Source: a virus. Taken from it: a DNA stretch of 64,000 nucleotides. The position numbers and the translations under genes were made by a program. Under the pieces are notes generated by a model that was not told the origin of the DNA, did not search any database, and saw only the letters and a program-made list of their open reading frames with translations. The stretch covers positions 1-64,000 of the IMG/VR virus record IMGVR_UViG_3300038701_002504; one strand, given 5' to 3'. Every line of letters begins with the position of its first letter. Positions within the stretch are counted from its first letter, which is position 1. Below, piece by piece: positions 1 through 64,000 of the stretch.

Positions 1-99
1 GTGAATTATGATGTGTACTTGAAGAATGATGTAGTATATGATATAAATCTATCATATGAAAGCTTCTCATTCGATAAGCTATATGATGTCTTTAAATAA
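1..99 (+). CDS. 3' end of an unidentified gene (partial)
   Basis: Frame 1 is open from the first base to a TAA at 97-99 and encodes the last 32 residues of a protein whose start lies outside the window. The segment is acidic and aromatic-rich (it ends in LYDVFK) and looks like an ordinary protein tail. Its stop lies within the ribosome-binding region of the next gene, as expected in a compact operon. No family can be assigned from so short a piece. Confidence 0.6.
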   Translation: MNYDVYLKNDVVYDINLSYESFSFDKLYDVFK

Positions 100-109
100 G
101 GACATGAAC

Positions 110-307
110 ATGGAAGACGTTTTGTTTATACATGCACCAACAACGAGAGTCCGTTTTACGGACTCTCGATTTGGTTTTATATATCGAAAAATTTCTGCTG
201 ACAGATTTAATAAATGGTGGGAAGTTTTGAAGGATAGAGAAACTGGAAGAACTGGATCTATTTTGACCAAAGATGAAATTGATGCCAGACATCTTAATGG
301 AGTTTAA
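110..307 (+). CDS. Small hypothetical protein
   Basis: 65-residue protein starting MEDVLFIHAP. The ATG at 110 is preferred over in-frame ATGs at 56 and 104 because AAGGA at 98-102 sits 7 bases upstream and because the 56 start would run through the preceding gene. The product is soluble-looking, with no membrane segment and no recognised motif. Its stop (305-307) is one base before the ATG of the phosphatase, so the two are probably co-translated. Confidence 0.6.
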   Translation: MEDVLFIHAPTTRVRFTDSRFGFIYRKISADRFNKWWEVLKDRETGRTGSILTKDEIDARHLNGV

Positions 308-308
308 A

Positions 309-956
309 ATGAAAAAAATCGTTGTAATTGGAGACATTCATGGATGTCTCGAAGAATTAAAAGAAATGATGAATAATCATATTCTTCCAATTATTGATAC
401 TCTTGAAAACGCGGTGTTTGTTGGTGATTATATTGATCGTGGCCCCAATTCAAAAGGTGTCTTTCAATATGTTCAGGAAATCCCAAAGGCTGTGATGCTT
501 AAGGGCAATCATGAAGATATGATGGCAATGGAACTTGTTCATGGTAAGTATGCATATTGGGCCCCAAATGGAGGTTATCAAACTATGCATTCATATGATT
601 ACAATGAAGATGATGCATATCAGGATGCTCAGAAAATGGATAAACTTCCACTTACCTATAAATTAGGCAGAGTTGTAGTTTCACATGCTGGTTTAGATCC
701 ATATTATTCATATGAAGATCAGAACCCGAACACTCTTATTTGGGGTAGGAATTATGTGAAGTATGATGGAGCTTATAAAGATAATCTGTTTTCTATATAT
801 GGACATACTCCTACAGATGACATTATTTGTAAGACAAATCAACTTGGCATTGATACTGCGTGTGTTTTCGGTGGAAAACTTTCTGCTGTTGTTGTAGATG
901 AAGAAGGTAATTGGCTTCAGGAATTTGCTGTTAAATCAAAGCAAAAAAGCCGATAA
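309..956 (+). CDS. PPP-family metallophosphatase (lambda-phosphatase-like)
   Basis: 215-residue calcineurin-like phosphoesterase. The metal-binding motifs are in canonical order: GDIHG (residues 8-12), GDYIDRG (39-45), GNHED (66-70), SHAGL (about 122) and YGHTP (about 165). This is the signature of serine/threonine or diadenosine-tetraphosphate phosphatases of the lambda-phosphatase/PrpE type, so the likely role is dephosphorylating proteins or Ap4A-like nucleotides in the infected cell. The ATG at 309 is chosen over the upstream one at 273 because GGAG (299-302) precedes it and homology starts at MKKIVVIGD. The substrate cannot be told from sequence. Confidence 0.9.
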   Translation: MKKIVVIGDIHGCLEELKEMMNNHILPIIDTLENAVFVGDYIDRGPNSKGVFQYVQEIPKAVMLKGNHEDMMAMELVHGKYAYWAPNGGYQTMHSYDYNEDDAYQDAQKMDKLPLTYKLGRVVVSHAGLDPYYSYEDQNPNTLIWGRNYVKYDGAYKDNLFSIYGHTPTDDIICKTNQLGIDTACVFGGKLSAVVVDEEGNWLQEFAVKSKQKSR

Positions 957-962
957 AACGTG

Positions 963-1006
963 TGTACATTGTTGAGAAATAGTGTATAGTACCATTATCG
1001 AAACAA
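963..1006 (+). promoter_or_regulatory. Early-type promoter with flanking dyad
   Basis: TGTACA (963-968), 16-base spacer, TATAGT (985-990), directly upstream of the HD-hydrolase gene. TTGTT (969-973) and AACAA (1002-1006) form an inverted repeat centred on the -10 box. Nearly the same sequence recurs at 8601 and 21013. Confidence 0.75.
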
Positions 1007-1022
1007 ACATGGAGACACTCTC

Positions 1023-1538
1023 ATGGACATGATTCAAAAAGCTCTTTATCTAGCTTCTTCAGTTCATAAGAATCAAGAAGGTGGTTTGTATTTTACGAAT
1101 CATATTCTTCCATGTGTGGATATTCTCACAAATGAATATTTTTACTATATTGCTCATTATTCAGAAAAAAGTGTAGAAGATATTATTTGTGCTATGATTC
1201 TTCACGATGTAATTGAAGATTCGAATGGTAAAATCGATTACGATTATCTCATTAAGAGTTTTGGTGCTGTAACCGCTGCCATTGTTCTTTTTGTAACTGA
1301 CGGCGAAGGAAAAAATCGCAAAGAACGTAAGCAGGTCGTTTATGACCGATTTGCGCAATTCAATCGTGCTTTTAAACGAGAAGCAGCACTTGTAAAACTC
1401 ATTGATCGTCTCGCAAATATTCGTCGAGGTGGTAAAATTGATATGTATAGAAAAGAACACGGAGATTTTGAAAGTGCTCTATATGTTCCGGGTGAATATG
1501 AAGAACTTTGGGATGAAATTGAGTCACATTTTCTATAA
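1023..1538 (+). CDS. SpoT/Mesh1-like (p)ppGpp hydrolase (HD domain)
   Basis: 171-residue single-domain HD protein. Motifs match the alarmone hydrolase fold of SpoT and metazoan Mesh1: VHKNQ near residue 14, NH at 26-27, the metal pair H61-D62 with E65-D66 in LHDVIED, FGAVTAAIVLFVTD (80-93), ERK (101-103) and VKLIDRLANI with D128. No synthetase (RelA), TGS or ACT domain is present, so it should only hydrolyse (p)ppGpp or a related nucleotide such as NADPH or ppApp. GGAGA at 1011-1015 supports the start at 1023. An early promoter sits immediately upstream, so expression is probably early, to suppress a stringent response. Family assignment is firm; the substrate is inferred. Confidence 0.82.
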   Translation: MDMIQKALYLASSVHKNQEGGLYFTNHILPCVDILTNEYFYYIAHYSEKSVEDIICAMILHDVIEDSNGKIDYDYLIKSFGAVTAAIVLFVTDGEGKNRKERKQVVYDRFAQFNRAFKREAALVKLIDRLANIRRGGKIDMYRKEHGDFESALYVPGEYEELWDEIESHFL

Positions 1539-1541
1539 ATA
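1534..1541 (+). promoter_or_regulatory. Candidate T4-type late promoter box
   Basis: Exact TATAAATA overlapping the stop codon of the HD hydrolase and about 77 bases ahead of a tRNA gene. It matches the gp55-dependent consensus of T4-like phages, but single occurrences in AT-rich DNA can be chance. Confidence 0.35.
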
Positions 1542-1617
1542 AAGTATCTACATCGCATAGATTGTTCCTTATAATTTTACATTTGAGCAAAAAAATACAA
1601 TCCGCGATGACCAATAT

Positions 1618-1693
1618 GCCCTCGTAGCCCAATGGCAGAGGCAGGAGTTTCAAAAGCTTCACAGTGTCAGTTCGAATCTGACCGAGGGTACCA
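1618..1693 (+). tRNA. tRNA, anticodon CAA (Leu type, short variable loop)
   Basis: 76 bases fit the standard numbering exactly. The acceptor stem pairs 1618-1624 with 1683-1689 (one G-T), the D-stem is GCC/GGC, the anticodon stem GGAGT/GCTTC encloses loop TTCAAAA with anticodon CAA, the T-arm is GTCAG-TTCGAAT-CTGAC, the discriminator is A and the 3' CCA is encoded. CAA reads the Leu codon UUG. The variable loop is only 5 bases, whereas bacterial tRNA-Leu has a long arm, so the amino-acid identity is uncertain. Confidence 0.85.
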
Positions 1694-1710
1694 AATTAAT
1701 GGAGAATATT

Positions 1711-2178
1711 ATGCAGCATCTTGACGTTGATAAAATCAAAGAATTGCTAAGTACACTAAATTCAGACACTAAGATTTATATGGGTTCAGACTCATATAGA
1801 TTTAAAGTAGATGGTCGTTGGAAGGCTCGTTATACAACCGTTGTTGTTATTCATATGAATGGTAAGAATGGTTGCCAGGTTTTTGGACGTATTGATACTG
1901 AAGATGATTACGATTCAAATAAGAAGCGTCCGAGTCTTCGTCTGATGAATGAAGTTTATCGCGTATCTCAGCTTTATCTTGATCTTGCTGATGTTCTTGA
2001 AAAATATGATGTAGAGGTACATTTGGATATTAATCCTAGTGAGAAGTATGGCTCAAGCTGTGTTATTAGTCAGGCTATGGGTTATGTAAAGGGTGTATGT
2101 AATATTACGCCAAAAGTAAAGCCTGATGCTTTCGCGGCATCATTCGCAGCTGACAGGTTTATCGCTTTCACAGACTAA
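1711..2178 (+). CDS. RNase H-like protein of the YkuK/DUF458 family
   Basis: 155-residue protein. KIYMGSDS near residue 22, VHLDIN near the middle and KPDAFAAS.AAD at the C-terminus match the YkuK-type ribonuclease H-like family, in which acidic residues of these motifs form the metal site. The start at 1711 (MQHLDVDK) is chosen because GGAGA at 1701-1705 is 5 bases upstream; the ATG at 1699 overlaps that ribosome-binding site. The gene follows a tRNA, so a role in RNA processing is conceivable but unproven. Known members have no firmly established substrate. Confidence 0.7.
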   Translation: MQHLDVDKIKELLSTLNSDTKIYMGSDSYRFKVDGRWKARYTTVVVIHMNGKNGCQVFGRIDTEDDYDSNKKRPSLRLMNEVYRVSQLYLDLADVLEKYDVEVHLDINPSEKYGSSCVISQAMGYVKGVCNITPKVKPDAFAASFAADRFIAFTD

Positions 2179-2226
2179 GCGATAAACCTTCAAATTTAAC
2201 AATGTAAAATTATGGAGAAATATAAT

Positions 2227-3138
2227 ATGAATAAGTCAGTATTTTTTGCTACTCTCGCTCTGGCAGCCTTTTCCACAATCGGAATGTCAAATGCAACGGA
2301 TATTAATGTTTGCACAGGCGGTTCAGGTGGTAATTATGAATACGCTGGAAAGCTCATGAAGAATCAGCTTTCTTCAACTGGAATTAATGTAAATGTAATT
2401 AACACCAAGGGTTCATGGGAAAACCTTGAAAAGATGGATAATGGTGAGTGTGATGCTGCTCTTGTTCAATCAGATGCTGTCTATGTTTATGAAAAAGAAA
2501 ATGGCCCTGTGAATGCATATTCTCTTGGAGATATGTTCACCGAGTACGTCCATCTTCTTTGCCGTAGGTCAGCAAATATTGAAGATATTGACGATCTAGA
2601 AACTTCGTCAAAGGTTTATGTTGGTCCAGTTGGATCAGGATCGAATGTATCATTTCGTGGCATGATTATGGCCGATAAAGAATTTGGAGGAGATGCTTAT
2701 TCTAAGATTCCTCTTATGAATGAAGGTGCTGATAAGTCTTCTCTCGTGAAGCTTAAGGGTGGATCCGCTGATTGTATGGTTTACACTGCAGCTCCAGGCA
2801 CAACCTTTATGACAAAGGAAGCTCAGAAGTTTGGAGATGATCTTGTTCTAGTTCCTGTTATCGATAAAGATTTCAATGATGTCACAAATACAGATGTGAA
2901 TGGTAATAAGACTTCAGTATGGCGTCCTGTAACAATGTCATATAAGACTTATAAGACAATTATGCCATCAGGTGTTTTCGGCCGCAAGGATGTTGATACA
3001 TTTGGAGTAAATGCGCAGTTTCTTGTATCTCAGAAATGGGAGAGTCAGAATTCAGACGCATTTGGTGAAGTTGGTTATTACCTAACAGATGTTCAGAATC
3101 AGCTTCGAGCAGATCGTAAGCTTGAGATCGTAAAGTGA
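2227..3138 (+). CDS. TAXI-family TRAP transporter solute-binding protein
   Basis: 303 residues with a clear N-terminal signal peptide (MNKS, a hydrophobic stretch, then GMSNA before the mature TDINVC). The mature part has the TAXI periplasmic-binding layout: TGGSGGNYEYAG near the start, a CDAALVQSD segment, and VYVGPVGSGSNVS in the middle. TAXI proteins bind small acids such as glutamate or 2-oxoacids and hand them to TRAP permease subunits in the inner membrane. No permease gene is nearby, so the protein would have to work with host transporters or serve another periplasmic role. The start is set by GGAGA 8 bases before ATG 2227. Length is close to that of bacterial family members, so it is not an obvious fragment. 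Confidence 0.85.
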   Translation: MNKSVFFATLALAAFSTIGMSNATDINVCTGGSGGNYEYAGKLMKNQLSSTGINVNVINTKGSWENLEKMDNGECDAALVQSDAVYVYEKENGPVNAYSLGDMFTEYVHLLCRRSANIEDIDDLETSSKVYVGPVGSGSNVSFRGMIMADKEFGGDAYSKIPLMNEGADKSSLVKLKGGSADCMVYTAAPGTTFMTKEAQKFGDDLVLVPVIDKDFNDVTNTDVNGNKTSVWRPVTMSYKTYKTIMPSGVFGRKDVDTFGVNAQFLVSQKWESQNSDAFGEVGYYLTDVQNQLRADRKLEIVK

Positions 3139-3140
3139 AC

Positions 3141-3311
3141 ATGGATGAAGTTAAATGGATAGACCTAAAGAATGCTTTTTTAGGTCTATCCGATAAACAA
3201 TGGAAAACTTTAGCTGAATCTGAAGAAGGCATCGACTTTATGCAAGAGGTTCTTTATTTGGAAGAAGATGATTTCTTTGGAACTGAAGGAATGAATAAAA
3301 GATTTTCTTAA
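3141..3311 (+). CDS. Small acidic hypothetical protein
   Basis: 56-residue ORF beginning MDEVKWIDLK two bases after the TAXI stop and ending TAA at 3309-3311. It is strongly acidic and soluble-looking (LSDKQWKTLAE in the centre, then an EEDD stretch). The spacing suggests coupling to the TAXI gene. Its codons 6-17 contain a perfect 13-bp inverted repeat. No family is recognised. Confidence 0.55.
   Translation: MDEVKWIDLKNAFLGLSDKQWKTLAESEEGIDFMQEVLYLEEDDFFGTEGMNKRFS
3157..3191 (+). repeat. Perfect 13-bp inverted repeat (stem-loop) inside a small CDS
   Basis: Arms 3157-3169 and 3179-3191 are exact reverse complements separated by 9 bases. No T-run follows the stem, so it is not a textbook terminator. 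It could be an RNA processing or stability element downstream of the TAXI gene. Confidence 0.6.
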
Positions 3312-3339
3312 TAGGTGTACTTTAAAAGGATGATATGTT

Positions 3340-3702
3340 ATGATTTTCGAAGAGATTAAGAAAGATTTTCTACAAGCTCGTAAAGACCGAATTTCAGATA
3401 AAGCTGCATTTTATTCATGGGCTATTGGTGAAATTCAGAATAATGCACCAACTAAAGAATATACTAATGAAGTTGTTCTTCCAATTCTAAAGAATATGCA
3501 TAAGAAACTATCTGAAATTAAGAACCATACGGAAGCTTCTATTATTGGAAAATATCTTCCAAAAATGTTAACCGAAGAAGAAATCCGCGAAATTTTTAAG
3601 ACTGTTGAGGGTGGTATGCCTGAAAAAATGGCTTATCTAAAAACTAATCATACAAATATGTATGACGGAAAATTAGCTTCACAAATTGCAAAGGAGACGT
3701 AA
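3340..3702 (+). CDS. GatB/YqeY-like protein
   Basis: 120-residue protein resembling the YqeY family: a helical N-terminus with KKDFLQARKDR and a central E..IIGKYLPKMLTEEEI segment, the most typical YqeY signature, followed by a Y-x-G-K-LAS-Q-A end. YqeY domains occur fused to GatB, where they help tRNA-dependent amidation, and standalone versions are common in phages without a proven role. Full-length YqeY is about 150 residues, so this copy is short. It sits in an operon with the next three small genes. Confidence 0.65.
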   Translation: MIFEEIKKDFLQARKDRISDKAAFYSWAIGEIQNNAPTKEYTNEVVLPILKNMHKKLSEIKNHTEASIIGKYLPKMLTEEEIREIFKTVEGGMPEKMAYLKTNHTNMYDGKLASQIAKET

Positions 3703-3894
3703 ATGGATAAGAGTGTTTTCGCTTTAAGAAAAGAAGATGAAACTTTATATTATAATGATTGGCTTGATGCATATGAGAATGGTCTATTTGAAATTGCTTG
3801 TATAGATGAAATCTATCTTGATTCAAATGGTGAACCAATTTATGAATATAAAGCTGGTATTACTGAATTTTCATATGGAGAAGTAAATGTATAA
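3703..3894 (+). CDS. Small acidic hypothetical protein
   Basis: 63 residues starting MDKSVFALRK immediately after the stop of the YqeY-like gene (TAA then ATG). Acidic and aromatic-rich with no membrane helix and no recognised domain. Its last codons overlap the start of the next gene by 8 bases, indicating translational coupling. Confidence 0.6.
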   Translation: MDKSVFALRKEDETLYYNDWLDAYENGLFEIACIDEIYLDSNGEPIYEYKAGITEFSYGEVNV

Positions 3895-4219
3895 AGTATT
3901 AGCAATTATGGTTCCAATTATCGGAATTCTAACAGTAGGTTTTCTAGGTGTTAATTATTACACGCCTGAAAATATCTCTCTTACAGTAAATGATGCTGTT
4001 CGAGAATGTAAGGGTACGACAAGTGAATGTCGATATGTCGTCTATACCTCTGAAGGTGTATTTGAAAATAAAGACACATTGATCTTTCTTAAGTTTAATA
4101 GCTCAGATTTACACAATCAACTTTTGGGTATGAAGGGTAAACAAACAAGCGTGAAAGCATATGGTTTACGAATTCCATTTCTTTCAACATATAAGAATAT
4201 TGTAGAGGTTGTTGAATGA
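3887..4219 (+). CDS. Membrane-anchored hypothetical protein
   Basis: 110 residues. One N-terminal transmembrane helix or uncleaved signal anchor (residues 4-24) is followed by a soluble, probably periplasmic domain containing a pair of cysteines (RECKGTTSECRY) that could form a disulfide. The later part has a GMKGK..SVKAYGLRIPFLSTY pattern seen in small envelope proteins of many phages and bacteria. Overlaps both neighbours by a few bases. Function unknown. Confidence 0.6.
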   Translation: MYKVLAIMVPIIGILTVGFLGVNYYTPENISLTVNDAVRECKGTTSECRYVVYTSEGVFENKDTLIFLKFNSSDLHNQLLGMKGKQTSVKAYGLRIPFLSTYKNIVEVVE

Positions 4220-4458
4220 GCGGTTGGGAATTAGAAAAAATATCTGAAGTTGAAGTAGATGAATATTACGTTCCTGATGATAGTGAAATTCAGAGTGAAG
4301 ATATTATTCTTGAATGGGAAGAATTTATGACTGCTGTTGACACGAATTTTCTTACTGACGAAGATGGATATGCTTTAGATGGAACTGTTAAAATTCTTCC
4401 ATCAGAAGCTTCATCAATGGTAAATCACCCAGAAAAAATTGTGTGGATTAATAAGTAA
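4216..4458 (+). CDS. Small acidic hypothetical protein
   Basis: 80 residues beginning MSGWELEKIS with a 4-base ATGA overlap with the membrane protein before it. Very acidic N-terminal half; ends KIVWINK. No recognised fold. It is the last coding gene of this small operon before a tRNA. Confidence 0.6.
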   Translation: MSGWELEKISEVEVDEYYVPDDSEIQSEDIILEWEEFMTAVDTNFLTDEDGYALDGTVKILPSEASSMVNHPEKIVWINK

Positions 4459-4464
4459 TAATTT

Positions 4465-4540
4465 GCGCGTGTGGCAGATAGGTAATGCAGGCGCCTCTAA
4501 AACGTTTCGAATGAGGGTTCAAATCCCTTCACGCGCACCA
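4465..4540 (+). tRNA. tRNA-like gene, predicted anticodon CTA (amber-reading)
   Basis: 76 bases. A perfect 7-bp acceptor stem pairs GCGCGTG (4465-4471) with CACGCGC (4530-4536), followed by A and encoded CCA. The T-arm is GAGGG-TTCAAAT-CCCTT, and a 3-bp D-stem GCA/TGC holds a GATAGGTAA loop. The anticodon stem is weak (two G-T pairs, C-G, G-C and a closing C-A mismatch), and the best register gives loop CTCTAAA with U33 and anticodon CTA, complementary to UAG. Other registers break more pairs. Several genes here end in TAG, so this would be a suppressor rather than a full recoding tRNA. Confidence 0.6.
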
Positions 4541-4546
4541 TAAATA
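4540..4546 (+). promoter_or_regulatory. Possible late promoter box
   Basis: CATAAATA directly after the tRNA 3' CCA. It lacks the leading T of the TATAAATA consensus and is listed only because it precedes the structured mini-ORF at 4579. Confidence 0.25.
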
Positions 4547-4578
4547 AACTGTAACAACCAATTATAAAGGAGAAAAAT

Positions 4579-4671
4579 ATGGGCTCTTGTCGAACCCGCG
4601 ATTTTCCAACTTCCTAGGGTAATCGCGACCCACCTTTTCAAAGTGAACTGAATAAACAATTATCAATATGA
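4579..4671 (+). other. Structured leader or mini-ORF interrupted by TAG
   Basis: A good ribosome-binding site (AAAGGAG, 4566-4572) precedes ATG 4579. The frame reads 12 codons (starting MGSCRTRDF) to TAG at 4615-4617, then stays open for 17 more codons to TGA at 4669. A 7-bp stem pairs CGCGATT (4597-4603) with AATCGCG (4621-4627), with the TAG in its loop; GGGT at 4617-4620 could alternatively pair with ACCC upstream or downstream. The G+C content is well above the surroundings. It may be a small RNA, a leader peptide, or a readthrough element. Confidence 0.4.
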
Positions 4672-4689
4672 AACGAAAAGGAAAATAAA

Positions 4690-4986
4690 ATGGAATACTT
4701 TAAATATACACATACCGCATACTTCACATGTAATTATAATTTCGATATGGAAACATATTCAAATTTTGTGAAAGAGTGGAAACAAATTCATAATATCTTT
4801 GTGACAGATCAGATCATCGAAAAGAAAATGAGACGAGATTCAACAAAAGGTGTTGATGTAATGTCAAATCTTCAATCGAGAGTTGCTTTACGAAAATATT
4901 ATCTGAATAAGTTATATGTCATTCGCGAAACTTATAAGAATCTTTATAAAGCTAATTCAAAGATGGAAGAGCTTGAAAATGCATGA
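4690..4986 (+). CDS. Hypothetical helical protein
   Basis: 98 residues starting MEYFKYTHTA, with a good AAAAGGAAAATAAA leader. Predominantly helical and basic in the second half (SRVALRKYYLNKLYVIRETYK). No recognised motif. Its last 8 bases overlap the PTH2 gene, implying joint expression with it. Confidence 0.6.
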   Translation: MEYFKYTHTAYFTCNYNFDMETYSNFVKEWKQIHNIFVTDQIIEKKMRRDSTKGVDVMSNLQSRVALRKYYLNKLYVIRETYKNLYKANSKMEELENA

Positions 4987-5389
4987 TCCTGTTCTATACA
5001 TTCTTATGAGAACTGATCTAGATTCTCTTAATCCAGGAAAGGCGATGGCGCAAGCGTGCCACGCTGCTAATCAAATGGTTTGGACTATTGAGAATGAAGG
5101 AAATTCTGTTTCAAAAGAATCTCTAAAAAGATGGCAAAGCCAGGCCGGAACATTTGGAACGACTATTGTTCTAGATGCTGGATCTGAAAATTCCATTAGA
5201 AACAAGGTTGATTTTATTCAACGTAATGTCTCTATTGATAATGCCATTTCGGAGATTACCATCGATCCTGAATATCCAATTCGAGATGGAAAAGTCATTC
5301 ACATCATTGGAGATTTTCTTACATGTGCGTGGGTTTTTAGCCCAAATGGAAGGCTTTCTGAACTAGATGATATGAAACTTCATCCTTAG
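4979..5389 (+). CDS. Peptidyl-tRNA hydrolase type 2 (PTH2)-like
   Basis: 136 residues. The N-terminal block RTDLDSLNPGKAMAQACHAA (residues 11-30) matches the PTH2 core (RxDL..xxGKxAAQxxHA), the active-site region of archaeal and eukaryotic peptidyl-tRNA hydrolase 2. The enzyme releases peptides from stalled peptidyl-tRNA, which would help translation in a phage carrying its own tRNAs and a CCA-adding enzyme. ATG 4979 is chosen because the homology starts there (MHDPVLYI). The gene ends in TAG. Confidence 0.75.
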   Translation: MHDPVLYILMRTDLDSLNPGKAMAQACHAANQMVWTIENEGNSVSKESLKRWQSQAGTFGTTIVLDAGSENSIRNKVDFIQRNVSIDNAISEITIDPEYPIRDGKVIHIIGDFLTCAWVFSPNGRLSELDDMKLHP

Positions 5390-5404
5390 GTAAAAATTTA
5401 ACAG

Positions 5405-5450
5405 TGTACAATTGCGGTCATTTGATTATAATAAAAAAATCAAATGGCCG
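5405..5450 (+). promoter_or_regulatory. Early-type promoter inside a 13-bp inverted repeat
   Basis: TGTACA (5405-5410), 16-base spacer, TATAAT (5427-5432). Arms 5415-5427 and 5438-5450 are complementary over 13 bp (one G-T), with the -10 box in the 10-base loop. A start site would fall near the beginning of the 3' arm, so the hairpin could form in DNA but not in the transcript. Confidence 0.8.
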
Positions 5451-5470
5451 TAATGCTATGAGGATGTGAA

Positions 5471-5665
5471 ATGACAAAAGTTCTAATGTTATTTGTTATA
5501 TTGAACACCAATGGAGATGTGATATATAATGAATCAAAACCCTTCATTCTAGATTATGAAACGTGTCTAGAGGCAATTCCAGGAACCAAAAGTTATCTGG
5601 AAAGTTATGCAAGAGTTTATCAAAATGAGGTGATCCATGTCGAATTGTCCTGTATCAGTCGGTAA
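5471..5665 (+). CDS. Small hypothetical protein
   Basis: 64 residues starting MTKVLMLFVI after GAGGATGTGAA. A hydrophobic N-terminus is followed by a polar region with two cysteines. First gene after the dyad promoter at 5405, so probably early. It overlaps the metallopeptidase gene by 29 bases. No family recognised. Confidence 0.55.
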   Translation: MTKVLMLFVILNTNGDVIYNESKPFILDYETCLEAIPGTKSYLESYARVYQNEVIHVELSCISR

Positions 5666-6086
5666 TTATCCAGATGAAATCGCAGTCAATTTTGTGAAAA
5701 TGTCAATTCCTTTTTTCATGTCCAGACATGAATTTAAGGCTATTGATTGGGACATGTTGGAAATCACATTTGATTACGATATAGACGATAATTCTATGGC
5801 AAGCGCCACGGTTGATACGATTTACATCAACATGTATCATCATGCGTCTATGCCAGAACTTCTTAAGAGTCTCGCACATGAACTTGCACATGTAGCTCAA
5901 TATCATTCTGGAAGGCTTAAAAAACTACCCATGAGTTCAAAATATATTTATGATGGAAAAGAATATGCTGCAAGTAGGACATATGCTCAGTATTGGAATT
6001 CTCCTGACGAAGTTGACGCAAGGAAGCATGAACATCTGGGCAGAAAGGCATATTCCTATATCTTAGTAGCTGCCTCCGCCGCCTAA
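5637..6086 (+). CDS. Zincin-type metallopeptidase-like protein
   Basis: 149 residues with HELAHVAQYH at 81-90, an HExxH zinc site, and a downstream E..DARKHE segment (about 128-136) that may supply the third ligand. The arrangement resembles SprT/WSS-like minimal zincins. The substrate is unknown; phage homologues could act on host proteins or virion parts. The start is within the previous gene with a GAGGTGAT ribosome-binding site. The 3' end overlaps the end of the minus-strand structural gene by 24 bases. Confidence 0.7.
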   Translation: MSNCPVSVGNYPDEIAVNFVKMSIPFFMSRHEFKAIDWDMLEITFDYDIDDNSMASATVDTIYINMYHHASMPELLKSLAHELAHVAQYHSGRLKKLPMSSKYIYDGKEYAASRTYAQYWNSPDEVDARKHEHLGRKAYSYILVAASAA

Positions 6087-8204
6087 GATATATCTATCAG
6101 ATGGATTCATTTCAGGTGTGGTGCGTGGAGTTCCTGATGGTCTTCCACCACCATTTCCTCTTCTTGAATTGTTGGTTGTATTTGTTGTAGGAGCATACAC
6201 AATCGTAGCACCCTGAGCATCATTTTGGCTTATTGTGTCATATAGATCTCTAACTTTTTCATTAGGATCTGTTACACCAGATACTTTAATTTTTTCTTCG
6301 CCAAGAACTTTATTGATGACCCAATCAGGTATGCTGAGGCCTTTAGCACCGTTTCGTATAATATTTACAATATCATCCATTGATGGTATCATGTCTGATA
6401 TGTATTGAAATAGTTCTACTATTTTCTTCTGCAACATATCAATAGGATTATATTTCACAACAAAATTAATACCATCATCAATTATAGATACAATAGAATC
6501 TCTAATGCTTTTGAAAAATCCTTCAATTTTATCTCCTATAAATCTAAAGAATCTGGCTATTCCTTCAACAACAGTTTCACCTTCTTTTAGTCCCATCATT
6601 TGATCTAAATCCAAAAGATCTAGAATGAAAGTGACTAAATTATCAACTGTGTTGAAAATAAATTTTACTAACGATCCTATCAAATTTTCAATTCCCATAT
6701 AAAAATCACCAAATGATTCAGGAGCAAAAATCTGTTTTAAAGCGGGCAATAAGTCCTGTATGAATACAATAATGTCTTCAAACAATCTTAAAAAGCCCCT
6801 GAAAACAGCAGGTAATATAATCGTTGCAGAATTGATGAGTTCCTTAGCAATGTTTCCAATAAATTCTAGAACTGGAGATATCGCTTTAATTGCCTGAGTT
6901 ACCAGATCAAAAATAGGTGGTAGAATATCTCTAAAGAGAATGTTCAAACCATCAATGAAAATGTCTGTAAAGTTTGTGATATATCTATCAATATCCGCGG
7001 GACCTGATGAATTCCACCATTCATTAAATGCTTCTACACCAGGCTGAATATATTTTTCAAAAAGCATTTTAATATTGTCAGCCATTCTAACCAATAAATC
7101 AAAATAAATGGCTCTAAACATTGGCATAATATGGTTTGTAACAAGATCACCAATGTTTGATATTAACTCATTGAATTTATCAGAAAATTCAAACATAGAA
7201 CCTAAGTCAGATTGCATAGCTTCAAACATGTTGATAAGATTTTCACCGATATTTGAAAAACCTCCAGTGAAAAGTTTATTCAGAGCTTCTGAAGTTTTAG
7301 CAAAATCAGCTGTAAAATCGAACATTGAATAGATCATTGAAAGTGCAGCTCCTCCAACCATCAATGATTTGAATGGTAATAGTATAGCAGCAAATCTACC
7401 AACGAAAGCCAAAAGGTTTCCAATAATACCAAAACCCTTGCTAGCACCAAAAAGACTAGTTTTAATTAGAGTTGGTGTGTTTCTTTTATATGAATCGATC
7501 ATAACCTCTTTCACAGATTCCATAATATCCTTCATACTCATTTTTAACTGATCAACGTATGATAGACCCATTTTTGAAAAATCCGGTAGTTCGCGTACGC
7601 GTTGTCTCAACAAAAGAGTTTTCAAAGATTCATTTTGCTCAGTTATAGCATTATAAATTTGAAGTTCAGTTGTATATGATTTATCAGTCGTTTTACTCAT
7701 ATGATTTGTAATATCTTTAAGTTCAAACAACTTTTTAGAAAGATATATAAAAGGCCTTTTAATTTCAGGAAAAGCATTTGTAAGATTTTTTAATGATGAT
7801 AAAACTTGTTTCTGCGTTTCTTCTTTTGAAACATCAACAAATCCACCCGTCATATTATCGATAATAGGGCCTTGTTGAACAATATCCATTGAAACTGGAG
7901 TGAACATTTTTTCAGGTGTTTTAGTTAATGCCCCAAAAGATTGAACTTTATCAATGATTGTCTTGCTAATAAAATCTGTATTGAGTTTATTTGCTAGAAA
8001 AGATTTTACAAATGTCTCTTTATTGAATGGATCTTTTTCAACTGTTTTATTTAATTTTTCAGTTGTCGAAGACATTCTTTCGATTTTATCTGAAAGAGTT
8101 TTGAATATAGCTCTCTGTTCTTGACGATCCCTAATATCATTCGCAGAACTTTCTTTTCTAGCGTTCTTTAGTGCTTGTGATACTGAAGGATTGTCTTCAT
8201 TCAT
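6063..8204 (-). CDS. Large tape-measure-like structural protein
   Basis: 713 residues. The N-terminal third is charged and coiled-coil-like, a central hydrophobic block (about 265-305, GFGIIGNLLAFVG and LPFKSLMVGGAALSMIYSMF) looks membrane-seeking, and the rest is repeated amphipathic helices rich in F, I and D. The C-terminus is glycine-rich and ends GGGGSY. Size, helical nature and hydrophobic core fit a tail tape-measure or other elongated tail protein, but no specific motif identifies it. It is co-transcribed with an upstream two-TM protein from a late-type promoter, consistent with a virion role. Confidence 0.5.
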   Translation of the reverse strand: MNEDNPSVSQALKNARKESSANDIRDRQEQRAIFKTLSDKIERMSSTTEKLNKTVEKDPFNKETFVKSFLANKLNTDFISKTIIDKVQSFGALTKTPEKMFTPVSMDIVQQGPIIDNMTGGFVDVSKEETQKQVLSSLKNLTNAFPEIKRPFIYLSKKLFELKDITNHMSKTTDKSYTTELQIYNAITEQNESLKTLLLRQRVRELPDFSKMGLSYVDQLKMSMKDIMESVKEVMIDSYKRNTPTLIKTSLFGASKGFGIIGNLLAFVGRFAAILLPFKSLMVGGAALSMIYSMFDFTADFAKTSEALNKLFTGGFSNIGENLINMFEAMQSDLGSMFEFSDKFNELISNIGDLVTNHIMPMFRAIYFDLLVRMADNIKMLFEKYIQPGVEAFNEWWNSSGPADIDRYITNFTDIFIDGLNILFRDILPPIFDLVTQAIKAISPVLEFIGNIAKELINSATIILPAVFRGFLRLFEDIIVFIQDLLPALKQIFAPESFGDFYMGIENLIGSLVKFIFNTVDNLVTFILDLLDLDQMMGLKEGETVVEGIARFFRFIGDKIEGFFKSIRDSIVSIIDDGINFVVKYNPIDMLQKKIVELFQYISDMIPSMDDIVNIIRNGAKGLSIPDWVINKVLGEEKIKVSGVTDPNEKVRDLYDTISQNDAQGATIVYAPTTNTTNNSRRGNGGGRPSGTPRTTPEMNPSDRYILGGGGSY

Positions 8205-8563
8205 TAATAATCTTCCTCATTTACTTCAACATTTTTACCCTTTACCATCCAGGCTGTTGAACCCATATAACCAAGAACAATGCCAGAAAATGTGATATAA
8301 ATCCATTCTGCTGAACTTGTAATGTTATCCGTCCATTCCTGCGCTGGAACACTCATATATTGATACCATACTGGAACAACAAACCATAAAAGGAATGTGA
8401 AAACTATCATAGCTATAAATGAATACCATGCCATTCGCTGGCGATTTTTCCATCGTATAAGGTATCTGGTATCGTTAGAATCTCTATCTTCAGAAATTTT
8501 GATTGATACAGAGCCGTTTGGCCCTTTAATTTTTTGTGAAACACCTTTTTCAGTTTCTGGCAT
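8204..8563 (-). CDS. Two-TM membrane protein (holin-like or virion-associated)
   Basis: 119 residues: polar N-terminus (about 40), TM1 (SFIAMIVFTFLLWFVVPVW, near 48-66), a short loop, TM2 (WIYITFSGIVLGYMGST, near 88-104) and a short acidic tail. The layout is that of small phage holins or holin-like accessory proteins. Its stop overlaps the start of the long structural gene by one base, so the two are coupled. Preceded by AAAGGACATAAA and a late box, favouring late expression. Function is inferred only from topology and context. Confidence 0.55.
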   Translation of the reverse strand: MPETEKGVSQKIKGPNGSVSIKISEDRDSNDTRYLIRWKNRQRMAWYSFIAMIVFTFLLWFVVPVWYQYMSVPAQEWTDNITSSAEWIYITFSGIVLGYMGSTAWMVKGKNVEVNEEDY

Positions 8564-8575
8564 TTTATGTCCTTT

Positions 8576-8583
8576 TATTTATA
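8576..8583 (-). promoter_or_regulatory. Late promoter box (minus strand)
   Basis: TATAAATA on the minus strand, 13 bases before the start codon of the two-TM protein and within the ATAAATATAAATAAAAGGA leader also seen before other late genes. Confidence 0.55.
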
Positions 8584-8600
8584 TTTATTGAAAATATCTA

Positions 8601-8645
8601 TTTACATTACCGAAAAATAGTGTATAGTATCATTATCGAAATAAT
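8601..8645 (+). promoter_or_regulatory. Early-type promoter with flanking dyad
   Basis: TTTACA (8601-8606), 16-base spacer, TATAGT (8623-8628). Close relative of the 963 promoter, but the flanking arms have changed together: ATTA (8606-8609) now pairs with TAAT (8642-8645), still centred on the -10 box. Drives the 67-residue gene and cca. Confidence 0.75.
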
Positions 8646-8660
8646 CATGGAGAACATCCG

Positions 8661-8864
8661 ATGACAGAATATTATAAAAGTGAAGCTTCTTTGAAAAATG
8701 CTATCAAACGTCAGGGAATGCACTTAATGAATTATGAAATAAAATATGTCAGTGGAAATGAATATGGATGGACTGCTGTATTTTATGTTCATGACGCAGA
8801 AGATTTTCGCGAAGTAACGAAGCGCGGTTTCAATGCATTGATCAACACTGAAAAGGCGGCTTAA
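8661..8864 (+). CDS. Small hypothetical protein
   Basis: 67 residues beginning MTEYYKSEAS after CATGGAGAACATCCG. Mixed alpha/beta, soluble, no known motif. It ends exactly one base before the ATG of the CCA-adding enzyme and shares its early promoter. Confidence 0.6.
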   Translation: MTEYYKSEASLKNAIKRQGMHLMNYEIKYVSGNEYGWTAVFYVHDAEDFREVTKRGFNALINTEKAA

Positions 8865-10067
8865 ATGAAAGTTTATCAAGTTGGCGGATGCGTCCGCGAC
8901 AAAATCCTTGGTCTTGAACCTAATGATATTGATTGGGTTGTGACTGGTTCAACACCAGAAGAAATGCTTTCTCTTGGATATAAACAAGTTGGAGCAGATT
9001 TTCCTGTGTTTCTTCACCCTGAAACAGGTGAAGAATACGCATTGGCTCGCAAAGAAATTTCAACAGGAGATGGATATCATGATTTCAGTGTTGAATTTGG
9101 TCCTCATGTGACAATTGAAGAAGATCTTGCTCGCCGTGATTTCACAATTAATTCAATAGCATATGACATTGAAAATGATGTTTATATTGATCCAATTGGT
9201 GGATATCGTGATTTAGAGAATCATATTCTTCGTGAAAACGATCTTTATAAGACAATGAAGGATGATCCAGTTCGACAACTGCGTGCTGCAAGGTTTCTTG
9301 CGAAGTTTCCATTTTTGAATGATAACATTCGAAGCATGGAATGGGCACCATCTCTTGTAAATGTAACACCTGAACGTGTTTATCTTGAACTTGAAAAGGC
9401 TTTGATGACTGTAAAGCCATCCAACTTTTTCAGGTTTTTGGTAAAGCATAATGCTGGTAAAACTTGGTTCAAGGAAATCTTTGATATGGTCGATGTTCCA
9501 CAGACTTACAAGTGGCACATGGAAGGTGATGTTTTTGAACATACTATGATGGTTCTGGATTCTGCTGCTCGTGCAAACGAGACTTTGGAAATCAGGTTTG
9601 CTGCTCTTACTCATGATTTTGGTAAGACAACAACACCAGATGATGTTCTACCAAGTCATTCAGGCCATGAAATGCGTGGTTATTACATGTTGGATGAGTT
9701 TTTCAATCGTTTGAAGGCTCCTACTCATGTAAGACATTCATCGAAGGTGACTGCTCGTTATCATACTCATATCCACAATTTTGACAAGTTGAAGCCAAAG
9801 ACCAAGGTCAAGATGTATATGGATATGAAAAATGTACAATACGCATGGGAAGTTGTAGCGTGGACTGCTTTTCATGACAACGAAGGTAAACTACCATATC
9901 GTCCTGGTTACCCAAATGCTCAATTGTTCATGGCAAGCATGAGAGAATTGGCGAAGTGGGACAAACTGACCCTGCATTATACTGTGGAGGAAGTTATGGC
10001 AATGAAGCCTGAGCGACGTAGCGAAGCTTTGTACAGGAAACTGATAAATGTAGCAAAAGCGCTGTAA
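8865..10067 (+). CDS. cca: CCA tRNA nucleotidyltransferase
   Basis: 400 residues, near the length of bacterial multifunctional CCA enzymes. The nucleotidyltransferase core is intact: GGCVRDKILG (7-16), NDIDWVV with the catalytic D-x-D (about 20-26), RRDFTINSIAYD (about 90-101), DPVRQLRAARF (about 136-146) and ERVYLELEKAL. The C-terminal half carries an HD domain (HTMMVLDSA, then HDFGK). The enzyme adds or repairs the 3' CCA of tRNAs. Both phage tRNAs here already encode CCA, so repair of degraded or nuclease-cleaved tRNA is the likelier role. A strong terminator follows. Confidence 0.95.
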   Translation: MKVYQVGGCVRDKILGLEPNDIDWVVTGSTPEEMLSLGYKQVGADFPVFLHPETGEEYALARKEISTGDGYHDFSVEFGPHVTIEEDLARRDFTINSIAYDIENDVYIDPIGGYRDLENHILRENDLYKTMKDDPVRQLRAARFLAKFPFLNDNIRSMEWAPSLVNVTPERVYLELEKALMTVKPSNFFRFLVKHNAGKTWFKEIFDMVDVPQTYKWHMEGDVFEHTMMVLDSAARANETLEIRFAALTHDFGKTTTPDDVLPSHSGHEMRGYYMLDEFFNRLKAPTHVRHSSKVTARYHTHIHNFDKLKPKTKVKMYMDMKNVQYAWEVVAWTAFHDNEGKLPYRPGYPNAQLFMASMRELAKWDKLTLHYTVEEVMAMKPERRSEALYRKLINVAKAL

Positions 10068-10094
10068 TTTTAGCAGCTTATACAAGAATTAATT

Positions 10095-10120
10095 AACCCG
10101 CTTTAACCAGCGGGTTTTTT
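10095..10120 (+). terminator. Rho-independent terminator
   Basis: Stem AACCCGCT (10095-10102) with AGCGGGTT (10109-10116), 6-base loop, followed by a T-run. Separates the early cca unit from the late genes that start at 10163. Confidence 0.9.
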
Positions 10121-10126
10121 TATTTA

Positions 10127-10134
10127 TATAAATA
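10127..10134 (+). promoter_or_regulatory. Late promoter box
   Basis: Exact TATAAATA between the cca terminator and the first gene of a virion-gene operon, 29 bases before its ATG. Confidence 0.7.
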
Positions 10135-10162
10135 ATAATAAAATATCAATTGGGAATTTAAG

Positions 10163-10747
10163 ATGGAAAAAAAAGAAAAGGACGATAAAAAGCCTATTGA
10201 TAAAAAGGCGAAAAAGTCCCCCGAAAAAGCAAAAAACAATATTGATTTTGAACCTGAAACTGATGATAGTTTAGAAGAAGCAATTGAATATGTCCTTGAG
10301 GGTGACCTCTCAGATGCTGAAGAGGTTCATATTGTATCTATATTAGAAGAATTAAAAGAAGCTCTGTCGGTCACCCAGCGTATGAAGAAACGTATGGTGA
10401 TGAAAAGATACAGATCAAAGATAAAAGTTGGTCGTAAAAGAGCTATGAAAAGAAGAGCAAATCGCAAGACTCTTCAAAAAAGAGCAAAAAGACAGGCTAT
10501 CGGAAATGTTAAAAAGTTTCTTTCCAAGGGTAGAAATCTCAAAAAAGCTTCAGCATCAGAAAAAAATCGTATTGAAAGGCTTGTTAATCGACGTAAAAAG
10601 CTCGTAGATCGTATGTCTCGTAAACTTATAAATAAGAAAAGAGAAGCTGAAAGAAAACGTTTTCAAAAGAATTCCGTTGAGATGACAGGAAATACTCTTA
10701 CTGAAACATTTAATACATTCTATAACACATTCATAAAGGAAGACTAA
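10163..10747 (+). CDS. Highly basic probable internal virion protein
   Basis: 194 residues with an unusual charge layout. A lysine-rich start and an acidic stretch (about 29-65) are followed by a very basic helical region (about 74-175) dense in K/R motifs such as RKRAMKRRANRKT. The polar C-terminus ends FIKED. Composition suggests binding to nucleic acid or to an acidic scaffold inside the head. A late box lies directly upstream and the gene leads a run of virion genes, overlapping the next start by one base. T4-like phages commonly carry similar basic proteins of unproven function. Confidence 0.55.
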   Translation: MEKKEKDDKKPIDKKAKKSPEKAKNNIDFEPETDDSLEEAIEYVLEGDLSDAEEVHIVSILEELKEALSVTQRMKKRMVMKRYRSKIKVGRKRAMKRRANRKTLQKRAKRQAIGNVKKFLSKGRNLKKASASEKNRIERLVNRRKKLVDRMSRKLINKKREAERKRFQKNSVEMTGNTLTETFNTFYNTFIKED

Positions 10748-11295
10748 TGGCTACGAACGGCAATAACGACAAATATTCAGATGCACCAACATTTCAGGTA
10801 GATGACAAAAATAATAAAGGGCAGGCTCAATTTGGAAATACTGTTTTCGGTGTAGATGCTGTTGAAACATCTGTAGCATCTGGCGTAAGCCATCAGGGAT
10901 GGGTGCGTAGAGTTGCTGGAACAGGACCTATTGCATCGTTTGTTATTAATGATGGTGGAGCTGATTATGCAAATGACGATACTATTGACGTTGAAGGTGG
11001 TACTGGAGCAAATGCTGTAGGAACAATTGTAACTGATGCAAATGGTACAATTACATCCATCGCTGTTACAACCGATGGAGCAGGTTTTACCGGGCCAGGC
11101 TCTGCCACACTCACAGTTAATACTAGTGCTGGTACTGGAGCGAATGTTGAAGTTACAACTGGCGGAAGATCTGGTAGAGTTTCATATGAAACTTTATCAA
11201 CTGCTCGAATTATTGGTGATGCTACAAGCTTTGCTAATACAGGAACAGCTAACACAACAGGAACAGCGGACGACACACTATTCCCTGATTCTTAA
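10747..11295 (+). CDS. Probable virion structural (decoration-type) protein
   Basis: 182 residues, glycine/threonine/alanine-rich and almost free of lysine after the first 25 residues. It contains GWVRRVAGTGP (about 57-67) followed by beta-rich segments with DGGA, GGTGANAVG and GTGANVEVTTGG repeats. Composition and the late operon position fit a capsid-decorating or fibre-like beta-structured protein. The two GTGAN-type units at about 79-88 and 131-138 look like an internal repeat. No catalytic motif. Confidence 0.6.
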   Translation: MATNGNNDKYSDAPTFQVDDKNNKGQAQFGNTVFGVDAVETSVASGVSHQGWVRRVAGTGPIASFVINDGGADYANDDTIDVEGGTGANAVGTIVTDANGTITSIAVTTDGAGFTGPGSATLTVNTSAGTGANVEVTTGGRSGRVSYETLSTARIIGDATSFANTGTANTTGTADDTLFPDS

Positions 11296-11316
11296 TATCT
11301 TACTGGAGAATAAATT

Positions 11317-11586
11317 ATGACAACAGAAGATGTTCAGGGTTTTGTAATAAATCAGAAAACGTTGAGTTTTCTATTAGCATTATTAACTCTCATATCAATA
11401 GTTATTGGAGGCGTCACAGTTTTCAATAACTATACATTTAGAATTGATCAATTAGAAAAACAAAACACACAGCTTCTTGCAGAAGTAACAAATTTAAATA
11501 AAAAAATAGACCTATTATCTGAAAAAATTATCAATCTTACAATATCTTTAAATCGTGTTGAAGATAGATCGGCAGCAAAAAAATGA
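11317..11586 (+). CDS. Membrane-anchored coiled-coil protein
   Basis: 89 residues: a single TM helix (LLALLTLISIVIGGVTVF, about 19-36) then a heptad-rich coiled coil to the end with leucine/isoleucine spacing. This is the layout of inner-membrane spanins or phage membrane organisers. The ribosome-binding site is GGAGAATAAATT. The following gene starts in an ATGA overlap and also has an N-terminal TM, so the pair may act together at the envelope. Confidence 0.5.
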   Translation: MTTEDVQGFVINQKTLSFLLALLTLISIVIGGVTVFNNYTFRIDQLEKQNTQLLAEVTNLNKKIDLLSEKIINLTISLNRVEDRSAAKK

Positions 11587-12059
11587 TTTTCAATCCTATT
11601 TTCACCGGTTTTGTTGAGGCTTTTATATGGACTTTGATTTTTGTGGCTCTTTTGGTATTATCATATAATGCAATTCCATATGTTGAAAATAAATTTTTTC
11701 CTGTTATAGATAAAAAAACATTTAAAGTTGATTATGTCTCTGAATTATCAGATGATATGGTGAATATTGATTTATCATTTAACAAATTACGTAAATGCGA
11801 TCCCATTTTAGAAAGATTTTCATGGTATTCTTCAGATGAAAATGAATATTTTGAGCGTGTTCATTTCACAATGCCTGAAACGGTTGGAGATCCATCACGT
11901 CCAGTTGGATTAAATATTTCAAAAGGATGGCATGTGAATTTGAGCGATAAATCAGGATTCGATAAAAAGCAAAAAGTTATTTTTTATCATGAATGCAATC
12001 CTTTTTGGGTAACAAGAACAGAGATTATTATACCAGATGCTAAAAATAGACGAAACTAA
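11583..12059 (+). CDS. Membrane-anchored hypothetical protein
   Basis: 158 residues with an N-terminal TM helix (about 9-29, AFIWTLIFVALLVLSY) and a soluble, probably periplasmic domain rich in aromatic residues (CDPILERFSWYSS, then FYHECNPFWVTRTEIIIP near the end). The two cysteines could pair. Translationally coupled to the coiled-coil gene before it. Not recognised beyond topology. Confidence 0.5.
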   Translation: MIFNPIFTGFVEAFIWTLIFVALLVLSYNAIPYVENKFFPVIDKKTFKVDYVSELSDDMVNIDLSFNKLRKCDPILERFSWYSSDENEYFERVHFTMPETVGDPSRPVGLNISKGWHVNLSDKSGFDKKQKVIFYHECNPFWVTRTEIIIPDAKNRRN

Positions 12060-12420
12060 TTTTCTTTTATTCGCTGCAAAAAATTATGAAAATGTCTATT
12101 ATGACACGACAGAATTTTACGATGATTTGAAGCGATTTACTTATATTAAAAGACTTTTTAATCAATATGAAACTCGTGGCGATATCAAAGTAAATCTCAT
12201 ATTGAATCACATTATCATTCTATATAACGTCTTTGGTCCCCGAACAACAGAAATGCTTTTTCTTAAACTTGAAGGACAGGAATCTATGTTGAAAACATTC
12301 CTGGTTTATCTACAGAGAATGCCTGACCGTATCACAAATTTAGGTGTTAAATGTCGCATTATAAATAATGATGAGATACCAATTAATCATCAAATAATGG
12401 CAGAACTGGAAAAATTGTGA
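12037..12420 (+). CDS. Conserved T4-superfamily phage protein of unknown function
   Basis: 127 residues starting MLKIDETNFL, overlapping the previous gene by 23 bases. The pattern FAAKNY...TEFYDDLKRFTYIKRLF (about 13-40) and LILNHIIILYNVFG (about 54-67) is familiar from small proteins near structural genes in many T4-like and marine myoviruses, where it has no assigned role. Mostly helical. A GTGA overlap leads into the kinase-like gene. Confidence 0.6.
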   Translation: MLKIDETNFLLFAAKNYENVYYDTTEFYDDLKRFTYIKRLFNQYETRGDIKVNLILNHIIILYNVFGPRTTEMLFLKLEGQESMLKTFLVYLQRMPDRITNLGVKCRIINNDEIPINHQIMAELEKL

Positions 12421-13070
12421 TAAATTTTAAATCCTATTTAGCAGAATTAAACAAACCATTTGAATTGCGTAAATTCAAATCTGCTGTTGCTGACGTAAAA
12501 GATGTTGATACTCGCGATCCATCATGGCAGGGCACTTTACCTGAATTATTCTCTAAATATGGATTTGTTAATGTTGGCGACGGAAAATATGGAACTGTTT
12601 TTGTAAATTCAAAGTATCCATATGCAGTGAAAGTGTTTATGAAAGACACCGCATATTTAAAATTCATTCAGTTTGTGCTCAAGAATCAATCAAATCCATA
12701 TGTGCCGAAGATTCGTGGTAAAGTTGTAAAAATCAATGATATGTTTATGGCAATTCGTATGGAAAAATTATCTCCATCACATACGATTGGAAAAGATATA
12801 GCTCTTAAAGAATTTGTAGAAATGATACAAGATCCTGAGTATTTTTTACAGGGCAAATTAAATTTGATCACTATACATAATGAAGATAAGCATGCTATTA
12901 ATTTATGCAAGTTTTTATTAGCAAATGAAAATCTATTGGATATTCATTTGGGAAATATCATGATGAGAAGAAATCAACCAGTGTTGATCGACCCATTATA
13001 TAACTGGTATAAGGGTGCCCAATTCACAATGGATCCAAACGATATTTCAAATCTAAAAGATGTGTTTTAA
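12417..13070 (+). CDS. Protein-kinase-like protein with capsid-targeting-like N-terminus
   Basis: 217 residues with a GTG start at 12417 (GTGA overlap with the previous stop). The N-terminus INFKSYLAE matches the T4 capsid-targeting pattern and offers an L-A-E cleavage site at residue 10. Downstream are kinase-like elements in order: glycine-rich loop GDGKYGTVF (54-62), AVKVF with K72, a catalytic-loop-like DIHLGNIMM (D175, H177, N180) and VLIDP (D192) as the DFG equivalent. The fold is small for a kinase. If active, it would phosphorylate host proteins; if packaged, from the moment of injection. Both points are inference; the motif order is directly visible. Confidence 0.6.
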   Translation: MINFKSYLAELNKPFELRKFKSAVADVKDVDTRDPSWQGTLPELFSKYGFVNVGDGKYGTVFVNSKYPYAVKVFMKDTAYLKFIQFVLKNQSNPYVPKIRGKVVKINDMFMAIRMEKLSPSHTIGKDIALKEFVEMIQDPEYFLQGKLNLITIHNEDKHAINLCKFLLANENLLDIHLGNIMMRRNQPVLIDPLYNWYKGAQFTMDPNDISNLKDVF

Positions 13071-13558
13071 TGATTTCGTTTAAAGACTATCTTAAAGAAA
13101 ATCTTCTTCCCAAAAAATATATAGCTGTATATTTTACAGAAGAGACGAATAAAAAATTATATAATTATGCAATATCACAGAATTTTGATATATCATACAA
13201 TTGGGATAGAATAAAAATAGATCCAAAAAAATTCAAATTTCATTGTACGCTTTTTTATTCTAAAAATAGAATGGACATTGAGAATATAACTTATAAAGTG
13301 CCGCCTTTAAAAAGTAAAGTATTAGGATTAAGAGTTTTCGGTAATAAAAAAGATGTTTTGGTTCTAAGATTAGATAATGCATTCGGCGAATTAAGAAAAA
13401 AATATTTAGACATGGGTTTGAAAGACACTTTTCCTAAATGGCGTCCACATGTATCTGTTTCTTATAAATATGATAATAAAGAAGATATAGCAAGCGTAGC
13501 AAATTTACCAGATTTTGAACTGGTAGCTTCACATGTTACCATTGAGGATCATAAATGA
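13070..13558 (+). CDS. 2H phosphoesterase (Acb1-like) with capsid-targeting-like N-terminus
   Basis: 162 residues starting ISFKDYLKE (L-K-E at 8-10). Two H-x-T/S motifs define the 2H fold: FHCTLFYS with H58 and T60, and RPHVSVSY with H127 and S129. Length and motif contexts (H-x-T-x-x-Y-S and P-H-V/I-x-x-S-Y) resemble T4 Acb1 (gp57B), which degrades cyclic nucleotides made by CBASS defence; other 2H enzymes act on RNA 2',3'-cyclic ends. The gene overlaps the kinase-like gene in a TAATG junction. A packaged anti-CBASS enzyme is a hypothesis; the 2H assignment is solid. Confidence 0.7.
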   Translation: MISFKDYLKENLLPKKYIAVYFTEETNKKLYNYAISQNFDISYNWDRIKIDPKKFKFHCTLFYSKNRMDIENITYKVPPLKSKVLGLRVFGNKKDVLVLRLDNAFGELRKKYLDMGLKDTFPKWRPHVSVSYKYDNKEDIASVANLPDFELVASHVTIEDHK

Positions 13559-14058
13559 TAGTTGATATTTACCTTTTATATTCATTTGTTAGAAGACTTG
13601 TAACACCATTTAATAAATGGAAAGCTTATGATGATGGAACAATTGATGAGAATGGAAATATTCTAATTCCTAGAAAAGATCTTTCTGGTAATGCGAAAAA
13701 TAATTTTGGTCTATTTGACTTGCTTATCTTAAATTTGAAGAAACTTCTAGCCAAATTGCCAGGCGGATCAACTAAGATTGCCACATTTGGCGCGGCATTG
13801 TTTCTCATTAAAGAAGAGAAAAATATCACAGAAGATAATATTGAAGAAATTATTAACAGAATTCCGACTCTTTTAGAATCTCATATACGCGAAGCTAAAT
13901 TACTCGTTGAAGATGGAGCTCCTGCTGGTATTGTTGGTGGTGGAACAACTCCAATCACATCAAATAGCGTAGGAAATATTGCTCGAAAGAACGACAAATC
14001 TACTCTTCTTTTCAAAAAAACTGTAAAGAGAAAGAAGAAAAAAGATGAAGAGCTTTAA
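13555..14058 (+). CDS. Conserved phage protein of unknown function
   Basis: 167 residues. The N-terminus LLYSFVRRLVTPFNKWKAYDDG (about 6-27) is a recognisable signature of a T4-superfamily protein encoded near head genes. A helical middle follows, then an alanine/glycine-rich segment and a lysine-rich tail ending KRKKKKDEEL. It lacks the F-K-x-F/Y-L-x-E start of its neighbours although it lies between two genes that have it. A virion or assembly role is plausible from context. Confidence 0.5.
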   Translation: MIVDIYLLYSFVRRLVTPFNKWKAYDDGTIDENGNILIPRKDLSGNAKNNFGLFDLLILNLKKLLAKLPGGSTKIATFGAALFLIKEEKNITEDNIEEIINRIPTLLESHIREAKLLVEDGAPAGIVGGGTTPITSNSVGNIARKNDKSTLLFKKTVKRKKKKDEEL

Positions 14059-14641
14059 AGATTATCTTATAGAAGGTCGCGATGCTCCATTATATCATGG
14101 AACCGATTTTCATAGCGCAGCTCTTATTATTCAAACAAATAAAATGAAAGCTACAAACAGACATTACGATGGAAAAGGTAATGCTGTATCTATGACTAGA
14201 AATATGAAATATGCTTTTAGGTTTCCACTATGGGCTGGCGATGCTTATGATGACAATGATGTAGTAGTATTTGAATTAGATCAAAGAAAACTTGCACAAA
14301 GATATAAAATAGTTTCATTTGCATTTGATATTGGTACAGGAAGATCTATGGCAAGAGGGCCGAATGAAATGAGTGAATTTGAAGAAAGAGTGTACTCAAA
14401 CATCGCGAATATTAACAATTTTATAACAAAAATATATGTAAAAGATTTTAAAGCTATGAAGAAAGACTTAGAAAGACAGGCTCCGGACGGTTATATACCT
14501 TTATTAAATAATTGGAAATTATATGATCTTAAAACAAACAAATTCGTCAACAGTGTTAGCAAAAAATCTAACGATAAATTAACAGCATTAAAGATAAAAA
14601 ATAAGAAACTTGACCATGCTATGTCATGGGAATTAGGTTAA
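14045..14641 (+). CDS. ART-like protein with capsid-targeting-like N-terminus
   Basis: 198 residues, the same family as the nine-gene array at 38.8-44 kb but located 24 kb away next to the kinase-like and 2H genes. N-terminus KSFKDYLIEG (L-I-E before G), then LYHGT (Y17, H18, G19, T20), VSMTRN, FELDQRKLAQRYKI, and EFEERV as candidate catalytic glutamate. This order fits the ADP-ribosyltransferase fold (H ... S/T ... E). It starts inside the previous gene and ends just before the primase promoter. Target unknown. Confidence 0.65.
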   Translation: MKSFKDYLIEGRDAPLYHGTDFHSAALIIQTNKMKATNRHYDGKGNAVSMTRNMKYAFRFPLWAGDAYDDNDVVVFELDQRKLAQRYKIVSFAFDIGTGRSMARGPNEMSEFEERVYSNIANINNFITKIYVKDFKAMKKDLERQAPDGYIPLLNNWKLYDLKTNKFVNSVSKKSNDKLTALKIKNKKLDHAMSWELG

Positions 14642-14646
14642 AACTG

Positions 14647-14675
14647 TTTACATCAACATAATCATGTGATATAAA
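14647..14675 (+). promoter_or_regulatory. Possible early-type promoter for the primase
   Basis: TTTACA (14647-14652), 17-base spacer, TATAAA (14670-14675), 9 bases before the primase ATG. A weaker match than the others; a CATA/TATG dyad (14657-14660 with 14683-14686) is centred near the -10 box but is short enough to be chance. Confidence 0.4.
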
Positions 14676-14683
14676 GTAACAAT

Positions 14684-15691
14684 ATGAATGATTTAGATAT
14701 ACTATTCACTCAGCAAAGATATGCTGAGCAATTATCCACACGACTAGATAAATTTACCTTGAAAAGATCATCACCTTTTCAAGCGGCTTTTCGTTGTGAT
14801 ATATGTGGAGACTCTCAGAAAAATAGAAATAAACGTAGAGGTGGTATTATCGAAAGAGATATGAATCTCTTTTATAACTGTTTCAACTGCGGTGCTTCTC
14901 ATATTTTACCTCATTACCTCCAATTATATCATCCAGATTTATATTCAAAGTACATATTTGATGTGAAATTGAATAAAACTCATGCATATGAATATAAAGA
15001 ACCTGAGCCTAAAGAAGAATTACAGAAAAATCCTCTTCGTGATATTCAGTTGGCAAGAGAGAACACTTTCGCTTATCAATATCTAAAATCTCGAAAAATA
15101 CCTGAAGATAAAATGGATCTATTCTATTTTACTCATAAATTTTACGAATATGTAAATTCGGTCATTCCCGGAAAATTCGACGAATACGCATTAAAACATG
15201 ATCATGAAAGAATTGTCATACCATTCTTTGATATCATGGGAACATGCTTCGCTATCCAGGGAAGATCGTTATCAAATAATTCAGATGATATTAAGTATAT
15301 TACAATCCTATTTGATGATGATAAAAGCCCAATATATGGTCTTGATCGTGTGGATTGGAATAAACAGGTTTATTGTACTGAAGGTCCTATTGACTCTCTT
15401 TTCTTAGAAAATGCTATTGCAACAGCAAGTTCTGATAATATGAATGTCGATAAAAAAGTTGTTATTGTTCTGGATAATGAACCCCGGAACAAGCTAATCA
15501 TAAGGAAGTACGATAAATATATTCATATGAATTACAAGGTCTGTATATGGCCTGAAGACGTGACCTTCAAAGACATAAATGAAATGATAGAAAACGGCCT
15601 CTCTTCAGAGGAGATACAATCTATTATAGATCGAAATACCCATCAGGGAATTAAAGCAAGGATAAAATTTAACAAATGGAAGAAGATGTAA
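14684..15691 (+). CDS. 61: DNA primase (T4 gp61-like)
   Basis: 335 residues. N-terminal zinc ribbon CDIC (38-41) and CFNC (66-69), followed by a TOPRIM region with YCTEGPIDSLF (about 224-234, catalytic glutamate) and VIVLDNEPRN (about 252-262, acidic metal pair). This is the layout of T4 gp61, which makes RNA primers for lagging-strand synthesis with the gp41 helicase. Length matches T4 gp61 (342). The 3' end overlaps a small ORF that precedes nrdB. Confidence 0.9.
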   Translation: MNDLDILFTQQRYAEQLSTRLDKFTLKRSSPFQAAFRCDICGDSQKNRNKRRGGIIERDMNLFYNCFNCGASHILPHYLQLYHPDLYSKYIFDVKLNKTHAYEYKEPEPKEELQKNPLRDIQLARENTFAYQYLKSRKIPEDKMDLFYFTHKFYEYVNSVIPGKFDEYALKHDHERIVIPFFDIMGTCFAIQGRSLSNNSDDIKYITILFDDDKSPIYGLDRVDWNKQVYCTEGPIDSLFLENAIATASSDNMNVDKKVVIVLDNEPRNKLIIRKYDKYIHMNYKVCIWPEDVTFKDINEMIENGLSSEEIQSIIDRNTHQGIKARIKFNKWKKM

Positions 15692-15852
15692 AAGAAATCT
15701 ATGTAAGTAAAATTATAGAAGAGGACGGAGAGATTGTGATGTTATTTCAGCCAGACCTTCTTAAGAAAATGAATTTTAGAGGAAATACTTTATGGCAATG
15801 GGAACCACAAGAAAATGGTTCCATTATTCTTTCACAGGTAGGTGAAGTTTAA
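15676..15852 (+). CDS. Small conserved protein upstream of nrdB
   Basis: 58 residues starting MEEDVKEIYV, overlapping the primase end by 16 bases and the nrdB start by 1 base (TAATG). The C-terminal half (FQPDLLKKMNFRGNTLWQWE then GSIILSQV) resembles small SpoVT/AbrB-like swapped-hairpin domains that many phages carry next to nucleotide metabolism genes. A DNA-binding or antitoxin-like role is possible; the sequence alone does not decide. Confidence 0.6.
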   Translation: MEEDVKEIYVSKIIEEDGEIVMLFQPDLLKKMNFRGNTLWQWEPQENGSIILSQVGEV

Positions 15853-16835
15853 TGGCTTTATTTGATGAATTTATTCCACGAAAACCTAATCATTATCCAT
15901 GGACGCAGGAATTCATTGATAAAATGTGGCAGGGACATTGGACTCCAAATGAATTTGATTTTAAAGGAGATTACAATCAATTTCATTCTGAGATGTCTGA
16001 ACAGGAAAAGCAAATTATTGTAAGAACACTTTCTGCGATTGGCCAAGTAGAAGTTGCAGTGAAAAGATTTTGGGCAGAACTTGGTAATAATCTTCCACAT
16101 CCAGCAATGTATGATCTTGGTTATGTCATGGCCAATATTGAAGTAATTCATAATCAAGCCTATGAAAAACTTCTTGAAACTCTTCGTATTCGAGATATTT
16201 TTGAAAAAAATTTAAATGAACCTGTTGTTGCAGGGCGAGTGAATTATCTAAGAAAATATAATTCAAAGGTTTTCAAAGATAATAAAAAGCAATATATTTA
16301 CTCAATTGTATTATTTACTCTTTTCGTTGAATACGTTTCCCTCTTTACTCAATTTTATATCGTTCTTTGGTTTAACCGTAATAAGAACATTCTCAAAGAT
16401 ACAGCACAACAGGTTCAATATACGCGTAATGAAGAATTAATTCATGCTTATGTAGGAATTAAAATCATCAATACTCTCAGAGAAGAATATCCTTATTATT
16501 TTGATGCTGAACTTGAAGCAAAAGTTCAGGAAGAAGTATATGAAGCATTCATTGCTGAATCAGCTCTAATTGACTGGATGCTTGGAGATTTTAATGAAGA
16601 AGGTTTAAATCCTGCTATTCTTAAAATTTATGTAAAGAATAGATTAAATTGGTCTCTTGAGCAGATTGGAATGAAAACAAAGTTTGTCCTAAGCCCATAT
16701 GACATTCAATTACTGAATAAAACCTATTGGATGGAAGAAGAGTTATTTGGCAACTCTATGACAGACTTTTTTGCAAAAAAGCCAGTAGATTACGCAAAAA
16801 ACAACAAAACATATAATGAGGATGATATTTTTTAA
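15852..16835 (+). CDS. nrdB: Ribonucleotide reductase small subunit
   Basis: 327 residues. Di-metal ligand motifs of the class I small subunit are present: VEVAVKRFWAEL with a helix-B acidic ligand (about 57-68), ANIEVIHNQAY (E-x-x-H, about 94-104) and NEELIHAYVG (E-x-x-H, about 196-205). It supplies the radical for dNTP synthesis with NrdA. Starts in a TAATG overlap with the small gene before it. It is separated from nrdA by an HNH endonuclease gene but otherwise intact. Confidence 0.93.
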   Translation: MALFDEFIPRKPNHYPWTQEFIDKMWQGHWTPNEFDFKGDYNQFHSEMSEQEKQIIVRTLSAIGQVEVAVKRFWAELGNNLPHPAMYDLGYVMANIEVIHNQAYEKLLETLRIRDIFEKNLNEPVVAGRVNYLRKYNSKVFKDNKKQYIYSIVLFTLFVEYVSLFTQFYIVLWFNRNKNILKDTAQQVQYTRNEELIHAYVGIKIINTLREEYPYYFDAELEAKVQEEVYEAFIAESALIDWMLGDFNEEGLNPAILKIYVKNRLNWSLEQIGMKTKFVLSPYDIQLLNKTYWMEEELFGNSMTDFFAKKPVDYAKNNKTYNEDDIF

Positions 16836-17596
16836 TGTTTTTGAATAATAAATACACGAAAATTTATTTTTCTATAATAGAAAAGAGAAAAAATTCAAAT
16901 TCATTAACTGATGTTAATTATGAAAAACACCACATAATTCCCAAATCTTTAGGCGGAAATAACAAAAAAGATAATCTCATATCTTTAACGGTAAAGGAAC
17001 ATTTTATTTGTCATTTATTACTAACGAAAATGACTGAAGGAAATAATAAGACCAAAATGGTCTGGGCATTACATAGAATGTGCTATTCAGAAAATTCAAA
17101 TATGAATAGAAAATTCACAGCTAAACAGTATGAATTAGTAAGAAAAATATATATTAAAGAAGTTGCGTCAAAACCAAAGTCTGAAAAAACTAAAGAAAAA
17201 ATGAGAAAAAAGAAAAGTAAAGAACATTGCGAAAATATTTCCAAGGGTAGAAAAGAATATTGTGATTCTTTAAATGATGATGAAAGAAAAAGAAATAATA
17301 TATCAACCAAGAAATGGATTGATACTATTTCAGAATTATATCCCAATGGTTTACGTCACGGTTTAAAACATTCTCAAGATAGCAAAGATAAAATATCAAA
17401 ATCTTTAATAGGATTTAAACATTCTCATGAAACCGTTAAAACAATGAAAGATAATAATACGGGATCAGGTAATCCCATGTATGGAAAAATAAGAATAACA
17501 AATGGAATAGAGAATAAATCGATAAATTTATATGATATTATACCAAACGGCTGGTATAGAGGAATGACTAGATTTAATAAAAAAGAAGGAAAGTAA
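16835..17596 (+). mobile_element. Free-standing HNH homing endonuclease between nrdB and nrdA
   Basis: 253 residues. The N-terminal HNH region has YEKHHIIPKSLGG (about 29-41) and a D-N-L..L..KEHF.CH continuation. The C-terminal half carries NUMOD-type DNA-binding units: SEKTKEKMRKKK, HSQDSKDKISKSLIG, HSHETVKTM, and GSGNPMYGK. It is AT-richer than both neighbours and inserted precisely between nrdB stop and nrdA start. Homing endonucleases are frequent in nrd loci of T4-like phages. It would cut cognate nrd DNA lacking the insertion and spread by repair. Confidence 0.88.
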
Positions 17597-17599
17597 CCT

Positions 17600-19255
17600 A
17601 TGACAAAAGCAACTTGGCTGAACAAGGATTCACGAACATTTTTATCACGAGGATATTTGAGAGAAGGCCAAGAAGCCGAAGAACGAATTAGAGAAATTGC
17701 GGAAGCAGCTGAAAGAATTTTGGGTAAAAAATTCAAAGGTTTTGCAGATAAATTTGAAGAATATATGTTGAGGGGCTGGATTAGTTTATCCAGCCCCGTT
17801 TGGTCAAACTTTGGTAATGATCGCGGTCTTCCCATATCATGTAACAATGTCTGGATAGATGATACAATCGATGATATTATCTATAAGAATATGGAAGTTG
17901 GAGCACAGACTAAAAATGGCGCTGGTACTTCAGGATTTTTTGGTGAATTAAGACCGAGAAATGCTCCGATTTCTGCTGGTGGTTTCACATCAGGCCCCGT
18001 TCATTTTATGGAAATGTTTGAAACAACAATCAATATTATTTCTCAATCAAATATTCGTAGAGGTAATTTTGCAGCATATCTTCCAGTAGAGCATCTAGAT
18101 ATTATGGAATTTCTTGAAGCCCGTGAAGAAGGTCATCCTATTCAAAAACTTTCTCTAGGAGTATGTGTTACAGACGCATGGATGAATTCTATGCTAGCAG
18201 GAGATAAAGATAAGCGTAAAATATGGATGAGAATTCTTAAAAAACGTTTTGAAACTGGATATCCATATATTTTCTATACAGATACAGTGAATAATAATGC
18301 TCCTGATGTTTATAAAGACAAAGGGATGAAAATTCATTCGTCGAATCTCTGCTCAGAAATTACTCAACCATCATCATTAAATGAGTCATTTGTATGTTGC
18401 TTAGCTTCAATTCCAATTCTTGGATATGAGGAATGGAAAGAAACAGATCTTGTAGAGACATTAACATATTTTCTTGATGCTGTGATGTCTGATTATATTG
18501 AGAAAATCAAAAACAAGCCAAATATGGCTACTTCTTACAACTTTGCAGTAAATCATAGAGCGCTTGGTATTGGAACACTGGGTTGGCATTCGTATCTTCA
18601 GTCAAAATCAATTCCATTCGAATCATCTGAAGCTGAGGATTTGAATATAGAAGTTCATAAGTTTATTTCTGAGAAATCATTAAAAGCATCTCAACATATG
18701 GCCAATATTATTGGCGAACCTCCTTTGATGAAGGGTTATGGTAGACGTAATGCAACTCTTATGGCAATTGCTCCTACCACATCAAGTTCATTTATTCTCG
18801 GACAGATTTCCCCTTCCATAGAACCTTTAAATTCAAATTACTTCACAAAAGACCTCGCAAAAGGCAAGTTCACATATAAAAATCCATATCTTGAAAGAGT
18901 TCTTGAAGAAAAATATGATAAGAACTCGCAGGAAGTATGGCATTCAATTCTATTAAAAGGTGGGTCTGTACAACATCTTGAATTCATGGATGAACATGAT
19001 AAGAATGTATTCAAGACTTTTGGTGAAATTACACAGATGAATATCATCATTCAAGCTGCTGATAGACAGAAATATATTGATCAGTCACAGAGCTTGAATT
19101 TAATGATACATCCAAATACACCCGTAAAAGATGTGTCGCAACTTCTTATTGAAGCATGGAAGCTTGGTGTAAAAACTCTTTATTATCAACGTTCTACAAA
19201 TCCAGCCCAAGAATTAGCTCGTAATCTAACTAAATGCGAAGCATGTGAGGTATAA
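17600..19255 (+). CDS. nrdA: Ribonucleotide reductase large subunit (no ATP cone)
   Basis: 551 residues. It begins directly in the catalytic barrel (NKDSRTFLSRGYL) without the N-terminal ATP-cone, so dATP inhibition through the cone is absent. Active-site features are intact: PISCNN (first redox Cys), SSNLCSEI (N-x-C-x-E radical site), FVCCLAS (second redox Cys), TLYYQRS (tyrosine pair of the radical path), and a C-terminal CEAC for re-reduction. The length is that of short phage enzymes, not a truncation. Contains a GC-rich hairpin at 17772-17797. Confidence 0.92.
   Translation: MTKATWLNKDSRTFLSRGYLREGQEAEERIREIAEAAERILGKKFKGFADKFEEYMLRGWISLSSPVWSNFGNDRGLPISCNNVWIDDTIDDIIYKNMEVGAQTKNGAGTSGFFGELRPRNAPISAGGFTSGPVHFMEMFETTINIISQSNIRRGNFAAYLPVEHLDIMEFLEAREEGHPIQKLSLGVCVTDAWMNSMLAGDKDKRKIWMRILKKRFETGYPYIFYTDTVNNNAPDVYKDKGMKIHSSNLCSEITQPSSLNESFVCCLASIPILGYEEWKETDLVETLTYFLDAVMSDYIEKIKNKPNMATSYNFAVNHRALGIGTLGWHSYLQSKSIPFESSEAEDLNIEVHKFISEKSLKASQHMANIIGEPPLMKGYGRRNATLMAIAPTTSSSFILGQISPSIEPLNSNYFTKDLAKGKFTYKNPYLERVLEEKYDKNSQEVWHSILLKGGSVQHLEFMDEHDKNVFKTFGEITQMNIIIQAADRQKYIDQSQSLNLMIHPNTPVKDVSQLLIEAWKLGVKTLYYQRSTNPAQELARNLTKCEACEV
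17772..17797 (+). repeat. GC-rich perfect 10-bp inverted repeat inside nrdA
   Basis: GGGGCTGGAT (17772-17781) pairs with ATCCAGCCCC (17788-17797) around a 6-base loop. This is exceptionally stable for such AT-rich DNA. It lies about 60 codons into nrdA and has no T-run, so full termination is unlikely; a translation pause or mRNA processing site is possible. Confidence 0.6.
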
Positions 19256-19489
19256 ATGAACGAATTTTTAATCTTTATAATGGTTCTTTTCCACCCTTCT
19301 CCAGAATCAGAGGGAATTAAGATACCATTTACAATGAAACCAGCAATATATAATACAGCAAAAGAATGCGAATTGGAAAATATTAACAAAGTAAAGAAAT
19401 ATTTACAGGAATTTTCATCGCAAGAGAGATTAATAGCTCCGCGTGCTACAATTTTCGTCATATGTAAACCAAATGGAATTCCTACATAA
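19256..19489 (+). CDS. Small hypothetical protein
   Basis: 77 residues starting MNEFLIFIMV directly after the nrdA stop. A hydrophobic N-terminus (about 3-13) and a polar remainder with two cysteines give an exported or membrane-associated look, similar in design to the gene at 5471. No recognised family; probably read through with nrdA. Confidence 0.5.
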   Translation: MNEFLIFIMVLFHPSPESEGIKIPFTMKPAIYNTAKECELENINKVKKYLQEFSSQERLIAPRATIFVICKPNGIPT

Positions 19490-19492
19490 ATA
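19486..19492 (+). promoter_or_regulatory. Late promoter box
   Basis: CATAAATA followed by ATCATAAAGGGTG and an ATG at 19510. The same ATAAATA-spacer-TAAAGG/AAAGG arrangement precedes late genes at 32721 and 45411, so the large ART-like protein is probably a late product. Confidence 0.55.
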
Positions 19493-19509
19493 ATCATAAA
19501 GGGTGTTTT

Positions 19510-21009
19510 ATGATTAATTTTAAAGAATTTTTAAATGAGCATATTGTAGTAGGGGATTTGAAAAAGTCTCCTACTGATTTGTATTATGTATCTCCAGGGA
19601 GGGATGACAAGTCAAAATTGTTCATCTATCCAAAAATCAAAGATATGCAATATGATTTTAAAATGGTATATACTGAAAAAGGTTTCGATGTCATTGATGA
19701 AGCTATATCTCTATGGGACAAGACAGAAAAATATCCATACCCAGAATTAAAAAAGATATTGATGTCAAAATCAAAAGAGATTATGCAAAATACATATCTA
19801 AAAGCTGAGGAAATTTTAGATAAGAATTTGGTGTTAGAAATTGAAAAACAGTTTAATAAACCCGAAAACATTCAACGCGCTATGGAAAGTCTGAGTTCAA
19901 GTATAACATATTCAGGATTTCTGAATAATTATGATTCATACAGAGATTATGCGAAGAAAAACACAAATTCTTATGGTAGAATAATCGTAACATTACAGTC
20001 AATATATAAAATTATCGTTAATACAAACACAAAATCTATATATCCTGAATCAAACCCTATTCAACTTGCTTCAAGAATTGGAAAAATAGGATACGATGGC
20101 CAAAGCAAACAGACGTATATTATTCCTATGTCTGAGGTTTCTATTGATTCTCCCAGAGAAATATATAAAATACTTCAATCATTGGTAAAAAAATATCCAG
20201 AATTAGCCAATTATTCATATATTGATGCTATGTCCAGATCACAAGAAAGAACTTTAATCAAAGATGTTCTTGATGGCGCAGGCGAAGTTGGCAAAATGAA
20301 CACTTCATATAATAACATGTTTTCTCGAAGAAATTCTATCACAGTCTATCATGGAACATCTGAAAAAATTTATAATGATTATATTAAAAATAGCGGATTA
20401 CAACCTGATAAAGGACACCATTATAGCGACAAAATTATGGGACATTCTGATAAAAATGTATATTTCACAGCAAATATAGGTGATGCTCGAAAATATGCAG
20501 TAAGAGCTTCTGGTGCAAGCTCTAGATCAATGGTTCTTGAAGTTAAAATTACTGATTTCGATAAAATCACATTTGATGAAGATAATATGTATGGCGCACT
20601 GAGAAGAATACCTGAAAAAATTATGAAAGAAATAAAAGTTAGATTTTACAATCTCTATCTTCAGAATGATACAATATGGCCATTTGAACACACAAAAGAA
20701 CATGTTGCAGACGTTGGTTTAGATCAAACAGAAATTTCTATTCATAGCTTAAAATACAATCTAGAAAAAAATCCTGGTAATATGAAATTGATAAAACCAC
20801 TATTAGATTTCATTGGATATTATGCTGTGAAAGGCTCAACATTTACTTTCGCATATAATGGAATTATCTCTCCACGCGATATTAAAGTGAAAGAGACATT
20901 TAAATCAAAAGCATATAAAGATTCTGGCGGAGAGGCGGGCGACTGGGAAACAAAGAATTTCAAAAAGAAATATTCAGGGATTTTGAAAAGTTTCAAATCA
21001 GGAAAATAA
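19510..21009 (+). CDS. Large ART-domain protein with capsid-targeting-like N-terminus (Alt analogue?)
   Basis: 499 residues. N-terminus INFKEFLNE (L-N-E at 8-10, followed by H). The first 270 residues are helical and unassigned. An ART-like domain starts at TVYHGTSEKIY (Y280, H281, G282, T283) and continues with VYFTANIGDARKYA (Y318), the H...Y pattern of PARP/diphtheria-toxin-type ADP-ribosyltransferases; the final glutamate cannot be placed confidently. In size and layout it parallels T4 Alt, a packaged ADP-ribosyltransferase trimmed by the head protease, but the sequence signature differs. A late box lies upstream. Confidence 0.6.
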   Translation: MINFKEFLNEHIVVGDLKKSPTDLYYVSPGRDDKSKLFIYPKIKDMQYDFKMVYTEKGFDVIDEAISLWDKTEKYPYPELKKILMSKSKEIMQNTYLKAEEILDKNLVLEIEKQFNKPENIQRAMESLSSSITYSGFLNNYDSYRDYAKKNTNSYGRIIVTLQSIYKIIVNTNTKSIYPESNPIQLASRIGKIGYDGQSKQTYIIPMSEVSIDSPREIYKILQSLVKKYPELANYSYIDAMSRSQERTLIKDVLDGAGEVGKMNTSYNNMFSRRNSITVYHGTSEKIYNDYIKNSGLQPDKGHHYSDKIMGHSDKNVYFTANIGDARKYAVRASGASSRSMVLEVKITDFDKITFDEDNMYGALRRIPEKIMKEIKVRFYNLYLQNDTIWPFEHTKEHVADVGLDQTEISIHSLKYNLEKNPGNMKLIKPLLDFIGYYAVKGSTFTFAYNGIISPRDIKVKETFKSKAYKDSGGEAGDWETKNFKKKYSGILKSFKSGK

Positions 21010-21012
21010 ATA

Positions 21013-21057
21013 TGTACATTGTTGAGAAATAGTGTATATTTAATATTATAGAAACAA
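21013..21057 (+). promoter_or_regulatory. Early-type promoter with flanking dyad
   Basis: TGTACA (21013-21018), 16-base spacer, TATATT (21035-21040). TTGTT (21019-21023) pairs with AACAA (21053-21057), centred on the -10. Starts the early metabolic operon (SLOG, pnuC, nadR, ligase). Confidence 0.75.
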
Positions 21058-21071
21058 ACTGGAGATATGAT

Positions 21072-21164
21072 ATGACTGCTATTAGATTTGCTATTGCTGA
21101 ATTTTTGGTTCGACCAGAAGGTCTTTTTTATCTTCTTGTAATCGCAGAGCGAATTTTTTCGTAA
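21072..21164 (+). CDS. Tiny hypothetical peptide
   Basis: 30 codons (starting MTAIRFAIAE) after GGAGATATGAT, ending TAA in a TAATG overlap with the next small gene. Mostly hydrophobic, which would allow membrane association. It is the first ORF after the promoter. Support comes from its ribosome-binding site and position only. Confidence 0.4.
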   Translation: MTAIRFAIAEFLVRPEGLFYLLVIAERIFS

Positions 21165-21337
21165 TGAAAAAATTGACTCGAGTAATGGTAAAGAGCTCTC
21201 CAAATCATTCAGAAGAAATTGGAGAGCTCCTCGAAACCACAACTAAAGGTGTAAAGGTTCTTTGGCCAAATAGGTCAATTGGAATTTATACTTTCGAAAC
21301 GAATGATATTGTTTTCATAGGAGAAAATAATGAGTAA
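21164..21337 (+). CDS. Small hypothetical protein
   Basis: 57 residues beginning MKKLTRVMVK and ending in FIGENNE, overlapping the previous and next genes by 1 and 8 bases. The pattern (KSS.NHSEEIGELLETTTKG then YTFETNDIVFIG) looks like a small beta-barrel such as an SH3-like fold. A perfect 11-bp inverted repeat lies in codons 10-22. Confidence 0.5.
   Translation: MKKLTRVMVKSSPNHSEEIGELLETTTKGVKVLWPNRSIGIYTFETNDIVFIGENNE
21193..21229 (+). repeat. Perfect 11-bp inverted repeat inside a small CDS
   Basis: Arms 21193-21203 and 21219-21229 are exact complements, starting with GAGCTC, with a 15-base loop. Located 150 bases after the start of an early transcript; no T-run. Confidence 0.55.
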
Positions 21338-21524
21338 ATTTCTTGATAAATTAGCTTTTGTGCTATCTATTGCAACAGTACTTGGCATCATGTTTATTAA
21401 TGTGCTGCCAGAAATTTCTATTCTAACACTTTTGACGATTGGATTTATCGCGTATTTCGCATTTTTAAATATCGTTACGTGGTTTAAACCTGAAATTTTC
21501 AGTGAAAGTGTAATGAAAAAATAA
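21330..21524 (+). CDS. Small two-TM membrane protein
   Basis: 64 residues: TM1 (FVLSIATVLGIMFINVL, about 10-26) and TM2 (ILTLLTIGFIAYFAFLNIV, about 31-49), with a short polar tail. Ribosome-binding site AGGAGAAAATA. It belongs to the early operon before the SLOG gene. It lacks the LWP motif of the other two-TM proteins in this window. Confidence 0.55.
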   Translation: MSKFLDKLAFVLSIATVLGIMFINVLPEISILTLLTIGFIAYFAFLNIVTWFKPEIFSESVMKK

Positions 21525-21536
21525 TGAGGTAGCTAA

Positions 21537-22046
21537 ATGAAGTATTATGCTGGAATCGGAGCAAGAAAAACTCCAAAAATTACATTAGATGAAATGAAAG
21601 TGATTGCGAGTATTCTTTCGAAAGAAGGATATACGCTTCGTTCCGGTGGTGCTCATGGAGCTGATCAGGCTTTCGAAAAAGGTTGTAAAGGGCCGAAGGA
21701 AATTTATATTCCATGGTTTCTCTTCAATGGCTATATTGAAGATGATCAAATTTTCAATGCAGCACGCTTAAACAATTATCAGGAAGCGAAGACAATAGCA
21801 GCAAAATTTCATCCAACATGGAATACATTGTCTTCTACTTCACGTAAATATCACACAAGAAATGTGTATCAAATTCTTGGAAAAGATCTGAACACACCTT
21901 CAAATCTTGTTGTGTGCTGGACTTCTGACGGAAAAGCCTCTGGAGGAACTGGTCAAGCATTACGAATGGCAAAACATTACAAAATACCAATCATAAATCT
22001 GAAAATTCACTCATTTGACTTACACAATCTAAGTCAATTTCAATAA
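21537..22046 (+). CDS. SLOG/DprA-like Rossmann-fold protein
   Basis: 169 residues. YAGIGARKTP (4-13) and LRSGGAHGADQAFEKG (about 34-49) are typical of the SLOG superfamily (DprA/LOG-like nucleotide-binding folds), and VVCWTSDGKASGGTGQALRMA near the C-terminus continues the fold. Phage members are often called DprA-like, but a nucleotide- or NAD-derivative-binding role is also possible because SLOG proteins bind such ligands. It lies directly upstream of NAD-salvage genes, which makes a nucleotide-sensing role worth considering. Confidence 0.75.
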   Translation: MKYYAGIGARKTPKITLDEMKVIASILSKEGYTLRSGGAHGADQAFEKGCKGPKEIYIPWFLFNGYIEDDQIFNAARLNNYQEAKTIAAKFHPTWNTLSSTSRKYHTRNVYQILGKDLNTPSNLVVCWTSDGKASGGTGQALRMAKHYKIPIINLKIHSFDLHNLSQFQ

Positions 22047-22061
22047 GAGAAAGATTATATT

Positions 22062-22727
22062 ATGAATATTGAGAAAATTGTAGAAGTACTCATCGTAGTA
22101 GCTTTATCTATTGTCCTTACGACAGTAACTTACCTTATTGGTCTTCAATTAGGATGGATTCTTCTTATTGACAATATTGAATTTATTGGTGTTGTCCTGA
22201 ATTATTCATGCGTTATTCTTACTGTTCGGCAAAACATCTGGGCATGGCCTATTGGTATTTTAGCTGTAATTTTTCTGGGAATTCTTTTCTGGAATTATTC
22301 TCTATATTCAAGTTTAGCTCTTTCCATTCTTTACTTCCTTCCGGTTCAGTTTCTTGGCTGGTGGGCGTGGCTTAAAGGCGGTAAAGATCGAACTGAATTA
22401 AATGTCTCAAATCTCACATTCAACCAATGGGGTATGATTATTATTAGTGTACTTCCTCTATATTTTGGTGTATCATATCTTAATGTGTTTTTAGGTGGAG
22501 CCTCTCCATTTCTTGACACTGCAATTTTGATTGTTTCAATTCTTGCTCAATATCTTCTTATCTGGAAGAAAATTGAGAGTTGGGGAGCTTGGATTATTGT
22601 GAATATTGTGTCGATCTATGTTTATGGTACAACTGGAGCGTTCCTACTAGCAACACAATATCTATTATTCCTTGGAAATGCCGTATATGGATACATCATG
22701 TGGAAAAAGGATTCGAAAAATGTCTAG
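22062..22727 (+). CDS. pnuC: Nicotinamide riboside transporter PnuC
   Basis: 221 residues with about seven TM helices. The core motif region ..TVRQNIWAWPIGILA.. (about 55-69) followed by FLPVQFLGWWAWL (about 94-106) is diagnostic for PnuC. PnuC lets nicotinamide riboside enter by facilitated diffusion, trapped by phosphorylation. The next gene is NadR, whose kinase domain does this, and the reading frames overlap by 8 bases, forming a matched uptake-and-activation pair. Ends in TAG. Confidence 0.93.
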   Translation: MNIEKIVEVLIVVALSIVLTTVTYLIGLQLGWILLIDNIEFIGVVLNYSCVILTVRQNIWAWPIGILAVIFLGILFWNYSLYSSLALSILYFLPVQFLGWWAWLKGGKDRTELNVSNLTFNQWGMIIISVLPLYFGVSYLNVFLGGASPFLDTAILIVSILAQYLLIWKKIESWGAWIIVNIVSIYVYGTTGAFLLATQYLLFLGNAVYGYIMWKKDSKNV

Positions 22728-23760
22728 AATTGCAATCACGCTTGGAAAGTTCTATCCTTTTCACGAAGGTCATAAAGCATTAATAGATTTTATGCTTGAA
22801 TATCCGTTGGATTTTGATGAACATTTCACATTGGTATGTGGAAAACCTGGAGATTTAATTCCAACTAAAGTGCGATTTGAGGCAGTACGTCAATATAATC
22901 ACAGAAATAATTATGATGTTGATTATATTGACGACCCTGATATGCCAGATTATCCAAAGGATGATGTAGACTTTTGGGAAAAATGGGTGAATGTAATTGA
23001 AAAAAATCTGTGGAAAGATACAGATGAAGTTTATCTTTTTACATCCGAAGTATACGGCGAACAGTTTGCTCGAGAGATTCAAGCAAGAATTCCATATGTA
23101 AAGAAATGTGTTCATATTCCATTTGATCCAGATCGAACATCTTATTCTATTTCTGGATCTGAAATTAGGGATGATTTTCTCAATATGGAATATGCTGTTG
23201 ACAAACATATTATCAATTATTTGACTAAATATGTTTATTTTGTCGGGGCAGAGTCCACAGGTAAAACTACAACAGCTAAAAGAATTTCAAATAGAATTCT
23301 TTCCTCGCTATATGTGTCTGAATATGCTCGCGGATATCTTGAAATGAAGGGTGCTCGATTAACGCCTGAAAAATTTCATGATATCATTAATGGCCAATAT
23401 GCACAGGAATTATCATCTACTAGATCTTGTCATCTGTTCAAATTTTATGACACATGTCTTATCACAACCTATGGCTGGGCTAAACTGTATTATCCTGAAA
23501 TTGCTTTCTATATTAAAAAAATGTTTGACCTGAAAGCAATTTACACTAGCAGAAATACTCTTTTTGTGATGATGGATGATGACATTCCATTCACGCCTGA
23601 TAGTTTACGATATGGTGTGGATAAAAGAGATACAACAACAGAATATTGGGCAAGTATTCTGAACGAATTCGATATTCCATTTGTGATGTATAATCGTGAA
23701 ATGGAAAACAAAATTATTGACGTATTTAACGAAAAGGGTTTATATAATGGAATTTCCTGA
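22720..23760 (+). CDS. nadR: NadR: NMN adenylyltransferase / nicotinamide riboside kinase
   Basis: 346 residues in two domains. N-terminal nucleotidyltransferase: TLGKFYPFHEGH (7-18, the H-x-G-H ATP site) and SISGSEIRDD (about 145-154). C-terminal kinase: P-loop GAESTGKTTTAKR (about 173-185) and a later Y...D region. It converts NR to NMN and NMN to NAD+. No N-terminal repressor HTH is present, so it is an enzyme only. ATG 22720 is chosen over upstream codons because homology begins at MSRIAITLG. Overlaps pnuC upstream and the ligase downstream. Confidence 0.93.
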   Translation: MSRIAITLGKFYPFHEGHKALIDFMLEYPLDFDEHFTLVCGKPGDLIPTKVRFEAVRQYNHRNNYDVDYIDDPDMPDYPKDDVDFWEKWVNVIEKNLWKDTDEVYLFTSEVYGEQFAREIQARIPYVKKCVHIPFDPDRTSYSISGSEIRDDFLNMEYAVDKHIINYLTKYVYFVGAESTGKTTTAKRISNRILSSLYVSEYARGYLEMKGARLTPEKFHDIINGQYAQELSSTRSCHLFKFYDTCLITTYGWAKLYYPEIAFYIKKMFDLKAIYTSRNTLFVMMDDDIPFTPDSLRYGVDKRDTTTEYWASILNEFDIPFVMYNREMENKIIDVFNEKGLYNGIS

Positions 23761-24868
23761 ACTGTATAAAAAAGATGAAAATGAAAACATTCGCGTATGG
23801 TGGATGGAAGTAGAAGAAGATCGATATCGCGCACATTCTGGTGTATTGGGTGGTAAGATTGTGACTTCTAAATGGAAAACTGCTATTCCAAAAAATGAGG
23901 GTAAAACAAACTCTACAACCGGTGCTGAACAAGCATTATCTGAAATTGAAGCGAAATATACGTTTCAGAAATTTCAGGGAAAGTATTTTGAAACCGTTGA
24001 GGAAGCACAGAAAACAAAGGCACAATATTTTAATCCTATGCTTGCTAAAAAATATGAGGATGTTAATTTTACATTTCCTATTTTTGCACAACCAAAGCTT
24101 GATGGTGTGAGATGCATTGCCACTAAAGAAGGACTGTTTTCGCGTAATGGAAAACGCCTTGTCGCGACACCTCATATTTCAGAAGCGCTTGAGGAGTTTT
24201 TTGATAACAATCCAGAAGCAGTTCTTGATGGAGAACTTTATAATCATGAACTAAAACACGATTTTGAGCGAATTATTTCTCTTGCTCGTAAAACAAAGCC
24301 AACAGATCTTGATTTAGAAGAGTCTGAAATGATTCAATATCACATCTATGATATTGTCTCAGACAAAACATTTAATGATAGGTTCTACACAGCTAAAGAT
24401 GATATTGAGGCAATTCTAACTTCAGCTTATGATTTTGGTTGTATTAAGATTGTTGATACATTTCTTGTTGATTCTCAGGAAATGCTTGATATGTATTATG
24501 GTAAATTTCTTGAGGATGGCTATGAAGGTCAAATGCTTCGTGACACTTCTACCGGATATGAACAGAAGAGGTCAAAGTCTCTTCTAAAGCGTAAAGAATT
24601 TGAGGATGCTGAATTTGAGATTGTTTCTATTGAAGAAGGAATCGGAAATTGGGCAGGATACGCAAAAGTATGTGTGATTCGCCTTGAGGATGGCACAACT
24701 CAGAAAGCGTCTCTACGAGGAAACTTCAAGGATAATAAAAAACTTCTTGATGAAAGAGAAGAATATGCTGGAGGTGAAGCAACCGTTCGTTATCAGAACC
24801 GCACATCAGATGGAAAATTACGATTTGGTGTTGTAACAGCTTTTTATAAAAATAAGCGCGATCTATGA
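23747..24868 (+). CDS. ATP-dependent DNA ligase with N-terminal WGR-like region
   Basis: 373 residues. Residues 1-85 resemble a WGR domain (RVWWMEVEEDRYR, SGVLGGK, then AEQALSEIEAKY). The catalytic part has PKLDGVR (K-x-D-G motif I, about 119-125), LDGELY (motif III, about 160), EGQMLRD (motif IV) and SLLKRK (motif V), followed by an OB-fold. It seals nicks during phage replication. Using ATP rather than NAD+ spares the NAD+ made by the neighbouring salvage genes. The start at 23747 lies inside the nadR end. Confidence 0.9.
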   Translation: MEFPELYKKDENENIRVWWMEVEEDRYRAHSGVLGGKIVTSKWKTAIPKNEGKTNSTTGAEQALSEIEAKYTFQKFQGKYFETVEEAQKTKAQYFNPMLAKKYEDVNFTFPIFAQPKLDGVRCIATKEGLFSRNGKRLVATPHISEALEEFFDNNPEAVLDGELYNHELKHDFERIISLARKTKPTDLDLEESEMIQYHIYDIVSDKTFNDRFYTAKDDIEAILTSAYDFGCIKIVDTFLVDSQEMLDMYYGKFLEDGYEGQMLRDTSTGYEQKRSKSLLKRKEFEDAEFEIVSIEEGIGNWAGYAKVCVIRLEDGTTQKASLRGNFKDNKKLLDEREEYAGGEATVRYQNRTSDGKLRFGVVTAFYKNKRDL

Positions 24869-25041
24869 TAACAACTTACTATTTATTAGGTGCATTGATT
24901 TGCCATACTCTACTTTTACAGTGGATAAATGGCAAATCAATGATGCCAATACAACCTCTATTGCAAATGGCATTAGCTTTAGTATCTCTGGCGTGGCCCC
25001 TTTTATTAGTTGCTTATATTATAGATCTTATGCAAAAGTAG
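24865..25041 (+). CDS. Small two-TM membrane protein (LWP-type family)
   Basis: 58 residues in an ATGA overlap with the ligase stop, ending TAG. Two hydrophobic helices (about 4-19 and 35-53); the second contains SLAWPLLL, a variant of the L-W-P motif found in five other small membrane proteins of this window. Function unknown. Confidence 0.6.
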   Translation: MITTYYLLGALICHTLLLQWINGKSMMPIQPLLQMALALVSLAWPLLLVAYIIDLMQK

Positions 25042-25078
25042 TGTACATTGAACATCTTTTAGTTTATATTAAAAGATG
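25042..25078 (+). promoter_or_regulatory. Early-type promoter inside a 9-bp inverted repeat
   Basis: TGTACA (25042-25047), 17-base spacer, TATATT (25065-25070). CATCTTTTA (25053-25061) and TAAAAGATG (25070-25078) are exact complements with the -10 box in the 8-base loop. Drives the operon leading to rIIA/rIIB. Confidence 0.8.
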
Positions 25079-25091
25079 AAAGGAATATTAT

Positions 25092-25517
25092 ATGTTTGTA
25101 AGTGATAAAGTAGATAACGCAATGATCAAAATCACTCTGGACTTTGATCCAGAGACTGGTTCTTTTCAGCTTATTGAAGAAAATGGAGCTCTTGAACTTT
25201 ATTGCAATAAACATCATATTTCACGACCTGAATTAGCATTTCTTATGGGTATTTGCAAAGTAAATGATTACTATGCTGATAGATATATCGAATTTATAGA
25301 TGAAACATATTACATGACAAACAATCCGGCATTCTATCGTCATTGGTGTAAAGCTGTTATCGATATTTCTTTTACATATCTATACACTAAAGTCGAAAAT
25401 TTTTATTCTTCTCAGGGATTGAAGGGTAAAAAACTGGAGAATAAATGTATAAAAGTGGTTTTTGATGCATATAACAAATTTGTGGATGGCGAGGATGAAT
25501 GGTATATTTTTTCATAA
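25092..25517 (+). CDS. Hypothetical protein upstream of rIIA
   Basis: 141 residues starting MFVSDKVDNA after AAAGGAATATTAT. Soluble, mixed alpha/beta; LDFDPETGSFQLIEE near the N-terminus looks like a beta-hairpin, and the rest is helical and aromatic-rich. It is the first gene after the strong dyad promoter and overlaps the following membrane protein by 19 bases. No known family. Confidence 0.6.
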   Translation: MFVSDKVDNAMIKITLDFDPETGSFQLIEENGALELYCNKHHISRPELAFLMGICKVNDYYADRYIEFIDETYYMTNNPAFYRHWCKAVIDISFTYLYTKVENFYSSQGLKGKKLENKCIKVVFDAYNKFVDGEDEWYIFS

Positions 25518-25765
25518 TTTATTGCATTGGAGTGATAATAGTTGCTCCAATGATGTATTACAAATATGTTTTAGAAAATACAAGAAATAAAACTAAAACA
25601 GATATGTTTCAAATGTGCGACATATTTTTTTCGGCTTTTCTTTGGCCTATTGTTATGCCATTTTTATTTTTGGAAATAGTAATCAGTAAAACAATAGATA
25701 TATTTTATTCTATTCATATTACGCTTTATAATTTTTTTGAAAAGAGAGTGAAAGAGAAAAAATGA
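25499..25765 (+). CDS. Small two-TM membrane protein (LWP-type family)
   Basis: 88 residues. TM1 at about 3-20, then a polar loop, then TM2 with SAFLWPIVMPFLFLEIV (about 42-58), and an amphipathic tail ending in lysines. The L-W-P-I motif at the start of TM2 ties it to the other small membrane proteins at 24865, 29287, 35329, 35508 and 36271. Overlaps rIIA by 4 bases, so a membrane role alongside rIIA is conceivable. Confidence 0.6.
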   Translation: MVYFFIIYCIGVIIVAPMMYYKYVLENTRNKTKTDMFQMCDIFFSAFLWPIVMPFLFLEIVISKTIDIFYSIHITLYNFFEKRVKEKK

Positions 25766-27735
25766 AATATGATGTGATTGAACGAGAAATCAAAACATCT
25801 AGTGAAAATGCCAAGAAAATCAAGTTAAAGGCTGGATCCAAGGCCTTTAAAATTCTTTTTGGTAGTATCTATAAAGACATCATTAAAGGTGTCGTACGAG
25901 AACTCTTCACAAACGGATGGGATTCTCAAAAGATGGCCGGCACACTGGATATTCCAATTCAAATTCACGCTCCATCTAAATTTGAACCATATTTCTCAAT
26001 CAGAGATTTTGGAACTGGTATGACACCGGAAATTGTTGATGAAATCTATTCAGTTGGTTTTGCATCAACAAAAGATGATTCAAATGAACAAGCGGGTTTC
26101 ATGGGTCTTGGATCAAAGACTCCACTTGGATATAGCGATATCTTTTCTCTTGTTTCATATGTTGATGATAAATACTACGCATACGAGATTTATCTTGATG
26201 GCGATGGTGACCCTGTCATTAATCTTCAGGATAGTGGTGATACAACAGAACATAATGGTGTTCTTGTTCAGCTTCCAGTTGAAGATGGTGACATCCTGCA
26301 CTTCACTAAGATGATTAATGACTTTGTTATTATGTCTACTGCAAATGTGAAGATCGATGGTAAAAAGATCGAAAATAATCTAGAGATTGATTTCATTTCA
26401 TCAGAAGGTCATAAAATTTATGTATCTGACGCGTTTTCAGGTGTTTATTTGAAAATGGGTTGTGTTCTATATAAGTATTCGAATGACAATGCATATCATC
26501 TTAGAATTCCAGATAAGTTGAATCTTATTATGGATTTTCCTATTGGTACTTTCAATGTGACTGCGTCTCGTGATGATATCATTTATAATAATACTGTTGA
26601 GAATCTAATTAAAGAATCATACACCAAGTTTCTGGAAGAATATAAAATCCACTTTGAAAAGAAATTAGAAAAATTCCGAACATTTATTGATGCGAACACA
26701 TATGTTCACCAACATCGAAATTTGCTAAACACTTTATATGGATATAATGTATTTTTTAAATGGCGTTCTACCGAAATAAACGGTAGAGATACTGATTATG
26801 TTCAAAAATTCAGGTTTAAACATCGTGGATACGATATTACACCACTATCATTTAGATGGGGTTCTAATAAACCAAATTTTAAGAGATCGGCCGAAAAATA
26901 TAATAAGAATAAGACCTTCATATCAAAATATATAGCATTTTTTGATGATGGTTCAAATAAAAATGTATATTATAAAATTCAGAGATATATTGAAGAGTAT
27001 AATAAGAGTGATACTCAATATGTCTACATTAAGGGAGATAGTAGAAAAAATCTGAAATTTCTTCTATTGACATACAGTCTTGGTGTTACAACTGTTGTTG
27101 ATCTATCACTTCTGGATTATAAGTGTCCTAAAAAAATAGTTGAAAAAGAGAAAAAACATTATGTAAGAATGTGCAATTCAAGGTGTACTCCAGGCAGTAC
27201 ACGTGATATAAGTAATATCGAAAAGGATGATGTTTACCATTTCATCTTTAAAGATGATGATGAATCTATTGTAGATAGTGCAATTAATTACTTTGAATTA
27301 AATCACGAAGATGTTATTTATGCATATAAGAAAGACATAAGCTATTTCAATAAACATCCAGGACACTTTGTCAATTTGATTGAGACATTCAAAGCTTCAG
27401 CAGAAACATTGAATTTTTCTGATTTAGAAATCGATGAATACATTTTCAATTCAGAACAAAATTATCGCGAAAAAAATATGTTGTATTTTATCTTTCATGA
27501 TAAAGTAGATTCATTTAAGAAAAAAAATATCATTTCAAAAATGAATTTGAAATGGCTTTCTGATAATGCGAGAGATAAAATTGAGAAGAGAATTCAAGAG
27601 ATAAACGACATCCAGGAAAATTTAAAAAACCAATATTATTATGATATGCTTGTTGCATATTCCAGCAGATTTGGTGATAAAGAGCATAGAGAAAACACAA
27701 TTAAACTTTTGAGAAAAGCAGGAGAAATCACATGA
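25762..27735 (+). CDS. rIIA: rIIA-like protein (GHKL ATPase domain)
   Basis: 657 residues (T4 rIIA is 725). The N-terminal GHKL ATPase motifs are clear: N-box RELFTNGWDS (about 47-56), G1 RDFGTGM (about 77-83) and G2 GFMGLGSKT (about 112-120). A HSP90/MutL-like transducer region and a divergent helical C-terminal half follow. In T4, rIIA with rIIB controls lysis and protects against the lambda Rex exclusion system. Paired here with rIIB in a 4-base overlap. The C-terminal third is much more AT-rich than the ATPase part. Confidence 0.9.
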   Translation: MKYDVIEREIKTSSENAKKIKLKAGSKAFKILFGSIYKDIIKGVVRELFTNGWDSQKMAGTLDIPIQIHAPSKFEPYFSIRDFGTGMTPEIVDEIYSVGFASTKDDSNEQAGFMGLGSKTPLGYSDIFSLVSYVDDKYYAYEIYLDGDGDPVINLQDSGDTTEHNGVLVQLPVEDGDILHFTKMINDFVIMSTANVKIDGKKIENNLEIDFISSEGHKIYVSDAFSGVYLKMGCVLYKYSNDNAYHLRIPDKLNLIMDFPIGTFNVTASRDDIIYNNTVENLIKESYTKFLEEYKIHFEKKLEKFRTFIDANTYVHQHRNLLNTLYGYNVFFKWRSTEINGRDTDYVQKFRFKHRGYDITPLSFRWGSNKPNFKRSAEKYNKNKTFISKYIAFFDDGSNKNVYYKIQRYIEEYNKSDTQYVYIKGDSRKNLKFLLLTYSLGVTTVVDLSLLDYKCPKKIVEKEKKHYVRMCNSRCTPGSTRDISNIEKDDVYHFIFKDDDESIVDSAINYFELNHEDVIYAYKKDISYFNKHPGHFVNLIETFKASAETLNFSDLEIDEYIFNSEQNYREKNMLYFIFHDKVDSFKKKNIISKMNLKWLSDNARDKIEKRIQEINDIQENLKNQYYYDMLVAYSSRFGDKEHRENTIKLLRKAGEIT

Positions 27736-28715
27736 TTCCATATACAATTACACCTCGTGGAGTATCTTTCATCATTGAAGGTCGTCCACGCAACATTTTA
27801 AACAGCCATCCAATGTTCGATAAAATTATTGAGGCAATTCATTCATATGATATTAATTTGCTTAAAGAACTATGTGATCTTGGTAAATTCGTTGCTAAGA
27901 TTTCACATGGAGCAGTTCAGATTAATGATGACGAAGTTCGTTATAATGGTATGAAGGTAAATCAATATCTTGCTGAACGTATTATTGAACATTGGAAGAA
28001 AGACTTTCCAATCGAACCTCTCTGTAATTTTACAGAGCGCTTAATGCAAAATCCTACTTTTGACGTGCGCGAAGACCTATTCCGTTGGCTTGAAAATGGT
28101 AATATGCCGGTTTGTTCAAATGGTAATTTTATCGCGTATAAATTTGTGCGTTCTAATTTCACTCCAATTCATAATGGTCCATATGGACAAGATCAGTCTG
28201 TCGGACAAACGGTTGAGATGCCACGCGAAGCATGTGATAGTAATCGAAATTCAACGTGTTCAACAGGTCTTCATTTCTGTTCTTTTGAATATCTTCCATC
28301 ATTTGGATATGATAGAAGTGGTAATGTAGTTATTATCCTGGAAATTGATCCTGCTGATGTAGTGGCAATCCCAACCGATTATAATCTTTCAAAGGGCCGC
28401 ACCTGTAAGTTCAAAGTGATTGGTACAGTACATCATGAAGATGCAAAGGAAATCATGGGTTCAAATATATATGATTACGATTATAATGATGAAGATTTTG
28501 ATGATTATAACGATGAGGTTGATGAAGAGGAAGATTATAATGATCACATCATGTATTTCTATCATAAAGCGACTAATCAGACATTTTCAAGTGATGATCT
28601 GATGCTGATGAAGGATGAATTGGGAACATACGCAGCAATGTCTCGTCAAACTAGAGTTCCTGCTGATACAATTAGTGGTTGGTATTCAAAAATCGTAAAG
28701 GCTGGTTTATGCTAA
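27732..28715 (+). CDS. rIIB: rIIB-like protein
   Basis: 327 residues (T4 rIIB is 312). Contains the typical rIIB core: LFRWLENGNMPVCSNGNFIAYK (about 116-137), STCSTGLHFCSFEYL (about 174-188), and NVVIILEIDPADVVAIPTDY (about 197-216) followed by GRTCKFKV. A long acidic linker (DYDYNDEDFDDYNDEVDEEED) near 248-268 separates a C-terminal domain that looks helix-turn-helix-like (SRQTRVPADTISGWYSKI). It probably acts with rIIA at the membrane. Confidence 0.88.
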   Translation: MIPYTITPRGVSFIIEGRPRNILNSHPMFDKIIEAIHSYDINLLKELCDLGKFVAKISHGAVQINDDEVRYNGMKVNQYLAERIIEHWKKDFPIEPLCNFTERLMQNPTFDVREDLFRWLENGNMPVCSNGNFIAYKFVRSNFTPIHNGPYGQDQSVGQTVEMPREACDSNRNSTCSTGLHFCSFEYLPSFGYDRSGNVVIILEIDPADVVAIPTDYNLSKGRTCKFKVIGTVHHEDAKEIMGSNIYDYDYNDEDFDDYNDEVDEEEDYNDHIMYFYHKATNQTFSSDDLMLMKDELGTYAAMSRQTRVPADTISGWYSKIVKAGLC

Positions 28716-28774
28716 CTTTTATAATTATGTTGGTGATATTCATATTAATTTTAAGGAAAGTAAAATGGAAATGA
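28709..28774 (+). CDS. Possible tiny membrane peptide
   Basis: 21 codons (starting MLTFIIMLVI, ending KVKWK) overlapping the rIIB end by 7 bases and the next start by 10. Almost wholly hydrophobic with a basic tail, a single-pass design. Supported only by overlap-style coupling; could be chance. Confidence 0.3.
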   Translation: MLTFIIMLVIFILILRKVKWK

Positions 28775-29031
28775 AAGTTGGAGAAACAAAAGATTTAACT
28801 CCCGAGGAGTTTGAGAATATCGAATATAGTGATTCTTATAAAGAAATTGAAAGCGAGATTGTAGATCAGTCTCGCTGGGAGACCTGGCATACTTCAGTTT
28901 ATGAAAAAGACGGAGAGTTTTTTCGAGTAGATTATAGTAGAGGATCCACAGAATATCAAGACGAAGGACCTCAGAATATCACAATTCAGAGGGTTGAGAA
29001 AAAAGAAAAAATTATTTGGGTTTATGAATAA
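28765..29031 (+). CDS. Small hypothetical protein
   Basis: 88 residues starting MEMKVGETKD with AAGGAAAGTAAA upstream. Acidic, beta-rich in the second half (TSVYEKDGEFFRVDYSRGST). The form E...G..F.V...RG..TEY is seen in many small phage proteins of unknown role. Joins the next gene in a TAATG overlap. Confidence 0.55.
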   Translation: MEMKVGETKDLTPEEFENIEYSDSYKEIESEIVDQSRWETWHTSVYEKDGEFFRVDYSRGSTEYQDEGPQNITIQRVEKKEKIIWVYE

Positions 29032-29297
29032 TGGTTAGCGCTTATATCAGACCATGTTATTTAAATCTTGATAAACCATTCATCATTGAAGGTCGTATAC
29101 ATGATCTTGGTGGTACTGTTTATTGGACTATTGCTAGATTAACTGAAGATGATGCTAGATTGTTGGTTGATGAAGGTTTAAATTGGCGCGATGTTATTGA
29201 CTGGGAAAAGCATTGGTATAAATTAGAAATTCTAAAACTTGAAAAACAACAAAATGAAATTGCGAACAAGCTAAAGGAGCTTAAAAATGAAAATTAA
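29031..29297 (+). CDS. Small hypothetical protein
   Basis: 88 residues starting MVSAYIRPCY. The first 60 residues are mixed alpha/beta; the last 28 (EILKLEKQQNEIANKLKELKNEN) form a probable coiled coil. Overlaps the following membrane protein by 11 bases. Not recognised. Confidence 0.55.
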   Translation: MVSAYIRPCYLNLDKPFIIEGRIHDLGGTVYWTIARLTEDDARLLVDEGLNWRDVIDWEKHWYKLEILKLEKQQNEIANKLKELKNEN

Positions 29298-29739
29298 TAA
29301 AGATGCTTGGCATTACAAATTCTATCGTTGGTATGCCACAATGCGAAGAGACGTCGGCCGAGAAAGAGTAAGTAATGGTGGATCCTATGACAGATATTTC
29401 GATAATTTTCTGTATATGCCACACGATTTTTGTACTTATTGGCGAGGTGTTATTTTATGGCCATTGGTTAATCTAATTATCAATATTGTTATCTTTGGAG
29501 GAGTTATTGTAGCATCGATTTTCAGCGTTGTGAATAGCGGATACATCTTAGTCGGATTTGCTGCAATCGGGTTTTTAATCGCCGCCATCGTTGTAGCAAT
29601 ATCACTTATTGGTGGATATTTAAGTAAAATTGCTCGTAAAAGCAATACTATTTTTAAAGATGATAATTTTGTAGCTCAGATTTACAAGAGCAATAAAGAT
29701 AAAATTTGTCCCGTAATTGAATATGAAAAAGGTGAATAA
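29287..29739 (+). CDS. Membrane protein with LWP motif
   Basis: 150 residues. A basic, aromatic N-terminal region (about 1-50) leads into YWRGVILWPLVNLIINIVIF (about 51-70, TM1 with L-W-P) and one or two further hydrophobic segments (about 72-118), then a cytoplasmic-type tail. The largest member of the L-W-P membrane family here. Good ribosome-binding site AAGGAGCTTAAAA. Confidence 0.55.
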   Translation: MKINKDAWHYKFYRWYATMRRDVGRERVSNGGSYDRYFDNFLYMPHDFCTYWRGVILWPLVNLIINIVIFGGVIVASIFSVVNSGYILVGFAAIGFLIAAIVVAISLIGGYLSKIARKSNTIFKDDNFVAQIYKSNKDKICPVIEYEKGE

Positions 29740-29740
29740 T

Positions 29741-29935
29741 ATGAAAAAATACGCTTTTGATTTATTTTTCGATGATATGTATAAAATGTTTGCAATAGTC
29801 ATTCTAATAGTATTATTTTTCATAAATATACCATCATTTGTTGAAACAAGTGAAAAAACACATGAAAGTTATTCATGTGTTATAAGCACTGTGAATCTCG
29901 TAGATGATAAACTATCATGTACTTTGTATAAATAA
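29741..29935 (+). CDS. Single-TM hypothetical protein
   Basis: 64 residues from ATG 29741 (AGGTGAATAAT upstream; the in-frame ATG at 29717 lies inside the previous gene). One TM helix (MFAIVILIVLFFINIPSFV, about 12-30), then a short external domain with two cysteines that could pair. A perfect 10-bp inverted repeat lies in its coding sequence. Confidence 0.5.
   Translation: MKKYAFDLFFDDMYKMFAIVILIVLFFINIPSFVETSEKTHESYSCVISTVNLVDDKLSCTLYK
29857..29881 (+). repeat. Perfect 10-bp inverted repeat inside a small CDS
   Basis: AACACATGAA (29857-29866) pairs with TTCATGTGTT (29872-29881) around the 5-base loop AGTTA. No T-run follows. Confidence 0.5.
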
Positions 29936-29956
29936 GAAAAAGAAAGCAAATAATAT

Positions 29957-30169
29957 ATGAGCAAACAAAAATATGTTTATGGTATATGGTGTGAATATGA
30001 TATGGGTTTTGATGGAATCTTATTTGAGGATTTAGAAGAAGCTTGGGATTATGCCAAAAAAACCGCAAAAGTATATGAAGAAGATAGTGAAATGTCTTTT
30101 AGTGAACTTGTTGAAAATGCCTTAATTGGATATGATACATATACACTTAACATATCAACGAAGACATAA
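29957..30169 (+). CDS. Small acidic hypothetical protein
   Basis: 70 residues starting MSKQKYVYGI. Acidic helical centre (EDLEEAWDYAKKTAKVYEED). Weak ribosome-binding site (AGAAAG). Last gene of the rIIA-led operon before the nadV promoter. Function unknown. Confidence 0.5.
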   Translation: MSKQKYVYGIWCEYDMGFDGILFEDLEEAWDYAKKTAKVYEEDSEMSFSELVENALIGYDTYTLNISTKT

Positions 30170-30181
30170 TTCATTTAATAA

Positions 30182-30219
30182 TGTACATTTACATGGATTG
30201 TGTATAAATAAAAATGTAA
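30182..30219 (+). promoter_or_regulatory. Early-type promoter with flanking dyad (nadV)
   Basis: TGTACA (30182-30187), 15-base spacer, TATAAA (30203-30208). TTACAT (30189-30194) pairs exactly with ATGTAA (30214-30219) around the -10. A further small hairpin GAACA-TCAGT-TGTTC (30224-30238) lies in the unusually long (about 65-base) leader before nadV. Confidence 0.65.
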
Positions 30220-30281
30220 TACGGAACATCAGTTGTTCTAGGGAATATCGAATACAGACTTAAATAGCAAAGGAGTTTTGC

Positions 30282-31682
30282 ATGTCAAATATTAATCTCA
30301 TTCTACAAGCCGATTCATACAAATATTCACACTTTCAGTTGTTTCCTGAAGGAACTGAAATCAATAACTCGTATATTGAATCTCGAGGTGTTGATAATAC
30401 ATCAGGTCTTCCAGCAAACACTGAAATTGTGTTTTTCGGCCTGCAAGCATACATTCAAGAATATCTCACTAAGCCAGTTACGATGAATGACGTTGACGAA
30501 GCTGAAAAGCTTATTACAGCTCACGGTCTTCCATTCAATCGTAGTGATTGGGAAATCATCGTAAATGAGTTTGACGGATATCTTCCAATTTATATTGAAG
30601 CTCTACCTGAAGGAACAGTTGTAAAACCTGGAGTTGCAATGGTTCAGGTTCGTAATACTGATCCACGTTTCGCATGGCTTGCAAGCTTTATGGAAACAGC
30701 AATTCTTCGTGCTGTATGGTATCCTTCAACTGTTGCAACACTATCACGCGAAGCAAAGAAAATCATTAAGAAGTTTCTTGTTGATACTGCTGATAATACG
30801 GATGGTCTCCCATTCAAACTTCATGACTTTGGTGCTCGCGGAACCTCAAGCTCTGAAACAGCAATGCTTGGTGGTATGGCCCACCTTGTGAACTTCATGG
30901 GAACCGATACTGTGGAAGCTCTCGTTGGAGCAATTCGTTATTATGGAGCTGATGGTCCAGTTGGATACTCAATTCCAGCATCTGAACACTCAACAATTAC
31001 ATCATGGGGCCGCGAAAATGAAGTCAAGGCATATGAAAATATGCTTGACAAATTTGCGAAACCAGACGCAATTATCGCATGTGTGAGTGATAGCTACAAT
31101 ATCTATAATGCCGTGGAAAATCTATGGCCTTCCCTGAAGGACAAGATCGTAGAATCTGGTGTGACACTTGTTATTCGTCCTGACTCTGGAGACCCTGTAA
31201 CTGTTGTAACAGAGATTACAGAAACTCTTTCTCAGAAATTTGGTTACACTACGAATAGTAAGGGATATAAAGTTCTGAATAATGTACGTGTTATTCAGGG
31301 TGATGGTATTGATATCACATCTCTTCGTAGCATTCTGTATGGTCTTATGAGCAAAGGTTTCTCTGCTGATAATATCGCGTTCGGTATGGGCGGCGGCCTT
31401 CTTCAGAAGGTCAATCGAGATACCCTTAAATTCGCAATGAAAACTAATGCTATCCGTAACGATGGAAAATGGATCGATGTATACAAGCAACCCATCGGTT
31501 CTGAATTTAAGAAGTCAAAGGCTGGTATTCTCAAAACTGTAAATAGGAATGGCGAATTTATTACAGTTCGAGCTAGTGAAGCTGATGATGAATTAAATTC
31601 AATGTTGACGGTGTTTATAAACGGTAATATTCCAACACCGTACACTTTTGACCAAGTACGTGCTAATGCGGAGGTGAAGTAA
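30282..31682 (+). CDS. nadV: Nicotinamide phosphoribosyltransferase (NadV/NAMPT)
   Basis: 466 residues, close to human NAMPT (491). Typical blocks: QADSYKYSHFQLFPEG (9-24), a central FGARGTSSSETAMLGG (about 187-202), PASEHSTITSWGRE (about 232-245) and SGDPVTVV (about 303-310). The enzyme makes NMN from nicotinamide and PRPP, recycling the nicotinamide released by NAD+-consuming enzymes. The next gene, in a TAATG overlap, encodes an NMN adenylyltransferase, so the two form a complete two-step route to NAD+. Expressed from its own dyad promoter. Confidence 0.95.
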   Translation: MSNINLILQADSYKYSHFQLFPEGTEINNSYIESRGVDNTSGLPANTEIVFFGLQAYIQEYLTKPVTMNDVDEAEKLITAHGLPFNRSDWEIIVNEFDGYLPIYIEALPEGTVVKPGVAMVQVRNTDPRFAWLASFMETAILRAVWYPSTVATLSREAKKIIKKFLVDTADNTDGLPFKLHDFGARGTSSSETAMLGGMAHLVNFMGTDTVEALVGAIRYYGADGPVGYSIPASEHSTITSWGRENEVKAYENMLDKFAKPDAIIACVSDSYNIYNAVENLWPSLKDKIVESGVTLVIRPDSGDPVTVVTEITETLSQKFGYTTNSKGYKVLNNVRVIQGDGIDITSLRSILYGLMSKGFSADNIAFGMGGGLLQKVNRDTLKFAMKTNAIRNDGKWIDVYKQPIGSEFKKSKAGILKTVNRNGEFITVRASEADDELNSMLTVFINGNIPTPYTFDQVRANAEVK

Positions 31683-32701
31683 TGCGTAAAGTTAGTATTT
31701 TCATTGGCCGTTTTCAACCGTTCCATATGGGACATTATGCAATTGTTAAGTCTGCTCTTGAGCAGACTGACTTCCTTGTGATGGTTTTGGGATCACATAA
31801 GAAATCCATTAATACACGTGACCCACTCACGACACACCAGCGAATTGATATTATCAAAAGATCTTTATCTCAAGAACAGCTAGAGCGTATTCGATTTGTA
31901 AAAGTTGAAGACTATGAATATAATCTGGATAAGTGGATCGCATCTGTAAATACTGCTATTGCGAATGCTAATCTTCCTTGGCATTCTGGACCAACTTCAT
32001 ATTATCTTGCTGGTATGATGAAGGATCATAGTTCGTTTTATCTTAATCTTTTTCCTAATTACAAATCAATTATTTGTGAGACAGACGAGAATAATACTCT
32101 TAGCTCAACATTTATTCGTAAAATGTGGTATGAAGGAGAACAAGGTCTATATGATGCGTTTGTTTCAACAGAAGCATATAATTTGTTCGATGTGTATATT
32201 GAACAAAATGATAAGAAATATAGTCTAAAATACGAATACAATTTTGAACAGGAATATCCTGGAAAATGGGGTAAAGGTCCTCACCTAACTGTTGATTCTT
32301 GTGTTGTTCAAGCTGGACATGTGCTTCTTATTCAACGCGGTAAGGAATATGGCCACAATAAGTGGGCATTACCAGGTGGGTTTGTGAATCCTTATGAAAC
32401 CACTCTTGATGCCTCACTTCGCGAATTGGATGAAGAAACACAGATTAAATTACCAATGAAGATTTTACGTGGTAGTTTGGTTTCTTCTAAACTTTATGAC
32501 TCTCCATATAGGTCAAACCGTGGTAGAGTTGTAACGAATGCATTTCAATATCGTCTTTCCGATGTTGGACCTTTGCCTAAAGTTGTTGGTTCTGATGACG
32601 CAAAAGATGCACAATTTGTTCCAATTTCTAAGTTTTTGACAATGCAGGATGAAATGTTTGAAGATCACTACTCCATGATTTGCGATATATTAAAATTATA
32701 A
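31682..32701 (+). CDS. Bifunctional NMN adenylyltransferase / Nudix hydrolase (NadM-Nudix)
   Basis: 339 residues. N-terminal nucleotidyltransferase with IGRFQPFHMGH (8-18) and STFIRKMWYEG (about 142-152). C-terminal Nudix domain with GGFVNPYETTLDAS and LRELDEET (about 236-257), matching G-x5-E-x7-R-E-x2-E-E. The first half makes NAD+ from NMN and ATP; the Nudix half in bacterial relatives hydrolyses ADP-ribose or related nucleoside diphosphates. Overlaps nadV by one base. ADP-ribose removal would fit with the many ART-like genes, but this link is inferred. Confidence 0.9.
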   Translation: MRKVSIFIGRFQPFHMGHYAIVKSALEQTDFLVMVLGSHKKSINTRDPLTTHQRIDIIKRSLSQEQLERIRFVKVEDYEYNLDKWIASVNTAIANANLPWHSGPTSYYLAGMMKDHSSFYLNLFPNYKSIICETDENNTLSSTFIRKMWYEGEQGLYDAFVSTEAYNLFDVYIEQNDKKYSLKYEYNFEQEYPGKWGKGPHLTVDSCVVQAGHVLLIQRGKEYGHNKWALPGGFVNPYETTLDASLRELDEETQIKLPMKILRGSLVSSKLYDSPYRSNRGRVVTNAFQYRLSDVGPLPKVVGSDDAKDAQFVPISKFLTMQDEMFEDHYSMICDILKL

Positions 32702-32704
32702 ATA
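32697..32704 (+). promoter_or_regulatory. Late promoter box
   Basis: Exact TATAAATA overlapping the end of the NadM gene, followed by TCATAAAGGAG and the ATG at 32721. Places a single late gene inside an early region. Confidence 0.6.
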
Positions 32705-32720
32705 TCATAAAGGAGAAATA

Positions 32721-32963
32721 ATGATTTATAAATTACTAGCAACACAAATAAGCTTATCAACAGCAAATACTGTATATGATTCAAAATATGTTAGATGCGC
32801 AAACGATTCTGCAAATAGTTCGGTTATAACTCTTGCAAATACAAGTGGAACAATAGGAACTGTTACTCTTGCAGGTCATTCATATATAGTTATTAATAAA
32901 AATACTGCTGATACTCTACAGGGTAATAATATAGTAGGAGCCCCAGTTTCAGTTACTGGATAA
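32721..32963 (+). CDS. Small probable virion protein
   Basis: 80 residues. Serine/threonine/alanine-rich and beta-structured (VITLANTSGTIGTVTLAGHSYIVINK), with almost no charged residues. Composition is like small structural proteins of T4-like phages and unlike the acidic early proteins around it. It has its own late box and a strong AAAGGAG ribosome-binding site, and is followed immediately by an early promoter. Confidence 0.6.
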   Translation: MIYKLLATQISLSTANTVYDSKYVRCANDSANSSVITLANTSGTIGTVTLAGHSYIVINKNTADTLQGNNIVGAPVSVTG

Positions 32964-32971
32964 TTTAACTG

Positions 32972-33016
32972 TGTACATCTCAGTTGATTTGACTTATATT
33001 AAATTATTAAATCAAC
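32972..33016 (+). promoter_or_regulatory. Early-type promoter inside an 8-bp inverted repeat
   Basis: TGTACA (32972-32977), 17-base spacer, TATATT (32995-33000). GTTGATTT (32983-32990) pairs with AAATCAAC (33009-33016), loop of 18 bases holding the -10 box. Drives the genes from 33029. Confidence 0.78.
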
Positions 33017-33028
33017 GGAGATTATATC

Positions 33029-33354
33029 ATGTCGATGGTGGAAAAGGTACTTCAGCTTACTCAATCAGCATATTCTATTAATCGATATCGTTCTTGGGAG
33101 GGTGTTGCAAAGACAATCCTCTCATTTGGATATTCGGTTGAAGAAACTGCTGCTATCATGAATAGCAAGCAGAACTTACTCGAGCTGAATTTGCTGCACG
33201 AGCAAATAAAGAACTCGCAGAAGGCCTTGGTGGTCCTGAAGCATATCTTCGTTATATCTATATTCGTATGCTTGAAGAAAGTGGTAATGAAGGACAAATT
33301 ATCTACATTCCCACTGAAGCAGGTATGCCAATTCTTGAAGCTGGAAAAAGGTAA
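33029..33354 (+). pseudogene. Frame-broken chimeric remnant
   Basis: ATG 33029 (GGAG 8 bases upstream) starts a frame encoding SMVEKVLQLT... to ..SVEETAAIMNSK, which ends naturally like a small phage protein. At about 33166-33169 the protein-like signal shifts by -1 into another frame with AELTRAEFAARANKELAEGLGG and GGPEAYLRYIYIRMLEESG, then PTEAGMPILEAGKR, stopping at 33352-33354. The continued original frame looks non-coding. The second half resembles the tail of an SPFH/band-7-like protein. A deletion joining two genes out of frame explains this best. Confidence 0.55.
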
Positions 33355-33359
33355 GAGTA

Positions 33360-33533
33360 ATGCATAATTTGCTGTTCATCTTTTTAACTGTACTTGTGTG
33401 GTTTCTTCTAATTATGGTTGCTTATATGTATGATGAGAAAAACAATATCATTATATGTTATGAAAGCGGAAATCATTATTTTCAAGGCGTATGTTTAAAA
33501 GAAAAACCTGTTATTGCTAATAAGGATAAATAA
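33360..33533 (+). CDS. Single-TM hypothetical protein
   Basis: 57 residues (MHNLLFIFLT..) with a strong N-terminal TM helix (about 4-23) and a polar tail with two cysteines (ICYESGNHYFQGVCLK). Ends in a TAATG overlap with the next gene. Design similar to the single-TM cysteine-pair proteins at 29741 and 3887. Confidence 0.5.
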   Translation: MHNLLFIFLTVLVWFLLIMVAYMYDEKNNIIICYESGNHYFQGVCLKEKPVIANKDK

Positions 33534-33895
33534 TGAAACCCTGGATTCATAGTAGAAATAGTGTTAGACGATATGGCGGGAAGGAAGAGGATTATCTTCC
33601 CATTCATGATTGGTTCGACCAAACAAAAGCAGCATATCCAGATGTGAAACACCGTGCAATTCTTCATCACTCATTTGGTATTTACATTTGTGAACAGGTT
33701 TTCGGTACTACACTTACAAATAGTGATGGAAAAGTTATTTCTGTTCGTGATGTAGCTGAAGATCACGTGAAAGAAGATTTTGGAGGAGTGATTCCAACAA
33801 TTGAGCATTGGTTAAAAAATATGGAAACTGTGAATTGGATGACTGGTCGAGGTCAGAAAAAATTCGCAGAAAAAGAAAACGTATATTCAGATTAA
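33533..33895 (+). CDS. Conserved phage protein (DUF6915-like)
   Basis: 120 residues. The pattern HSRNSVRRYGG..EDYLPIHDWFDQTKA (6-33), then HRAILHHSFGIYICEQVFG (about 40-58) and VSVRDVAEDHV.ED.GG.IPT, is a conserved small phage protein also found in bacteria. The histidine-rich centre could bind a metal. Function is not established. Confidence 0.65.
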   Translation: MKPWIHSRNSVRRYGGKEEDYLPIHDWFDQTKAAYPDVKHRAILHHSFGIYICEQVFGTTLTNSDGKVISVRDVAEDHVKEDFGGVIPTIEHWLKNMETVNWMTGRGQKKFAEKENVYSD

Positions 33896-33907
33896 AGGGA
33901 AAGTATA

Positions 33908-34417
33908 ATGTTAAATGTAAAGACTATTGAAGCTGAAATTGAAAACGAGATTGCAGAAGCCAAAGCAGCAATCGAAAAGTTGAATGAAGAAATCAAGAAT
34001 CGTTCTCAACAGGTATTTGCAAATGCAATCAGTAAGTATTTTACTGCATTTCCAATTGTTGAATATATCACATGGACTCAGTATACACCTGGATTTAATG
34101 ATGGTGAACCATGCGAGTTCGGTGTGAATGGTCCATATATTCGTCTAAAAGGCGATCCATTTGACGATGAAGATGATTATGATGAGGGTACCTATATTCC
34201 AAGTGAATGGAGTCGAAAGAATTATCCAAAAGATGCTGCAAAATTTGATGAAAAATATGGAACACATTTGAATTCAATTCAGAAAGCAAAGTCTGTTGCT
34301 GAGAGTATTATTGGATGTATGGATGAATCTGTATTGAATATGATGTATGGCGATGGAAGTAAGATTAAAATCTATGCCGATCGCATCGATGTAACTGATT
34401 ATGATTGTGGGTACTAA
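33908..34417 (+). CDS. Hypothetical acidic protein
   Basis: 169 residues. N-terminal coiled coil (IEAEIENEIAEAKAAIEKLNEE, about 6-28) followed by a domain with VEYITWTQYTPGFNDGEPCEF and an acidic loop (DPFDDEDDYDEG). The T-W-x-Q-Y-T-P-x-F-N-D-G-E-P motif is common in uncharacterised phage proteins. Stops three bases before the macro-domain gene. Confidence 0.6.
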   Translation: MLNVKTIEAEIENEIAEAKAAIEKLNEEIKNRSQQVFANAISKYFTAFPIVEYITWTQYTPGFNDGEPCEFGVNGPYIRLKGDPFDDEDDYDEGTYIPSEWSRKNYPKDAAKFDEKYGTHLNSIQKAKSVAESIIGCMDESVLNMMYGDGSKIKIYADRIDVTDYDCGY

Positions 34418-34419
34418 TT

Positions 34420-34872
34420 ATGAGAGTCGTTCAGGGAGATTTACTTGAAGCGAAAGAAGAAATCATTGCGCATGGGTGTAACTGCCAGGGTGTAATGGGT
34501 TCGGGTGTTGCAAAAGTTATTAAAGAAAAATGGCCAGAAGCATTTGAAAGGTATGTAGACGATTTAAGTAACTTTTCCACCAAACTTGGCGATGCGACAA
34601 TAGTTTTTACTGAAGAAGGTAAATGCGTTTTTAATCTTCTTACTCAGAACAATTATGGTACAGTAGATCGTATGGTAAACTATGCGGCTCTTATTACATC
34701 TCTGCAATTCGCTATTGTATTGTATCATATTGAGACAGGCAAAAATGTTACAAGTATAGCTATTCCAAAGATAGGTGCTGGTTTAGGTGGTGGTAACTGG
34801 GAAATTATTCATCAACTTTTAGAAGATTTTGAAAAAATGTATAATGTGGAATTTGTATTATATATCATTTAA
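34420..34872 (+). CDS. Macro-domain protein (ADP-ribose-processing)
   Basis: 150 residues, the length of a bare macro domain. Key segments: VVQGDLLEAKEEIIAHGCNCQGVMGSGVA (3-31; the N-C-N-x-x-G-x-x-G-x-G-V-A ligand loop), then IAIPKIGAGLGGGNW (about 120-134; second phosphate-binding loop). Such proteins hydrolyse ADP-ribose-1''-phosphate or remove ADP-ribose from glutamate or aspartate. With eleven ART-like proteins in the window it is a natural candidate to reverse or clean up their products. ATG 34420 is preferred over 34405 because the domain starts at MRVVQG. Confidence 0.88.
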   Translation: MRVVQGDLLEAKEEIIAHGCNCQGVMGSGVAKVIKEKWPEAFERYVDDLSNFSTKLGDATIVFTEEGKCVFNLLTQNNYGTVDRMVNYAALITSLQFAIVLYHIETGKNVTSIAIPKIGAGLGGGNWEIIHQLLEDFEKMYNVEFVLYII

Positions 34873-34876
34873 ACTG

Positions 34877-34904
34877 TGTACAAACATAGATATTGGTATA
34901 TAAT
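34877..34904 (+). promoter_or_regulatory. Early-type promoter
   Basis: TGTACA (34877-34882), 16-base spacer, TATAAT (34899-34904). A short ATATT/AATAT dyad (34890-34894 with 34902-34906) overlaps the -10, but AT-richness makes it weak evidence. Confidence 0.75.
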
Positions 34905-34928
34905 ATAAAAATAAATGGAGATATGATC

Positions 34929-35348
34929 ATGCCAAGACTTATCATTGTTCGCGGAGCTCCTGGTTCTGGAAAGTCTACTTTCGTAAAGAGCTATATTCAG
35001 TATCTGGAGCCTCAGAAGAGTTATGCTCATTTCGAAGCTGATATGTATTTTGAGATTAAAGGTGAATATCTCTTTAATCCAAGTCTTCTCAAGAATGCAC
35101 ATAATTGGTGTAAAGAACAAACCGAAAAATCAATGAAGAATTTAGTTGATTGTGTTTTTGTGAGCAACACCTTCACAAAACATTGGGAGATGCAAGCGTA
35201 TCTCAATCTCGCAAAGAAGTATAATTACGAAGTCAATGTTTATTATTTGAAATCTTCATATCAGAATGTTCACGGTGTTCCCGAAGAAGTTGTTCAGCGT
35301 ATGATTTCTCAATATGAACCTTATGAGGATGAAGAAATTGTTTATTGA
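34929..35348 (+). CDS. P-loop kinase (polynucleotide-kinase-like)
   Basis: 139 residues. Walker A GAPGSGKST (9-17), then FEADMYFEIKGEYLFNPSLL (about 35-54) and AH.WC (about 57-61), a pattern of NEDD4BP2/PNK-like small kinases, and a later SNTFTKHWEM segment. These enzymes phosphorylate nucleic-acid 5' ends or small molecules. With the macro domain next door, a joint role in RNA-end or ADP-ribose-phosphate repair is imaginable but unproven. ATG 34929 is chosen because GGAG is 8 bases upstream. Confidence 0.75.
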   Translation: MPRLIIVRGAPGSGKSTFVKSYIQYLEPQKSYAHFEADMYFEIKGEYLFNPSLLKNAHNWCKEQTEKSMKNLVDCVFVSNTFTKHWEMQAYLNLAKKYNYEVNVYYLKSSYQNVHGVPEEVVQRMISQYEPYEDEEIVY

Positions 35349-35511
35349 AATCTATCTTATTATTGGTATGCTATTATTGCTATACGCAATTTATAAGAAT
35401 GGAAAAGATATTGAAGAAGGTTGGCTTCCTGTTTTAGTCGCAATGGTTGTTTTCGTGTGTCTATGGCCATTTGTAATAATTTATTTTTCTATAAGAAAGG
35501 AAAAAAAATGA
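35329..35511 (+). CDS. Small two-TM membrane protein (LWP-type family)
   Basis: 60 residues from ATG 35329 inside the kinase end. TM1 (IEIYLIIGMLLLLYAIY) and TM2 (VLVAMVVFVCLWPFVIIYFSI) with the L-W-P-F motif, and a KEKK tail. Directly followed by another family member in a 4-base overlap. Confidence 0.6.
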   Translation: MKKLFIEIYLIIGMLLLLYAIYKNGKDIEEGWLPVLVAMVVFVCLWPFVIIYFSIRKEKK

Positions 35512-35690
35512 TTTATTATTTTATTATTGGAGTGGTGTTAGCATTGGCAGGACATTTTGCTGCTGAATATCTAGATCCTAAATATAAAGAATTTAACTTT
35601 AAAACTAAAATTGCCGCATTTATGACAAATGTGATTTTATGGCCTATTACTATTACATTAGCTGTTTGGAGAAAAATGAATGGCGAGTGA
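35508..35690 (+). CDS. Small two-TM membrane protein (LWP-type family)
   Basis: 60 residues from ATG 35508 (AAAGGAAAAAAA upstream). TM1 (YYFIIGVVLALAGHFAAEYL), a polar loop with KFKT-like charges, and TM2 (AAFMTNVILWPITITLAVW) with L-W-P-I. Overlaps the dexA-like gene by 11 bases. The pair 35329/35508 looks like a duplication. Confidence 0.6.
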   Translation: MIYYFIIGVVLALAGHFAAEYLDPKYKEFNFKTKIAAFMTNVILWPITITLAVWRKMNGE

Positions 35691-36261
35691 TTTAATTATT
35701 GACTTTGAAACACTCGGAAATGGTTCTGAAACCGATTCTTTTATTGTAGTTGATATTTCATATCTTTTTTTCGATATCACTCAATCTGAAAAATTTGATG
35801 ATCTTGTTGAACGAGCTGTACGTTGTAAGTTTTTACTTGATGAACAACGCGAAATTGGTTGGAAAGCTGAAAAAGATACTATGGAATGGTGGAAAACTCA
35901 ATCCAAGGAAGCTTTAGCAGAGTTAAAATCAACTGATGGCGCTATGACATTATCTGATTTCACTTCAAAATTTAAGTCAGATGTTTCTAAACATAAAGTT
36001 AAGAGGGCGTGGTCACGTGGTACCGATTTTGATTTTCCTATCCTTAAAAGGATATTCAGAGAAGTTGATGATAACATCAACAAAGTTTTCAAATATTCGT
36101 CTGTCCGGGATATTAGAACATATATGGATGTTATGGGTAATTTTGAATTAAAGGACCTTGGTGCAATTCCTCCTACAGCTGAAGGTGTGAATTTTATTAA
36201 ACATGATTCGCGGCATGACGTAGCAATGGACGTCATGCGTCTACAATATTTTATGAACTAG
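35680..36261 (+). CDS. dexA: DexA-like 3'-5' exonuclease (DEDDh)
   Basis: 193 residues. Exo I IIDFETLG (6-13; D8, E10), Exo II region SRGTDFDFPILKRI (about 112-125) and Exo III HDSRHDVAMDV (about 174-184) match DEDDh nucleases of the T4 DexA / RNase T-like group. T4 DexA (227 residues) degrades single-stranded DNA and trims ends. Ends in TAG. Set among small membrane protein genes. Confidence 0.85.
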   Translation: MASDLIIDFETLGNGSETDSFIVVDISYLFFDITQSEKFDDLVERAVRCKFLLDEQREIGWKAEKDTMEWWKTQSKEALAELKSTDGAMTLSDFTSKFKSDVSKHKVKRAWSRGTDFDFPILKRIFREVDDNINKVFKYSSVRDIRTYMDVMGNFELKDLGAIPPTAEGVNFIKHDSRHDVAMDVMRLQYFMN

Positions 36262-36270
36262 GAGAAAGCT

Positions 36271-36474
36271 ATGACATTTCTGATTTATATTTTGATTGGT
36301 ATCGTTTATTCTATTTACGATGTTTATATGGCTGAAAAAACAAATGAACTTGGATATAGAGACCATAGTATTGCATTAAAATCATTCGTTTTCATCATTA
36401 CAACGCTTATCTGGCCTTTTGCTATTCTGATGTTTGTTATTAGAGCCATCACTAAACTAGCAAGAAAGAATTAA
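36271..36474 (+). CDS. Small two-TM membrane protein (LWP-type family)
   Basis: 67 residues after TAGGAGAAAGCT. TM1 (FLIYILIGIVYSIYDVYM), a short polar loop and TM2 (FVFIITTLIWPFAILMFVI) with the I-W-P-F variant, then a basic tail. Last of six related membrane proteins. Confidence 0.6.
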   Translation: MTFLIYILIGIVYSIYDVYMAEKTNELGYRDHSIALKSFVFIITTLIWPFAILMFVIRAITKLARKN

Positions 36475-36475
36475 G

Positions 36476-37171
36476 ATGACAGAAAAAATGATGCCTGGAA
36501 TTGATGGCACAAAGGATTTTTATTGGGATGCAAACGACACAGGTCTCTATGGGTATTACAAAGATATAAATACCAATAGTGGTCCTGTTGGAGATTGGTT
36601 TGCATCGCATAAAGACGTTATTCAGAAAATACCTAGTGATCGCCGTAATACTGTTATTCAGGCTGGCGGAGCGTTCGGCATGTATCCGATTCTTCTTAGT
36701 AGGTATTTTAAAACTGTATTTACGTTTGAACCTGATCCTGTTAACTATCGGATACTTTGCAAGAATCTTCAACATCATGAAGTAGATAATGTTTTCGAAA
36801 GTAATTTAGCTCTAACATCAGAAGAAAGCAAAAATTACTTAGCATTAGTTGATGGGGATCCTTCAAATCGTGGAACCACAAGAGTGCAAACTCATTTAAG
36901 TTTTATCAATAATTCACTTGCTGCTACTACAATCGACTATATGTTTGAACAGAGTGATAAAAAGATCGATTTAATATGGTTAGATATTGAGGGACATGAA
37001 TATTCAGCTCTTCAAGGAGCAGTTAAAACCATTCGTAAGCATAATCCTATTATCGGAGTTGAACGTCCTACAAACGAAGTATTTGATTTCATGAATCGAA
37101 ATGGTTATATTCCATGGAAGAATTCTAAGATGGATGTGTTTTTTGTGGGAACAGTAGGTAGACAAATTTAA
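36476..37171 (+). CDS. FkbM-family methyltransferase
   Basis: 231 residues. SAM-binding motif VIQAGGAFGMYPILLSR (about 60-76), FEPDPVNYRILCKNL (about 83-97), and LDIEGHEYSALQGA (about 164-177), the conserved D-x-E-G-x-E of FkbM methyltransferases. These act on small molecules, sugars or polysaccharides. Virus members may alter host surface glycans or phage components. It ends in convergent orientation with the baseplate genes, overlapping by 4 bases. Confidence 0.83.
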   Translation: MTEKMMPGIDGTKDFYWDANDTGLYGYYKDINTNSGPVGDWFASHKDVIQKIPSDRRNTVIQAGGAFGMYPILLSRYFKTVFTFEPDPVNYRILCKNLQHHEVDNVFESNLALTSEESKNYLALVDGDPSNRGTTRVQTHLSFINNSLAATTIDYMFEQSDKKIDLIWLDIEGHEYSALQGAVKTIRKHNPIIGVERPTNEVFDFMNRNGYIPWKNSKMDVFFVGTVGRQI

Positions 37172-37356
37172 TGCCGTTTCTGAGCTTCGGCTTCCATTTT
37201 TTTACGCTCTTCTTTATCTTTCACTAAAGCAACGACAATATCCCGTTCATAAGGAACTAGATTATCATATTCATCAACAGAATAGTGATAGTTATCCTTT
37301 AGAAGAAACTGTAGCTGGTAATAATTTTCGATGTTATTACCAGCTAGACATATCAT
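37168..37356 (-). CDS. Small protein downstream of gp26-like gene
   Basis: 62 residues in an ATGA overlap with the gp26-like gene. Helical, ends in a charged KDKEERKKMEAEAQKR coiled segment. T4-like genomes often have a short tail-assembly gene in this place, sometimes translated by readthrough from the gene before; an assembly chaperone role is a guess from context. Confidence 0.55.
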   Translation of the reverse strand: MICLAGNNIENYYQLQFLLKDNYHYSVDEYDNLVPYERDIVVALVKDKEERKKMEAEAQKRH

Positions 37357-38057
37357 AAAAAATTTCGAATATCCTTGATGGTTACTTCTTTTCCGCTATC
37401 TAATTTGAATGTATACTGGATAGATGGCATAGTTTCCATAAACTTATAAAGCTTAGTTGAAATACCACTCAGAGAACCTACGAAAGTTTCAAGTTCTTCA
37501 CGTGTAGTATCATCTCCAATTGTGTATACTTTGTCGGAGTCATATATGGATTCAATACAATCAAGTATTGAATCGTATGTGACTTCGGCTTTTTTCGTTT
37601 CATCAGAATTACTTAGCTTTTCCTGATATGATAGGATTTTATCAAATGTAAGATCCTTCATGATGAAACCAACCTCAGCATTAATTTCAATCTTATATTC
37701 ATGATCTTCTGGAAATGTTACATCGATTTTCTCAAGATCGATTTCGAGTTTTTTCTTTTCTTTGGTTTCTTCATCAACATAATCAATTTCAACAATTTCA
37801 CCTGAAGACTTAGCACGAATTTTAAGTAAAAGATTTTCAACATCATATGATGCAAGTTTTGAAATGGATACATCAGGATCAAGAATACAACCCTGTAAAA
37901 CTTTTCTAATATTTGTGTTGATAAAAACTGGGTCAGTTGATTGAGAAACCATCATCAAAATCTTTTCTTCTCCAACTGTATATGGTCTGTATTCAACCTT
38001 TTTCTTTACCGAATGTAAATGAATTGTGTAGGATGGTTGTTTTACGATAGGTAGCAT
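37353..38057 (-). CDS. 26: Baseplate hub protein (T4 gp26-like)
   Basis: 234 residues. Starts MLPIVKQPSY with GGAGATATT upstream. PYTVGEEKILMMV (about 25-37) and the central LEKIDVTFPEDHEYKIEI belong to the T4 baseplate family of gp26-type hub proteins. In T4, gp26 helps form the central hub. Shares a late transcript with the tail-tube-like gene before it. Confidence 0.75.
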   Translation of the reverse strand: MLPIVKQPSYTIHLHSVKKKVEYRPYTVGEEKILMMVSQSTDPVFINTNIRKVLQGCILDPDVSISKLASYDVENLLLKIRAKSSGEIVEIDYVDEETKEKKKLEIDLEKIDVTFPEDHEYKIEINAEVGFIMKDLTFDKILSYQEKLSNSDETKKAEVTYDSILDCIESIYDSDKVYTIGDDTTREELETFVGSLSGISTKLYKFMETMPSIQYTFKLDSGKEVTIKDIRNFL

Positions 38058-38066
38058 AATATCTCC

Positions 38067-38717
38067 TTATGTTATAATAGAATTTGTAATTTCAATCGCG
38101 TCAGTCACTGATAGCGAGTTATCCAGTGATGTGTTTTTTTCTGTAGTAGTATTTATTGTCTCTTCGGTAGAGAATGATCTATATGCAAATGTGACAGGTA
38201 AACGAGCAATCGCATCATTATTTTCCCAGCCCAATGTAATACTTCCCATATTCAAAGGAAAAACCTTTTCCATATTATATGTTATCACTTTCCCATCAGC
38301 AATATTTTTAATTGTAATTTCCATTGTTCCATAATATTCTTCTGGGTAATTGAATGATTCCAGAGACATTCCATTTACCTTTTCTCTACTGTGATTGGGA
38401 TCAAATGAATAAACCATTTGTACCCATTTCTGGAAGAAACCCAGTATCACATTTGAGTTATCAATGAAGAAGGTAGCAGTGATATCATCCATTTCCATTG
38501 ATGTAGGTCTTTTTTCAATAAGACCATATCCCTTATGTTTGATTTGTTCAGATGCGAACTGAACTCCAGGTATATTGACTGTATCACACAGAAATGGAAT
38601 ATCACGCGATATTGAAATAAGCTGTGATGGCGGCGTGATTTGAACTGTAAAGCGATTAAGTGTGGCCAGACCATCTAATTTATTGATTGTAGACATGATG
38701 TCAACGATTCGGGACAT
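38067..38717 (-). CDS. Tail-tube/baseplate tube-initiator-like protein
   Basis: 216 residues. Segments NRFTVQITPPSQL (about 21-33), PFLCDTVNIPGV (about 41-52), and FFQKWVQMVYS (about 93-103), with an ends-in-W fold GSITLGWENND (about 157-167), match the gp19-fold proteins that build the tail tube and its baseplate adaptor (gp19, gp54). Longer than gp19 (163), so the adaptor gp54 is the better guess. Late box on the minus strand at 38755-38762. Confidence 0.68.
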   Translation of the reverse strand: MSRIVDIMSTINKLDGLATLNRFTVQITPPSQLISISRDIPFLCDTVNIPGVQFASEQIKHKGYGLIEKRPTSMEMDDITATFFIDNSNVILGFFQKWVQMVYSFDPNHSREKVNGMSLESFNYPEEYYGTMEITIKNIADGKVITYNMEKVFPLNMGSITLGWENNDAIARLPVTFAYRSFSTEETINTTTEKNTSLDNSLSVTDAIEITNSIIT

Positions 38718-38729
38718 TGTTCCTCTTTT

Positions 38730-38737
38730 TATAAATA
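38730..38737 (+). promoter_or_regulatory. Late promoter box (plus strand)
   Basis: Exact TATAAATA 35 bases before the first gene of the ART-like array. It faces the minus-strand box at 38755; the two transcription units overlap at their starts. Confidence 0.65.
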
Positions 38738-38754
38738 ATAAGAATTCTTAATTA

Positions 38755-38762
38755 TATTTATA
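38755..38762 (-). promoter_or_regulatory. Late promoter box (minus strand)
   Basis: Exact TATAAATA on the minus strand, 38 bases before the ATG at 38717. Its transcript would cross the plus-strand box at 38730. Confidence 0.65.
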
Positions 38763-38771
38763 AGGAAAAAG

Positions 38772-39398
38772 ATGAACAGTTTTAAACAATTTCTCGAAGA
38801 AGGTAGAGATGCTCCTTTATATCATGGGACTGATACTCATGCTGCAATTCAAATCATTGATGCCGATACACTCGAAGGAAGAACCGACAACCATTCAAGA
38901 CTCGAGCCTTTAAATTCATGGGGCGAAAAGAAAAAAGAGTTAGTTGTAAATGTGAATCATTTCAAACCAAAAAAATATACAAAATTTAACGGTTCGTCTT
39001 TTTCTCGCGATATGAGGAGATCATTGCATTGGAGAGGCGGAGGACTGTGTTTTGAAGTAGATCAGAGAAAACTATCTCAAAGACATAAGTTAGTTCCTAT
39101 CAACATCTTTATGGCTATGGGTTATAATAAACATGCGAAGGACGAAGAACTTGCAGAAGAATTTGTGATTGGAGATATTAAAAACTTTAGACGATATATA
39201 ACAAGAATCATATTTCTAAAAGAATGGGATTTATCCACATTTTTATTAAATGCTCAATTCTCTTTAAACCCAGACAAACTTCTGGGTTTCAGATATTTTC
39301 TATATTCAGAAAAGAAAACATATGATGTAAAATCGAAAAAGGATTTTATTAATATGTTGAAAGATTTGAAAATTTATGAAAAGATTATGAATGGCTAA
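38772..39398 (+). CDS. ART-like array gene 1 with capsid-targeting-like N-terminus
   Basis: 208 residues, the longest in the array. NSFKQFLEEG (L-E-E before G) then LYHGT (Y17, H18, G19, T20). The second motif reads SSFSRD rather than SLTR, so the central residue differs, followed by FEVDQRKLSQRHKLV and LAEEFVIGDIKN. The first 30 residues after the H motif contain a long insertion rich in charged residues. Driven by the late box at 38730. Overlaps gp4 by 8 bases. Confidence 0.65.
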   Translation: MNSFKQFLEEGRDAPLYHGTDTHAAIQIIDADTLEGRTDNHSRLEPLNSWGEKKKELVVNVNHFKPKKYTKFNGSSFSRDMRRSLHWRGGGLCFEVDQRKLSQRHKLVPINIFMAMGYNKHAKDEELAEEFVIGDIKNFRRYITRIIFLKEWDLSTFLLNAQFSLNPDKLLGFRYFLYSEKKTYDVKSKKDFINMLKDLKIYEKIMNG

Positions 39399-39843
39399 GT
39401 ATAAACAAGGCGTCTTCAAACCGCTTAGACCAGAAAAATATAAGGGAGACCTTAAGAAGAACCCACCGGTGTATCGCTCAAGCTGGGAATTAAAGCTTAT
39501 GGTCAAATTGGACAATCACCCTGACGTGATCCAGTGGTCATCAGAAGGTATCGTAATTCCCTATAAGTCTCCAATCGATAATAAGTATCATAGATATTTT
39601 GTGGATTTCTATGTTAAGTTAAAAGATAAAGATGGAAATATACAGGAAATGATTATTGAAGTTAAACCATTGGGCCAAGTTATGGAACCAAAAAGAAGAA
39701 AGAATCAACAGGATAGAACTTTTCTACGTGAAGTAATGACCTGGGGAGTGAACCAAGCAAAATGGGATGCTGCTCGCGCTGCTGCAAAAAATAAAGGATG
39801 GAAATTTGAAATATTCACAGAGGATGATCTTAATGTCCTTTAA
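39391..39843 (+). CDS. 4: Head completion protein (T4 gp4-like)
   Basis: 150 residues, matching T4 gp4 (150). YRSSWELKLMVKLDNHP (about 28-44), VIPYKSPIDNKYHRYFVDFYV (about 55-75) and IIEVKP (about 87-92) form the TnsA-like nuclease-type fold (E..., D...E-V-K). In T4, gp4 completes DNA-filled heads with gp2. It has no capsid-targeting N-terminus and sits between array genes 1 and 2, in the T4 position next to gp2 and gp53. Confidence 0.85.
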   Translation: MAKYKQGVFKPLRPEKYKGDLKKNPPVYRSSWELKLMVKLDNHPDVIQWSSEGIVIPYKSPIDNKYHRYFVDFYVKLKDKDGNIQEMIIEVKPLGQVMEPKRRKNQQDRTFLREVMTWGVNQAKWDAARAAAKNKGWKFEIFTEDDLNVL

Positions 39844-40363
39844 ACAATTCCTAGAAGAAGGTAGAGATGCTCCTTTATATCATGTTACTCCATTGGATAA
39901 CTTTTTTGATATAGCTATGTCAAATAGACTAAATGCAAGTAATTTATGGACATATGGAGCTAAACCCACAGTATCATTTACTCGTAATTATAAATTTTGT
40001 TTCGAATTTGCCAGACAACATCTGGATACTGGAACAGGCCAATTGAGAGATACGAAAGATATCGCAATACTTGAAATCGATCAAAGAAGACTTTCACAGA
40101 GATATAAGATTATTCCTTATAGAGATTTAATTAATTTGGGTGATGGATCAAGACTACATTATAATGAATTTGAAGAATATATTCAGGGAGATGTGAAGAA
40201 TGTAAGCGACTATATTATAAAAACTCATATACCCGCAAGAGAATATTGGCATTCAAACGATGTTGCGTTATCGTATAAAAAGAAATACAGGAGATTTATA
40301 TCATTAGTAATGGACTTTAAACCCTGGGATACTAAATCAAGAAAGTTTATTGATGCCATATAG
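39833..40363 (+). CDS. ART-like array gene 2 with capsid-targeting-like N-terminus
   Basis: 176 residues from ATG 39833 inside the gp4 end; stop TAG. MSFKQFLEEG then LYHVT (Y16, H17, V18, T19): the glycine after the histidine is replaced by valine. Motif two is VSFTRN, motif three EIDQRRLSQRYKIIP, and the glutamate block is EFEEYIQGDVKN. A distinctive aromatic tail (REYWHS, then RRFISLVMDF) separates it from its relatives. Confidence 0.65.
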   Translation: MSFKQFLEEGRDAPLYHVTPLDNFFDIAMSNRLNASNLWTYGAKPTVSFTRNYKFCFEFARQHLDTGTGQLRDTKDIAILEIDQRRLSQRYKIIPYRDLINLGDGSRLHYNEFEEYIQGDVKNVSDYIIKTHIPAREYWHSNDVALSYKKKYRRFISLVMDFKPWDTKSRKFIDAI

Positions 40364-40862
40364 TTTCAAACAATTTCTTGAAGAGGGACGAGACGCTCCG
40401 TTATATCATAGCACTGCTTATCGTTCAGGTTGTATCATCTTTGAAGATAATGAAATACGCGCGAGAACATATCATATCAAAAAGTCCATGTTAGATGATA
40501 AAGCAAAAATAAAAAAAGCGTTCTCCAAGCGTGTTTTTGGTGGCTCTGATGAATATGTTGATGGTGTTGCAGGTGTTTCACTAACTCGTAATTTTAAGTT
40601 TGCAAAATCCTGGGGTGATATAATATTTGAAGTAGATCAGAAAAGATTAACTCAAAGATATAAGATTATTCCATTTAACTATTTTGTTGACCAGAGCAGT
40701 AAACCCGCAAATTTTAGAAAAGAAGCAGAAGAATTTGTAATTGGCAACATATTTCCTTTAAATAAATATCTTATAAAAATACATATAAGCGTTGATTATA
40801 TGTCTGAATTTGAAGAACGATATGGAAATAAACTTAAAGGAATTGAAGTTGTTGGGGTTTAA
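40353..40862 (+). CDS. ART-like array gene 3 with capsid-targeting-like N-terminus
   Basis: 169 residues from ATG 40353 (an in-frame TTG at 40350 is less likely). MPYSFKQFLEEG has two extra residues before the motif. LYHST (Y18, H19), GVSLTRN, FEVDQKRLTQRYKIIP and EAEEFVIGNI. Between motifs it has a lysine-rich insertion (KKSMLDDKAKIKKAF). Its 3' end overlaps the TTG start proposed for gene 4. Confidence 0.62.
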   Translation: MPYSFKQFLEEGRDAPLYHSTAYRSGCIIFEDNEIRARTYHIKKSMLDDKAKIKKAFSKRVFGGSDEYVDGVAGVSLTRNFKFAKSWGDIIFEVDQKRLTQRYKIIPFNYFVDQSSKPANFRKEAEEFVIGNIFPLNKYLIKIHISVDYMSEFEERYGNKLKGIEVVGV

Positions 40863-41355
40863 AGAATATTTATTAGAAGGACGAGATGCTCCTTTGTTTC
40901 ATGGTTCGTCATCAGGCAATGTAAACAACATGCTTGAAGAGAATATGATATCCTCGGAAACACTCCAGAAGATTGACGGAAAAAACCTAAAAGGTGTATC
41001 TCTTACAAGATCATATAAATTTGCATTAACTCATATTGGTCCAGCTTCATTTAAGCATGGCTATGACGTAATACTTGAATTAGATCAAAGACTTCTTTCT
41101 CAGAACTATAAGATTATTCCTTTTAATTGGTCTCCATCGTGGAAAGGCCCGCCTAAAGCAAGATATATGGATGATCTAGGTTCAGAGTTTGAAGAATTTG
41201 TGGTCGGTCCTATTCGTAATTTGAATAAGTATATTGTTAAAATACACGCATCACACGAAATCTATTATAATGCTTCACAGGAAACAAAAGATAGATCTTC
41301 ATTTTTATTGAAACATCCTAAACTCTTTATTGATAGAAAGTTTGTCAATGCTTAA
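40849..41355 (+). CDS. ART-like array gene 4 (probable TTG start)
   Basis: About 168 residues. No ATG precedes GFKEYLLEG closely; the nearest (40822) lies deep in gene 3 and would add 9 residues. A TTG at 40849, 8 bases after AAAGG (40836-40840), gives a start that aligns with the paralogues. Motif one is LFHGS, with F replacing the usual Y and S replacing T. GVSLTRS, LELDQRLLSQNYKIIP and EFEEFVVGPI follow. The cleavage-like site is L-L-E before G. Confidence 0.58.
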   Translation: MLGFKEYLLEGRDAPLFHGSSSGNVNNMLEENMISSETLQKIDGKNLKGVSLTRSYKFALTHIGPASFKHGYDVILELDQRLLSQNYKIIPFNWSPSWKGPPKARYMDDLGSEFEEFVVGPIRNLNKYIVKIHASHEIYYNASQETKDRSSFLLKHPKLFIDRKFVNA

Positions 41356-41884
41356 TTTCAAACAATACTTGGAAGAAGGTAGAGATGCTCCTTTATATCA
41401 TGCAACTGAGTACAGAGCTCTTTTGAATATTCTTATAACGAATAAATTGGAAGCCCTGAATTATCATGAGTTTAATAGTAAAATAAAAAAGAAACATAGA
41501 AATTCCTGGGGTGATGTGAAGATTATATCATTTACACGAAACATAAGATTTGCTAGAGCTTGGTTAAATCAATTAATGGGTTATGGACCTATACTTGAAC
41601 TAGATCAGAGAAAACTTGCGCAGAGATATAAATTTGTTCCATTTAACTTTTTTTCCTATGGTGCTAGAGTCGACACCGATGAACTTGGTATAGACTATGA
41701 TGGCGATTATGGTATGAATTTCCCATATAATCAATTTGAGGAAAATGTGATAGGTGATATTAAGAACCTCGATAAATATTTAACTAAAATAATAGTTGTA
41801 GATGATAGATGGAAATCCGATAAAATAATATCGTCACATCCTCTTTTATATGATCTAAAAACGAAAAGGTTTATCAATGCTTAA
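41348..41884 (+). CDS. ART-like array gene 5 with capsid-targeting-like N-terminus
   Basis: 178 residues from ATG 41348, in the shared AATGCTTAATTT junction with gene 4. LNFKQYLEEG then LYHAT (A for G). Motif two ISFTRN, motif three LELDQRKLAQRYKFVP, glutamate block QFEENVIGDIKN. A glycine/aspartate-rich loop (DYDGDYGMNFPYN) precedes the glutamates. Ends RFINA, the common C-terminal form. Confidence 0.65.
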   Translation: MLNFKQYLEEGRDAPLYHATEYRALLNILITNKLEALNYHEFNSKIKKKHRNSWGDVKIISFTRNIRFARAWLNQLMGYGPILELDQRKLAQRYKFVPFNFFSYGARVDTDELGIDYDGDYGMNFPYNQFEENVIGDIKNLDKYLTKIIVVDDRWKSDKIISSHPLLYDLKTKRFINA

Positions 41885-42383
41885 TTTTAAACAATTCCTA
41901 GAAGAAGGTAGAGATGCTCCTTTATATCACGGGACTGATGCAACACTTAAAATTCTTGAGACAAATACATTGAAAGGTACACGCAGCCATTCATATCAGA
42001 GCCTGATGATTGATAAGGATGGAGAAGCAAAAGGAGTTTCTCTTACAAGAAACATAAAAGTAGCTTCACAGTTTCAAAAATGGGCTGATCACAGCAATTA
42101 TGCAATCTTTGAGTTGGATCAGAAGAAACTTGCTCAGAATCATAAAATCATTCCTGTAAACTTCTGGGGAGCTCTGAAAGGTGAGCCCGCAAGATCAAAA
42201 TCAATTCCAAAAGATGAAGTGGGTTCTGAATATGAAGAATTTGTGATGGGTGATATTAAGAACCTCGATAAATATATCATAAGAATATTCATTTTTAGTA
42301 AGAAGAGTAAGTTGTATGGAAAGCCGAATGTTCTTCTTGTAAAGAAGAACGATCTCATACTTGGAAAGCATAGAAGAAGATGA
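41877..42383 (+). CDS. ART-like array gene 6 with capsid-targeting-like N-terminus
   Basis: 168 residues. LNFKQFLEEG, LYHGT, GVSLTRN, FELDQKKLAQNHKIIP and EYEEFVMGDIKN, the most complete match to the family consensus. The tail is basic and ends GKHRRR instead of the usual FINA, and the junction to gene 7 is a 4-base ATGA overlap, so this end differs from the other cassettes. Confidence 0.65.
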   Translation: MLNFKQFLEEGRDAPLYHGTDATLKILETNTLKGTRSHSYQSLMIDKDGEAKGVSLTRNIKVASQFQKWADHSNYAIFELDQKKLAQNHKIIPVNFWGALKGEPARSKSIPKDEVGSEYEEFVMGDIKNLDKYIIRIFIFSKKSKLYGKPNVLLVKKNDLILGKHRRR

Positions 42384-42937
42384 ACAGTTTTAAGCAATAT
42401 TTGGAAGAAGGTCGAGCTGGGCCTCTGTATCATGCTACGAATGTCGATAGAGCTTCGTTTATTGTGGGTGATAATAAAATAATGGCTAAAACGATACATA
42501 AGTTAAAGCCAGATTATAGAACAATAAATGGTGTTTCTCTTACACGCGATTATAAATTTGCGATACATTTCGGTTTTCATGAAATGAGATATTTTACTCT
42601 TGTTATATTTGAACTTGATCAAGCAAAACTTTCTCAAAAATTTAAAATAATGCCAATCAATTATTATAACACAACATTTCCAATAGAACAAGGGTTTAGA
42701 CCATATAAAGGTGCTAGAAGATCTCAAGGTCGTCACCTGCTGGGTGATGAGAACAATGAATCGGAAGAGTTTGTGCTAGGTAATATAAAAGATGTATCAA
42801 AATATATTGTAAAAATTCATGTATGTTCTGACTTAACAAAGGAAAGAATAGATGAACATTATCCAAGACTGGCGAAACATCCTAAACTTTGGTTTGCTGA
42901 AAAGAATAACGAAAAAGGTTATTTCTACAATGCTTAA
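42380..42937 (+). CDS. ART-like array gene 7 with capsid-targeting-like N-terminus
   Basis: 185 residues. NSFKQYLEEGRAGPLYHAT: the RDAP of the paralogues is RAGP here. GVSLTRD, FELDQAKLSQKFKIMP and SEEFVLGNIKD follow. A basic insertion (YKGARRSQGRH) lies before the glutamates. Ends GYFYNA at the shared AATGCTTAATTT junction. Confidence 0.63.
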   Translation: MNSFKQYLEEGRAGPLYHATNVDRASFIVGDNKIMAKTIHKLKPDYRTINGVSLTRDYKFAIHFGFHEMRYFTLVIFELDQAKLSQKFKIMPINYYNTTFPIEQGFRPYKGARRSQGRHLLGDENNESEEFVLGNIKDVSKYIVKIHVCSDLTKERIDEHYPRLAKHPKLWFAEKNNEKGYFYNA

Positions 42938-43517
42938 TTTCAAACAATACTTGGAAGAAGGACGAGATGCTCCACTTTATCATACTACAGATGAATCTTA
43001 TATGCGCTACATCATCGAAAAAAATTCAATAAAAGCGAAAACAGAACATCAAGTTGGTTATAGACCTGGTAATAGATCAGGTAATAAATGGAAAGATGTG
43101 ATATCTCTTACACGTTCTATAAAATTTGCTCATCGTTGGGGAGAAAGAAAAGGTTCTGGTTATTATTTTATATTTGAACTAGATCAGAGAAAACTTTCTC
43201 AGAGACATAAATTTGTTCCCTATAACCATTTTGGCGATCATTATTATAATGACGAAAAAGGTGCAGCTCGTAGAATGAATGATGTTACTGATTTTAATTT
43301 TCCTATTAATCAATATGAGGAGAATATTATTGGAGATATCAAAAATTTAAATCAATATTTAACTAAAATAATATTATCCGAAAAATTATATAATGGATAT
43401 TTTTCAGAAAAAAATTCAGATAGACAAGATGCAGTTATTAAATATGGAAAAGAAGTAGTGTATCATAAACTGTTATGGTATAATGGAAAATTCATCAATG
43501 CTCATTATTATAAGTAG
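42930..43517 (+). CDS. ART-like array gene 8 with capsid-targeting-like N-terminus
   Basis: 195 residues from ATG 42930; stop TAG. LNFKQYLEEG, LYHTT, ISLTRS, FELDQRKLSQRHKFVP and QYEENIIGDIKN. Closest to gene 5: the first 33 bases of the two genes are nearly identical, and both have NFP-type residues ahead of QxEEN. The tail carries an extra helical region (ARRMND, then SEKNSDRQDAVIK). Confidence 0.65.
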   Translation: MLNFKQYLEEGRDAPLYHTTDESYMRYIIEKNSIKAKTEHQVGYRPGNRSGNKWKDVISLTRSIKFAHRWGERKGSGYYFIFELDQRKLSQRHKFVPYNHFGDHYYNDEKGAARRMNDVTDFNFPINQYEENIIGDIKNLNQYLTKIILSEKLYNGYFSEKNSDRQDAVIKYGKEVVYHKLLWYNGKFINAHYYK

Positions 43518-43523
43518 GAATCA

Positions 43524-43988
43524 ATGAATAACTTTAAACAATTCTTAGAAGAAGGTCGCGATGCTCCTTTATATCATGGAACATATGCTGAAGCAGCTGA
43601 TGAAATTATAAAAGATAACACTATGATAGCCTATACAAATCACGGAAGAAAAGTAACTTCATTTTCTTATTATTCAAAAAATTTTAGAGGTAAAGTTGAG
43701 CAGGATGGCATATCTCTTACGCGTGATATTCGCTTTGCATGGTCGTGGAATGGACAAGTAGTATTTGAACTTGACCAAAGAAAGCTTGCGCAAACTCATA
43801 AGATTGTTCCCATTAAGATAGAAGGTGTTTTAAGAGGAAAAAATCGAAATGCTTTTATGCATATGGCAGAAGAATTTGTAATCGGACCTATTAAAAACTT
43901 TGATAAATACTTAATAAGAATTCATTTAAAAAAAGAATGGACTTATCCAGAATCTTTATTAAAACATCCTCTAATTAAGTGGCATTAA
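43524..43988 (+). CDS. ART-like array gene 9 with capsid-targeting-like N-terminus
   Basis: 154 residues, the shortest. NNFKQFLEEG, LYHGT, GISLTRD, FELDQRKLAQTHKIVP and MAEEFVIGPIKN. It lacks the C-terminal FINA block, ending LIKWH where the gp2 gene begins (TAATG), so its tail may have been trimmed by the array boundary. Separated from gene 8 by 6 bases, the only array junction without overlap. Confidence 0.63.
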   Translation: MNNFKQFLEEGRDAPLYHGTYAEAADEIIKDNTMIAYTNHGRKVTSFSYYSKNFRGKVEQDGISLTRDIRFAWSWNGQVVFELDQRKLAQTHKIVPIKIEGVLRGKNRNAFMHMAEEFVIGPIKNFDKYLIRIHLKKEWTYPESLLKHPLIKWH

Positions 43989-44599
43989 TGACATCATTAC
44001 TCTTTACAAAAGTATTAGAAAAAGCAGCAAGATCAGGAAACCCGAAATTCGGATCTGTTGAATTGCGAGATTTCCTGCGTGATAAAGCTTTGGCAGCTAC
44101 ATCTCGTAATGTGAGCAGTAAAAGATTCGTTGAGACAAAGAAAGCAAAAGCAAATGTAGTCACAACAATCAAACCTGGAACAATGGTTTGTTATTTCTAT
44201 GATGCGAAACATAAAGCTACATTACCATATTATGATAAATTTCCAGTTGGATTTGTTATTGATGTTCAAAAAGATTATAATTTATTCTTAAATCTGCATT
44301 ACTTACCGCCGATTTTTAGAGCTAGATTAATGGATGCATTATACGATTTATTAAATAATCAAAAATATGACGACACTACAAAGCTTAAAATGTCATATGA
44401 CATTTTAAGAAGTGCTGCTAAATTTAAATATTTTAAACCGTGTATAAAAAAACATTTACATAATCGAATACAAAGTCATATGATTCAAATAGATGTAAGA
44501 GAGTGGGATTATGTGGCATTTTTACCTTTAAATCGTTTTTCTGGTGCAAATCAAAGAAAAGTGTGGGATGACTCAATTAAGATCATTAATAAGTCTTGA
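43988..44599 (+). CDS. 2: DNA end protector protein (T4 gp2-like)
   Basis: 203 residues from ATG 43988 (a GTG at 43979 is less likely). TMVCYFYDAKHKATLPYYDKFP (about 64-85) and LNLHYLPPIFRARLMDALYDL (about 101-121) are hallmarks of the gp2 family, which caps packaged DNA ends against RecBCD and completes heads. Position next to gp4 and before gp53 mirrors T4 gene order. Overlaps the convergent endonuclease by 27 bases at the 3' end. Confidence 0.75.
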   Translation: MTSLLFTKVLEKAARSGNPKFGSVELRDFLRDKALAATSRNVSSKRFVETKKAKANVVTTIKPGTMVCYFYDAKHKATLPYYDKFPVGFVIDVQKDYNLFLNLHYLPPIFRARLMDALYDLLNNQKYDDTTKLKMSYDILRSAAKFKYFKPCIKKHLHNRIQSHMIQIDVREWDYVAFLPLNRFSGANQRKVWDDSIKIINKS

Positions 44600-45328
44600 T
44601 TTACACTTATCAAAATGCCATCTTAACATGATCCGACCACCTGATTTTAAACAATGTGGACATGTGTATGTTTTATTATGTGTTTCTGCTATAGCTTTCT
44701 TATGTTCAAATGTTTTAGGAACATTCTTAAGCTTTTTGCTAACTTTAATAGCATGTTCAGGTCTTTTCTTTCCATAAAATGGGTTTTTGTCCCCAGATTT
44801 TGATTCCGATAGTTTAAGTTTAGTTTTATCGCTATGCTTTTTTCCATAAAAACCGTTTAAATTACCTATTTTCTTTTTGCCAGCTTTTGATAATTTTTCT
44901 TTTGTTTCATCATATAATATCCATCCTTTAACCCAATCATCCCCTGGACATTCTAAAGAAAGAGTATTTTTAACACCATTATTCCATCTTGATAAATCAT
45001 TTATGTCTATACTATGAGAAGATGTTATATTTAAAAATTTTTTCCACATATTATATTTCCGTATCTTCTTTAAAAAATTATGCTCCCATAATTGAGCAGA
45101 TTTAGCATCTTCAAACGTTTTTCTTATTTGTATAATATCAGGCTCACCATATTTTTCTCTAAACATTTTCACATGTTTAGAGGAAGTAAAATATGTTTTC
45201 CATAAATCATCTGGGTGACATCCGCTATCATATAATGAGCAAAATCTTTTAGCAGTTCTAACACCATAGTAAAATTTTTGGTGTTCGCTCCAGCCTATAA
45301 GATAAGTATAAGGTGTATAAATAGACAT
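44573..45328 (-). mobile_element. Free-standing homing endonuclease (GIY-YIG-like, NUMOD units)
   Basis: 251 residues. The N-terminal YTYLIGWSEHQKFYYGVR (7-24) with DLWKTYFTSSKHVK and an E-HNFLKK helix looks like a divergent GIY-YIG-type nuclease. Two NUMOD3-like repeats follow (GFYGKKHSDKTKLKLSES, then NPFYGKKRPEHAI), and the C-terminus has a CPHC...H...C zinc finger. Inserted against the direction of the head/baseplate genes between gp2 and gp48. AT-rich like the nrd endonuclease. Confidence 0.82.
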
Positions 45329-45359
45329 ATCATATTTCTCCTTCTTATAATGTATATAA

Positions 45360-45366
45360 TATTTAT
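45360..45366 (-). promoter_or_regulatory. Possible late promoter box (minus strand)
   Basis: CATAAATA on the minus strand, 32 bases before the endonuclease ATG; one base off the consensus. Confidence 0.35.
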
Positions 45367-45387
45367 GATATTATGAAGAAAAGGATA

Positions 45388-45394
45388 ATAAATA
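45388..45394 (+). promoter_or_regulatory. Late promoter box (plus strand)
   Basis: AATAAATA then TCATAAAAGGAC and ATG 45411. Heads the baseplate operon gp48-gp53-gp27. Confidence 0.5.
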
Positions 45395-45410
45395 TCATAA
45401 AAGGACTTAA

Positions 45411-46220
45411 ATGGTAGCTTCAAATAACCCAAATGAAACATCAGGATCAGCAAACGCTAGAGTTTCAAACCTCTCATTTCCAGTGGGAGAGATGTTAACA
45501 AAACGAACTGTTCTGCGATTTGAACAATACAATAGAGAAACACCAAGCAGTTCTATCAACTCCAACACAACCGCCATCATAAATTTACCTATGCCGATGC
45601 AAATTCCTGATAATATGTCAATGAAATCCGGTGCTGTTGATATGGACTTTACTGAAAACGTTGGCGCATTATATGAAGCAGCATCAGGAACTTCTGTTGC
45701 AGACTTAAAAGCCAAAATTGGTGGCGTATTTAATGGAAATACGAACAAAAATTTAGCTCGTGCTGCTGCTCTTGTTCCTGCAATTGTGAGTGATGACCGT
45801 AGAACTGCTGCTTCAATCGTCGGCGGTGTGGTGAAAAATCCTCACACAACCGCGTTCTTTGATGGTGTAAACCTACGTGGCTATTTTCTCAACTGGAGAT
45901 TTTCTCCAAGATCACAACAAGAATCAGATGAACTAAAGAGAATTATTGATACAATCAGAGAAAGAATTCACCCTGCCGAAACATTGGGCGGTTATGCATT
46001 GGATTATCCTGATCTTGTATATGTTGATTTTGAAGGCGAGTCAAAAGAATATTTACCTAAATTCTATCGTTCATTCATCAGTGAAGTTACAGTAAATAGT
46101 TCTGTTGGCGAAGGTATGGCATTTTATAAATCAGGCGCTCCAATTGTTGTGGAACTTGGTTTACGTCTGAACGAAACAAACATCGTTACTCGTGACGTTC
46201 TTTCAAGAGGAAGTTTCTAA
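45411..46220 (+). CDS. 48: Baseplate tail-tube cap (T4 gp48-like)
   Basis: 269 residues. TKRTVLRFEQYNRETPSS (about 30-47), INLPMPMQIPDNMS (about 59-72), an alanine-rich middle, then NPHTTAFFDGVNLRGYFLNWRFSPRS (about 143-168) match the gp48 family, which caps the tail tube at the baseplate. T4 gp48 is 364 residues; shorter versions are usual in marine relatives. Joined to gp53 by a one-base overlap. Confidence 0.8.
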   Translation: MVASNNPNETSGSANARVSNLSFPVGEMLTKRTVLRFEQYNRETPSSSINSNTTAIINLPMPMQIPDNMSMKSGAVDMDFTENVGALYEAASGTSVADLKAKIGGVFNGNTNKNLARAAALVPAIVSDDRRTAASIVGGVVKNPHTTAFFDGVNLRGYFLNWRFSPRSQQESDELKRIIDTIRERIHPAETLGGYALDYPDLVYVDFEGESKEYLPKFYRSFISEVTVNSSVGEGMAFYKSGAPIVVELGLRLNETNIVTRDVLSRGSF

Positions 46221-46765
46221 TGGATATCTTTAAATTTTTCCCACAGATCACATATAATGGAAAGTCTTCTCGTAATATTATTTCAAAGTCTGCGTTTGTG
46301 AAGAATGTTCTGGAAAGATATAAGATCTATTACCCATACACAATCAAAGATGGTGAAAGACCGGATACAATTGCATTTGACTATTACGGACAGTCATCCT
46401 ATGAATGGCTGGTGTGTTATCCCAACAACATTATAGACATTCATTCAGACTGGCCGAAGTCCTATGCCGAGTTCTACAGGTATCTGAACACTTCATATGG
46501 TGATATCAATACCACTAAAACAACAGTACACCATTACAAATATACAGGAATTAACGATACTCCAGCTTCTGAAATTGCGAGAAAGACATGGTTTATCACT
46601 CCATATTCATGGTCTAAACTCTCTACTGAAGAAAAAACTGGTTGGGAAGCTGTATATCTATATGACTATGAAATGGAATTAAATGAAAGAAAGAGAAATA
46701 TAAAGCTTCTTTCAAATGAGTATCTTCCACAGATCAATCGTGAAGTGAGAGAATTGTACTCGTAA
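46220..46765 (+). CDS. 53: Baseplate wedge protein (T4 gp53-like)
   Basis: 181 residues (T4 gp53 is 196). FKFFPQITYNG (about 4-14), ERPDTIAFDYYGQSSYEWLVCYPNNIID (about 47-74) and a C-terminal RNIKLLSNEYLPQINREV are diagnostic. gp53 clamps wedges together during baseplate assembly. In order after gp2/gp48 and before gp27. Confidence 0.88.
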   Translation: MDIFKFFPQITYNGKSSRNIISKSAFVKNVLERYKIYYPYTIKDGERPDTIAFDYYGQSSYEWLVCYPNNIIDIHSDWPKSYAEFYRYLNTSYGDINTTKTTVHHYKYTGINDTPASEIARKTWFITPYSWSKLSTEEKTGWEAVYLYDYEMELNERKRNIKLLSNEYLPQINREVRELYS

Positions 46766-48120
46766 TGGAAGCTTTAACACAGATTGAAGAAGTTGTTTTA
46801 TACAAGTTTGGATATAATCCTATATCTTTAACAAATGATTTCATAAACATTGCTCCACAGACTTTGGAAGTGAATATTTTTGACAGTATATTCTCACCTG
46901 TTGTGAGAGCAGAAATCGTGGTGAATGACGCAATTGGTCTCTTTACTAACTTTCCTCTTACTGGTGAAGAGATTGTAAAGATATCAATTAAAAATGATGA
47001 TTATAGCAGAACCGAATTCTTTGTAATTGATTTAATTAAAGAAATTGAAATATCGGATGATAACAGAGTTGCAACCTATAATATGAATCTGGTAAGCATG
47101 GAATCATGGGCAAATGCTCGTAGAACAGTTCAGAAAGCATATAATATGCCTCTGATGGAGGCTGCTGGCGAAATTTATAATGAATACATTATTAAAGAAT
47201 TAAAGAAAATTCTTCCATATTACGAACCAAAGCCATTTAATGAAGGTTTATCTGATGAAAGCACGAAGCTCACAATCATACCAAACCTAAATCCATTTGC
47301 TGCAATCAATATGTTGGCTAAGTTGATTGAGCCTGCAAAGGATTCTCCTCTTACATCATATATGTTTTATCAGAACGTGGATGGATATCACCTGAAATCT
47401 TTACAGGAAATGTTTGATGATATGAGAGCATATGCGCAACGTAAGTTAGCTTATGAGAACAAATACAGATATACATCAGATGACATTCCAGGTAATGATA
47501 AATTCTCGAATGATGGGCGAATTGTTTCAAATATTGTATTCAATAAGAGACATTCTCCTCTTCAGAAGATTCAACTGGGTTATTTTCAGAATAAATTATT
47601 TGAAATAAACATTGCTCAGAAGGGTTATCATATCACTGAAACAAAACCTGATGAGATTGAACGAATTTCTGCGCATCGTCTAAATACAACAAAATATGAA
47701 GCACTCACTCCAATATTTGAAGGCGAAGAGTATTCAAACCGCACAAGATACGCAGTTACCACACAAAAAGAAAACGATCTCTCTTTTCCTGTATCGGAAA
47801 GAAGAAATCGTTGGGGTAGAGATTTGATATCTCATATTGCAATGTCACAGATTGATTTGACTATCACAATTGATGGTAATCCTGATCTAAAACCAGGCGG
47901 ATTGATTTATCTAGAAGTTGCAAAAGCACATGGCTTCAATGAGAATGAGGAAGACGATCTGATATCTGGTTATTTTCTTATAACAGAAAAAAGGGATGTT
48001 GTATCGCAAACTGGGCAATACAAATCATCCCTTCGAATTCAGAAAGATTCTTACGAATCAGATGTGAATAGACCTTCTGAATATAAAGTTGGTGTAGAGA
48101 AAGAATTATTCTATTTCTAG
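46765..48120 (+). CDS. 27: Baseplate hub protein (T4 gp27-like)
   Basis: 451 residues (T4 gp27 is 391). Two tube-like beta-barrel domains are suggested by APQTLEVNIFDSIFSPVVRAEI (about 30-51) and ITIDGNPDLKPGGLIYLEV (about 369-387), with the middle region around PNLNPFAAINMLAKL. gp27 forms the hub ring that holds the gp5 spike. Ends in TAG within the stop codon of the convergent minus-strand gene. Confidence 0.8.
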   Translation: MEALTQIEEVVLYKFGYNPISLTNDFINIAPQTLEVNIFDSIFSPVVRAEIVVNDAIGLFTNFPLTGEEIVKISIKNDDYSRTEFFVIDLIKEIEISDDNRVATYNMNLVSMESWANARRTVQKAYNMPLMEAAGEIYNEYIIKELKKILPYYEPKPFNEGLSDESTKLTIIPNLNPFAAINMLAKLIEPAKDSPLTSYMFYQNVDGYHLKSLQEMFDDMRAYAQRKLAYENKYRYTSDDIPGNDKFSNDGRIVSNIVFNKRHSPLQKIQLGYFQNKLFEINIAQKGYHITETKPDEIERISAHRLNTTKYEALTPIFEGEEYSNRTRYAVTTQKENDLSFPVSERRNRWGRDLISHIAMSQIDLTITIDGNPDLKPGGLIYLEVAKAHGFNENEEDDLISGYFLITEKRDVVSQTGQYKSSLRIQKDSYESDVNRPSEYKVGVEKELFYF

Positions 48121-48785
48121 TACGTAACTTTTAAGAACGTTGGGCAGTCACTTCTATTACAAACATATCCCATCACAGTTTGTAATGAAAGACCACATAC
48201 TGAACAAGTACACGCACTTGTTTTATCATATGGTGGCCATGTAAATGGCGATGGAATACTTGGCGATGGAACAAGAGGCTTAATCTTCTTAGGTTTGTCT
48301 TTAATATCCATTACAACTTGATATATAGCATCCTCAAAGTTTTCTGTAATCAGAAGATGTTCCATATCATGATACTTCAAAGTTTCATAAACATTTGTGT
48401 AACGATAATATAATTCAGGACACCAAACAAGAATTCTTTTATTTGAATTAATTGCTAAGCCAAGCTCGAGAAGAGTAATAGGACTTGTTGTATTCTCATC
48501 AAAGAAGAAAACAATTAGATCTGAGATTTCCTGAGCATTCAGCTCCCAATCAATCTGTTCACGAACTGCATCCACAGTTGCATCTGGATCCCAATTTTCT
48601 CTACGCGGATTAAAAATGATCACATTATCACCGAATTTATTCTGTAGATTTTGTGCAAGAGATTTCTGCCAATTCTTTGCTCTGCCATTCTCAATTGAGC
48701 CAGCAAGAAAAACTTTTGTAGTGCTTTTTTCGTCACAGGCTTTCATGGCCTTGAATGTTAATTTTGTTTCAGGTGTGAGTATCAT
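48117..48785 (-). CDS. Nucleoside 2-deoxyribosyltransferase-like protein with zinc ribbon
   Basis: 222 residues. VFLAGSIENGRAKNWQ (about 25-40), IIFNPRRENWDP (about 55-66) and LIVFFFDENTTSPITLLELGLA (about 89-110) match the nucleoside 2-deoxyribosyltransferase-like family, which cleaves or exchanges N-glycosidic bonds. The C-terminal 35 residues add a C-x-C-x2-C ... C-x4-C zinc ribbon not usual for the family. Could act on nucleosides, nucleotides or NAD-like substrates. Last gene of a minus-strand early island. Confidence 0.7.
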   Translation of the reverse strand: MILTPETKLTFKAMKACDEKSTTKVFLAGSIENGRAKNWQKSLAQNLQNKFGDNVIIFNPRRENWDPDATVDAVREQIDWELNAQEISDLIVFFFDENTTSPITLLELGLAINSNKRILVWCPELYYRYTNVYETLKYHDMEHLLITENFEDAIYQVVMDIKDKPKKIKPLVPSPSIPSPFTWPPYDKTSACTCSVCGLSLQTVMGYVCNRSDCPTFLKVTY

Positions 48786-49017
48786 TTGTTTCCTTTATTG
48801 TGATTTTCCCAGTTTTGACCAACCATCCTAAATATGTTTGCATTGGTCCTACAGCAGTGAATGTATCAATCATAGTTCGTTTTGAATATACATCCCTAAA
48901 TTCGTGATGGAAGTTTAATAAACTTGATGCAACAAAAATAGGATCAATACACTCCTGTGCTTCCTCTAATGTGATTTTTTTCTCTTCAGGCTTTTTGAAA
49001 TATTTGAAAATATTCAT
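48769..49017 (-). CDS. Small hypothetical protein
   Basis: 82 residues starting MNIFKYFKKP. Helical, with a hydrophobic centre (DPIFVASSLLNFHHEF) and a basic start. Overlaps both neighbours by a few bases (17 downstream, 4 upstream). No family recognised. Confidence 0.55.
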   Translation of the reverse strand: MNIFKYFKKPEEKKITLEEAQECIDPIFVASSLLNFHHEFRDVYSKRTMIDTFTAVGPMQTYLGWLVKTGKITIKETNDTHT

Positions 49018-49259
49018 TCGTCCCTCACATATGCTAAATATGATTCAGCAAAATCTTCTTCCATAGAATCTGTCACAAGACTGTATAGAACATCGCTTTC
49101 TACACGAATATTTATCGGCCTATCGTCTTCATATAGTTGATAATCAGCGATGATAGGCGAATATTCAACGCCATCATCGTCTTCAAGTGTGAGAGTGATA
49201 TTATACACTTCATCATCGATCTGAATATCAGTGTAATAATCTTTTGTGAAATAACCCAT
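49014..49259 (-). CDS. Small acidic beta-rich protein
   Basis: 81 residues starting MGYFTKDYYT. Acidic, beta-rich (VYNITLTLEDDDGVEYSP) and ending YVRDE in a 4-base overlap with the next gene. Similar in style to small phage host-takeover proteins but without a diagnostic motif. Confidence 0.55.
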   Translation of the reverse strand: MGYFTKDYYTDIQIDDEVYNITLTLEDDDGVEYSPIIADYQLYEDDRPINIRVESDVLYSLVTDSMEEDFAESYLAYVRDE

Positions 49260-49260
49260 C

Positions 49261-49422
49261 TTACTCTTCCTTTACTACTGCTTGAGCATACAAATCCCGG
49301 TAACCATTCGTATGCGATACCGAAACACCACCATGTAATTTATATCCATAATCATTCACCCACATTAACACCTGTTTTTCCAGAGAAAGTGTGCTATATG
49401 CTGTTAATACACGATATTTCAT
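49261..49422 (-). CDS. Small DUF1737-like protein
   Basis: 53 residues starting MKYRVLTAYS. The form YRVLTAYSTLSLEKQV..W..DYGYKLHGGVSVSH..GY.DLYAQA matches the DUF1737 type (a short beta-alpha-beta fold). Its start overlaps the stop of the next upstream gene (TAATG). Function unknown. Confidence 0.6.
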   Translation of the reverse strand: MKYRVLTAYSTLSLEKQVLMWVNDYGYKLHGGVSVSHTNGYRDLYAQAVVKEE

Positions 49423-49625
49423 TACATTGCTTCCTTGTCAATATATGTAATCACAATATCCTGACCAGGAACACTTCGCATTGAGGCAAAGATGTAATCA
49501 GGGTTATCCTTTTCAAACTCAGCAATAAGAATATCATTCTCCTCTTCTGTGTTCTTCAGAGGAAGAGTAAGGCTTTTCATAGTGTCATTTTTCAGAAGTT
49601 CAAAAAATTCTTTTGAAAAAGTCAT
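49422..49625 (-). CDS. Small acidic hypothetical protein
   Basis: 67 residues starting MTFSKEFFEL. Although MTFSKEFFEL loosely recalls the F-K-x-F/Y-L-x-E start of packaged proteins, the gene belongs to the minus-strand early island and has no L-x-E site in the right place. Acidic middle (NTEEENDILIAEFEKD). Not recognised. Confidence 0.55.
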   Translation of the reverse strand: MTFSKEFFELLKNDTMKSLTLPLKNTEEENDILIAEFEKDNPDYIFASMRSVPGQDIVITYIDKEAM

Positions 49626-49647
49626 GGCTTATATCTTTCTTAGATTA

Positions 49648-49812
49648 TTAATCATAGAGTTCATTGAGCAAATCCTCATTATCTATCCGTAAATTTCTCA
49701 TTTTACTTTCAATTTGCTGAAGTAATAATAGAGCTTCGTCAATGTCGTCATCGTCATACATTGCTTCGATGATTAAATCACGTAGTTTCTTTTCAGGACT
49801 TTCAATCAACAT
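49648..49812 (-). CDS. Small acidic helical protein
   Basis: 54 residues starting MLIESPEKKL and ending NELYD, immediately after the next upstream gene's stop. A DDDD-IDEALLLLQQIESK stretch suggests a coiled coil. No known family. Confidence 0.5.
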   Translation of the reverse strand: MLIESPEKKLRDLIIEAMYDDDDIDEALLLLQQIESKMRNLRIDNEDLLNELYD

Positions 49813-50127
49813 TTAAACCTCACTTAAAAACAAAACTTCTTCAGAAATCTTATATGCCAACACATCGATTTGATCATAATGAGATTTTAAAATATTCATA
49901 ATTTTAATAATTTCATCTCGAGTGCAAGCGATGCGTACTGGGATCATTCTTTCACGATATTCTATACCAGTTGTTTGATCCTGCCATATGCCAATAGATG
50001 GTGTATAGATAGTCAAACCTTTAGAAATAGATTTTACACGTCTATCCCATTCACGATGATGACGGGTTCTGAAAGGTTTACCTTCATTTGATATAGTAGG
50101 TACCATTATTTCCCATAAAGCTTTCAT
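49813..50127 (-). CDS. Conserved phage hypothetical protein
   Basis: 104 residues. LWEIMVPTISNEGKPFRTRHHREWD (4-28) and IPVRIACTRDEI (about 62-73) form a pattern found in small proteins of many T4-like phages, of unknown function. Basic in the first half. The gene begins one base after the previous stop region in the island. Confidence 0.55.
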   Translation of the reverse strand: MKALWEIMVPTISNEGKPFRTRHHREWDRRVKSISKGLTIYTPSIGIWQDQTTGIEYRERMIPVRIACTRDEIIKIMNILKSHYDQIDVLAYKISEEVLFLSEV

Positions 50128-50128
50128 T

Positions 50129-50374
50129 TCAATCCCCAGTAAATTCTAATGGGATTTCTTCTTCAAGATCATTCATATATCTCCAACACAGGATTTCTGT
50201 TGAAAAATCCCATTCAAAGAGACCATCAATAATAACCATATATCCATTGCTGATTTTAACACTCTTATACACAGCAAATCGACTTTTATGTCTAGGCTCT
50301 GCTAGATAAATGAGTACATTTTCACCATCAGGTGGTTTCTGATCTTTGAATTTGATCCATGGAGAATTAGACAT
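50129..50374 (-). CDS. Small DUF551-like protein
   Basis: 81 residues. W.K..D.KPPDGENVLIYLAEP (about 6-26) followed by E..T.EILCWRYM resembles DUF551, a small beta-rich domain often carried by phages and found near replication or host-takeover genes. Starts immediately after the stop of the next upstream gene. Confidence 0.5.
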   Translation of the reverse strand: MSNSPWIKFKDQKPPDGENVLIYLAEPRHKSRFAVYKSVKISNGYMVIIDGLFEWDFSTEILCWRYMNDLEEEIPLEFTGD

Positions 50375-50821
50375 TTAGTTTCCAAACTTATCTTTAAGGC
50401 GCTCATATTCCGCCTTTTCTTTTTCCTCTTTGAATTTTGCAGCTGCATCATCCTTTGCTTTTTCTTCAAGTTCCTTGATTTGAAGAAGTTCTTTTTTAAT
50501 ACGTTCTTCTTTTTCATAACAAGTTGGATCGCCCAGATAGGACTGTGGAAAGATGACATATATAGTATCGCCGCCGCCCTGATTGCTCCAATAAAATCGA
50601 ACTACAACCACTTCTTTATTTGGTGGATAATTCACATTACACTCAGGATAATATCCAGGGTCACCAAATATTTTTAAGTCATAAGAATCAAACCCATAGC
50701 GCCTCGAATCTATATCAGATCCAGTTCGAATCTTATAGATTTTTGCTGCAATATTTGATAATTCAACCCCAATTTGATTGATTTTTTCTTCAGCCTTTAG
50801 AATTTCATTCGCAGTAACCAT
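50375..50821 (-). CDS. Hypothetical protein with C-terminal coiled coil
   Basis: 148 residues from ATG at 50821 (GGAGAATTGTT upstream; the longer frame to 50878 lies in the neighbour). N-terminal helix, a central beta region (EVVVVRFYWSNQGGGDTIYVIFP, about 68-90) and a charged coiled coil (KKELLQIKELEEKAKDD...). No match to known families. Confidence 0.55.
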   Translation of the reverse strand: MVTANEILKAEEKINQIGVELSNIAAKIYKIRTGSDIDSRRYGFDSYDLKIFGDPGYYPECNVNYPPNKEVVVVRFYWSNQGGGDTIYVIFPQSYLGDPTCYEKEERIKKELLQIKELEEKAKDDAAAKFKEEKEKAEYERLKDKFGN

Positions 50822-50832
50822 AACAATTCTCC

Positions 50833-51030
50833 TTAGTCTGGATCGTCCAAAACCTGAACTAAAGTTTCGTATTCCCAAGTGCTTCTACCATATGATGGTA
50901 CTAAAACATGATCTCGATAATATTCGGCTTTTTCTTGACAAGAAAAAACACCGACAACACCACCACCACTATCTATAACTTCGTTGTAGACGTCACAAAC
51001 AGGGTAGCTAAATAATATCCATACTATCAT
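50833..51030 (-). CDS. Small hypothetical protein, first gene of minus-strand island
   Basis: 65 residues starting MIVWILFSYP, with GGAGAGACGTT upstream. Short hydrophobic start, glycine patch (SGGGVVGVF) and an acidic end (VLDDPD). First ORF after the minus-strand early promoter, so probably early. Not recognised. Confidence 0.5.
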   Translation of the reverse strand: MIVWILFSYPVCDVYNEVIDSGGGVVGVFSCQEKAEYYRDHVLVPSYGRSTWEYETLVQVLDDPD

Positions 51031-51054
51031 AACGTCTCTCCTTCATTTAACTTT

Positions 51055-51082
51055 AATATATACAAATTTCTCGACATGTACA
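51055..51082 (-). promoter_or_regulatory. Early-type promoter (minus strand)
   Basis: On the minus strand: TGTACA (51082-51077), 16-base spacer containing GAGAAAT as in the 963 promoter, TATATT (51060-51055). It drives the ten-gene island to 48117. TGTACA is self-complementary, so the same hexamer abuts the plus-strand late box. Confidence 0.7.
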
Positions 51083-51084
51083 CA

Positions 51085-51091
51085 ATAAATA
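51085..51091 (+). promoter_or_regulatory. Late promoter box
   Basis: AATAAATA then TCAATAAAAGGAT and ATG 51109, heading the spike/baseplate operon. It lies back-to-back with the minus-strand early promoter. Confidence 0.5.
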
Positions 51092-51108
51092 TCAATAAAA
51101 GGATAAAA

Positions 51109-52008
51109 ATGAATTTCTATGGAGATAATGTCCGCCATTGGGTGGGCATCGTAAAAGAAAAAGTTGATGAGACATATGTAAAGGTACGTATATTCGGAAT
51201 TCATCCTCTGGAAGAATCTGAATTAAGCTCATCTGACTTACCACTCGCTGTTGTGCTTTATCCTACAACAGGAGCACAGATGGGCTTTGGTAATGTATCT
51301 CATAATTTAGAACCTGACACATGGGTGATGGGTATCTCTCTGGATGATACATTTATGCAGCCAATTATTACTGGAGTGATACAGGGAACTGATTATTCAA
51401 TGTCTACATCGTCTTCGGGCGGCGGTGTTTTTCCTAATGATGAAAACTACACCGGTAATGGCGAAAATCCAAATGTAGATACGACCGCTGTCACAAATAT
51501 TCCAGGTGGTTCTAATATAGAAAAGACTTATAATTATGTGTATTCGAAACTCACTGCGGAAGGATCGTCGAATGATCCACATCTTCATGCGTCTGCACTT
51601 GTTGGTGTTCTACGTCTAGAGACCACTAATATAAATCCTGCTGTAGTAGGCGGCTATAAAGGAAGAGCATGGGGTATATGTCAATGGTTAGGAAGTCGTA
51701 GAGTTAAATTATTTAAAAAATACGGAAGAACAAAGAGATTAGATCATCAGTTGGATTTTATGTGGTGGGAATTGAATGGTGATGAAGCACGAGCAAAAAG
51801 AAGATGGCTTTCAGCAACAAACCTTCCTGATGCTGTCGCAGGTTTTGCAGCATTTGAAAGAAATGAGAACTGGGATTTAAAGACGGCACAAGTGAAGCGA
51901 GGTCACCCCAATTTTAAGAAACAGTTAAGATATGCGTATGAAGTTTACAATACAATCAGTCATACGAAATATCCACAGGAAAATTCTGCATATAGAGGAC
52001 CACAATGA
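51109..52008 (+). CDS. 5: Baseplate spike protein: OB-fold plus tail lysozyme domain (gp5 N-part)
   Basis: 299 residues. N-terminal OB-like domain (GDNVRHWVGIVKE to GVIQGTDY, about 4-102) as in T4 gp5, a glycine/asparagine linker, then a lysozyme-like domain: ASALVGVLRLETTNINP (about 163-179, with E as likely catalytic acid) and WGICQWLGSRRVKLFKKYG (about 187-205). It cuts peptidoglycan during DNA injection. Unlike T4 gp5, the beta-helix spike is in the next gene, joined by an ATGA overlap. Confidence 0.8.
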   Translation: MNFYGDNVRHWVGIVKEKVDETYVKVRIFGIHPLEESELSSSDLPLAVVLYPTTGAQMGFGNVSHNLEPDTWVMGISLDDTFMQPIITGVIQGTDYSMSTSSSGGGVFPNDENYTGNGENPNVDTTAVTNIPGGSNIEKTYNYVYSKLTAEGSSNDPHLHASALVGVLRLETTNINPAVVGGYKGRAWGICQWLGSRRVKLFKKYGRTKRLDHQLDFMWWELNGDEARAKRRWLSATNLPDAVAGFAAFERNENWDLKTAQVKRGHPNFKKQLRYAYEVYNTISHTKYPQENSAYRGPQ

Positions 52009-53894
52009 CGCGTAAAAAAATCAAAGAGAACACAGCGATTGGTAATGGGTTAGATCCAAGTTCTTCAAACATAACAAATGCATCTTCACCTTTAAGATCA
52101 CAAGTTTCTACTGGATCACGCAATCCACATTACGAAGAAGAAAGTGAATCAGCTACATCATTGATGGGGCCAGGAGACGGTGTTCCACAGGTTGGTGGAT
52201 CCATATTAAGCCAAAAATATGGTTGGGTTGGAGCATCTGGAACTTCAATAGTGATGGATGATACTCCAGGTAATGAAACGGTTGAAATTACACATCATTC
52301 CGGTGCAACAGTAAGAATAGATCCTGATGGTTCTGTATTTCTAGTATCTTCTTCATCAAAAGGAATTGGTGTATCTGCTCCATATGGTGATGCTTACATG
52401 AGCGCTGCTGGAGATATTGTGTTGAAAGGCTCCTCTCTTTCATTTGATACAACCGGTGATGCTACATTCTCTGTTGGTGGAACTTTTAATCTCGTATGTG
52501 ATGCTTATAAACTTACAACAAATGTGATGGATGAAACAATAGATGGTTCAGCTTCTCGTTCTGTTACAAATGATGATTCGGAAGTGATTGGAGGCATTCA
52601 AAGATCTACTGTTGCTGGAGATCGTATGCAACAAACAACAGGTAAAAATCTTACACATGTTGGAGGAGATAACAGTACAAACGTAAATGGTAAAGAAACA
52701 ATTGATGTAATGGGTGATAGAGATATCGCTGTTGGTGGAGATGCACAATATTCTGCTGTTGGAACACAGAAAATAGTATCTGAGGGAGATGCTTTCCTTA
52801 GTTCTTCTGGTAATTCGAAAGTGTTGGCTGGCGCTGATGCTGTTGTTGCCGGTGCAACTGAAGCGAGAGTACTTGGTGGATCTTCTGTGAAAGTTTCTGC
52901 TCCCACTGCAATTATGTCGGGTGATGCAACAAAGGTAACAGCAACAGGAACTATTAACGTAACAGGTGGTCTATCTGCGAAGGTATCTGCACCTGATGCT
53001 TCAGTTCATGGTAATGCCATTACTCTTGGTACTGGAAATCTAATCGCTCCTGAACCATCAGGTTCTCCATCTGCTTCTATTGGTGCGGCTGAGACCGTTG
53101 ATGGCCCAGATGATACTGAAGCAACATGTGAATCTTCTGAAGCACAGATTGTTCCAGCAAATGATATTGTTGATTCACTTACATCAACTAGAAAATATCC
53201 GCAATTCCCAGGAAATGGATATCGTATGTCTGCTGATGCTGGATCGATTTACACAGTATCGCATGACAGTTCGCCAGGAGCTGAGGAAGTATACAGCTCC
53301 TATTCTTCACAAAATTATGGCAACGCAAATCCAGCTTCTATGGAGTCATATGGTTCTGTTCCAGAAATCGATAATGGATCTAGACGTGAAGGTATTACGG
53401 GAACAGAACCAGGAATATCAGTGCCTGGTAAACATAATAATTCTTCTAAGATTTCAAGATTCTTTACGCTTGGCGCTTTGGTAAATGCTAAACATTCACA
53501 TAGAATTCCTCCTAGTGTTTATGAAAATGTAGTAAAGAACCACATCTATGCTGCGTATAATGTGCTGGATCCAATTAAAGAAAGATTTCCTAACATTATT
53601 ATCACGTCTGCATATAGAGGAAATAGTTCTAATCATAGAACAGGTCTCGCAATTGATTTGGTTGTGGAATCTCGTTCATTAGATCAACATGCTGAAATTG
53701 CACGATTTGTAAGAGATAATCTACCAGTAGATCAGGTTTTCCTTGAAAGAAATACATCAGGGAGAACTCATGTTCATATACGCGCATCAAGATCTGGTGC
53801 TACTCCAACTGTATTAACATGCGGCGATCCTCGTTGTAGATCCAGAACATCAGGAATATCTATTGAATATTTAAGAAAAAAGGGCGTTAGATAA
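52005..53894 (+). CDS. Beta-helix spike with C-terminal M15-type peptidase domain
   Basis: 629 residues. After a flexible start, about 90-350 is a repetitive beta-helix (V-x-G-D, G-x-x-x-V-x-G units) like the gp5/VgrG spike needle. A low-complexity linker follows, then a C-terminal domain (about 490-600) with SAYRG..SNHRTGLAIDLV and THVHIRA: the S-x-H-x2-G-x-A-x-D ... H-x-H zinc site of D,D-carboxypeptidase-like M15 peptidases. It ends with a CGDPRCRSR segment. Together with the lysozyme gene it gives the spike both a glycosidase and a peptidase. Confidence 0.8.
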   Translation: MTRKKIKENTAIGNGLDPSSSNITNASSPLRSQVSTGSRNPHYEEESESATSLMGPGDGVPQVGGSILSQKYGWVGASGTSIVMDDTPGNETVEITHHSGATVRIDPDGSVFLVSSSSKGIGVSAPYGDAYMSAAGDIVLKGSSLSFDTTGDATFSVGGTFNLVCDAYKLTTNVMDETIDGSASRSVTNDDSEVIGGIQRSTVAGDRMQQTTGKNLTHVGGDNSTNVNGKETIDVMGDRDIAVGGDAQYSAVGTQKIVSEGDAFLSSSGNSKVLAGADAVVAGATEARVLGGSSVKVSAPTAIMSGDATKVTATGTINVTGGLSAKVSAPDASVHGNAITLGTGNLIAPEPSGSPSASIGAAETVDGPDDTEATCESSEAQIVPANDIVDSLTSTRKYPQFPGNGYRMSADAGSIYTVSHDSSPGAEEVYSSYSSQNYGNANPASMESYGSVPEIDNGSRREGITGTEPGISVPGKHNNSSKISRFFTLGALVNAKHSHRIPPSVYENVVKNHIYAAYNVLDPIKERFPNIIITSAYRGNSSNHRTGLAIDLVVESRSLDQHAEIARFVRDNLPVDQVFLERNTSGRTHVHIRASRSGATPTVLTCGDPRCRSRTSGISIEYLRKKGVR

Positions 53895-55135
53895 TGGCTG
53901 AACAAGATCCTTCGCGTGGTACGGTAAACGATACATCAACTGTAGTTCTGGACGCGGACACTCTGGCAGATGTACAGCGTGGTAAAATAAAGAGACCTGA
54001 ATTCTACGGAGATATGTCAATGTCTGCGATGGGTTTCGGTAATTTCCAACAAGCTGTAAGCACCGCCGGAACATATTTTAATTTTGCAAAAAATATAGCC
54101 GACAGTTTGACTGATGCAAGATCTGCTGATGATCGAGTATTTCGTCTCACAAGAGATGAATATACACAGATTGAAAAGAAAGCTGCAAGCATCTCGAGAT
54201 TCGGTTCTGTTCCATATGAAACAATACTTACCTTTATTACGATTCTTTGCTTGGTTGATAATAAAGTTGATATGGAAAAGATATCCTCAGTGCTTGAAAT
54301 AGAGGAATTGAACGAGAGTGTGATACGTAAACCATATCTTATCATAGAAATACGAGACCTTTATAAGATTGTTTACATGGCTTCTGCTCTGGATTCGTTG
54401 ATAAAACTCTTTAATCGTTATCTCACAGCATCACAGGCAACAGCACAGAATATTAATAGTGACGATATATCAGACTTATTTTCAAATATTGGTTCACTTC
54501 TGGGAGGTCTTTCTGGAGGTGGAGCGTCTTCAAAATTAGCGAATATGACCGGATCTGAGGATGCCCTGGGTCACTTTATGTCAGAATTGCTGGAAGGAAA
54601 GAGAATTCCGATGCCAGTGATCGCAAAGAACCCAATGAAACAATCACCATCATATACAGGTCAGGCTCTATTTGGAGAGTCTCCAACCCCACTTTCATTG
54701 ATGGATATTACTGAAGTTTTTAATAAGAAAATTGCTGTCTTTCCTAAACCTTCAAATGGTGCAGGTATGAGTTCATTTGGTATGCAGAATTTCTCTTCTC
54801 TTTCAGGTTCTATGAACTTATCAACAATGATCAGTAAGCTGAATTTTGGCGGAAGCACACCTACTCCAGGTTCTTATATTGATAAACAGATTACTGCGAT
54901 TGGCGAAAAGATAAAACTTATGACAGGTGTGAAGGATACTGAAACATTTGAATTAAATCGAGCTGATGTGGCAATTCCAATGCAGATTGCAATGTCAGCA
55001 TCTAATTGTGGATTGGATAAGACTCCATTTGCTACGAAGTCGTTTCAGAATGGTTGGCAATTGTCAAATCATATAAATAATTTCATGCAAAATAACAATC
55101 CCGATTTCTTCAAAATAATTAAAGGTCTATCATAA
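53894..55135 (+). CDS. Baseplate-region structural protein
   Basis: 413 residues, overlapping the spike gene by one base. N-terminal region with ADVQRGKIKRPEFYGDMSMS, a helical middle (about 110-185), a glycine-rich loop (GSLLGGLSGGGASS) and a long S/M/N-rich segment before a polar C-terminus. Composition and place between spike and gp25 suggest a hub or wedge component of marine T4-like phages. No precise homologue recognised. Confidence 0.5.
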   Translation: MAEQDPSRGTVNDTSTVVLDADTLADVQRGKIKRPEFYGDMSMSAMGFGNFQQAVSTAGTYFNFAKNIADSLTDARSADDRVFRLTRDEYTQIEKKAASISRFGSVPYETILTFITILCLVDNKVDMEKISSVLEIEELNESVIRKPYLIIEIRDLYKIVYMASALDSLIKLFNRYLTASQATAQNINSDDISDLFSNIGSLLGGLSGGGASSKLANMTGSEDALGHFMSELLEGKRIPMPVIAKNPMKQSPSYTGQALFGESPTPLSLMDITEVFNKKIAVFPKPSNGAGMSSFGMQNFSSLSGSMNLSTMISKLNFGGSTPTPGSYIDKQITAIGEKIKLMTGVKDTETFELNRADVAIPMQIAMSASNCGLDKTPFATKSFQNGWQLSNHINNFMQNNNPDFFKIIKGLS

Positions 55136-55136
55136 A

Positions 55137-56309
55137 ATGCAACCATATTCACTAATGCATAATCTATCCTTTAAAATGTTATTGGAGAATCGTATTGATT
55201 TTCTTCAGAAGTACTATGAAGATAAAGTATCTAAACATGGGTTTAGATTTAATATGCCCATGTGGGCTTCAATACTAAATGCCGATCCTACAAATAAAAA
55301 GATTTATCTTCAGTGGATCATTAATCAAGTATTCAATATGGGAAATGATAGACTTTATGATGAGGATCTTTATAAAGTAACAGATGCTTTGATCATTTAT
55401 GATCGTATCAAAAGACAATTCTCTAAGAAAGACATTAATCAATATAAGACTTATAGAGAATTGGTGAATGAAGCTGATAATCTTTCAGATAATAAATCTG
55501 GTAAAGAAATTAAAAAAGATGAAATGAAAAAAGCTCTAGAGCAGTCAAAAATTGTATATAAAGGCTCAGATGGAAGCATCATCATTCCATATACAAAGGA
55601 AGCTTCTTGTATTCTTGGTCGTGGTACTAAATGGTGTACTGCTGCTACTGGTTCAAAGAATTTTTTCCAAGCATATAATAAAGATGGCCCTCTGTATGTT
55701 ATTGAATATAAAAGTAAGAAATATCAATTTCATTTAGAATCTAATTCATATATGGATGAAAGAGACTATGAAATTAATGAAGATGAGCCTGTCGTTGCTT
55801 GGTTTTTCAATAAAATACCTATAAAGAATATATTGGACGCAGCTCGTATAGAAGCGAATGGCATTCTTAAATGGTATCCCAGCGCATCAAAACAAATACA
55901 GTTAGTCGCTGTGAAAGCTTCTCCATATTCAATATCATACATTCAAAATCCATCTGAAGATGTACAGCTTGCTGCTGTTAGATCAGAAGTTGAATGTATA
56001 GATCATTTCAAACCAACCGAAAAGGTTCAACTATATGCTGTTAAGACAGAACCTACAAATATTATGTATATAGAAAATCCAACTGAAGTTGTGCAGGAAT
56101 ATGTTGTAAGAAAAATATTCGCTAAAAAGAGCATTACGCCTTTAAATCTCACATTTTTTCCAAAAGAAGAAAAAGTGAGTGAAAAAATAAAGGAACTCTG
56201 TATATCACTGGAATCCAATAGTATATTTAGATTGTTTCGTCCATCAGAAAACCTTAAACGGTTTTATGAAAAGAAAACTGGTAAACTTTACATTAATGGC
56301 GGAAAATAA
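55137..56309 (+). CDS. Protein with KWCTA motif and C-terminal DUF4116-like repeats
   Basis: 390 residues. The middle has GRGTKWCTAATGSKNFFQAY (about 161-180) followed by PLYVIEYKSKKYQFH (about 184-198), a motif pair seen in phage proteins annotated as unknown. The C-terminal half has several about-20-residue repeats of the form I.NPSEDVQLAAV.S.. and IENPTEVVQEYVV, like DUF4116. The N-terminus (SFKMLLENR) only loosely recalls the capsid-targeting motif and is preceded by ten residues. Lies in the baseplate operon; role unknown. Confidence 0.5.
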   Translation: MQPYSLMHNLSFKMLLENRIDFLQKYYEDKVSKHGFRFNMPMWASILNADPTNKKIYLQWIINQVFNMGNDRLYDEDLYKVTDALIIYDRIKRQFSKKDINQYKTYRELVNEADNLSDNKSGKEIKKDEMKKALEQSKIVYKGSDGSIIIPYTKEASCILGRGTKWCTAATGSKNFFQAYNKDGPLYVIEYKSKKYQFHLESNSYMDERDYEINEDEPVVAWFFNKIPIKNILDAARIEANGILKWYPSASKQIQLVAVKASPYSISYIQNPSEDVQLAAVRSEVECIDHFKPTEKVQLYAVKTEPTNIMYIENPTEVVQEYVVRKIFAKKSITPLNLTFFPKEEKVSEKIKELCISLESNSIFRLFRPSENLKRFYEKKTGKLYINGGK

Positions 56310-56696
56310 ATGAGACAAGTAATATACAGAGACCTTAAAAAGTCATTCGACAAACATCCTGTGAGTAATGATCTTCTCACAATATCCGAAGAGGATGCTG
56401 TAAAAGACTCTATTATGAATATTGTCTTCACATCTCCGTATGAGAGATATCGTAATCCAAGATTTGGCGCAGGAATTCCTGCTGATTTGTTTGAAAATTT
56501 GAGCCCACAGACCGAATACCAAGTAAAGAACCGTATTGAGAATGCAATTAATACATACGAGCCACGTGCTATTCTTCAGAATGTTGCTGTTGCAGCAAAT
56601 CTAGATCAGAATAATTATGTTGTGAGTATTCAATTCCGCGTGAGAAACAGTTTTGAAATTATTACTGTACAGAATATTCTAAGGAGAATACGATGA
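56310..56696 (+). CDS. 25: Baseplate wedge protein (T4 gp25-like)
   Basis: 128 residues (T4 gp25 is 132). IVFTSPYERYRNPRFGAGIPADLFE (about 38-62) and RIENAINTYEPRAIL (about 74-88) are diagnostic of the gp25/lysozyme-like wedge family (also TssE). gp25 with gp6 and gp53 forms the core of the wedge. Overlaps the next gene by 4 bases. Confidence 0.92.
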   Translation: MRQVIYRDLKKSFDKHPVSNDLLTISEEDAVKDSIMNIVFTSPYERYRNPRFGAGIPADLFENLSPQTEYQVKNRIENAINTYEPRAILQNVAVAANLDQNNYVVSIQFRVRNSFEIITVQNILRRIR

Positions 56697-57133
56697 CATT
56701 TAAAGAGTATCTAACAGAGCTATTCGACAGACCTGCCAAAATCTATACACTTGCTGATAATTTGACGGACAGGGAAGCCATATTCACTGTTGGAAATAAC
56801 AAGTACAGTATATATTTAAGTAAGGAACCCATCAGAAAAATCGTATGGAACGTAACATTTGCTATTATAGAAATAGATGGTATGCCTGTGGGTGGTATAG
56901 ATAGCATTAAAACAACAAATCTGAATGTTGATAAAAATGTTGTATTCGCAACAGTAATTAAGTTTATTGAGTCACATCACAGAAAAGAAGATACATATAA
57001 ATTTACCACATGGAAGATTGAAAAGTCGCGCATTAGACTTTATGATACATTATCCAAAAGATTGGCAAAAAAATATAATATGAAAGTAGAGAAATCAGTA
57101 TTTGGAAATGTTATTGAATGGCAATTGTCATAA
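56693..57133 (+). CDS. Hypothetical protein with capsid-targeting-like N-terminus
   Basis: 146 residues starting TFKEYLTELF (L-T-E at 7-9, followed by L). The remainder is beta-rich in the first half (KYSIYLSKEPIRKIVWNVTFAIIEID) and ends in a basic helical part. No enzyme motif is visible. It lies between gp25 and gp6, in a place that varies between T4-like phages. The cleavage-site residue after E is L rather than G, so processing is less certain than in the array. Confidence 0.5.
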   Translation: MTFKEYLTELFDRPAKIYTLADNLTDREAIFTVGNNKYSIYLSKEPIRKIVWNVTFAIIEIDGMPVGGIDSIKTTNLNVDKNVVFATVIKFIESHHRKEDTYKFTTWKIEKSRIRLYDTLSKRLAKKYNMKVEKSVFGNVIEWQLS

Positions 57134-57136
57134 ATA
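57130..57136 (+). promoter_or_regulatory. Late promoter box
   Basis: CATAAATA followed by ATAATAAAAAGGG and ATG 57154 (gp6). Overlaps the stop of the gene before it. Confidence 0.5.
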
Positions 57137-57153
57137 ATAATAAAAAGGGTTAA

Positions 57154-58959
57154 ATGGCAAACTTTCTATCTACATCAGACCTAAATGCTGAGTCTCTGAA
57201 GACTAATTTTATTACTTATCTACAGTCGCAGGATAAGTTTAAAGATTACGATTTCACTGGTTCTAACATGTCTGTTCTCATCGACATTCTGATGCAGAAT
57301 ACAATGTATAACAATCACTATTTGAATATGATGGGCGCTGAATCTTATCTTGACTCAGCGCAACTTCGTGAATCGATTGTATCTCGTGCAAAGGAACTGA
57401 ACTATGTTCCTCGTTCAAGAACGGCTTCTCGCGCAGTCATTACAGTTGAAATCTTTCCTGAAGACTCTCCTAACTCTATATTGATTCCAAAGGGATATGT
57501 TTTCAAATCCACAATTAATAACGAGACATATTACTTTCACACACGCCAGAATTACACGATTACGAAATCAAATGACAGATATGTTCTATCAAATATTGAA
57601 ATATTTGAAGGGTATGCTGTGCAGGAATTCTTCTCTGTAGTATCTGAAATTGGAACAGATGGTTACACAACTTATTCTTCATCACATGTGATTAATTCAG
57701 AGAACTGTGATACAAACTCTCTGGATGTATACGTTACATTAAACGGCGTAAGAACAAAGTTTGAAAGAGCAACCTCATTATATGGTCTTACATCAGAATC
57801 AAATGTATACTTCCTTCAGGGATATAAAGATAATTTTTATGAAGTTGTTTTCGGTGATGGTGTATTTGGTAAAGCAATTGCTACAGGAACTGAAGTTGAT
57901 ATTACATACACTGATACTCTAGGACCGGGCGCAAATGGTATCTCTGTTTTTTCTAAAACAACATCAATTTCAGGCTATTCATCTGTAAGCATTACAACAA
58001 CCACAACTTCATATGGTGGTGGAGATGCTGAAACAAATGAGAATATAAAGTTTAATTCGGTTCGTCATTTTCAGACACAGGAAAGAGCTGTTATTGAGAA
58101 TGATTATCGAAACCTTGTAATTACTAACTTCCCTGAAATACAGGCTGTGAATGTATATGGCGGCGAAAATGATAATCAATACGGTAAAGTAATTGTTTGC
58201 GTAAAGCCATTTAATACTACAAAGATTTCAGACTCGTTAAAAAATCGTATCACACAATTTCTTGAAAGTAAAAATCTTGTAACGGAACCTGTTATTAAAG
58301 AACTCGAATATTTCTATATTAAAGTTGATGCTGCTGTAAGATATATTCGAAACAATACTACAAGCACTGAGGGCGAACTGAAATCTACTGTTATTTCCAA
58401 ACTATTGGAATTGAATGACAACCGTTTCAATAAATTTAATCAGAGCGTATATTCATCATTCTTATCACGTACAATCGATGAGTCTGATCTCGCGATTACA
58501 AGCAACAGTCTCTTTCTTAAAATCATCAAGAAATTGTTTCCTGTTCCGAATGTAGAAACAACATATATTCTTGAATTTGACAATGCGTTACCTGATTTTG
58601 GTTCTGCTGATAAAGCAGGTCAGACATTTCCGTCCAACCACCCAGCAATGATTGAATCAAGCAAGTTTACCTATACTATGAATGGAACCGACTACGAAGC
58701 ATGGGTTCAGGACAACGGAGCTGGAATATTAGGTGTATACACATATGACAGTGAGGGAATTAAAGTTAGGTTGAAAGTTGTTGGAACAGTTGATTATTCA
58801 ATTGGTAAATGTGTGATGACTCTGGCAATTAAAGGATACACGGGAAATGTTTCTGTGTATGCGAAACCAAGATCACGTGATATTATTATTTCAAAGAATA
58901 AATTCATTATACTTGATTCCGCAGACTTTAATATAACGATGGTTGCAGATGCTGAATAA
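57154..58959 (+). CDS. 6: Baseplate wedge protein (T4 gp6-like)
   Basis: 601 residues (T4 gp6 is 660). FLSTSDLNAESLKTNFITYLQSQDKFKDYDF region (about 4-34) and SNMSVLIDILMQNTMYNNHYLNM (about 38-60) followed by AKELNYVPRSRTASRA are classic gp6/gpJ-family starts. gp6 dimers form the central ring of the baseplate. Its stop lies within the next gene, an 11-base overlap. Confidence 0.93.
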   Translation: MANFLSTSDLNAESLKTNFITYLQSQDKFKDYDFTGSNMSVLIDILMQNTMYNNHYLNMMGAESYLDSAQLRESIVSRAKELNYVPRSRTASRAVITVEIFPEDSPNSILIPKGYVFKSTINNETYYFHTRQNYTITKSNDRYVLSNIEIFEGYAVQEFFSVVSEIGTDGYTTYSSSHVINSENCDTNSLDVYVTLNGVRTKFERATSLYGLTSESNVYFLQGYKDNFYEVVFGDGVFGKAIATGTEVDITYTDTLGPGANGISVFSKTTSISGYSSVSITTTTTSYGGGDAETNENIKFNSVRHFQTQERAVIENDYRNLVITNFPEIQAVNVYGGENDNQYGKVIVCVKPFNTTKISDSLKNRITQFLESKNLVTEPVIKELEYFYIKVDAAVRYIRNNTTSTEGELKSTVISKLLELNDNRFNKFNQSVYSSFLSRTIDESDLAITSNSLFLKIIKKLFPVPNVETTYILEFDNALPDFGSADKAGQTFPSNHPAMIESSKFTYTMNGTDYEAWVQDNGAGILGVYTYDSEGIKVRLKVVGTVDYSIGKCVMTLAIKGYTGNVSVYAKPRSRDIIISKNKFIILDSADFNITMVADAE

Positions 58960-60499
58960 AACATCTATTACAGATAAAGTAAAATCTCAATTCCCTGAAT
59001 TCTATAATGAATATGGGCTCAGTTTTATTGACTTCATTCAACTGTATTATCAGTGGATGGAAGCAAGAAAGTATACAGGACCAACGAAAGACGTTCCATC
59101 TCTCTTAGATATTGATGAAACAACTGAATTGTTTCTTGAATTCTTTAAAAAACAGTATATGGCAGGTCTTCCTGAGAAAATTATCGGTAACCAGAGATTT
59201 CTTCAGAAGCATATATTAGATCTTTATAGAGCAAAGGGAAGTGAAGAAGGTTTTAGACTTTTATTTAGACTTCTATATAATAAAGAAATCGATATATACA
59301 TACCTGGAAAAGATATATTTAAACCTTCTCACGGTAAATGGCAACGAAAAAGATATATTCAAATCTCTAGTGAACCTATCTCATCAACATTTGAGGGTAA
59401 AACTATTACTGGAGAAATATCACAGGCTACAGCTGTTGTAGAATCATATGATAGAGTGAATTATAATGGTATTACAAATCATATTCTTTGGCTTTCATCA
59501 ATTGAAGGAAGCTTTCTTGTAAATGAAAGAGTTTATGTTGATTTTGATGATATTGAAAGTTGCCCTGTTATAAAAGGATCTGTGATAGGATTCAATATTC
59601 TAAACTCTCATATTAATTTCAATGTTGGAGATATTGTAACATATTCTGAAGATACAAATCTAAAATTTTCTGTATCTGCATTGGATGTTATCGAATTGAA
59701 TGGTATTCTTGAACCAGTAGTTCTTAAGATTGGTGATGGTTACCGTGAAGGCGAAATTACAACAGCATACACGCCGCGTGGAGCAAATGGATCTGGTGCT
59801 GAAATAGGATATTTTTTACGTCCATCAGGTGTGTATCGGTTATTCTCTGATGAACCATTGGCTCCTTATGCAAATACAGATTTGGATGCTTTGGATTATG
59901 ATATGCCATCTGATGATGTTGATGATGTTGACTCTATCATTGCTGATGCGTTACTCTTTACAAATACAGAATTTAAAGAATTATATGGAGCATACACTAT
60001 CGCTGGGTCTGGTTATGATGATGTTGTTGACATATATCCTGTTGATGAAGATGTTGTGAGACTGGAATGGGAAGTATCTCCTGGTGAATATTACGGAAAT
60101 AACGCTATAGTTGAAGGTTATCCTGCATTTGGAACCAACAGAGCTTTAACTCTTGAATTGGTTAATTCGTCTTTCAACTATAGCGAACCTCTCTTTATAA
60201 CATTAAATAATGGTATTCGTGAAATATATGGACAGCTTATAATTGGAGCTATTGGCATCGCTGAAGGATATTATAGTGATACAAACAGCTTTATCAGTGC
60301 TGATAAATATCTGCAGGATAGTTATTATTACCAAGAATATTCTTATGATATCAAGATTGATGAATTATTTACTCAATACTTTGACATATTAATTAAAACA
60401 ATCCACCCATCTGGTAAGAAACCGTTTGGTAATCCTCGTATCATATCAACATATAATTTTGAACCAGATATAGAAACCATTTTTGAAGAAGTAAGATAA
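58949..60499 (+). CDS. Baseplate wedge/structural protein (position of gp7)
   Basis: 516 residues from ATG 58949 (a TTG at 58943 is possible). Strong segment FPEFYNEYGLSFIDFIQLYYQWM (about 13-35) and RFLQKHILDLYRAKGSEEGFRLLFRLLY (about 84-111), common to structural proteins of T4-like marine phages. Beta-rich middle and acidic stretch (DDVDDVDS). The place between gp6 and gp8 is that of gp7, but T4 gp7 is about twice as long, so the equivalence is only positional. Confidence 0.6.
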   Translation: MLNKTSITDKVKSQFPEFYNEYGLSFIDFIQLYYQWMEARKYTGPTKDVPSLLDIDETTELFLEFFKKQYMAGLPEKIIGNQRFLQKHILDLYRAKGSEEGFRLLFRLLYNKEIDIYIPGKDIFKPSHGKWQRKRYIQISSEPISSTFEGKTITGEISQATAVVESYDRVNYNGITNHILWLSSIEGSFLVNERVYVDFDDIESCPVIKGSVIGFNILNSHINFNVGDIVTYSEDTNLKFSVSALDVIELNGILEPVVLKIGDGYREGEITTAYTPRGANGSGAEIGYFLRPSGVYRLFSDEPLAPYANTDLDALDYDMPSDDVDDVDSIIADALLFTNTEFKELYGAYTIAGSGYDDVVDIYPVDEDVVRLEWEVSPGEYYGNNAIVEGYPAFGTNRALTLELVNSSFNYSEPLFITLNNGIREIYGQLIIGAIGIAEGYYSDTNSFISADKYLQDSYYYQEYSYDIKIDELFTQYFDILIKTIHPSGKKPFGNPRIISTYNFEPDIETIFEEVR

Positions 60500-61947
60500 T
60501 GACAAACAATATACGAACAAGCAAATATTTAATTGAAAAAATAACAGCTGACGTTGATGCAGGAAAATTTTATATTGTAATAGGAAATCATTCCGGTGTA
60601 TCTTCTAATGTAGTAAATTATTCATATAATAATATTGAAGATGTGAAAACAAAGAACATATTTGGTAAAAAAGTGAAATCAGCCGACTGTTCTCCTGTGA
60701 TTCCAAGTATAACATGGATCTCTGGTACTGTTTATGAGAGAGCTGATAATCACACCAATAATAATTTTTATGTGTTGAACCAAAATGATGATGTGTTCAA
60801 ATGTATATGGAATAATGGTGGAGAAGCATCTACTTCAGAACCAATTACAAAATCTGAAACATATCTTACAACAGCCGATGGGTATATTTGGAAATATATG
60901 TACACAATTTCATCCGGTGATATGAGCAAATTTGCATTCACAGGTTATATTCCAGTTTCTTCAAATGCTTCTATTGTGAATACCGCGGTAAATGAGAGTA
61001 TTGATTATATTGAAGTTTTGAATGGTGGTCAGAATTATTCTGTTCATAACTCTGGAACCATACAACAGAACATTGGATCCAACGTATATCGAATTGCAAA
61101 TACTGCATCTGATATATTAAATGTTTATGTTGGATCTTCATTATATGTTGAGAACGGAACATCAGCTGGTCTTTTGAAAACAATTTCTGGCTCATTTTCA
61201 AATAGTAGTGGTAAATATATATCATTTTCAAGTAATACTACACTTTCAACAGACTCAGAGTATATCATATCACCACGTGTTGTTGTTGAATCTCATAGCG
61301 GAAGCGGATTTGAGGCATATTCAACCATTACAGAAAATAATACAGTAGATAAGATTGTTATCATTAATAATGGAAGTGATTATGTAAATCCAACAGTATC
61401 GCTTTATACAACTGCAACAGTTACAGCTGCAAATTTAAATATCATCACGTCTCCACAGAACGGACATGGTTATGATCCTGTTGAAGAGCTTGGAGCTACG
61501 CGTCTCGTATTTACATCGAATTTTCTATTAGCTGAGGATACAACATTACCTGAAAGTAATTTTTCATATTATAACACATCTCTCGTATATGCTCCAAATA
61601 CAGCAGTAGCAGCACAGAATACAGCATCATGGGGAGCTTCATTTGATGTGAATGCCACATTCTCTACTGATGACTTTATCACAGGAGACACTTCATCTGC
61701 AAAGGGAATTGTGTATTGGGCAAACACTTCTCATGTGAAATTAAACACAATCATTGGAACATTCTCAAATAATGAGATAATTTTTAATCAAAGCGGCGTG
61801 AATTCTACAATAAATATAATTAAAGATAAGGATGTAGAGACTTCTTCAGGCAAATTACTTCAATATACTATACATGAAGATGGAATTCACAGAAGTTTAA
61901 ACATATCGGAAAATATAAAATATATTTTTAAATTAGAAAGTAATTGA
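60499..61947 (+). CDS. 8: Baseplate wedge protein (T4 gp8-like)
   Basis: 482 residues. Starts MTNNIRTSKYLIEKI; the conserved gp8 elements are FYIVIGNHSGV (about 25-35), SITWISGTVYERAD..T..NFYVLNQNDDVFKCIWNNGGEAST (about 70-115) and TADGYIWKYMYTIS (about 130-143). gp8 forms part of the wedge periphery. A long beta-rich C-terminal part (about 170-480) extends beyond T4 gp8 (334). Overlaps the next gene by one base. Confidence 0.85.
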   Translation: MTNNIRTSKYLIEKITADVDAGKFYIVIGNHSGVSSNVVNYSYNNIEDVKTKNIFGKKVKSADCSPVIPSITWISGTVYERADNHTNNNFYVLNQNDDVFKCIWNNGGEASTSEPITKSETYLTTADGYIWKYMYTISSGDMSKFAFTGYIPVSSNASIVNTAVNESIDYIEVLNGGQNYSVHNSGTIQQNIGSNVYRIANTASDILNVYVGSSLYVENGTSAGLLKTISGSFSNSSGKYISFSSNTTLSTDSEYIISPRVVVESHSGSGFEAYSTITENNTVDKIVIINNGSDYVNPTVSLYTTATVTAANLNIITSPQNGHGYDPVEELGATRLVFTSNFLLAEDTTLPESNFSYYNTSLVYAPNTAVAAQNTASWGASFDVNATFSTDDFITGDTSSAKGIVYWANTSHVKLNTIIGTFSNNEIIFNQSGVNSTINIIKDKDVETSSGKLLQYTIHEDGIHRSLNISENIKYIFKLESN

Positions 61948-64000
61948 TGACAAATAAAATTAACACTAACTTAAATATTTCTCCATATTGGGATGACTTC
62001 GATGAAGACAAACAGTATGTGAGAATCTTATTTAAGCCATCTGTTGCTGTTCAAACACGTGAACTAAATCAAATTCAGACTATACTTCAAAATCAGATTT
62101 CACGATTTGGTTCACATATATTTAAAGACGGCTCCATTGTGAATGGTGTTGCTATCACATATAACAATGCGCAGAAATATGTCCGCGTAAAGAACTTATT
62201 TAATGCAAATAACGAACGTGATTTAAATGAAATCGCAAATACATATCTTATTACTTCTAATACCGGTGTGCGAGCTGTTCCTACTCTTGTTGTAAAGGGA
62301 TTTGAAACTCAATATCCAGATACAAACGTTCTATACATCAAATATATTTCAACAGGTAAAGATGTATCAAACAATGACGTAACAGAATTCCTTTCAGGCG
62401 AAACTCTTTCAATATATGATGAAAATCAGTTAAAAATTGGTTCATTGGATTCTAATAATTTAGTTGATAGCATTGATGTGTTAACTGCGAATGCGTCAAT
62501 CACTGTAACAGGCAATGCTTATGCAATTACATGTTCTGATGGTATCGTTTATCAGAAGGGATATTTTTCTAAAGTATTACCACAAACTGTTCTGGTTAAA
62601 AAATATGATACAAATACAGCAAACTATGCTGTTGGTTTTGATACTTCTGAAAGCACTGTTACAACAGCGCAAGACTCTAGCTTGTTTGATAATGCAATTG
62701 GAGCTCCTAATGAAGCTGCTCCCGGCGCAGATAGACTGAAGCTTACTCCATCTCTTATATCTGTAAATAAAGATGAAATATCATCTAACTCTTCATTCTT
62801 TCCTATTGTTGAATTCAATGATAGTATGCCAGTTGAAGAAAATACAGATCCACAATACGACATACTTGGAGATGCTCTTGCTAAAACTGTATGGGAAGAA
62901 TCTGGTGACTATGTTATCAAGCCTTTCCCAGTTGAAACACTTACTCACGCAAATTCACAGCTTATGTATTATGAAGTGTCTCCTGGTATCGGATATGTAC
63001 AGGGGCGTAGAGTAGAACTTATTGGTGCTAAAAAAATCGCTACAACACGCGCTGTAGATACAGATGAAGGTCAAGCCCAGATTATTACTTCAAACTACGG
63101 TAACTATGTCATTGTTGATGAATATCTCGGTAATTTTGACATTAATGATATCGCCACAGTTTCAATCTATGATACGGCTCAGGATGCCGTATCTTCTGTT
63201 TCAGGTGCTGGTTCTGCTCCTACAGGAAATCTGATTGGTACAGCAAATATAAGATCTACTGTTTATGATAATGGTAGAAAAGGAACTCCCTCAGCTCAGT
63301 ATAGATTGTATGTATTCAACATTGTGATGAATAGCGGCAAGTCGTTTTCAAATGATGCTAAATCTTTTTATATTGACGGTTCCTTCGGTAAAGCAAAAGC
63401 CGATATTGTACTTGAAAGTTCTAAAGCAGTTATCAAGGATAGTTTGAAAAATACTCTTCTTTTCGATATTGGTATTGACTCAATCAAAAGACTTACTGAT
63501 AAGAATGGGGTGAATGATACACAGTTCATTATCAGAGACACTATTAGTGCGACACTTCAGTCAAATGGTTTTGCAACATTCACATTGAATACTCCATACG
63601 CTGGTGGTTCTGAAAGAATTAATTATTCTACAGGAACTCTATCTGATACAAATGAACTTAATTTTGACATCACTCTTTCAGCAGAAGCTTATTCAGCGAA
63701 TGCAAGTGGAACATTAACAGCAGCGGGTACAACAGCAACAGGAACTGGCACATCTTTTACAACTGTTTTTGGTGTTGATGATTTCATTAGAATTCCTTCA
63801 TCTGGGGCTGTGAGAAGAGTTACCGCAATTGCAAATAATACTTCTATGACTTTGAATGCATCACTTACAGAAACTGATGAGGCGTTCCAAAAATATTGGC
63901 CTGAAGGAACTGTTCTTGATGTATCCGGTGCCAATGGTTCAATTAACGTTCTTTCAAATACACAGTTCTCTGTTTCTACAGATGTTGAGACTGCTGGTGG
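61947..64000 (+). CDS. Large baseplate/tail protein (DUF4815-like), 3'-truncated by window end
   Basis: ATG 61947 and an open frame of 684 codons to the window edge, with no stop. ISPYWDDFDEDKQYVRILFKPSVAVQTRELNQIQTILQNQISRFGSHIFKDGS is the region (about 10-62) that marks the DUF4815 domain of large baseplate or tail-fibre-attachment proteins of T4-like phages. Repetitive beta-structured segments follow. It presumably continues well beyond 64000. Overlaps the gp8 stop. Confidence 0.85.
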   Translation, partial: MTNKINTNLNISPYWDDFDEDKQYVRILFKPSVAVQTRELNQIQTILQNQISRFGSHIFKDGSIVNGVAITYNNAQKYVRVKNLFNANNERDLNEIANTYLITSNTGVRAVPTLVVKGFETQYPDTNVLYIKYISTGKDVSNNDVTEFLSGETLSIYDENQLKIGSLDSNNLVDSIDVLTANASITVTGNAYAITCSDGIVYQKGYFSKVLPQTVLVKKYDTNTANYAVGFDTSESTVTTAQDSSLFDNAIGAPNEAAPGADRLKLTPSLISVNKDEISSNSSFFPIVEFNDSMPVEENTDPQYDILGDALAKTVWEESGDYVIKPFPVETLTHANSQLMYYEVSPGIGYVQGRRVELIGAKKIATTRAVDTDEGQAQIITSNYGNYVIVDEYLGNFDINDIATVSIYDTAQDAVSSVSGAGSAPTGNLIGTANIRSTVYDNGRKGTPSAQYRLYVFNIVMNSGKSFSNDAKSFYIDGSFGKAKADIVLESSKAVIKDSLKNTLLFDIGIDSIKRLTDKNGVNDTQFIIRDTISATLQSNGFATFTLNTPYAGGSERINYSTGTLSDTNELNFDITLSAEAYSANASGTLTAAGTTATGTGTSFTTVFGVDDFIRIPSSGAVRRVTAIANNTSMTLNASLTETDEAFQKYWPEGTVLDVSGANGSINVLSNTQFSVSTDVETAG

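What the first reader, a model, noticed from the sequence alone, without database searches (positions are those of the whole stretch)
12417..13070. Kinase-like protein with a capsid-targeting-like N-terminus
GDGKYGTVF, AVKVF, DIHLGNIMM and VLIDP appear in kinase order and spacing within 217 residues, behind INFKSYLAE. A kinase delivered with phage DNA, present before any phage transcription, is not a standard feature of T4-like phages. The GTG start and GTGA overlap suggest controlled translation.
Basis: partly seen in the sequence, partly recalled or inferred. Interest (0 to 1): 0.7.

Follow-up and report, generated by a model that had tools for sequence, protein, structure and literature searches.

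The report
Head-packaged gp0.7-like phage kinase
A T4-like virus of bacteria appears to load a protein kinase, an anti-immunity enzyme and a dozen ADP-ribosylating enzymes into its head behind a short 'pack me' tag, so that they would enter the cell with the DNA and act before any viral gene is switched on.

Summary
ORF 12417-13070 (217 aa, GTG) is a minimal protein kinase: profile match to the phage T7 gp0.7 kinase, catalytic K72, D175, N180, D192 present, confident kinase-fold model. Its first ten residues (MINFKSYLAE) match the T4 capsid-targeting sequence in register: aromatics at 4 and 7, L8 and E10 (the gp21 site L/I-x-E). Residues 1-14 are the model's only poorly ordered stretch.

In 45 of 45 related kinase domains, found with a profile lacking the N-terminus, an [ILV]xE site lies just upstream (shuffle mean 20, maximum 30). 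Two relatives are polyproteins with such a site before every kinase domain: six tandem kinases in one; four kinases, an Acb1 and DUF6934 repeats in another. The window's phage carries kinase, Acb1, a DUF6934-like protein and 12 ADP-ribosyltransferase-like paralogues as separate genes, each with the tag. It encodes a gp21 protease.

Best reading: internal-head effectors, cut free by the prohead protease and ejected with DNA; the kinase probably phosphorylates host proteins, perhaps defence proteins, as gp0.7 relatives do. Packaging, cleavage, activity and targets are inferred. The GTG/GTGA start is ordinary.

The parts
12417..13070 (+). gp0.7-family protein kinase, 217 aa, GTG start (the finding)
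12417..12446 (+). Capsid-targeting-like peptide MINFKSYLAE: F4, Y7, L8, E10; predicted gp21 cut after E10
   Evidence: register with T4 IPII/IPIII MKTYQEFIAE; pLDDT <50 only at residues 1-14
12576..12593 (+). P-loop GDGKYG (residues 54-59)
12630..12632 (+). catalytic lysine K72
   Evidence: invariant in 19 of 19 domains
12939..12956 (+). catalytic loop DIHLGN (D175, N180)
12990..12992 (+). metal-binding D192 of VLIDP
   Evidence: invariant in 19 of 19 domains
12417..12420 (+). GTGA start/stop overlap with upstream gene 12037-12420 (DUF7207)
12360..12367 (+). TATAAATA, T4-type late-promoter-like box (motif recalled), 57 nt before the kinase start; weak evidence
   Evidence: 15 in window, 10.0 expected, 5 of 100 shuffles reach 15
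13070..13558 (+). Acb1-like 2H phosphodiesterase (anti-CBASS) with tag MISFKDYLKE
   Evidence: PF23474 E 2.8e-11, above cut-off; both histidine motifs FHCTLFY and RPHVSVSY aligned to solved Acb1
13555..14058 (+). conserved protein (phrog_18642/phrog_2086) whose homologue is fused to a kinase domain in Rhizobium phage RHph_I1_18
14045..14641 (+). ART-like protein with tag MKSFKDYLIE (Tpt1/DarT-like fold)
38772..43988 (+). array of nine further tagged ART-like paralogues (two more lie outside the window at G000 77689-78246 and 78648-79160)
38730..38737 (+). TATAAATA box 42 nt before the first ART of the array; weak evidence
19510..21009 (+). 499-aa protein with tag MINFKEFLNE, weak PARP-like match
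   Evidence: PF00644 E 0.01, below cut-off
56693..57133 (+). DUF6934-like protein with tag MTFKEYLTE
   Evidence: PF22028 E 2e-4, below cut-off; aligned to the L013 polyprotein repeat across the LxE site

Best explanation
The ORF encodes a minimal T7-gp0.7-type protein kinase that a T4-like phage loads into its own head. During assembly the first ten residues would bind the prohead core as the T4 capsid-targeting sequence does; the prohead protease (gp21 homologue) would cut after E10 (LAE|LNKP); the freed kinase would stay in the DNA-filled head, be ejected with the genome, and phosphorylate host proteins before phage transcription, most likely to disarm defences and/or dampen host functions as T7 gp0.7 and JSS1_004 do. 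It is one member of a tagged cargo set (Acb1, about 12 ART-like enzymes, a DUF6934-like protein). Shown here: kinase family and fold, catalytic residues, tag register, protease gene, family-wide conservation of the cleavage-type site, polyprotein relatives. Inferred: packaging, cleavage, ejection, activity, targets.
For: Kinase: all 19 aligned domains match the T7-kinase PHROG; hhalign to T7 gp0.7 probability 98.4, E 7e-15; model pLDDT 83.2/pTM 0.81; Foldseek matches to protein kinases and APH; VIA TTK/MPS1 Z 9.0, rmsd 3.3, 130 aligned. Tag: aromatics at 4 and 7 and I/L8, E10, the residues shown for IPIII to govern targeting and processing (T4 N-termini read). Protease: Peptidase_S77 in the same record, E 2.8e-39. 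Site: 45 of 45 kinase domains found with a core-only profile have [ILV]xE upstream, shuffle mean 19.9, maximum 30 of 45 in 2000 shuffles. Polyproteins: LxE before each of six (L011/L012) and four (L013) kinase domains. Same cargo: Acb1 (E 3.1e-24) and DUF6934 repeats lie inside L013, and are separate tagged genes in the window. Late context in record G009: two kinase genes among baseplate and tail genes; a tagged Acb1 (METFKEFITE) beside the DNA end protector. Function: JSS1_004 phosphorylates DndFGH, CasD, HerA, QatABCD (PMC12345140, passages).
Against: No proteomics, cleavage or activity data. Many relatives begin only M(K/R)(I/L)xEL, too short for the aromatics at 4 and 7, so their targeting would need another signal. 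The S77 protease was found in 7 of 23 records; most others are fragments, but one of 158 kb lacks a match. The invariant E and L could in part be structural. The late-promoter-like box is near chance level. Gene neighbours of the kinase in the window include replication genes (primase, ribonucleotide reductase), not head genes. T7 gp0.7 itself is an early gene and is not packaged (recalled). Acb1 in the close relative L009 keeps FKEYL but lacks the E10 site.
Confidence: 0.76

Rival explanations
1. A gp0.7-type kinase made early in infection, as in T7, and not packaged; the N-terminus only looks like a targeting sequence.
For: T7 gp0.7 and JSS1_004 are early gene products. The window gene sits near replication genes.
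Against: The tag is in exact register with T4 and shared by unrelated neighbours; 19 of 144 ORFs against 0.35 expected. The [ILV]xE site is kept in 45 of 45 kinase domains, including at internal polyprotein boundaries. In G009 the kinases lie among baseplate and tail genes.
Confidence: 0.12
2. The kinase is packaged but acts inside the prohead, for example on scaffold or DNA-binding head proteins, and not on the host.
For: Its tag should place it in the prohead core; in RHph_I1_18 a kinase domain is fused to a homologue of the conserved neighbour protein.
Against: Relatives occur as tandem genes or polyproteins of diverged kinases, as expected of effectors with many targets; company of Acb1 and ART-like enzymes, host-directed by precedent (PMC9503650 passages).
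Confidence: 0.07
3. A pseudokinase or small-molecule kinase (APH-like) rather than a protein kinase.
For: Foldseek also ranks APH(2'')-Ia highly; 2 of 19 relatives match Pfam APH weakly, best 0.0015; the chain ends about 25 residues after D192, so it lacks most of the C-lobe.
Against: All catalytic residues are kept and the closest characterised relative by profile is the T7 protein kinase, whose catalytic end looks alike.
Confidence: 0.05

Closest known systems
T7 gp0.7 / JSS1_004 Ser/Thr/Tyr kinases of T7-like phages
   Same: Profile-level homology over the whole kinase domain including the DMHSGNIM and TDP motifs; expected protein-kinase chemistry.
   Different: No C-terminal shutoff domain (217 aa against 359); carries a T4-type capsid-targeting peptide and cleavage site; found in T4-like records, while JSS1_004-type kinases are described as almost exclusive to Autographiviridae (PMC12345140, passages).
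T4 internal head proteins IPI-III and Alt
   Same: Ten-residue N-terminal peptide with the residues at 4, 7, 8 and 10; gp21-type protease encoded; injected-effector logic (PMC9026906, section 2.6 read whole).
   Different: The cargo is a kinase (and Acb1, Tpt1/DarT-like ARTs, DUF6934), none of which is a T4 internal protein.
Polyvalent proteins (Kinase-PolyVal, ART, 2H, GNAT domains)
   Same: Multi-effector polypeptides presumed injected with DNA, with a kinase lacking the C-terminal subdomain (PMC5512222, passages).
   Different: Kinases belong to the gp0.7 group, not PF18762; units are separated by (I/L)xE sites of the prohead-protease type instead of being released by an MPTase domain in the same protein.
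Acb1 (T4 57B), anti-CBASS
   Same: PF23474 above cut-off and both histidine motifs.
   Different: T4 57B lacks the LxE site and its N-terminus varies among 31 loci; here Acb1 bears the tag, as in records G009 and G021.

Membership tests
T7 gp0.7 kinase family (phrog_15752) | sequence-profile match | tested here: met
   E 3.5e-10 for the window protein; 19 of 19 relatives match; hhalign 98.4%
T7 gp0.7 kinase family (phrog_15752) | catalytic Lys, Asp, Asn, metal Asp | tested here: met
   K72, N180, D192 in 19 of 19, D175 nearly invariant
T7 gp0.7 kinase family (phrog_15752) | C-terminal host-shutoff domain of gp0.7/JSS1_004 | tested here: not met
   chain ends about 25 residues after D192, T7 protein is 359 aa. 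So it is a member by kinase domain, not a full-length gp0.7.
T7 gp0.7 kinase family (phrog_15752) | protein kinase activity | not testable with these tools
   needs a biochemical assay
T4-type CTS internal head protein | N-terminal ten residues with targeting at 4 and 7 and processing at 8 and 10 | tested here: met
   MINFKSYLAE against MKTYQEFIAE
T4-type CTS internal head protein | gp21-type prohead protease encoded | tested here: met
   PF03420 E 2.8e-39 at G000 89368-89808
T4-type CTS internal head protein | late promoter | tested here: inconclusive
   TATAAATA 57 nt upstream, but near chance frequency
T4-type CTS internal head protein | present and processed in the virion | not testable with these tools
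   no proteomics for this metagenomic phage
Kinase-PolyVal (PF18762) polyvalent protein | match to the Pfam kinase model | tested here: not met
   no match for the window protein at E<=1; 1 of 19 relatives at 0.0035
Kinase-PolyVal (PF18762) polyvalent protein | MPTase processing domain in the polyprotein | tested here: inconclusive
   the six domains fill L011; two stretches of L013 (2045-4309 and 5396-5854) matched only DUF6934 and 2H families in Pfam; the polyproteins were not scanned whole
Acb1 (PF23474), for neighbour 13070-13558 | profile above cut-off and two histidine motifs | tested here: met
   43.8 bits against cut-off 27; alignment to 9q2g/7t26
ART superfamily (Tpt1/DarT-like), for the 12 paralogues | fold | tested here: met
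   Foldseek DarT 7.9e-5, Tpt1 5.0e-4; VIA Tpt1 Z 10.3, 95 aligned, rmsd 2.5; DarT Z 9.6, 146 aligned, rmsd 3.9
ART superfamily (Tpt1/DarT-like), for the 12 paralogues | significant match to a curated ART family | tested here: not met
   PARP 0.0056 and DarT 0.03, one member each of 12

The most novel reading that the evidence does not exclude
A lineage of T4-like phages uses the prohead protease as a general maturation enzyme for a virion-borne effector arsenal. Kinases of the T7 gp0.7 group, Acb1, ART-like enzymes and DUF6934 proteins are loaded as tagged single genes or as head-to-tail polyproteins with a gp21-type site before each unit, so that protein phosphorylation and CBASS blockade would begin at the moment of DNA entry, before any phage transcription.
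Probability: 0.55. Interest if true: 0.86.

Novelty: new variant of a known kind. Interest (0 to 1): 0.72.

Why it matters
If right, gp0.7-type kinases, known as early-expressed disarming enzymes of T7-like phages, also exist in a pre-loaded form, as does Acb1. A host defence that acts on incoming DNA or at first transcription would then meet its antagonist already in the cell. The polyproteins suggest that a capsid-maturation protease doubles as an effector-processing enzyme, and the (I/L)xE-plus-tag signature offers a simple rule for predicting virion-delivered effectors from sequence.

Tried and rejected
Single-sequence scan of viral contigs with the kinase found no relative; alignments were needed. 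The 19-row alignment was too diverse to scan with. PDB sequence search with the kinase alignment found nothing at E<=1. Search of bacterial/archaeal genome contigs with the polyprotein-type kinase alignment: 46 pattern matches, no relative confirmed.

Rejected: that T4 Acb1 (57B, MMEFKDFSTG) itself carries a targeting sequence. Its N-terminus varies among 31 loci and has no LxE. Rejected as proof: the TATAAATA boxes. Circularity: 10 of the 19 rows of alignment A2 were cut by me at the LxE site, so its invariant E/L was not used as evidence; a core-only profile replaced it. In those counts, identical ORF ends were counted once, and hits whose match began beyond profile position 12 (broken or partial copies, such as those in L028, L035, L036) were dropped. 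The script labels 37 domains as first in their ORF and 8 as internal, but two of the 37 (L013 first kinase, L005 fusion) lie behind other domains. The domains are related, not independent (33 clusters at 50% identity, 9 at 40%). When only the first possible start codon is taken, 30 of 37 kinase ORFs match M.{1,8}[ILV].E, against 111 of 646 other ORFs.

Not-in-print claims rest on searches of an open-access library only; no listed title or start of abstract describes a head-packaged gp0.7-type kinase or a tagged Acb1. I did not read those papers beyond the passages cited.

Full report
What is there. ORF 12417-13070 is 217 codons on the + strand, starting with GTG, its start overlapping the stop of 12037-12420. 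The window is the first 64,000 bases of a 109,508-base virus record that carries a T4-type head module: portal, S77 prohead protease, scaffold and major capsid protein in L003. Capsid protein, scaffold and portal were named from sequence and gene order; the capsid protein is 66% identical to that of Rhizobium phage RHph_I1_18.

Kinase. Pfam gives no match, but PHROG 15752, the T7 gp0.7 kinase, matches at 3.5e-10, and all 19 relatives aligned here match it. Profile-profile comparison with T7 gp0.7 aligns 212 columns at probability 98.4. K72, N180 and D192 are invariant and D175 nearly so. The model has pLDDT 83.2 and pTM 0.81, with only residues 1-14 below 50. Foldseek ranks protein kinases and APH enzymes; VIA gives TTK/MPS1 Z 9.0 over 130 residues, ending at TTK residue 672. 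The chain stops about 25 residues after D192, so most of the C-lobe is missing. The loss of the C-terminal subdomain is also described for the kinases of polyvalent proteins (PMC5512222, passages), although the window protein does not match that Pfam model.

Tag. In T4 IPIII the first ten residues suffice for packaging; residues 4 and 7 govern targeting, 8 and 10 processing, and gp21 cuts after L/I-x-E (PMC9026906: section 2.6 read whole; passages). T4 IPII and IPIII begin MKTYQEFIAE. The window kinase begins MINFKSYLAE, Acb1 MISFKDYLKE, the ART-like protein MKSFKDYLIE. Over the whole record 19 of 144 ORFs match, against a shuffle mean of 0.35 and maximum of 3 in 1000; 12 are ART paralogues, and two of the other seven are small ORFs that may not be genes.

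Family. Three viral-contig scans gave 15, 8 and 26 loci, partly the same contigs. With a profile built only from the kinase core, 45 domains were found, all 45 with [ILV]xE 25-57 residues before the core; shuffling the upstream regions gives 19.9 on average and at most 30 of 45 in 2000 trials. P3 is L or I in 43 of 45; the residue after E is L in 38. Several records carry tandem kinase genes, for example three in L026, L034 and L037 and two in L023.

Polyproteins. L011/L012 encode 1,249 residues as six kinase domains, each headed by (I/L)xEL(I/T)GYK; L013 encodes 1,936 residues with four kinases, an Acb1 domain (PF23474, 3.1e-24) and DUF6934 repeats, with LNE, LVE, LTE or INE at each boundary. 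A GNAT-like first part of L013 is by eye only; Pfam did not match it. The window's phage holds the same kinds of cargo as separate tagged genes: kinase, Acb1 and a DUF6934-like protein whose start MTFKEYLTELFD aligns with LNELFD of the polyprotein. In RHph_I1_18 a kinase domain is fused behind a homologue of the window's 13555-14058 protein (38% identity), with SFKEVVKE|S between, followed by a second kinase (MKSFSEHIAE) and an ART-like protein (MISFKSHLNE; ART by eye from its LYRG motif, no Pfam match).

Company and context. Of 14 records searched, all 14 have kinases, 4 have this ART family and 5 an Acb1; these records were chosen for having the kinase. In G009 (147 kb) two kinases lie among baseplate and tail genes together with four ART-like genes in one 9.5-kb stretch, and a tagged Acb1 (METFKEFITE) follows the DNA end protector. 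G021 has Acb1 starting MKTFKEYLKE. The ART-like model is Tpt1/DarT-like; ARTs in phage heads have been argued before (PMC9503650, passages), so the ART part is the least new.

Mechanism. Packaging by tag, cleavage by the S77 protease, ejection with DNA, then phosphorylation of host proteins. [quoted passage not shown] That this kinase does the same is inference.

Weak points. No virion data; the S77 protease was found in 7 of 23 records; many relatives have only M(K/R)(I/L)xEL at the start, without the aromatic targeting positions; promoter evidence is near chance; L009 Acb1 lacks E10.

Novelty. A gp0.7-type kinase in the T4 internal-protein system, and effector polyproteins with prohead-protease-type sites, were not found in the papers searched. 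I rate it a new variant of known kinds.

Noticed in passing
38772-43988, 14045-14641; G000 77689-78246 and 78648-79160: Twelve diverged paralogues of one tagged ART-like family, nine in a head-to-tail array that ends at the DNA end protector gene (43979-44599); the two outside the window lie in the late region just before a terminase-like gene.
   Followed up: yes
13070-13558; L117:810-1256; L119:456-968: Acb1 genes with a T4-type capsid-targeting start in three phage records, suggesting head-loaded anti-CBASS.
   Followed up: partly
L011/L012 5958-9707: Six tandem gp0.7-type kinase domains in one 1,249-residue ORF.
   Followed up: yes
L018:7851-8972 and neighbours: Record G007 (181 kb) has several genes starting MR(V/A)xEFIxE and a kinase fused to another C-terminal domain without a Pfam match; further cargo candidates.
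   Followed up: no
4465-4540: ARAGORN reports a tRNA with anticodon CUA (called tRNA-Pyl), possibly an amber suppressor in a T4-like phage.
   Followed up: no
L086, L092, L102, L106: In T4 relatives internal-protein genes (MKTYQEFIxE) sit beside the Acb1 gene 57B, so Acb1 and internal proteins are neighbours there too.
   Followed up: partly

Follow-up and report, generated by a model that had tools for sequence, protein, structure and literature searches.

Small cyclic nucleotides carry the signals of CBASS and related systems early in an infection, and a phage that brings a degrading enzyme along would alter the timing of this arms race. The gene at 13070-13558, originally predicted to encode an Acb1-type 2H phosphoesterase that may be pre-loaded into the virion, raises the question of whether such an enzyme is carried into the host or is made there. 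The 64,000-nucleotide stretch of DNA that was analysed (the window; Table 1) belongs to a virus record of 109,508 bp. The phage is a member of the T4 superfamily (gp23, E = 1.4e-130), and its closest isolate by gp23 is Rhizobium phage RHph_I1_18 (66%). The reading that we favor, with a probability of about 0.52, is that an Acb1-family 2H enzyme is made late, packaged by means of a T4-type capsid-targeting sequence (CTS), processed and injected, and that it would degrade CBASS-type signals.

The open reading frame is real, as its ATG overlaps the stop codon of the upstream gene (TAATG), and no alternative start codon was found ahead of the first strand; thus, the leader MISFKDYLKE belongs to the Acb1-like protein. 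The product matched the Pfam Acb1 profile (PF23474) with 43.8 bits against a cut-off of 27 (E = 2.8e-11) and also matched phrog_755, and NCBIfam gave nothing for Acb1. Membership of the LigT/2'-5' RNA ligase family was ruled out by score (PF13563, 21.7 bits, below the cut-off of 27). An AlphaFold2 model of the product (pLDDT 88.7, pTM 0.81) was nearest to FBB1 Acb1 (7t26; Foldseek E = 6e-8; Z 15.6, rmsd 2.3, 134 residues aligned), and the next fold matches were the BCSR5 phosphodiesterase (Z ~14) and a plant cyclic phosphodiesterase and LigT (Z ~10-11). In sequence as in fold, the best PDB matches were Acb1 (7t26/7t27) and 9q2g/9q2y. The H58-x-T60 and H127-x-S129 motifs are both present and align with H44/T46 and H113/T115 of T4 Acb1 as a catalytic tetrad with an equal spacing of 69 residues, and Y12, F107 and E141 of T4 Acb1 correspond to Y17, F121 and E159 in the alignment (T4 residues from PMC9117128). 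Furthermore, all 45 homologues retain H58 and T60, and serine at position 129 is the rule in the clade. Profile, fold and active-site alignment all back the Acb1-type 2H assignment, and on sequence and model the product is a divergent Acb1.

Table 1. Features of the acb1 region and other tagged genes (positions of the window; the last tagged gene by position in the record)
Feature	Position	Strand	Remarks
Acb1-like 2H phosphoesterase, 162 aa	13070..13558	+	PF23474 profile, fold, tetrad
Leader MISFKDYLKE, predicted CTS, codons 1-10	13070..13099	+	Residues 4, 7, 8 and 10 as in the T4 IPIII CTS (PMC9026906); predicted cleavage after E10
Intrinsic-terminator-like hairpin	10095..10116	+	Just upstream of the putative late promoter at 10127..10134
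Putative T4-type late promoter TATAAATA	10127..10134	+	36 nt before 10163, first gene of the acb1 operon
Second TATAAATA	12360..12367	+	57 nt upstream of the tagged kinase-like gene that precedes acb1
Kinase-like protein (T7 gp0.7-type), leader MINFKSYLAE, GTG start	12417..13070	+	phrog_15752, E = 3.5e-10
Untagged gene between acb1 and the ART-like gene, no function assigned	13555..14058	+	phrog_18642 / phrog_2086
ADP-ribosyltransferase (ART)-fold protein, leader MKSFKDYLIE then GRDAPLYHGT	14045..14641	+	AlphaFold model matches DarT and Tpt1
499-aa protein, leader MINFKEFLNE; weak PARP/ART-like match in second half	19510..21009	+	Pfam PARP, E = 0.01, below cut-off
Putative late promoter TATAAATA	38730..38737	+	42 nt before the tagged ART array
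Nine tagged ART-fold paralogues in one array, leader MxxFKxFLEEGRDAPLYH	38772..43988	+	Directly ahead of the DNA end protector gene
146-aa protein, leader MTFKEYLTE, amid baseplate genes	56693..57133	+	
Small tagged protein right after the portal gene	record 86658-86969		

The T4 CTS comprises ten residues and is cleaved after L/I-x-E; T4 mutants showed that residues 4 and 7 act in capsid targeting and residues 8 and 10 in processing (PMC9026906). The N-terminus MISFKDYLKE is as the original prediction described it and fits the T4 CTS (F4, Y7, L8 and E10); for comparison, T4 ipIII starts with MKTYQEFIAE and ipI with MKTFKEFTST. A strict form of the leader pattern (F/Y/L at 4 and 7, aliphatic or F at 8, E at 10) was found in this genome at 14 of 167 gene starts compared with 0 of 637 internal methionines, and in 16 of 27,912 internal 10-mers (5.7e-4 each), so that the claimed targeting pattern occurs at gene starts well beyond chance. 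Seventeen proteins of the record, Acb1 included, begin with the leader, most commonly in the form MxxFKx(F/Y)LxE, and several kinds of mature part that look unrelated follow it. A closely related pattern picks only 4 of 270 T4 genes, namely ipI, ipII and ipIII, which are known T4 internal proteins, and gp61.1. Since the first ten residues of this Acb1-like enzyme match the T4 head-loading tag, injection is probable, and the enzyme probably enters the host with the phage DNA rather than being produced afterwards.

Two T4 genes deserve mention here. Gene 61.1 (L027, 18966-19130) starts with MKTFKEFIKED and may encode an unrecognised internal head protein. Gene 57B, which encodes Acb1 (L028, 23952-24410), starts with MMEFKDF, in which positions 4 and 7 are both F and a cleavage site is absent, and is a neighbour of ipI; the contrast originally drawn with T4, where the enzyme was said to be made after infection, is therefore a matter of degree. 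We considered T4 Acb1 as a packaged protein and do not claim it, since the Serratia homologue is without F7.

A T4-type prohead protease (PF03420, E = 2.8e-39) is encoded at record 89368-89808, and the L-T-E↓A of T4 gp23 corresponds to L-S-E↓A in the gp23 of this phage. At record 84961-92204, genes for the portal, small core proteins, the protease, the scaffold and gp23 follow one another in a T4-like order; profiles confirmed the protease and gp23, and the others were assigned by position and sequence resemblance. The octamer TATAAATA, which is the core of T4 late promoters, lies 22-62 nt upstream of gene starts in 17 of 32 occurrences here and in 22 of 32 in T4, while AT-rich control octamers of similar abundance gave 0-4 at equal distance, most of them 1-4 of 19-28; ATAAATAT is an unfair control because it overlaps the TATAAATA motif. 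Late-type sites also precede genes of the gp18, gp19, portal, scaffold and gp23 regions, and the acb1 operon sits behind putative late promoters (Table 1). Several relatives have a gene for a PAAR spike-tip protein immediately ahead of acb1; this protein is a late component of the virion (L016, 3599-3991; L012, 1570-1869).

A single-protein search of viral contigs gave no close relative, and searches of IMG/VR with closer alignments gave 12 loci (A2) and 60 loci (A3). F/Y/L at position 4 together with F/Y at position 7 is kept in 37 of 45 distinct Acb1 homologues, and the full motif including E10 in 13 of them, for example MKTFKEYLKE (L020), MKSFRTFMEE (L019), MKSFSDFLAE (L065) and MLNFSSYLIE (L067). 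Mean enzyme identity in this set is ~43%; thus, the leader persists despite much divergence. In about half of the 45 homologues, position 10 is occupied by K, S or some other residue and the linker is missing; here the segment may be unprocessed, non-targeting or simply an N-terminal helix of the enzyme. In another viral contig (G001), the Acb1 homologue starts with MKTLKEFMAK, while six other proteins bear perfect leaders (L091-L097, 112412-132781), including one of 408 aa and one with a HAD-type-like start. The Acb1 of phiM19 starts with MLTLREFLSH, yet almost no other leader proteins are present in that phage. The idea that every F4/F7 Acb1 is packaged was rejected, since many are without E10 and phiM19 is without other leaders. 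RHph_I1_18 and Ochrobactrum phage OC have a leaderless Acb1, and acb1 of RHph_I1_18 adjoins clamp-loader genes, in contrast to the putatively late operon here.

These data bear on the possibility that the enzyme is produced inside the infected cell as in T4, and that its N-terminal ten residues form an amphipathic helix of the enzyme and no targeting signal. We consider this rather unlikely. It would agree with the many homologues that keep F/L4 and F/Y7 without the cleavage glutamate or linker, with the segment in phiM19, and with the AlphaFold2 model, in which a helix is predicted with moderate confidence at residues 4-10, ahead of the first strand (E15-22). However, the same type of segment begins apparently unrelated proteins in this genome as well as the T4 internal proteins, the alignment of solved Acb1 structures to this protein starts only at residue 12-14, the Acb1 proteins of OC, RHph and the T4 group manage without the leader, and the acb1 operon has late-type promoters. 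The predicted packaging is independently supported by the leader on 16 other proteins, the T4-type prohead protease, the putative late promoters and the recurrence of the leader in distant homologues.

The tag marks 16 further candidates in this genome, mostly without a known role, and if the enzyme is indeed brought in by the phage, the tag would offer a simple sequence-only route to further effectors that a phage injects. The tagged T7 gp0.7-type kinase-like protein immediately upstream of acb1 suggests a virion-delivered kinase. The ART-fold paralogues number 12 (the nine of the array, the one at 14045-14641, and two at record 77689-78246 and 78648-79160) and share a near-identical leader, MxxFKxFLEEGRDAPLYH; as one family, they count as one instance of the shared leader. 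The ART-fold proteins match DarT and Tpt1 with Z about 10 (Tpt1/KptA, Z about 10.5) and keep the invariant E-E pair. The array adjoins the DNA end protector gene at 43979-44599. The sole match of the member at 14045 in the phage collection was Bacillus phage SP-15.

The Acb1-type assignment of the original prediction held, and there is more doubt about the substrate than that prediction implied, as the product has no counterpart of the C-terminal lid with which FBB1 Acb1 covers its ligand. The product terminates three residues past E159, the lid tryptophan (W147) has no counterpart, and the position of W74 in T4 Acb1 is occupied by R88. With the tetrad and three of the ligand contacts aligned and the lid missing, support is good for the chemistry and weaker for the substrate; the absence of the lid tryptophan leaves the exact substrate uncertain, and a claim of exact cyclic-dinucleotide specificity was dropped for this reason. 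Judged from the missing lid and from R88, the specificity for cyclic oligonucleotides could differ.

The missing cyclic-dinucleotide lid would also suit a packaged RNA-repair enzyme, in which the 2H domain would act on cleaved tRNA by opening its 2',3'-cyclic phosphates and the Tpt1/DarT-like ARTs encoded nearby would remove 2'-phosphates. Related phage proteins carry the name RNA ligase, the tagged ARTs resemble Tpt1/KptA, KptA-2H pairs are known from RNA repair (PMC9503650), and a tRNA nucleotidyltransferase gene lies at 8865-10067. We nevertheless judge RNA repair improbable: profile and fold are clearly nearer Acb1 than LigT, the tRNA nucleotidyltransferase gene belongs to a separate unit behind a terminator, the ARTs match DarT too and keep their E-E pair, and the base-stacking residues Y17 and F121 are retained. 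Equally doubtful is a role against another nucleotide signal (e.g. type III CRISPR, Thoeris-like or linear 2'-5' signals) instead of CBASS, which would accord with the missing lid, the weak conservation of E159 in the clade and the varied substrates of 2H enzymes (PMC9503650), since the best match is Acb1 and FBB1 Acb1 takes no rings of more than three bases (PMC9117128).

In the favored reading of a packaged Acb1-family enzyme, acb1 would be expressed at a late stage, along with the genes of other proteins bound for the head, and the first ten residues, as a T4-type CTS, would draw the enzyme into the prohead core. The gp21 prohead protease probably cuts after Glu10, and the mature enzyme would then begin at N11, six residues before Tyr17, the counterpart of the base-stacking Tyr12 of T4 Acb1. 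Injected with the DNA, this enzyme would cleave 3'-5' cyclic di- or trinucleotide signals of the CBASS type within minutes of entering the next host and could thereby protect the phage from CBASS. The broader proposal, to which we give about an even chance, is that T4-superfamily phages deliver a ready-made anti-signalling enzyme in the capsid by means of a removable ten-residue tag, within a larger pre-loaded set (the kinase-like protein, Acb1 and a dozen ART-fold enzymes), and that alarm nucleotides would be degraded before phage gene expression.

Our literature search for virion-packaged CBASS inhibitors and for a CTS on anti-defence proteins returned only the T4 internal-protein literature and PMC9503650, and no description of a free-standing Acb1 with a removable T4-type CTS was found in the literature searched. 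Acb1 with a T4-type tag is a new combination of two known parts. The first part resembles T4 and FBB1 Acb1 (gene 57B; 7t26, 7t27) in its 2H fold, its HxT/HxT-type tetrad with 69-residue spacing and its counterparts of Y12, F107 and E141. It differs from them in sequence (~26% identity to T4 Acb1), in the HxS form of the second motif, in the absence of the C-terminal W147 lid, in a 9-residue insertion before the first motif, in the cleavable-type leader and in the putatively late operon. The phosphodiesterase of Burkholderia phage BCSR5 (9q2g, 9q2y) also has an Acb1-like fold (Z about 14), with 14-15% identity and with the lid present in its structure. Virion delivery of 2H domains was predicted before by Iyer and colleagues, for domains fused to MuF or portal proteins and thought to be packaged against oligonucleotide signalling (PMC9503650); there the domain is part of a structural protein, whereas here it is a free enzyme with a tag predicted to be removable. 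An Acb1 profile built here matched the Pam3 portal protein towards its C terminus (8hds, residues 501-592, E = 8e-4), a possible virion-borne 2H domain. The second part recalls T4 IPI, IPII, IPIII and Alt, which have a leader of ten residues; in IPII and IPIII, positions 4, 7 and 8 of the leader are hydrophobic and position 10 is Glu. IPI and IPIII are anti-defence proteins of T4 delivered through the CTS (PMC9391042). The mature parts of the T4 internal proteins are unrelated to 2H enzymes, and IPI is known to act on the GmrSD restriction enzyme rather than on a signalling system, while T4 Alt is an ART, like the tagged ART-fold proteins found here.

Follow-up and report, generated by a model that had tools for sequence, protein, structure and literature searches.

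Among the closest described counterparts of the locus discussed here are the internal proteins of bacteriophage T4. The first ten residues of T4 IPIII are enough for packaging, and mutagenesis has assigned residues 4 and 7 a role in targeting and residues 8 and 10 a role in processing (PMC9026906). The T4 protease gp21 cleaves after L/I-x-E (PMC9026906); both IPII and IPIII begin MKTYQEFIAE/A, where the slash, here and below, marks the known or predicted cut. Each of the proteins Ip1-3 blocks a different GmrSD enzyme (PMC12373910). Moreover, a survey of ADP-ribosyltransferases (ARTs) in phages reports that ARTs are enriched in myoviruses, that phage G has at least ten and that their packaging can be proposed from context (PMC9503650).

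The stretch of DNA analysed (the window) comprises bases 1-64,000 of a virus record 109,508 bases long. Its gene order is T4-like, with gp17, gp18, gp19, gp20, gp21, a gp22-like gene and gp23 following one another at about 79-92 kb of the record, with E-values of 5.9e-38 for gp21 (Peptidase_S77) and 8e-129 for gp23. Since the nearest gp23 belongs to Rhizobium phage RHph_I1_18 (66%) and a relative of the array described below was found in a Hyphomicrobiales MAG, an alphaproteobacterial host is likely.

Nine homologous ART-like open reading frames occupy the + strand from 38772 to 43988 (Table 1). Most neighbours overlap by 4-11 bases, and pairwise identity to the first copy is 29-44%. Several of these frames were listed with over-long starts, the probable ones being 39833, 40353, 40852, 41348 and 42930. 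The preliminary description spoke of nine tandem proteins. The nine frames are indeed present, but a gp4-like gene interrupts the run after the first paralogue, and the count is too low, as the record encodes at least 12 paralogues: besides the array and paralogue 10, two distal copies (~77689-78246 and ~78648-79160, or roughly 77.7 and 78.6 kb into the record) adjoin the terminase genes. All nine array proteins (9/9) carry the leader FKx[FY]LxEGR followed by PL[YF]Hx[TS], which bears out the start and the [YF]Hx[TS] motif noted earlier. FKx[FY]LxEG likewise heads the three copies outside the array. Two further motifs of that description hold in part. S-x-T-R is exact in 8/9 proteins and reads SFSR in the one at 38772, and E-x-E-E is found in about five of the nine, its constant part (9/9) being the EE pair only.

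Table 1. Positions of the ART-like paralogues, other leader-bearing proteins and neighbouring features in the window.
Feature	Position	Strand	Leader or match
T7 gp0.7-type protein kinase-like	12417..13070	+	leader MINFKSYLAE/L; PHROG 15752 E 3.5e-10
Acb1 (anti-CBASS 2H phosphoesterase) candidate	13070..13558	+	leader MISFKDYLKE/N; PF23474 2.8e-11, above cut-off
ART-like paralogue 10	14045..14641	+	leader MKSFKDYLIE/G
499-aa protein, PARP-like segment	19510..21009	+	leader MINFKEFLNE/H; PF00644 E 0.01, below cut-off
Macro domain, possible ADP-ribose remover	34405..34872	+	PF01661 1e-10
T4-type late promoter TATAAATA	38730..38737	+	34 nt before first array ATG
ART-like paralogue 1	38772..39398	+	leader MNSFKQFLEE/G
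gp4-like head completion/closure protein, TnsA-like nuclease fold	39391..39843	+	PHROG 218 E 5e-54; PF08722 2e-23
ART-like paralogue 2	39833..40363	+	leader MSFKQFLEE/G
ART-like paralogue 3	40353..40862	+	leader MPYSFKQFLEE/G
ART-like paralogue 4	40852..41355	+	leader GFKEYLLE/G; start uncertain, TTG
ART-like paralogue 5	41348..41884	+	leader MLNFKQYLEE/G
ART-like paralogue 6	41877..42383	+	leader MLNFKQFLEE/G
ART-like paralogue 7	42380..42937	+	leader MNSFKQYLEE/G
ART-like paralogue 8	42930..43517	+	leader MLNFKQYLEE/G
ART-like paralogue 9	43524..43988	+	leader MNNFKQFLEE/G
DUF6934-like protein	56693..57133	+	leader MTFKEYLTE/L; PF22028 2e-4, below cut-off

The array is preceded by a late promoter box of the T4 type. 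Of the 32 copies of TATAAATA in the record, 17 are followed by a gene start at a distance of 12-45 nt, vs 9% for permuted octamers (n=55). The box also precedes gp18, gp19, gp20, gp22 and gp23, and a further copy (L005:12876) heads an operon of the two distal paralogues and terminase. Judged by this box, the array is probably expressed late, which suits packaged proteins.

In members with the same Met offset, the leader has F at position 4, F/Y at 7, L at 8 and E at 10, followed by G. Sequence comparison places these four positions on the targeting and processing residues of T4 IPIII, and one IMG/VR relative of the array (locus L011) starts MKTYQEFLTE/GRDAPLYH. The core [FY]xx[FY][LI]xE occurs at 17 gene starts, against about 0.27 expected N-terminal matches, vs 10 occurrences elsewhere in the 35,261 codons of the record. 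In T4, used as positive control, the nucleotide form of the leader pattern matches only ipII, ipIII and gp61.1. Five of the 17 leader-bearing gene starts belong to proteins outside the ART family (P ~1e-5), namely the T7 gp0.7-type kinase, Acb1, the PARP-like protein, the DUF6934-like protein and a small head-core protein that adjoins the portal gene. Because the leader also heads these unrelated proteins, it is not an accident of ART homology; the preliminary description had overlooked its presence on the kinase, Acb1 and the PARP-like protein. Moreover, its codons differ synonymously among the paralogues (Leu is CTA, CTC, CTT, TTA or TTG), so the amino acids appear to be under selection. The suggestion that the leader is a T4-type capsid-targeting peptide is thus strongly supported at the level of sequence, given the positional match to IPIII, the carriers outside the family, the presence of gp21, the late promoter and, as discussed below, homologues without LxE in phages without the S77 protease.

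Among the non-family carriers, the Acb1 candidate also matches Acb1 structures (phmmer E 0.002-0.009), and the PARP-like segment contains YHGT at about residue 281. The phage encodes, in addition, an NMN transporter and NAMPT-like, NadR-like and NMNAT-NUDIX proteins. This NAD+ salvage set, together with the macro domain, would fit NAD+ use; such sets may also have a role against NAD+-depleting defences. The macro domain is possibly connected to the array.

Two successive scans of IMG/VR returned 15 and 30 homologous loci, respectively, with some found in both; one came from a genome collection. Since the search patterns included part of the leader, the leaders of these IMG/VR homologues are not independent evidence. 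A direct tblastn of one paralogue against phage records returned nothing, and relatives surfaced only with other members as queries and a permissive E-value. One profile, however, recovers all homologues in cultured or reference phages (3e-23 to 3e-6). In the tree, paralogues from other phages branch among those of this genome, which argues that the latter are old and have been retained. Neither a recent duplication in tandem nor gene conversion of the leader was retained as an explanation, as the paralogues pair with genes of other phages and their leader codons differ at synonymous positions.

The occurrence of the leader in these relatives follows that of the protease. In a comparison restricted to complete or reference phages (a first tally had mixed in fragments), homologues have an [LIV]xE leader in 6/6 S77-bearing lineages vs 0/5 lineages without S77 (Fisher P 0.002, for lineages that are not independent and with diverged proteases that may be missed). 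The leaders differ by phage. Records with Peptidase_S77 show MKID-LYESLLEE/G (Slickus01), MKIKDLME/A (Salicola SCTP-2), MKKFNEFAxELxE/A (Vibrio phages), MIKLKSLLQE/I (a Microcystis phage), MPIHFLRE/Y (SP-15) and MQKLQDLLFE/A (LR756508); the exceptions are the Tyr after the cut in SP-15 and a Val at position 8 in one Microcystis phage copy. In the lineages without S77, the Sen-NF and Dickeya JA29 homologues begin at the H strand (MILYHF and MKPLYHF), Lu11 and HRDY3 have another leader without LxE (MKIQLAVA and MEMMLALA), and the RHEph12 homologue also lacks LxE. Alishewanella phage Slickus01 repeats this design with a leader of its own, MKIDxLYESLLEE/G, which heads ARTs and further proteins encoded in one block. 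This leader was matched at 8 gene starts and not once (0) elsewhere in 44,091 codons; among its carriers are ARTs and an ART-PolyVal protein. A kinase-like neighbour in Slickus01, assigned by reading the sequence and with no family match, has a variant of this leader. In a second IMG/VR phage, FKxFLxE leaders are found on seven ARTs of the array family, on Acb1 (1.7e-19) and on proteins of unknown type. Packaging is not universal in the family, because the homologues of several other phages are located among DNA-metabolism genes.

These results bear on the alternative that the ARTs are made in the infected cell and never packaged, the short N-terminal helix being just part of the fold, which it could in principle be. 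This scenario would account for the conservation of R12 and the DAPLYH stretch beyond any cleavage site, and the leaderless homologues of JA29 and Sen-NF suggest that unpackaged use is possible. The same homologues, however, begin directly with the first strand, which makes the helix dispensable; moreover, the same leader heads proteins outside the family, the helix has a lower pLDDT than the core in the AlphaFold models of paralogues 1 and 9, and a late promoter stands before the array. A leader that is merely part of the ART fold is therefore disfavoured, and we consider it unlikely that the proteins go unpackaged.

The preliminary description had proposed ART folds for these proteins, and the structure prediction that has now been run supports this assignment. 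The AlphaFold model of paralogue 1 has a pLDDT of 74.5, and its top 13 PDB matches are all ART-superfamily entries or complexes thereof, including DarT, tRNA 2'-phosphotransferase (KptA), a guanine-specific ART and Scabin. For paralogue 9, modelled with 36 homologues (pLDDT 83.2, pTM 0.78), the Foldseek matches in the PDB include KptA, pertussis S1, DarT and Arr. Taken singly, the matches are weak (lowest E 0.003, TM ~0.4-0.5), but nearly every good one is an ART. No Pfam or NCBIfam model scored over its cut-off with the array proteins, and the matches in PHROGs were weak and inconsistent. Candidates from these three collections, such as guanylate kinase and SHOCT, were rejected as chance-level, below cut-off and inconsistent between paralogues.

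Seven residues (L8, E10, R12, H18, R67, Q85 and E116) are invariant across the 36 homologues. The residue on strand 1 is His in 12/12 paralogues, not Arg. The family profile matches DarT1 weakly (hmmsearch E 0.12), and in the alignment the S/T of S-x-[ST]-R falls on S63 of DarT1, which stands where H-Y-E enzymes have their Tyr. The family hence looks H-S-E and DarT1-like rather than R-S-E like Alt and Mod, which agrees with the earlier observation that its arrangement differs from that of Alt, ModA and ModB, and DarT1 appears to be the closest relative.

Could the packaged proteins be non-enzymes, that is, ART-fold binding proteins acting as decoys or inhibitors? The known T4 internal proteins are inhibitors and not enzymes (PMC12373910), and the fold matches are distant. 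On the other hand, nearly all of the 36 diverged sequences retain H, S-x-[ST]-R and E, and the phage encodes the NAD+ salvage set and the macro domain; we judge a purely binding role to be quite improbable. Finally, late-acting toxin-like or superinfection-exclusion proteins that act, like DarT, on host nucleic acid or on that of rival phages would fit the closest structural and profile relative, a DNA-modifying toxin, but are very improbable given the head-targeting leader common to twelve copies, the location of the array in late head genes and the lack of an antitoxin-like partner beside each copy (neither NADAR nor macro occurs in the array, the sole macro domain found in the record lying 4 kb upstream).

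Collectively, these data lead us to favour, as the fairly probable reading, a model in which the array encodes internal virion proteins that are loaded by their leader, trimmed by gp21 and injected as DarT1-like mono-ADP-ribosyltransferases. The proteins would be made late in infection, and the ten-residue leader of the T4 type, with its aromatic residues at positions 4 and 7, would draw them into the prohead core. The gp21 protease would then cut after LxE and thereby expose GRDAPLYH as the new N-terminus; the trimmed proteins would be packaged alongside the DNA, to be released into the next host on ejection. As deduced from the genomes, packaging and cleavage are highly probable, and it is just as probable that the proteins are active ARTs. 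In the predicted catalytic layout, His is provided by the first strand, Ser/Thr by the second motif and Glu by the third, in line with the ART-superfamily pattern of His or Arg on strand 1, a second-motif residue and Glu on strand 5. Each protein would mono-ADP-ribosylate its own host or defence target in the manner of DarT1. By analogy with T4 Ip1-3, the many copies may reflect different targets, and a separate target for each paralogue is somewhat favoured. The same leader would also load the T7-type kinase, Acb1 and the PARP-like protein.

A broader generalisation can be put forward with about even confidence: phages with a gp21-type protease may load unrelated effectors into the head by means of one phage-specific cleavable leader, such that these anti-defence and takeover enzymes act before phage genes are read. 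The chances are similarly balanced that the set so loaded comprises DarT1-like ARTs, R-S-E or PARP-like ARTs, the T7-type kinase and Acb1. The leader would differ between phages and be constant within each, and, with the same even confidence, virion arsenals could accordingly be read straight from genomes. If true, the few internal proteins of T4 become one case of a general delivery system, and the leader a readable tag for injected proteins. This reading also brings to light at least 12 candidates for host-modifying enzymes in a single phage, and with them an ART family that has no curated model. A further prediction is that virions can deliver Acb1 before CBASS signalling.

Each on its own, ARTs packaged in heads, injected proteins with leaders and large families of head paralogues are known (PMC9503650, PMC9026906, PMC5694885). 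The literature searched, which lay mostly outside subscription journals, contained neither the array family nor the combination nor one leader shared by a kinase, Acb1 and ARTs. What is new here is an unrecognised DarT1-like family, its growth to twelve members and a leader common to ARTs, kinase and Acb1.

Compared with known systems, the array resembles head paralogue family B of SPN3US (20 members) in being a large family of head proteins, packaged in SPN3US and predicted to be so here; family B is of unknown function, has another protease motif and no link to ARTs (PMC5694885). In the available text of the phage ART survey, the packaging proposal rests on MuF/portal fusions and gene neighbourhood and not on a shared cleavable leader, and the array family is not among the families named there (PMC9503650). 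With DarT1, a DNA guanine ADP-ribosyltransferase, the proteins share the predicted fold, a strand-1 His, a Ser in place of the Tyr and the catalytic Glu, but they match it in sequence only at the E-value given above, have no antitoxin partner and bear a capsid-targeting leader. Like T4 Alt, they are ARTs for which packaging, trimming by gp21 and injection are predicted; Alt is large, single and R-S-E, whereas the array proteins are small, multi-copy and apparently H-S-E and DarT1-like. The likeness to T4 IPI-III extends to the gp21 site, to a leader of ten residues in which positions 4 and 7 are aromatic, position 8 is L/I and position 10 is E, and to the presence of several small leader-bearing proteins per phage, which are injected in T4 and probably so here. 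The bodies are unrelated: T4 has three, which inhibit GmrSD enzymes, whereas this phage combines the leader with at least 12 ART bodies and with other enzymes.

In Lu11 and HRDY3, two phages without a gp21-type (S77) prohead protease that carry homologues of the array's predicted ADP-ribosyltransferases (ARTs), a different leader, M[KR]IQLA[VL]A or MEMxLALA, is common to ARTs and unrelated proteins encoded in one run. A pattern scan of Lu11 placed all five exact matches within that single run, and this leader possibly represents an independent class.

A second IMG/VR phage with FKxFLxE leaders encodes a 364-residue protein carrying VYRGL, a motif typical of R-S-E ARTs, for which Pfam gave no match. 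In the fusion at L021, an additional partial ART-like stretch precedes an internal MALMEGRDAPLYH, resulting in two possible LxE sites.

The genome carrying the array also encodes an NAD+ salvage set (NMN transporter, NadR-like, NAMPT and NMNAT-NUDIX proteins) and a macro domain. Its CUA-anticodon tRNA is possibly an amber suppressor.

Coordinates of the features discussed
Feature	Location	Strand
Alternative-leader run, Pseudomonas phage Lu11	L061:3881-9908	
Alternative-leader run, HRDY3	L060:2465-3777	
364-aa protein, leader MNFKKFIAE, second phage	L067:18345-19463	-
Fusion	L021:698-1540	
NAD+ salvage set and macro domain	window 22062-23760, 30282-32701, 34405-34872	
tRNA, CUA anticodon, labelled Pyl (ARAGORN)	window 4465-4540	
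T4 gene 61.1	L086:967-1131	

In T4 itself, the N-terminus of gp61.1, MKTFKEFIKE, matches the capsid-targeting pattern in full; gp61.1 may be an unrecognised internal protein.
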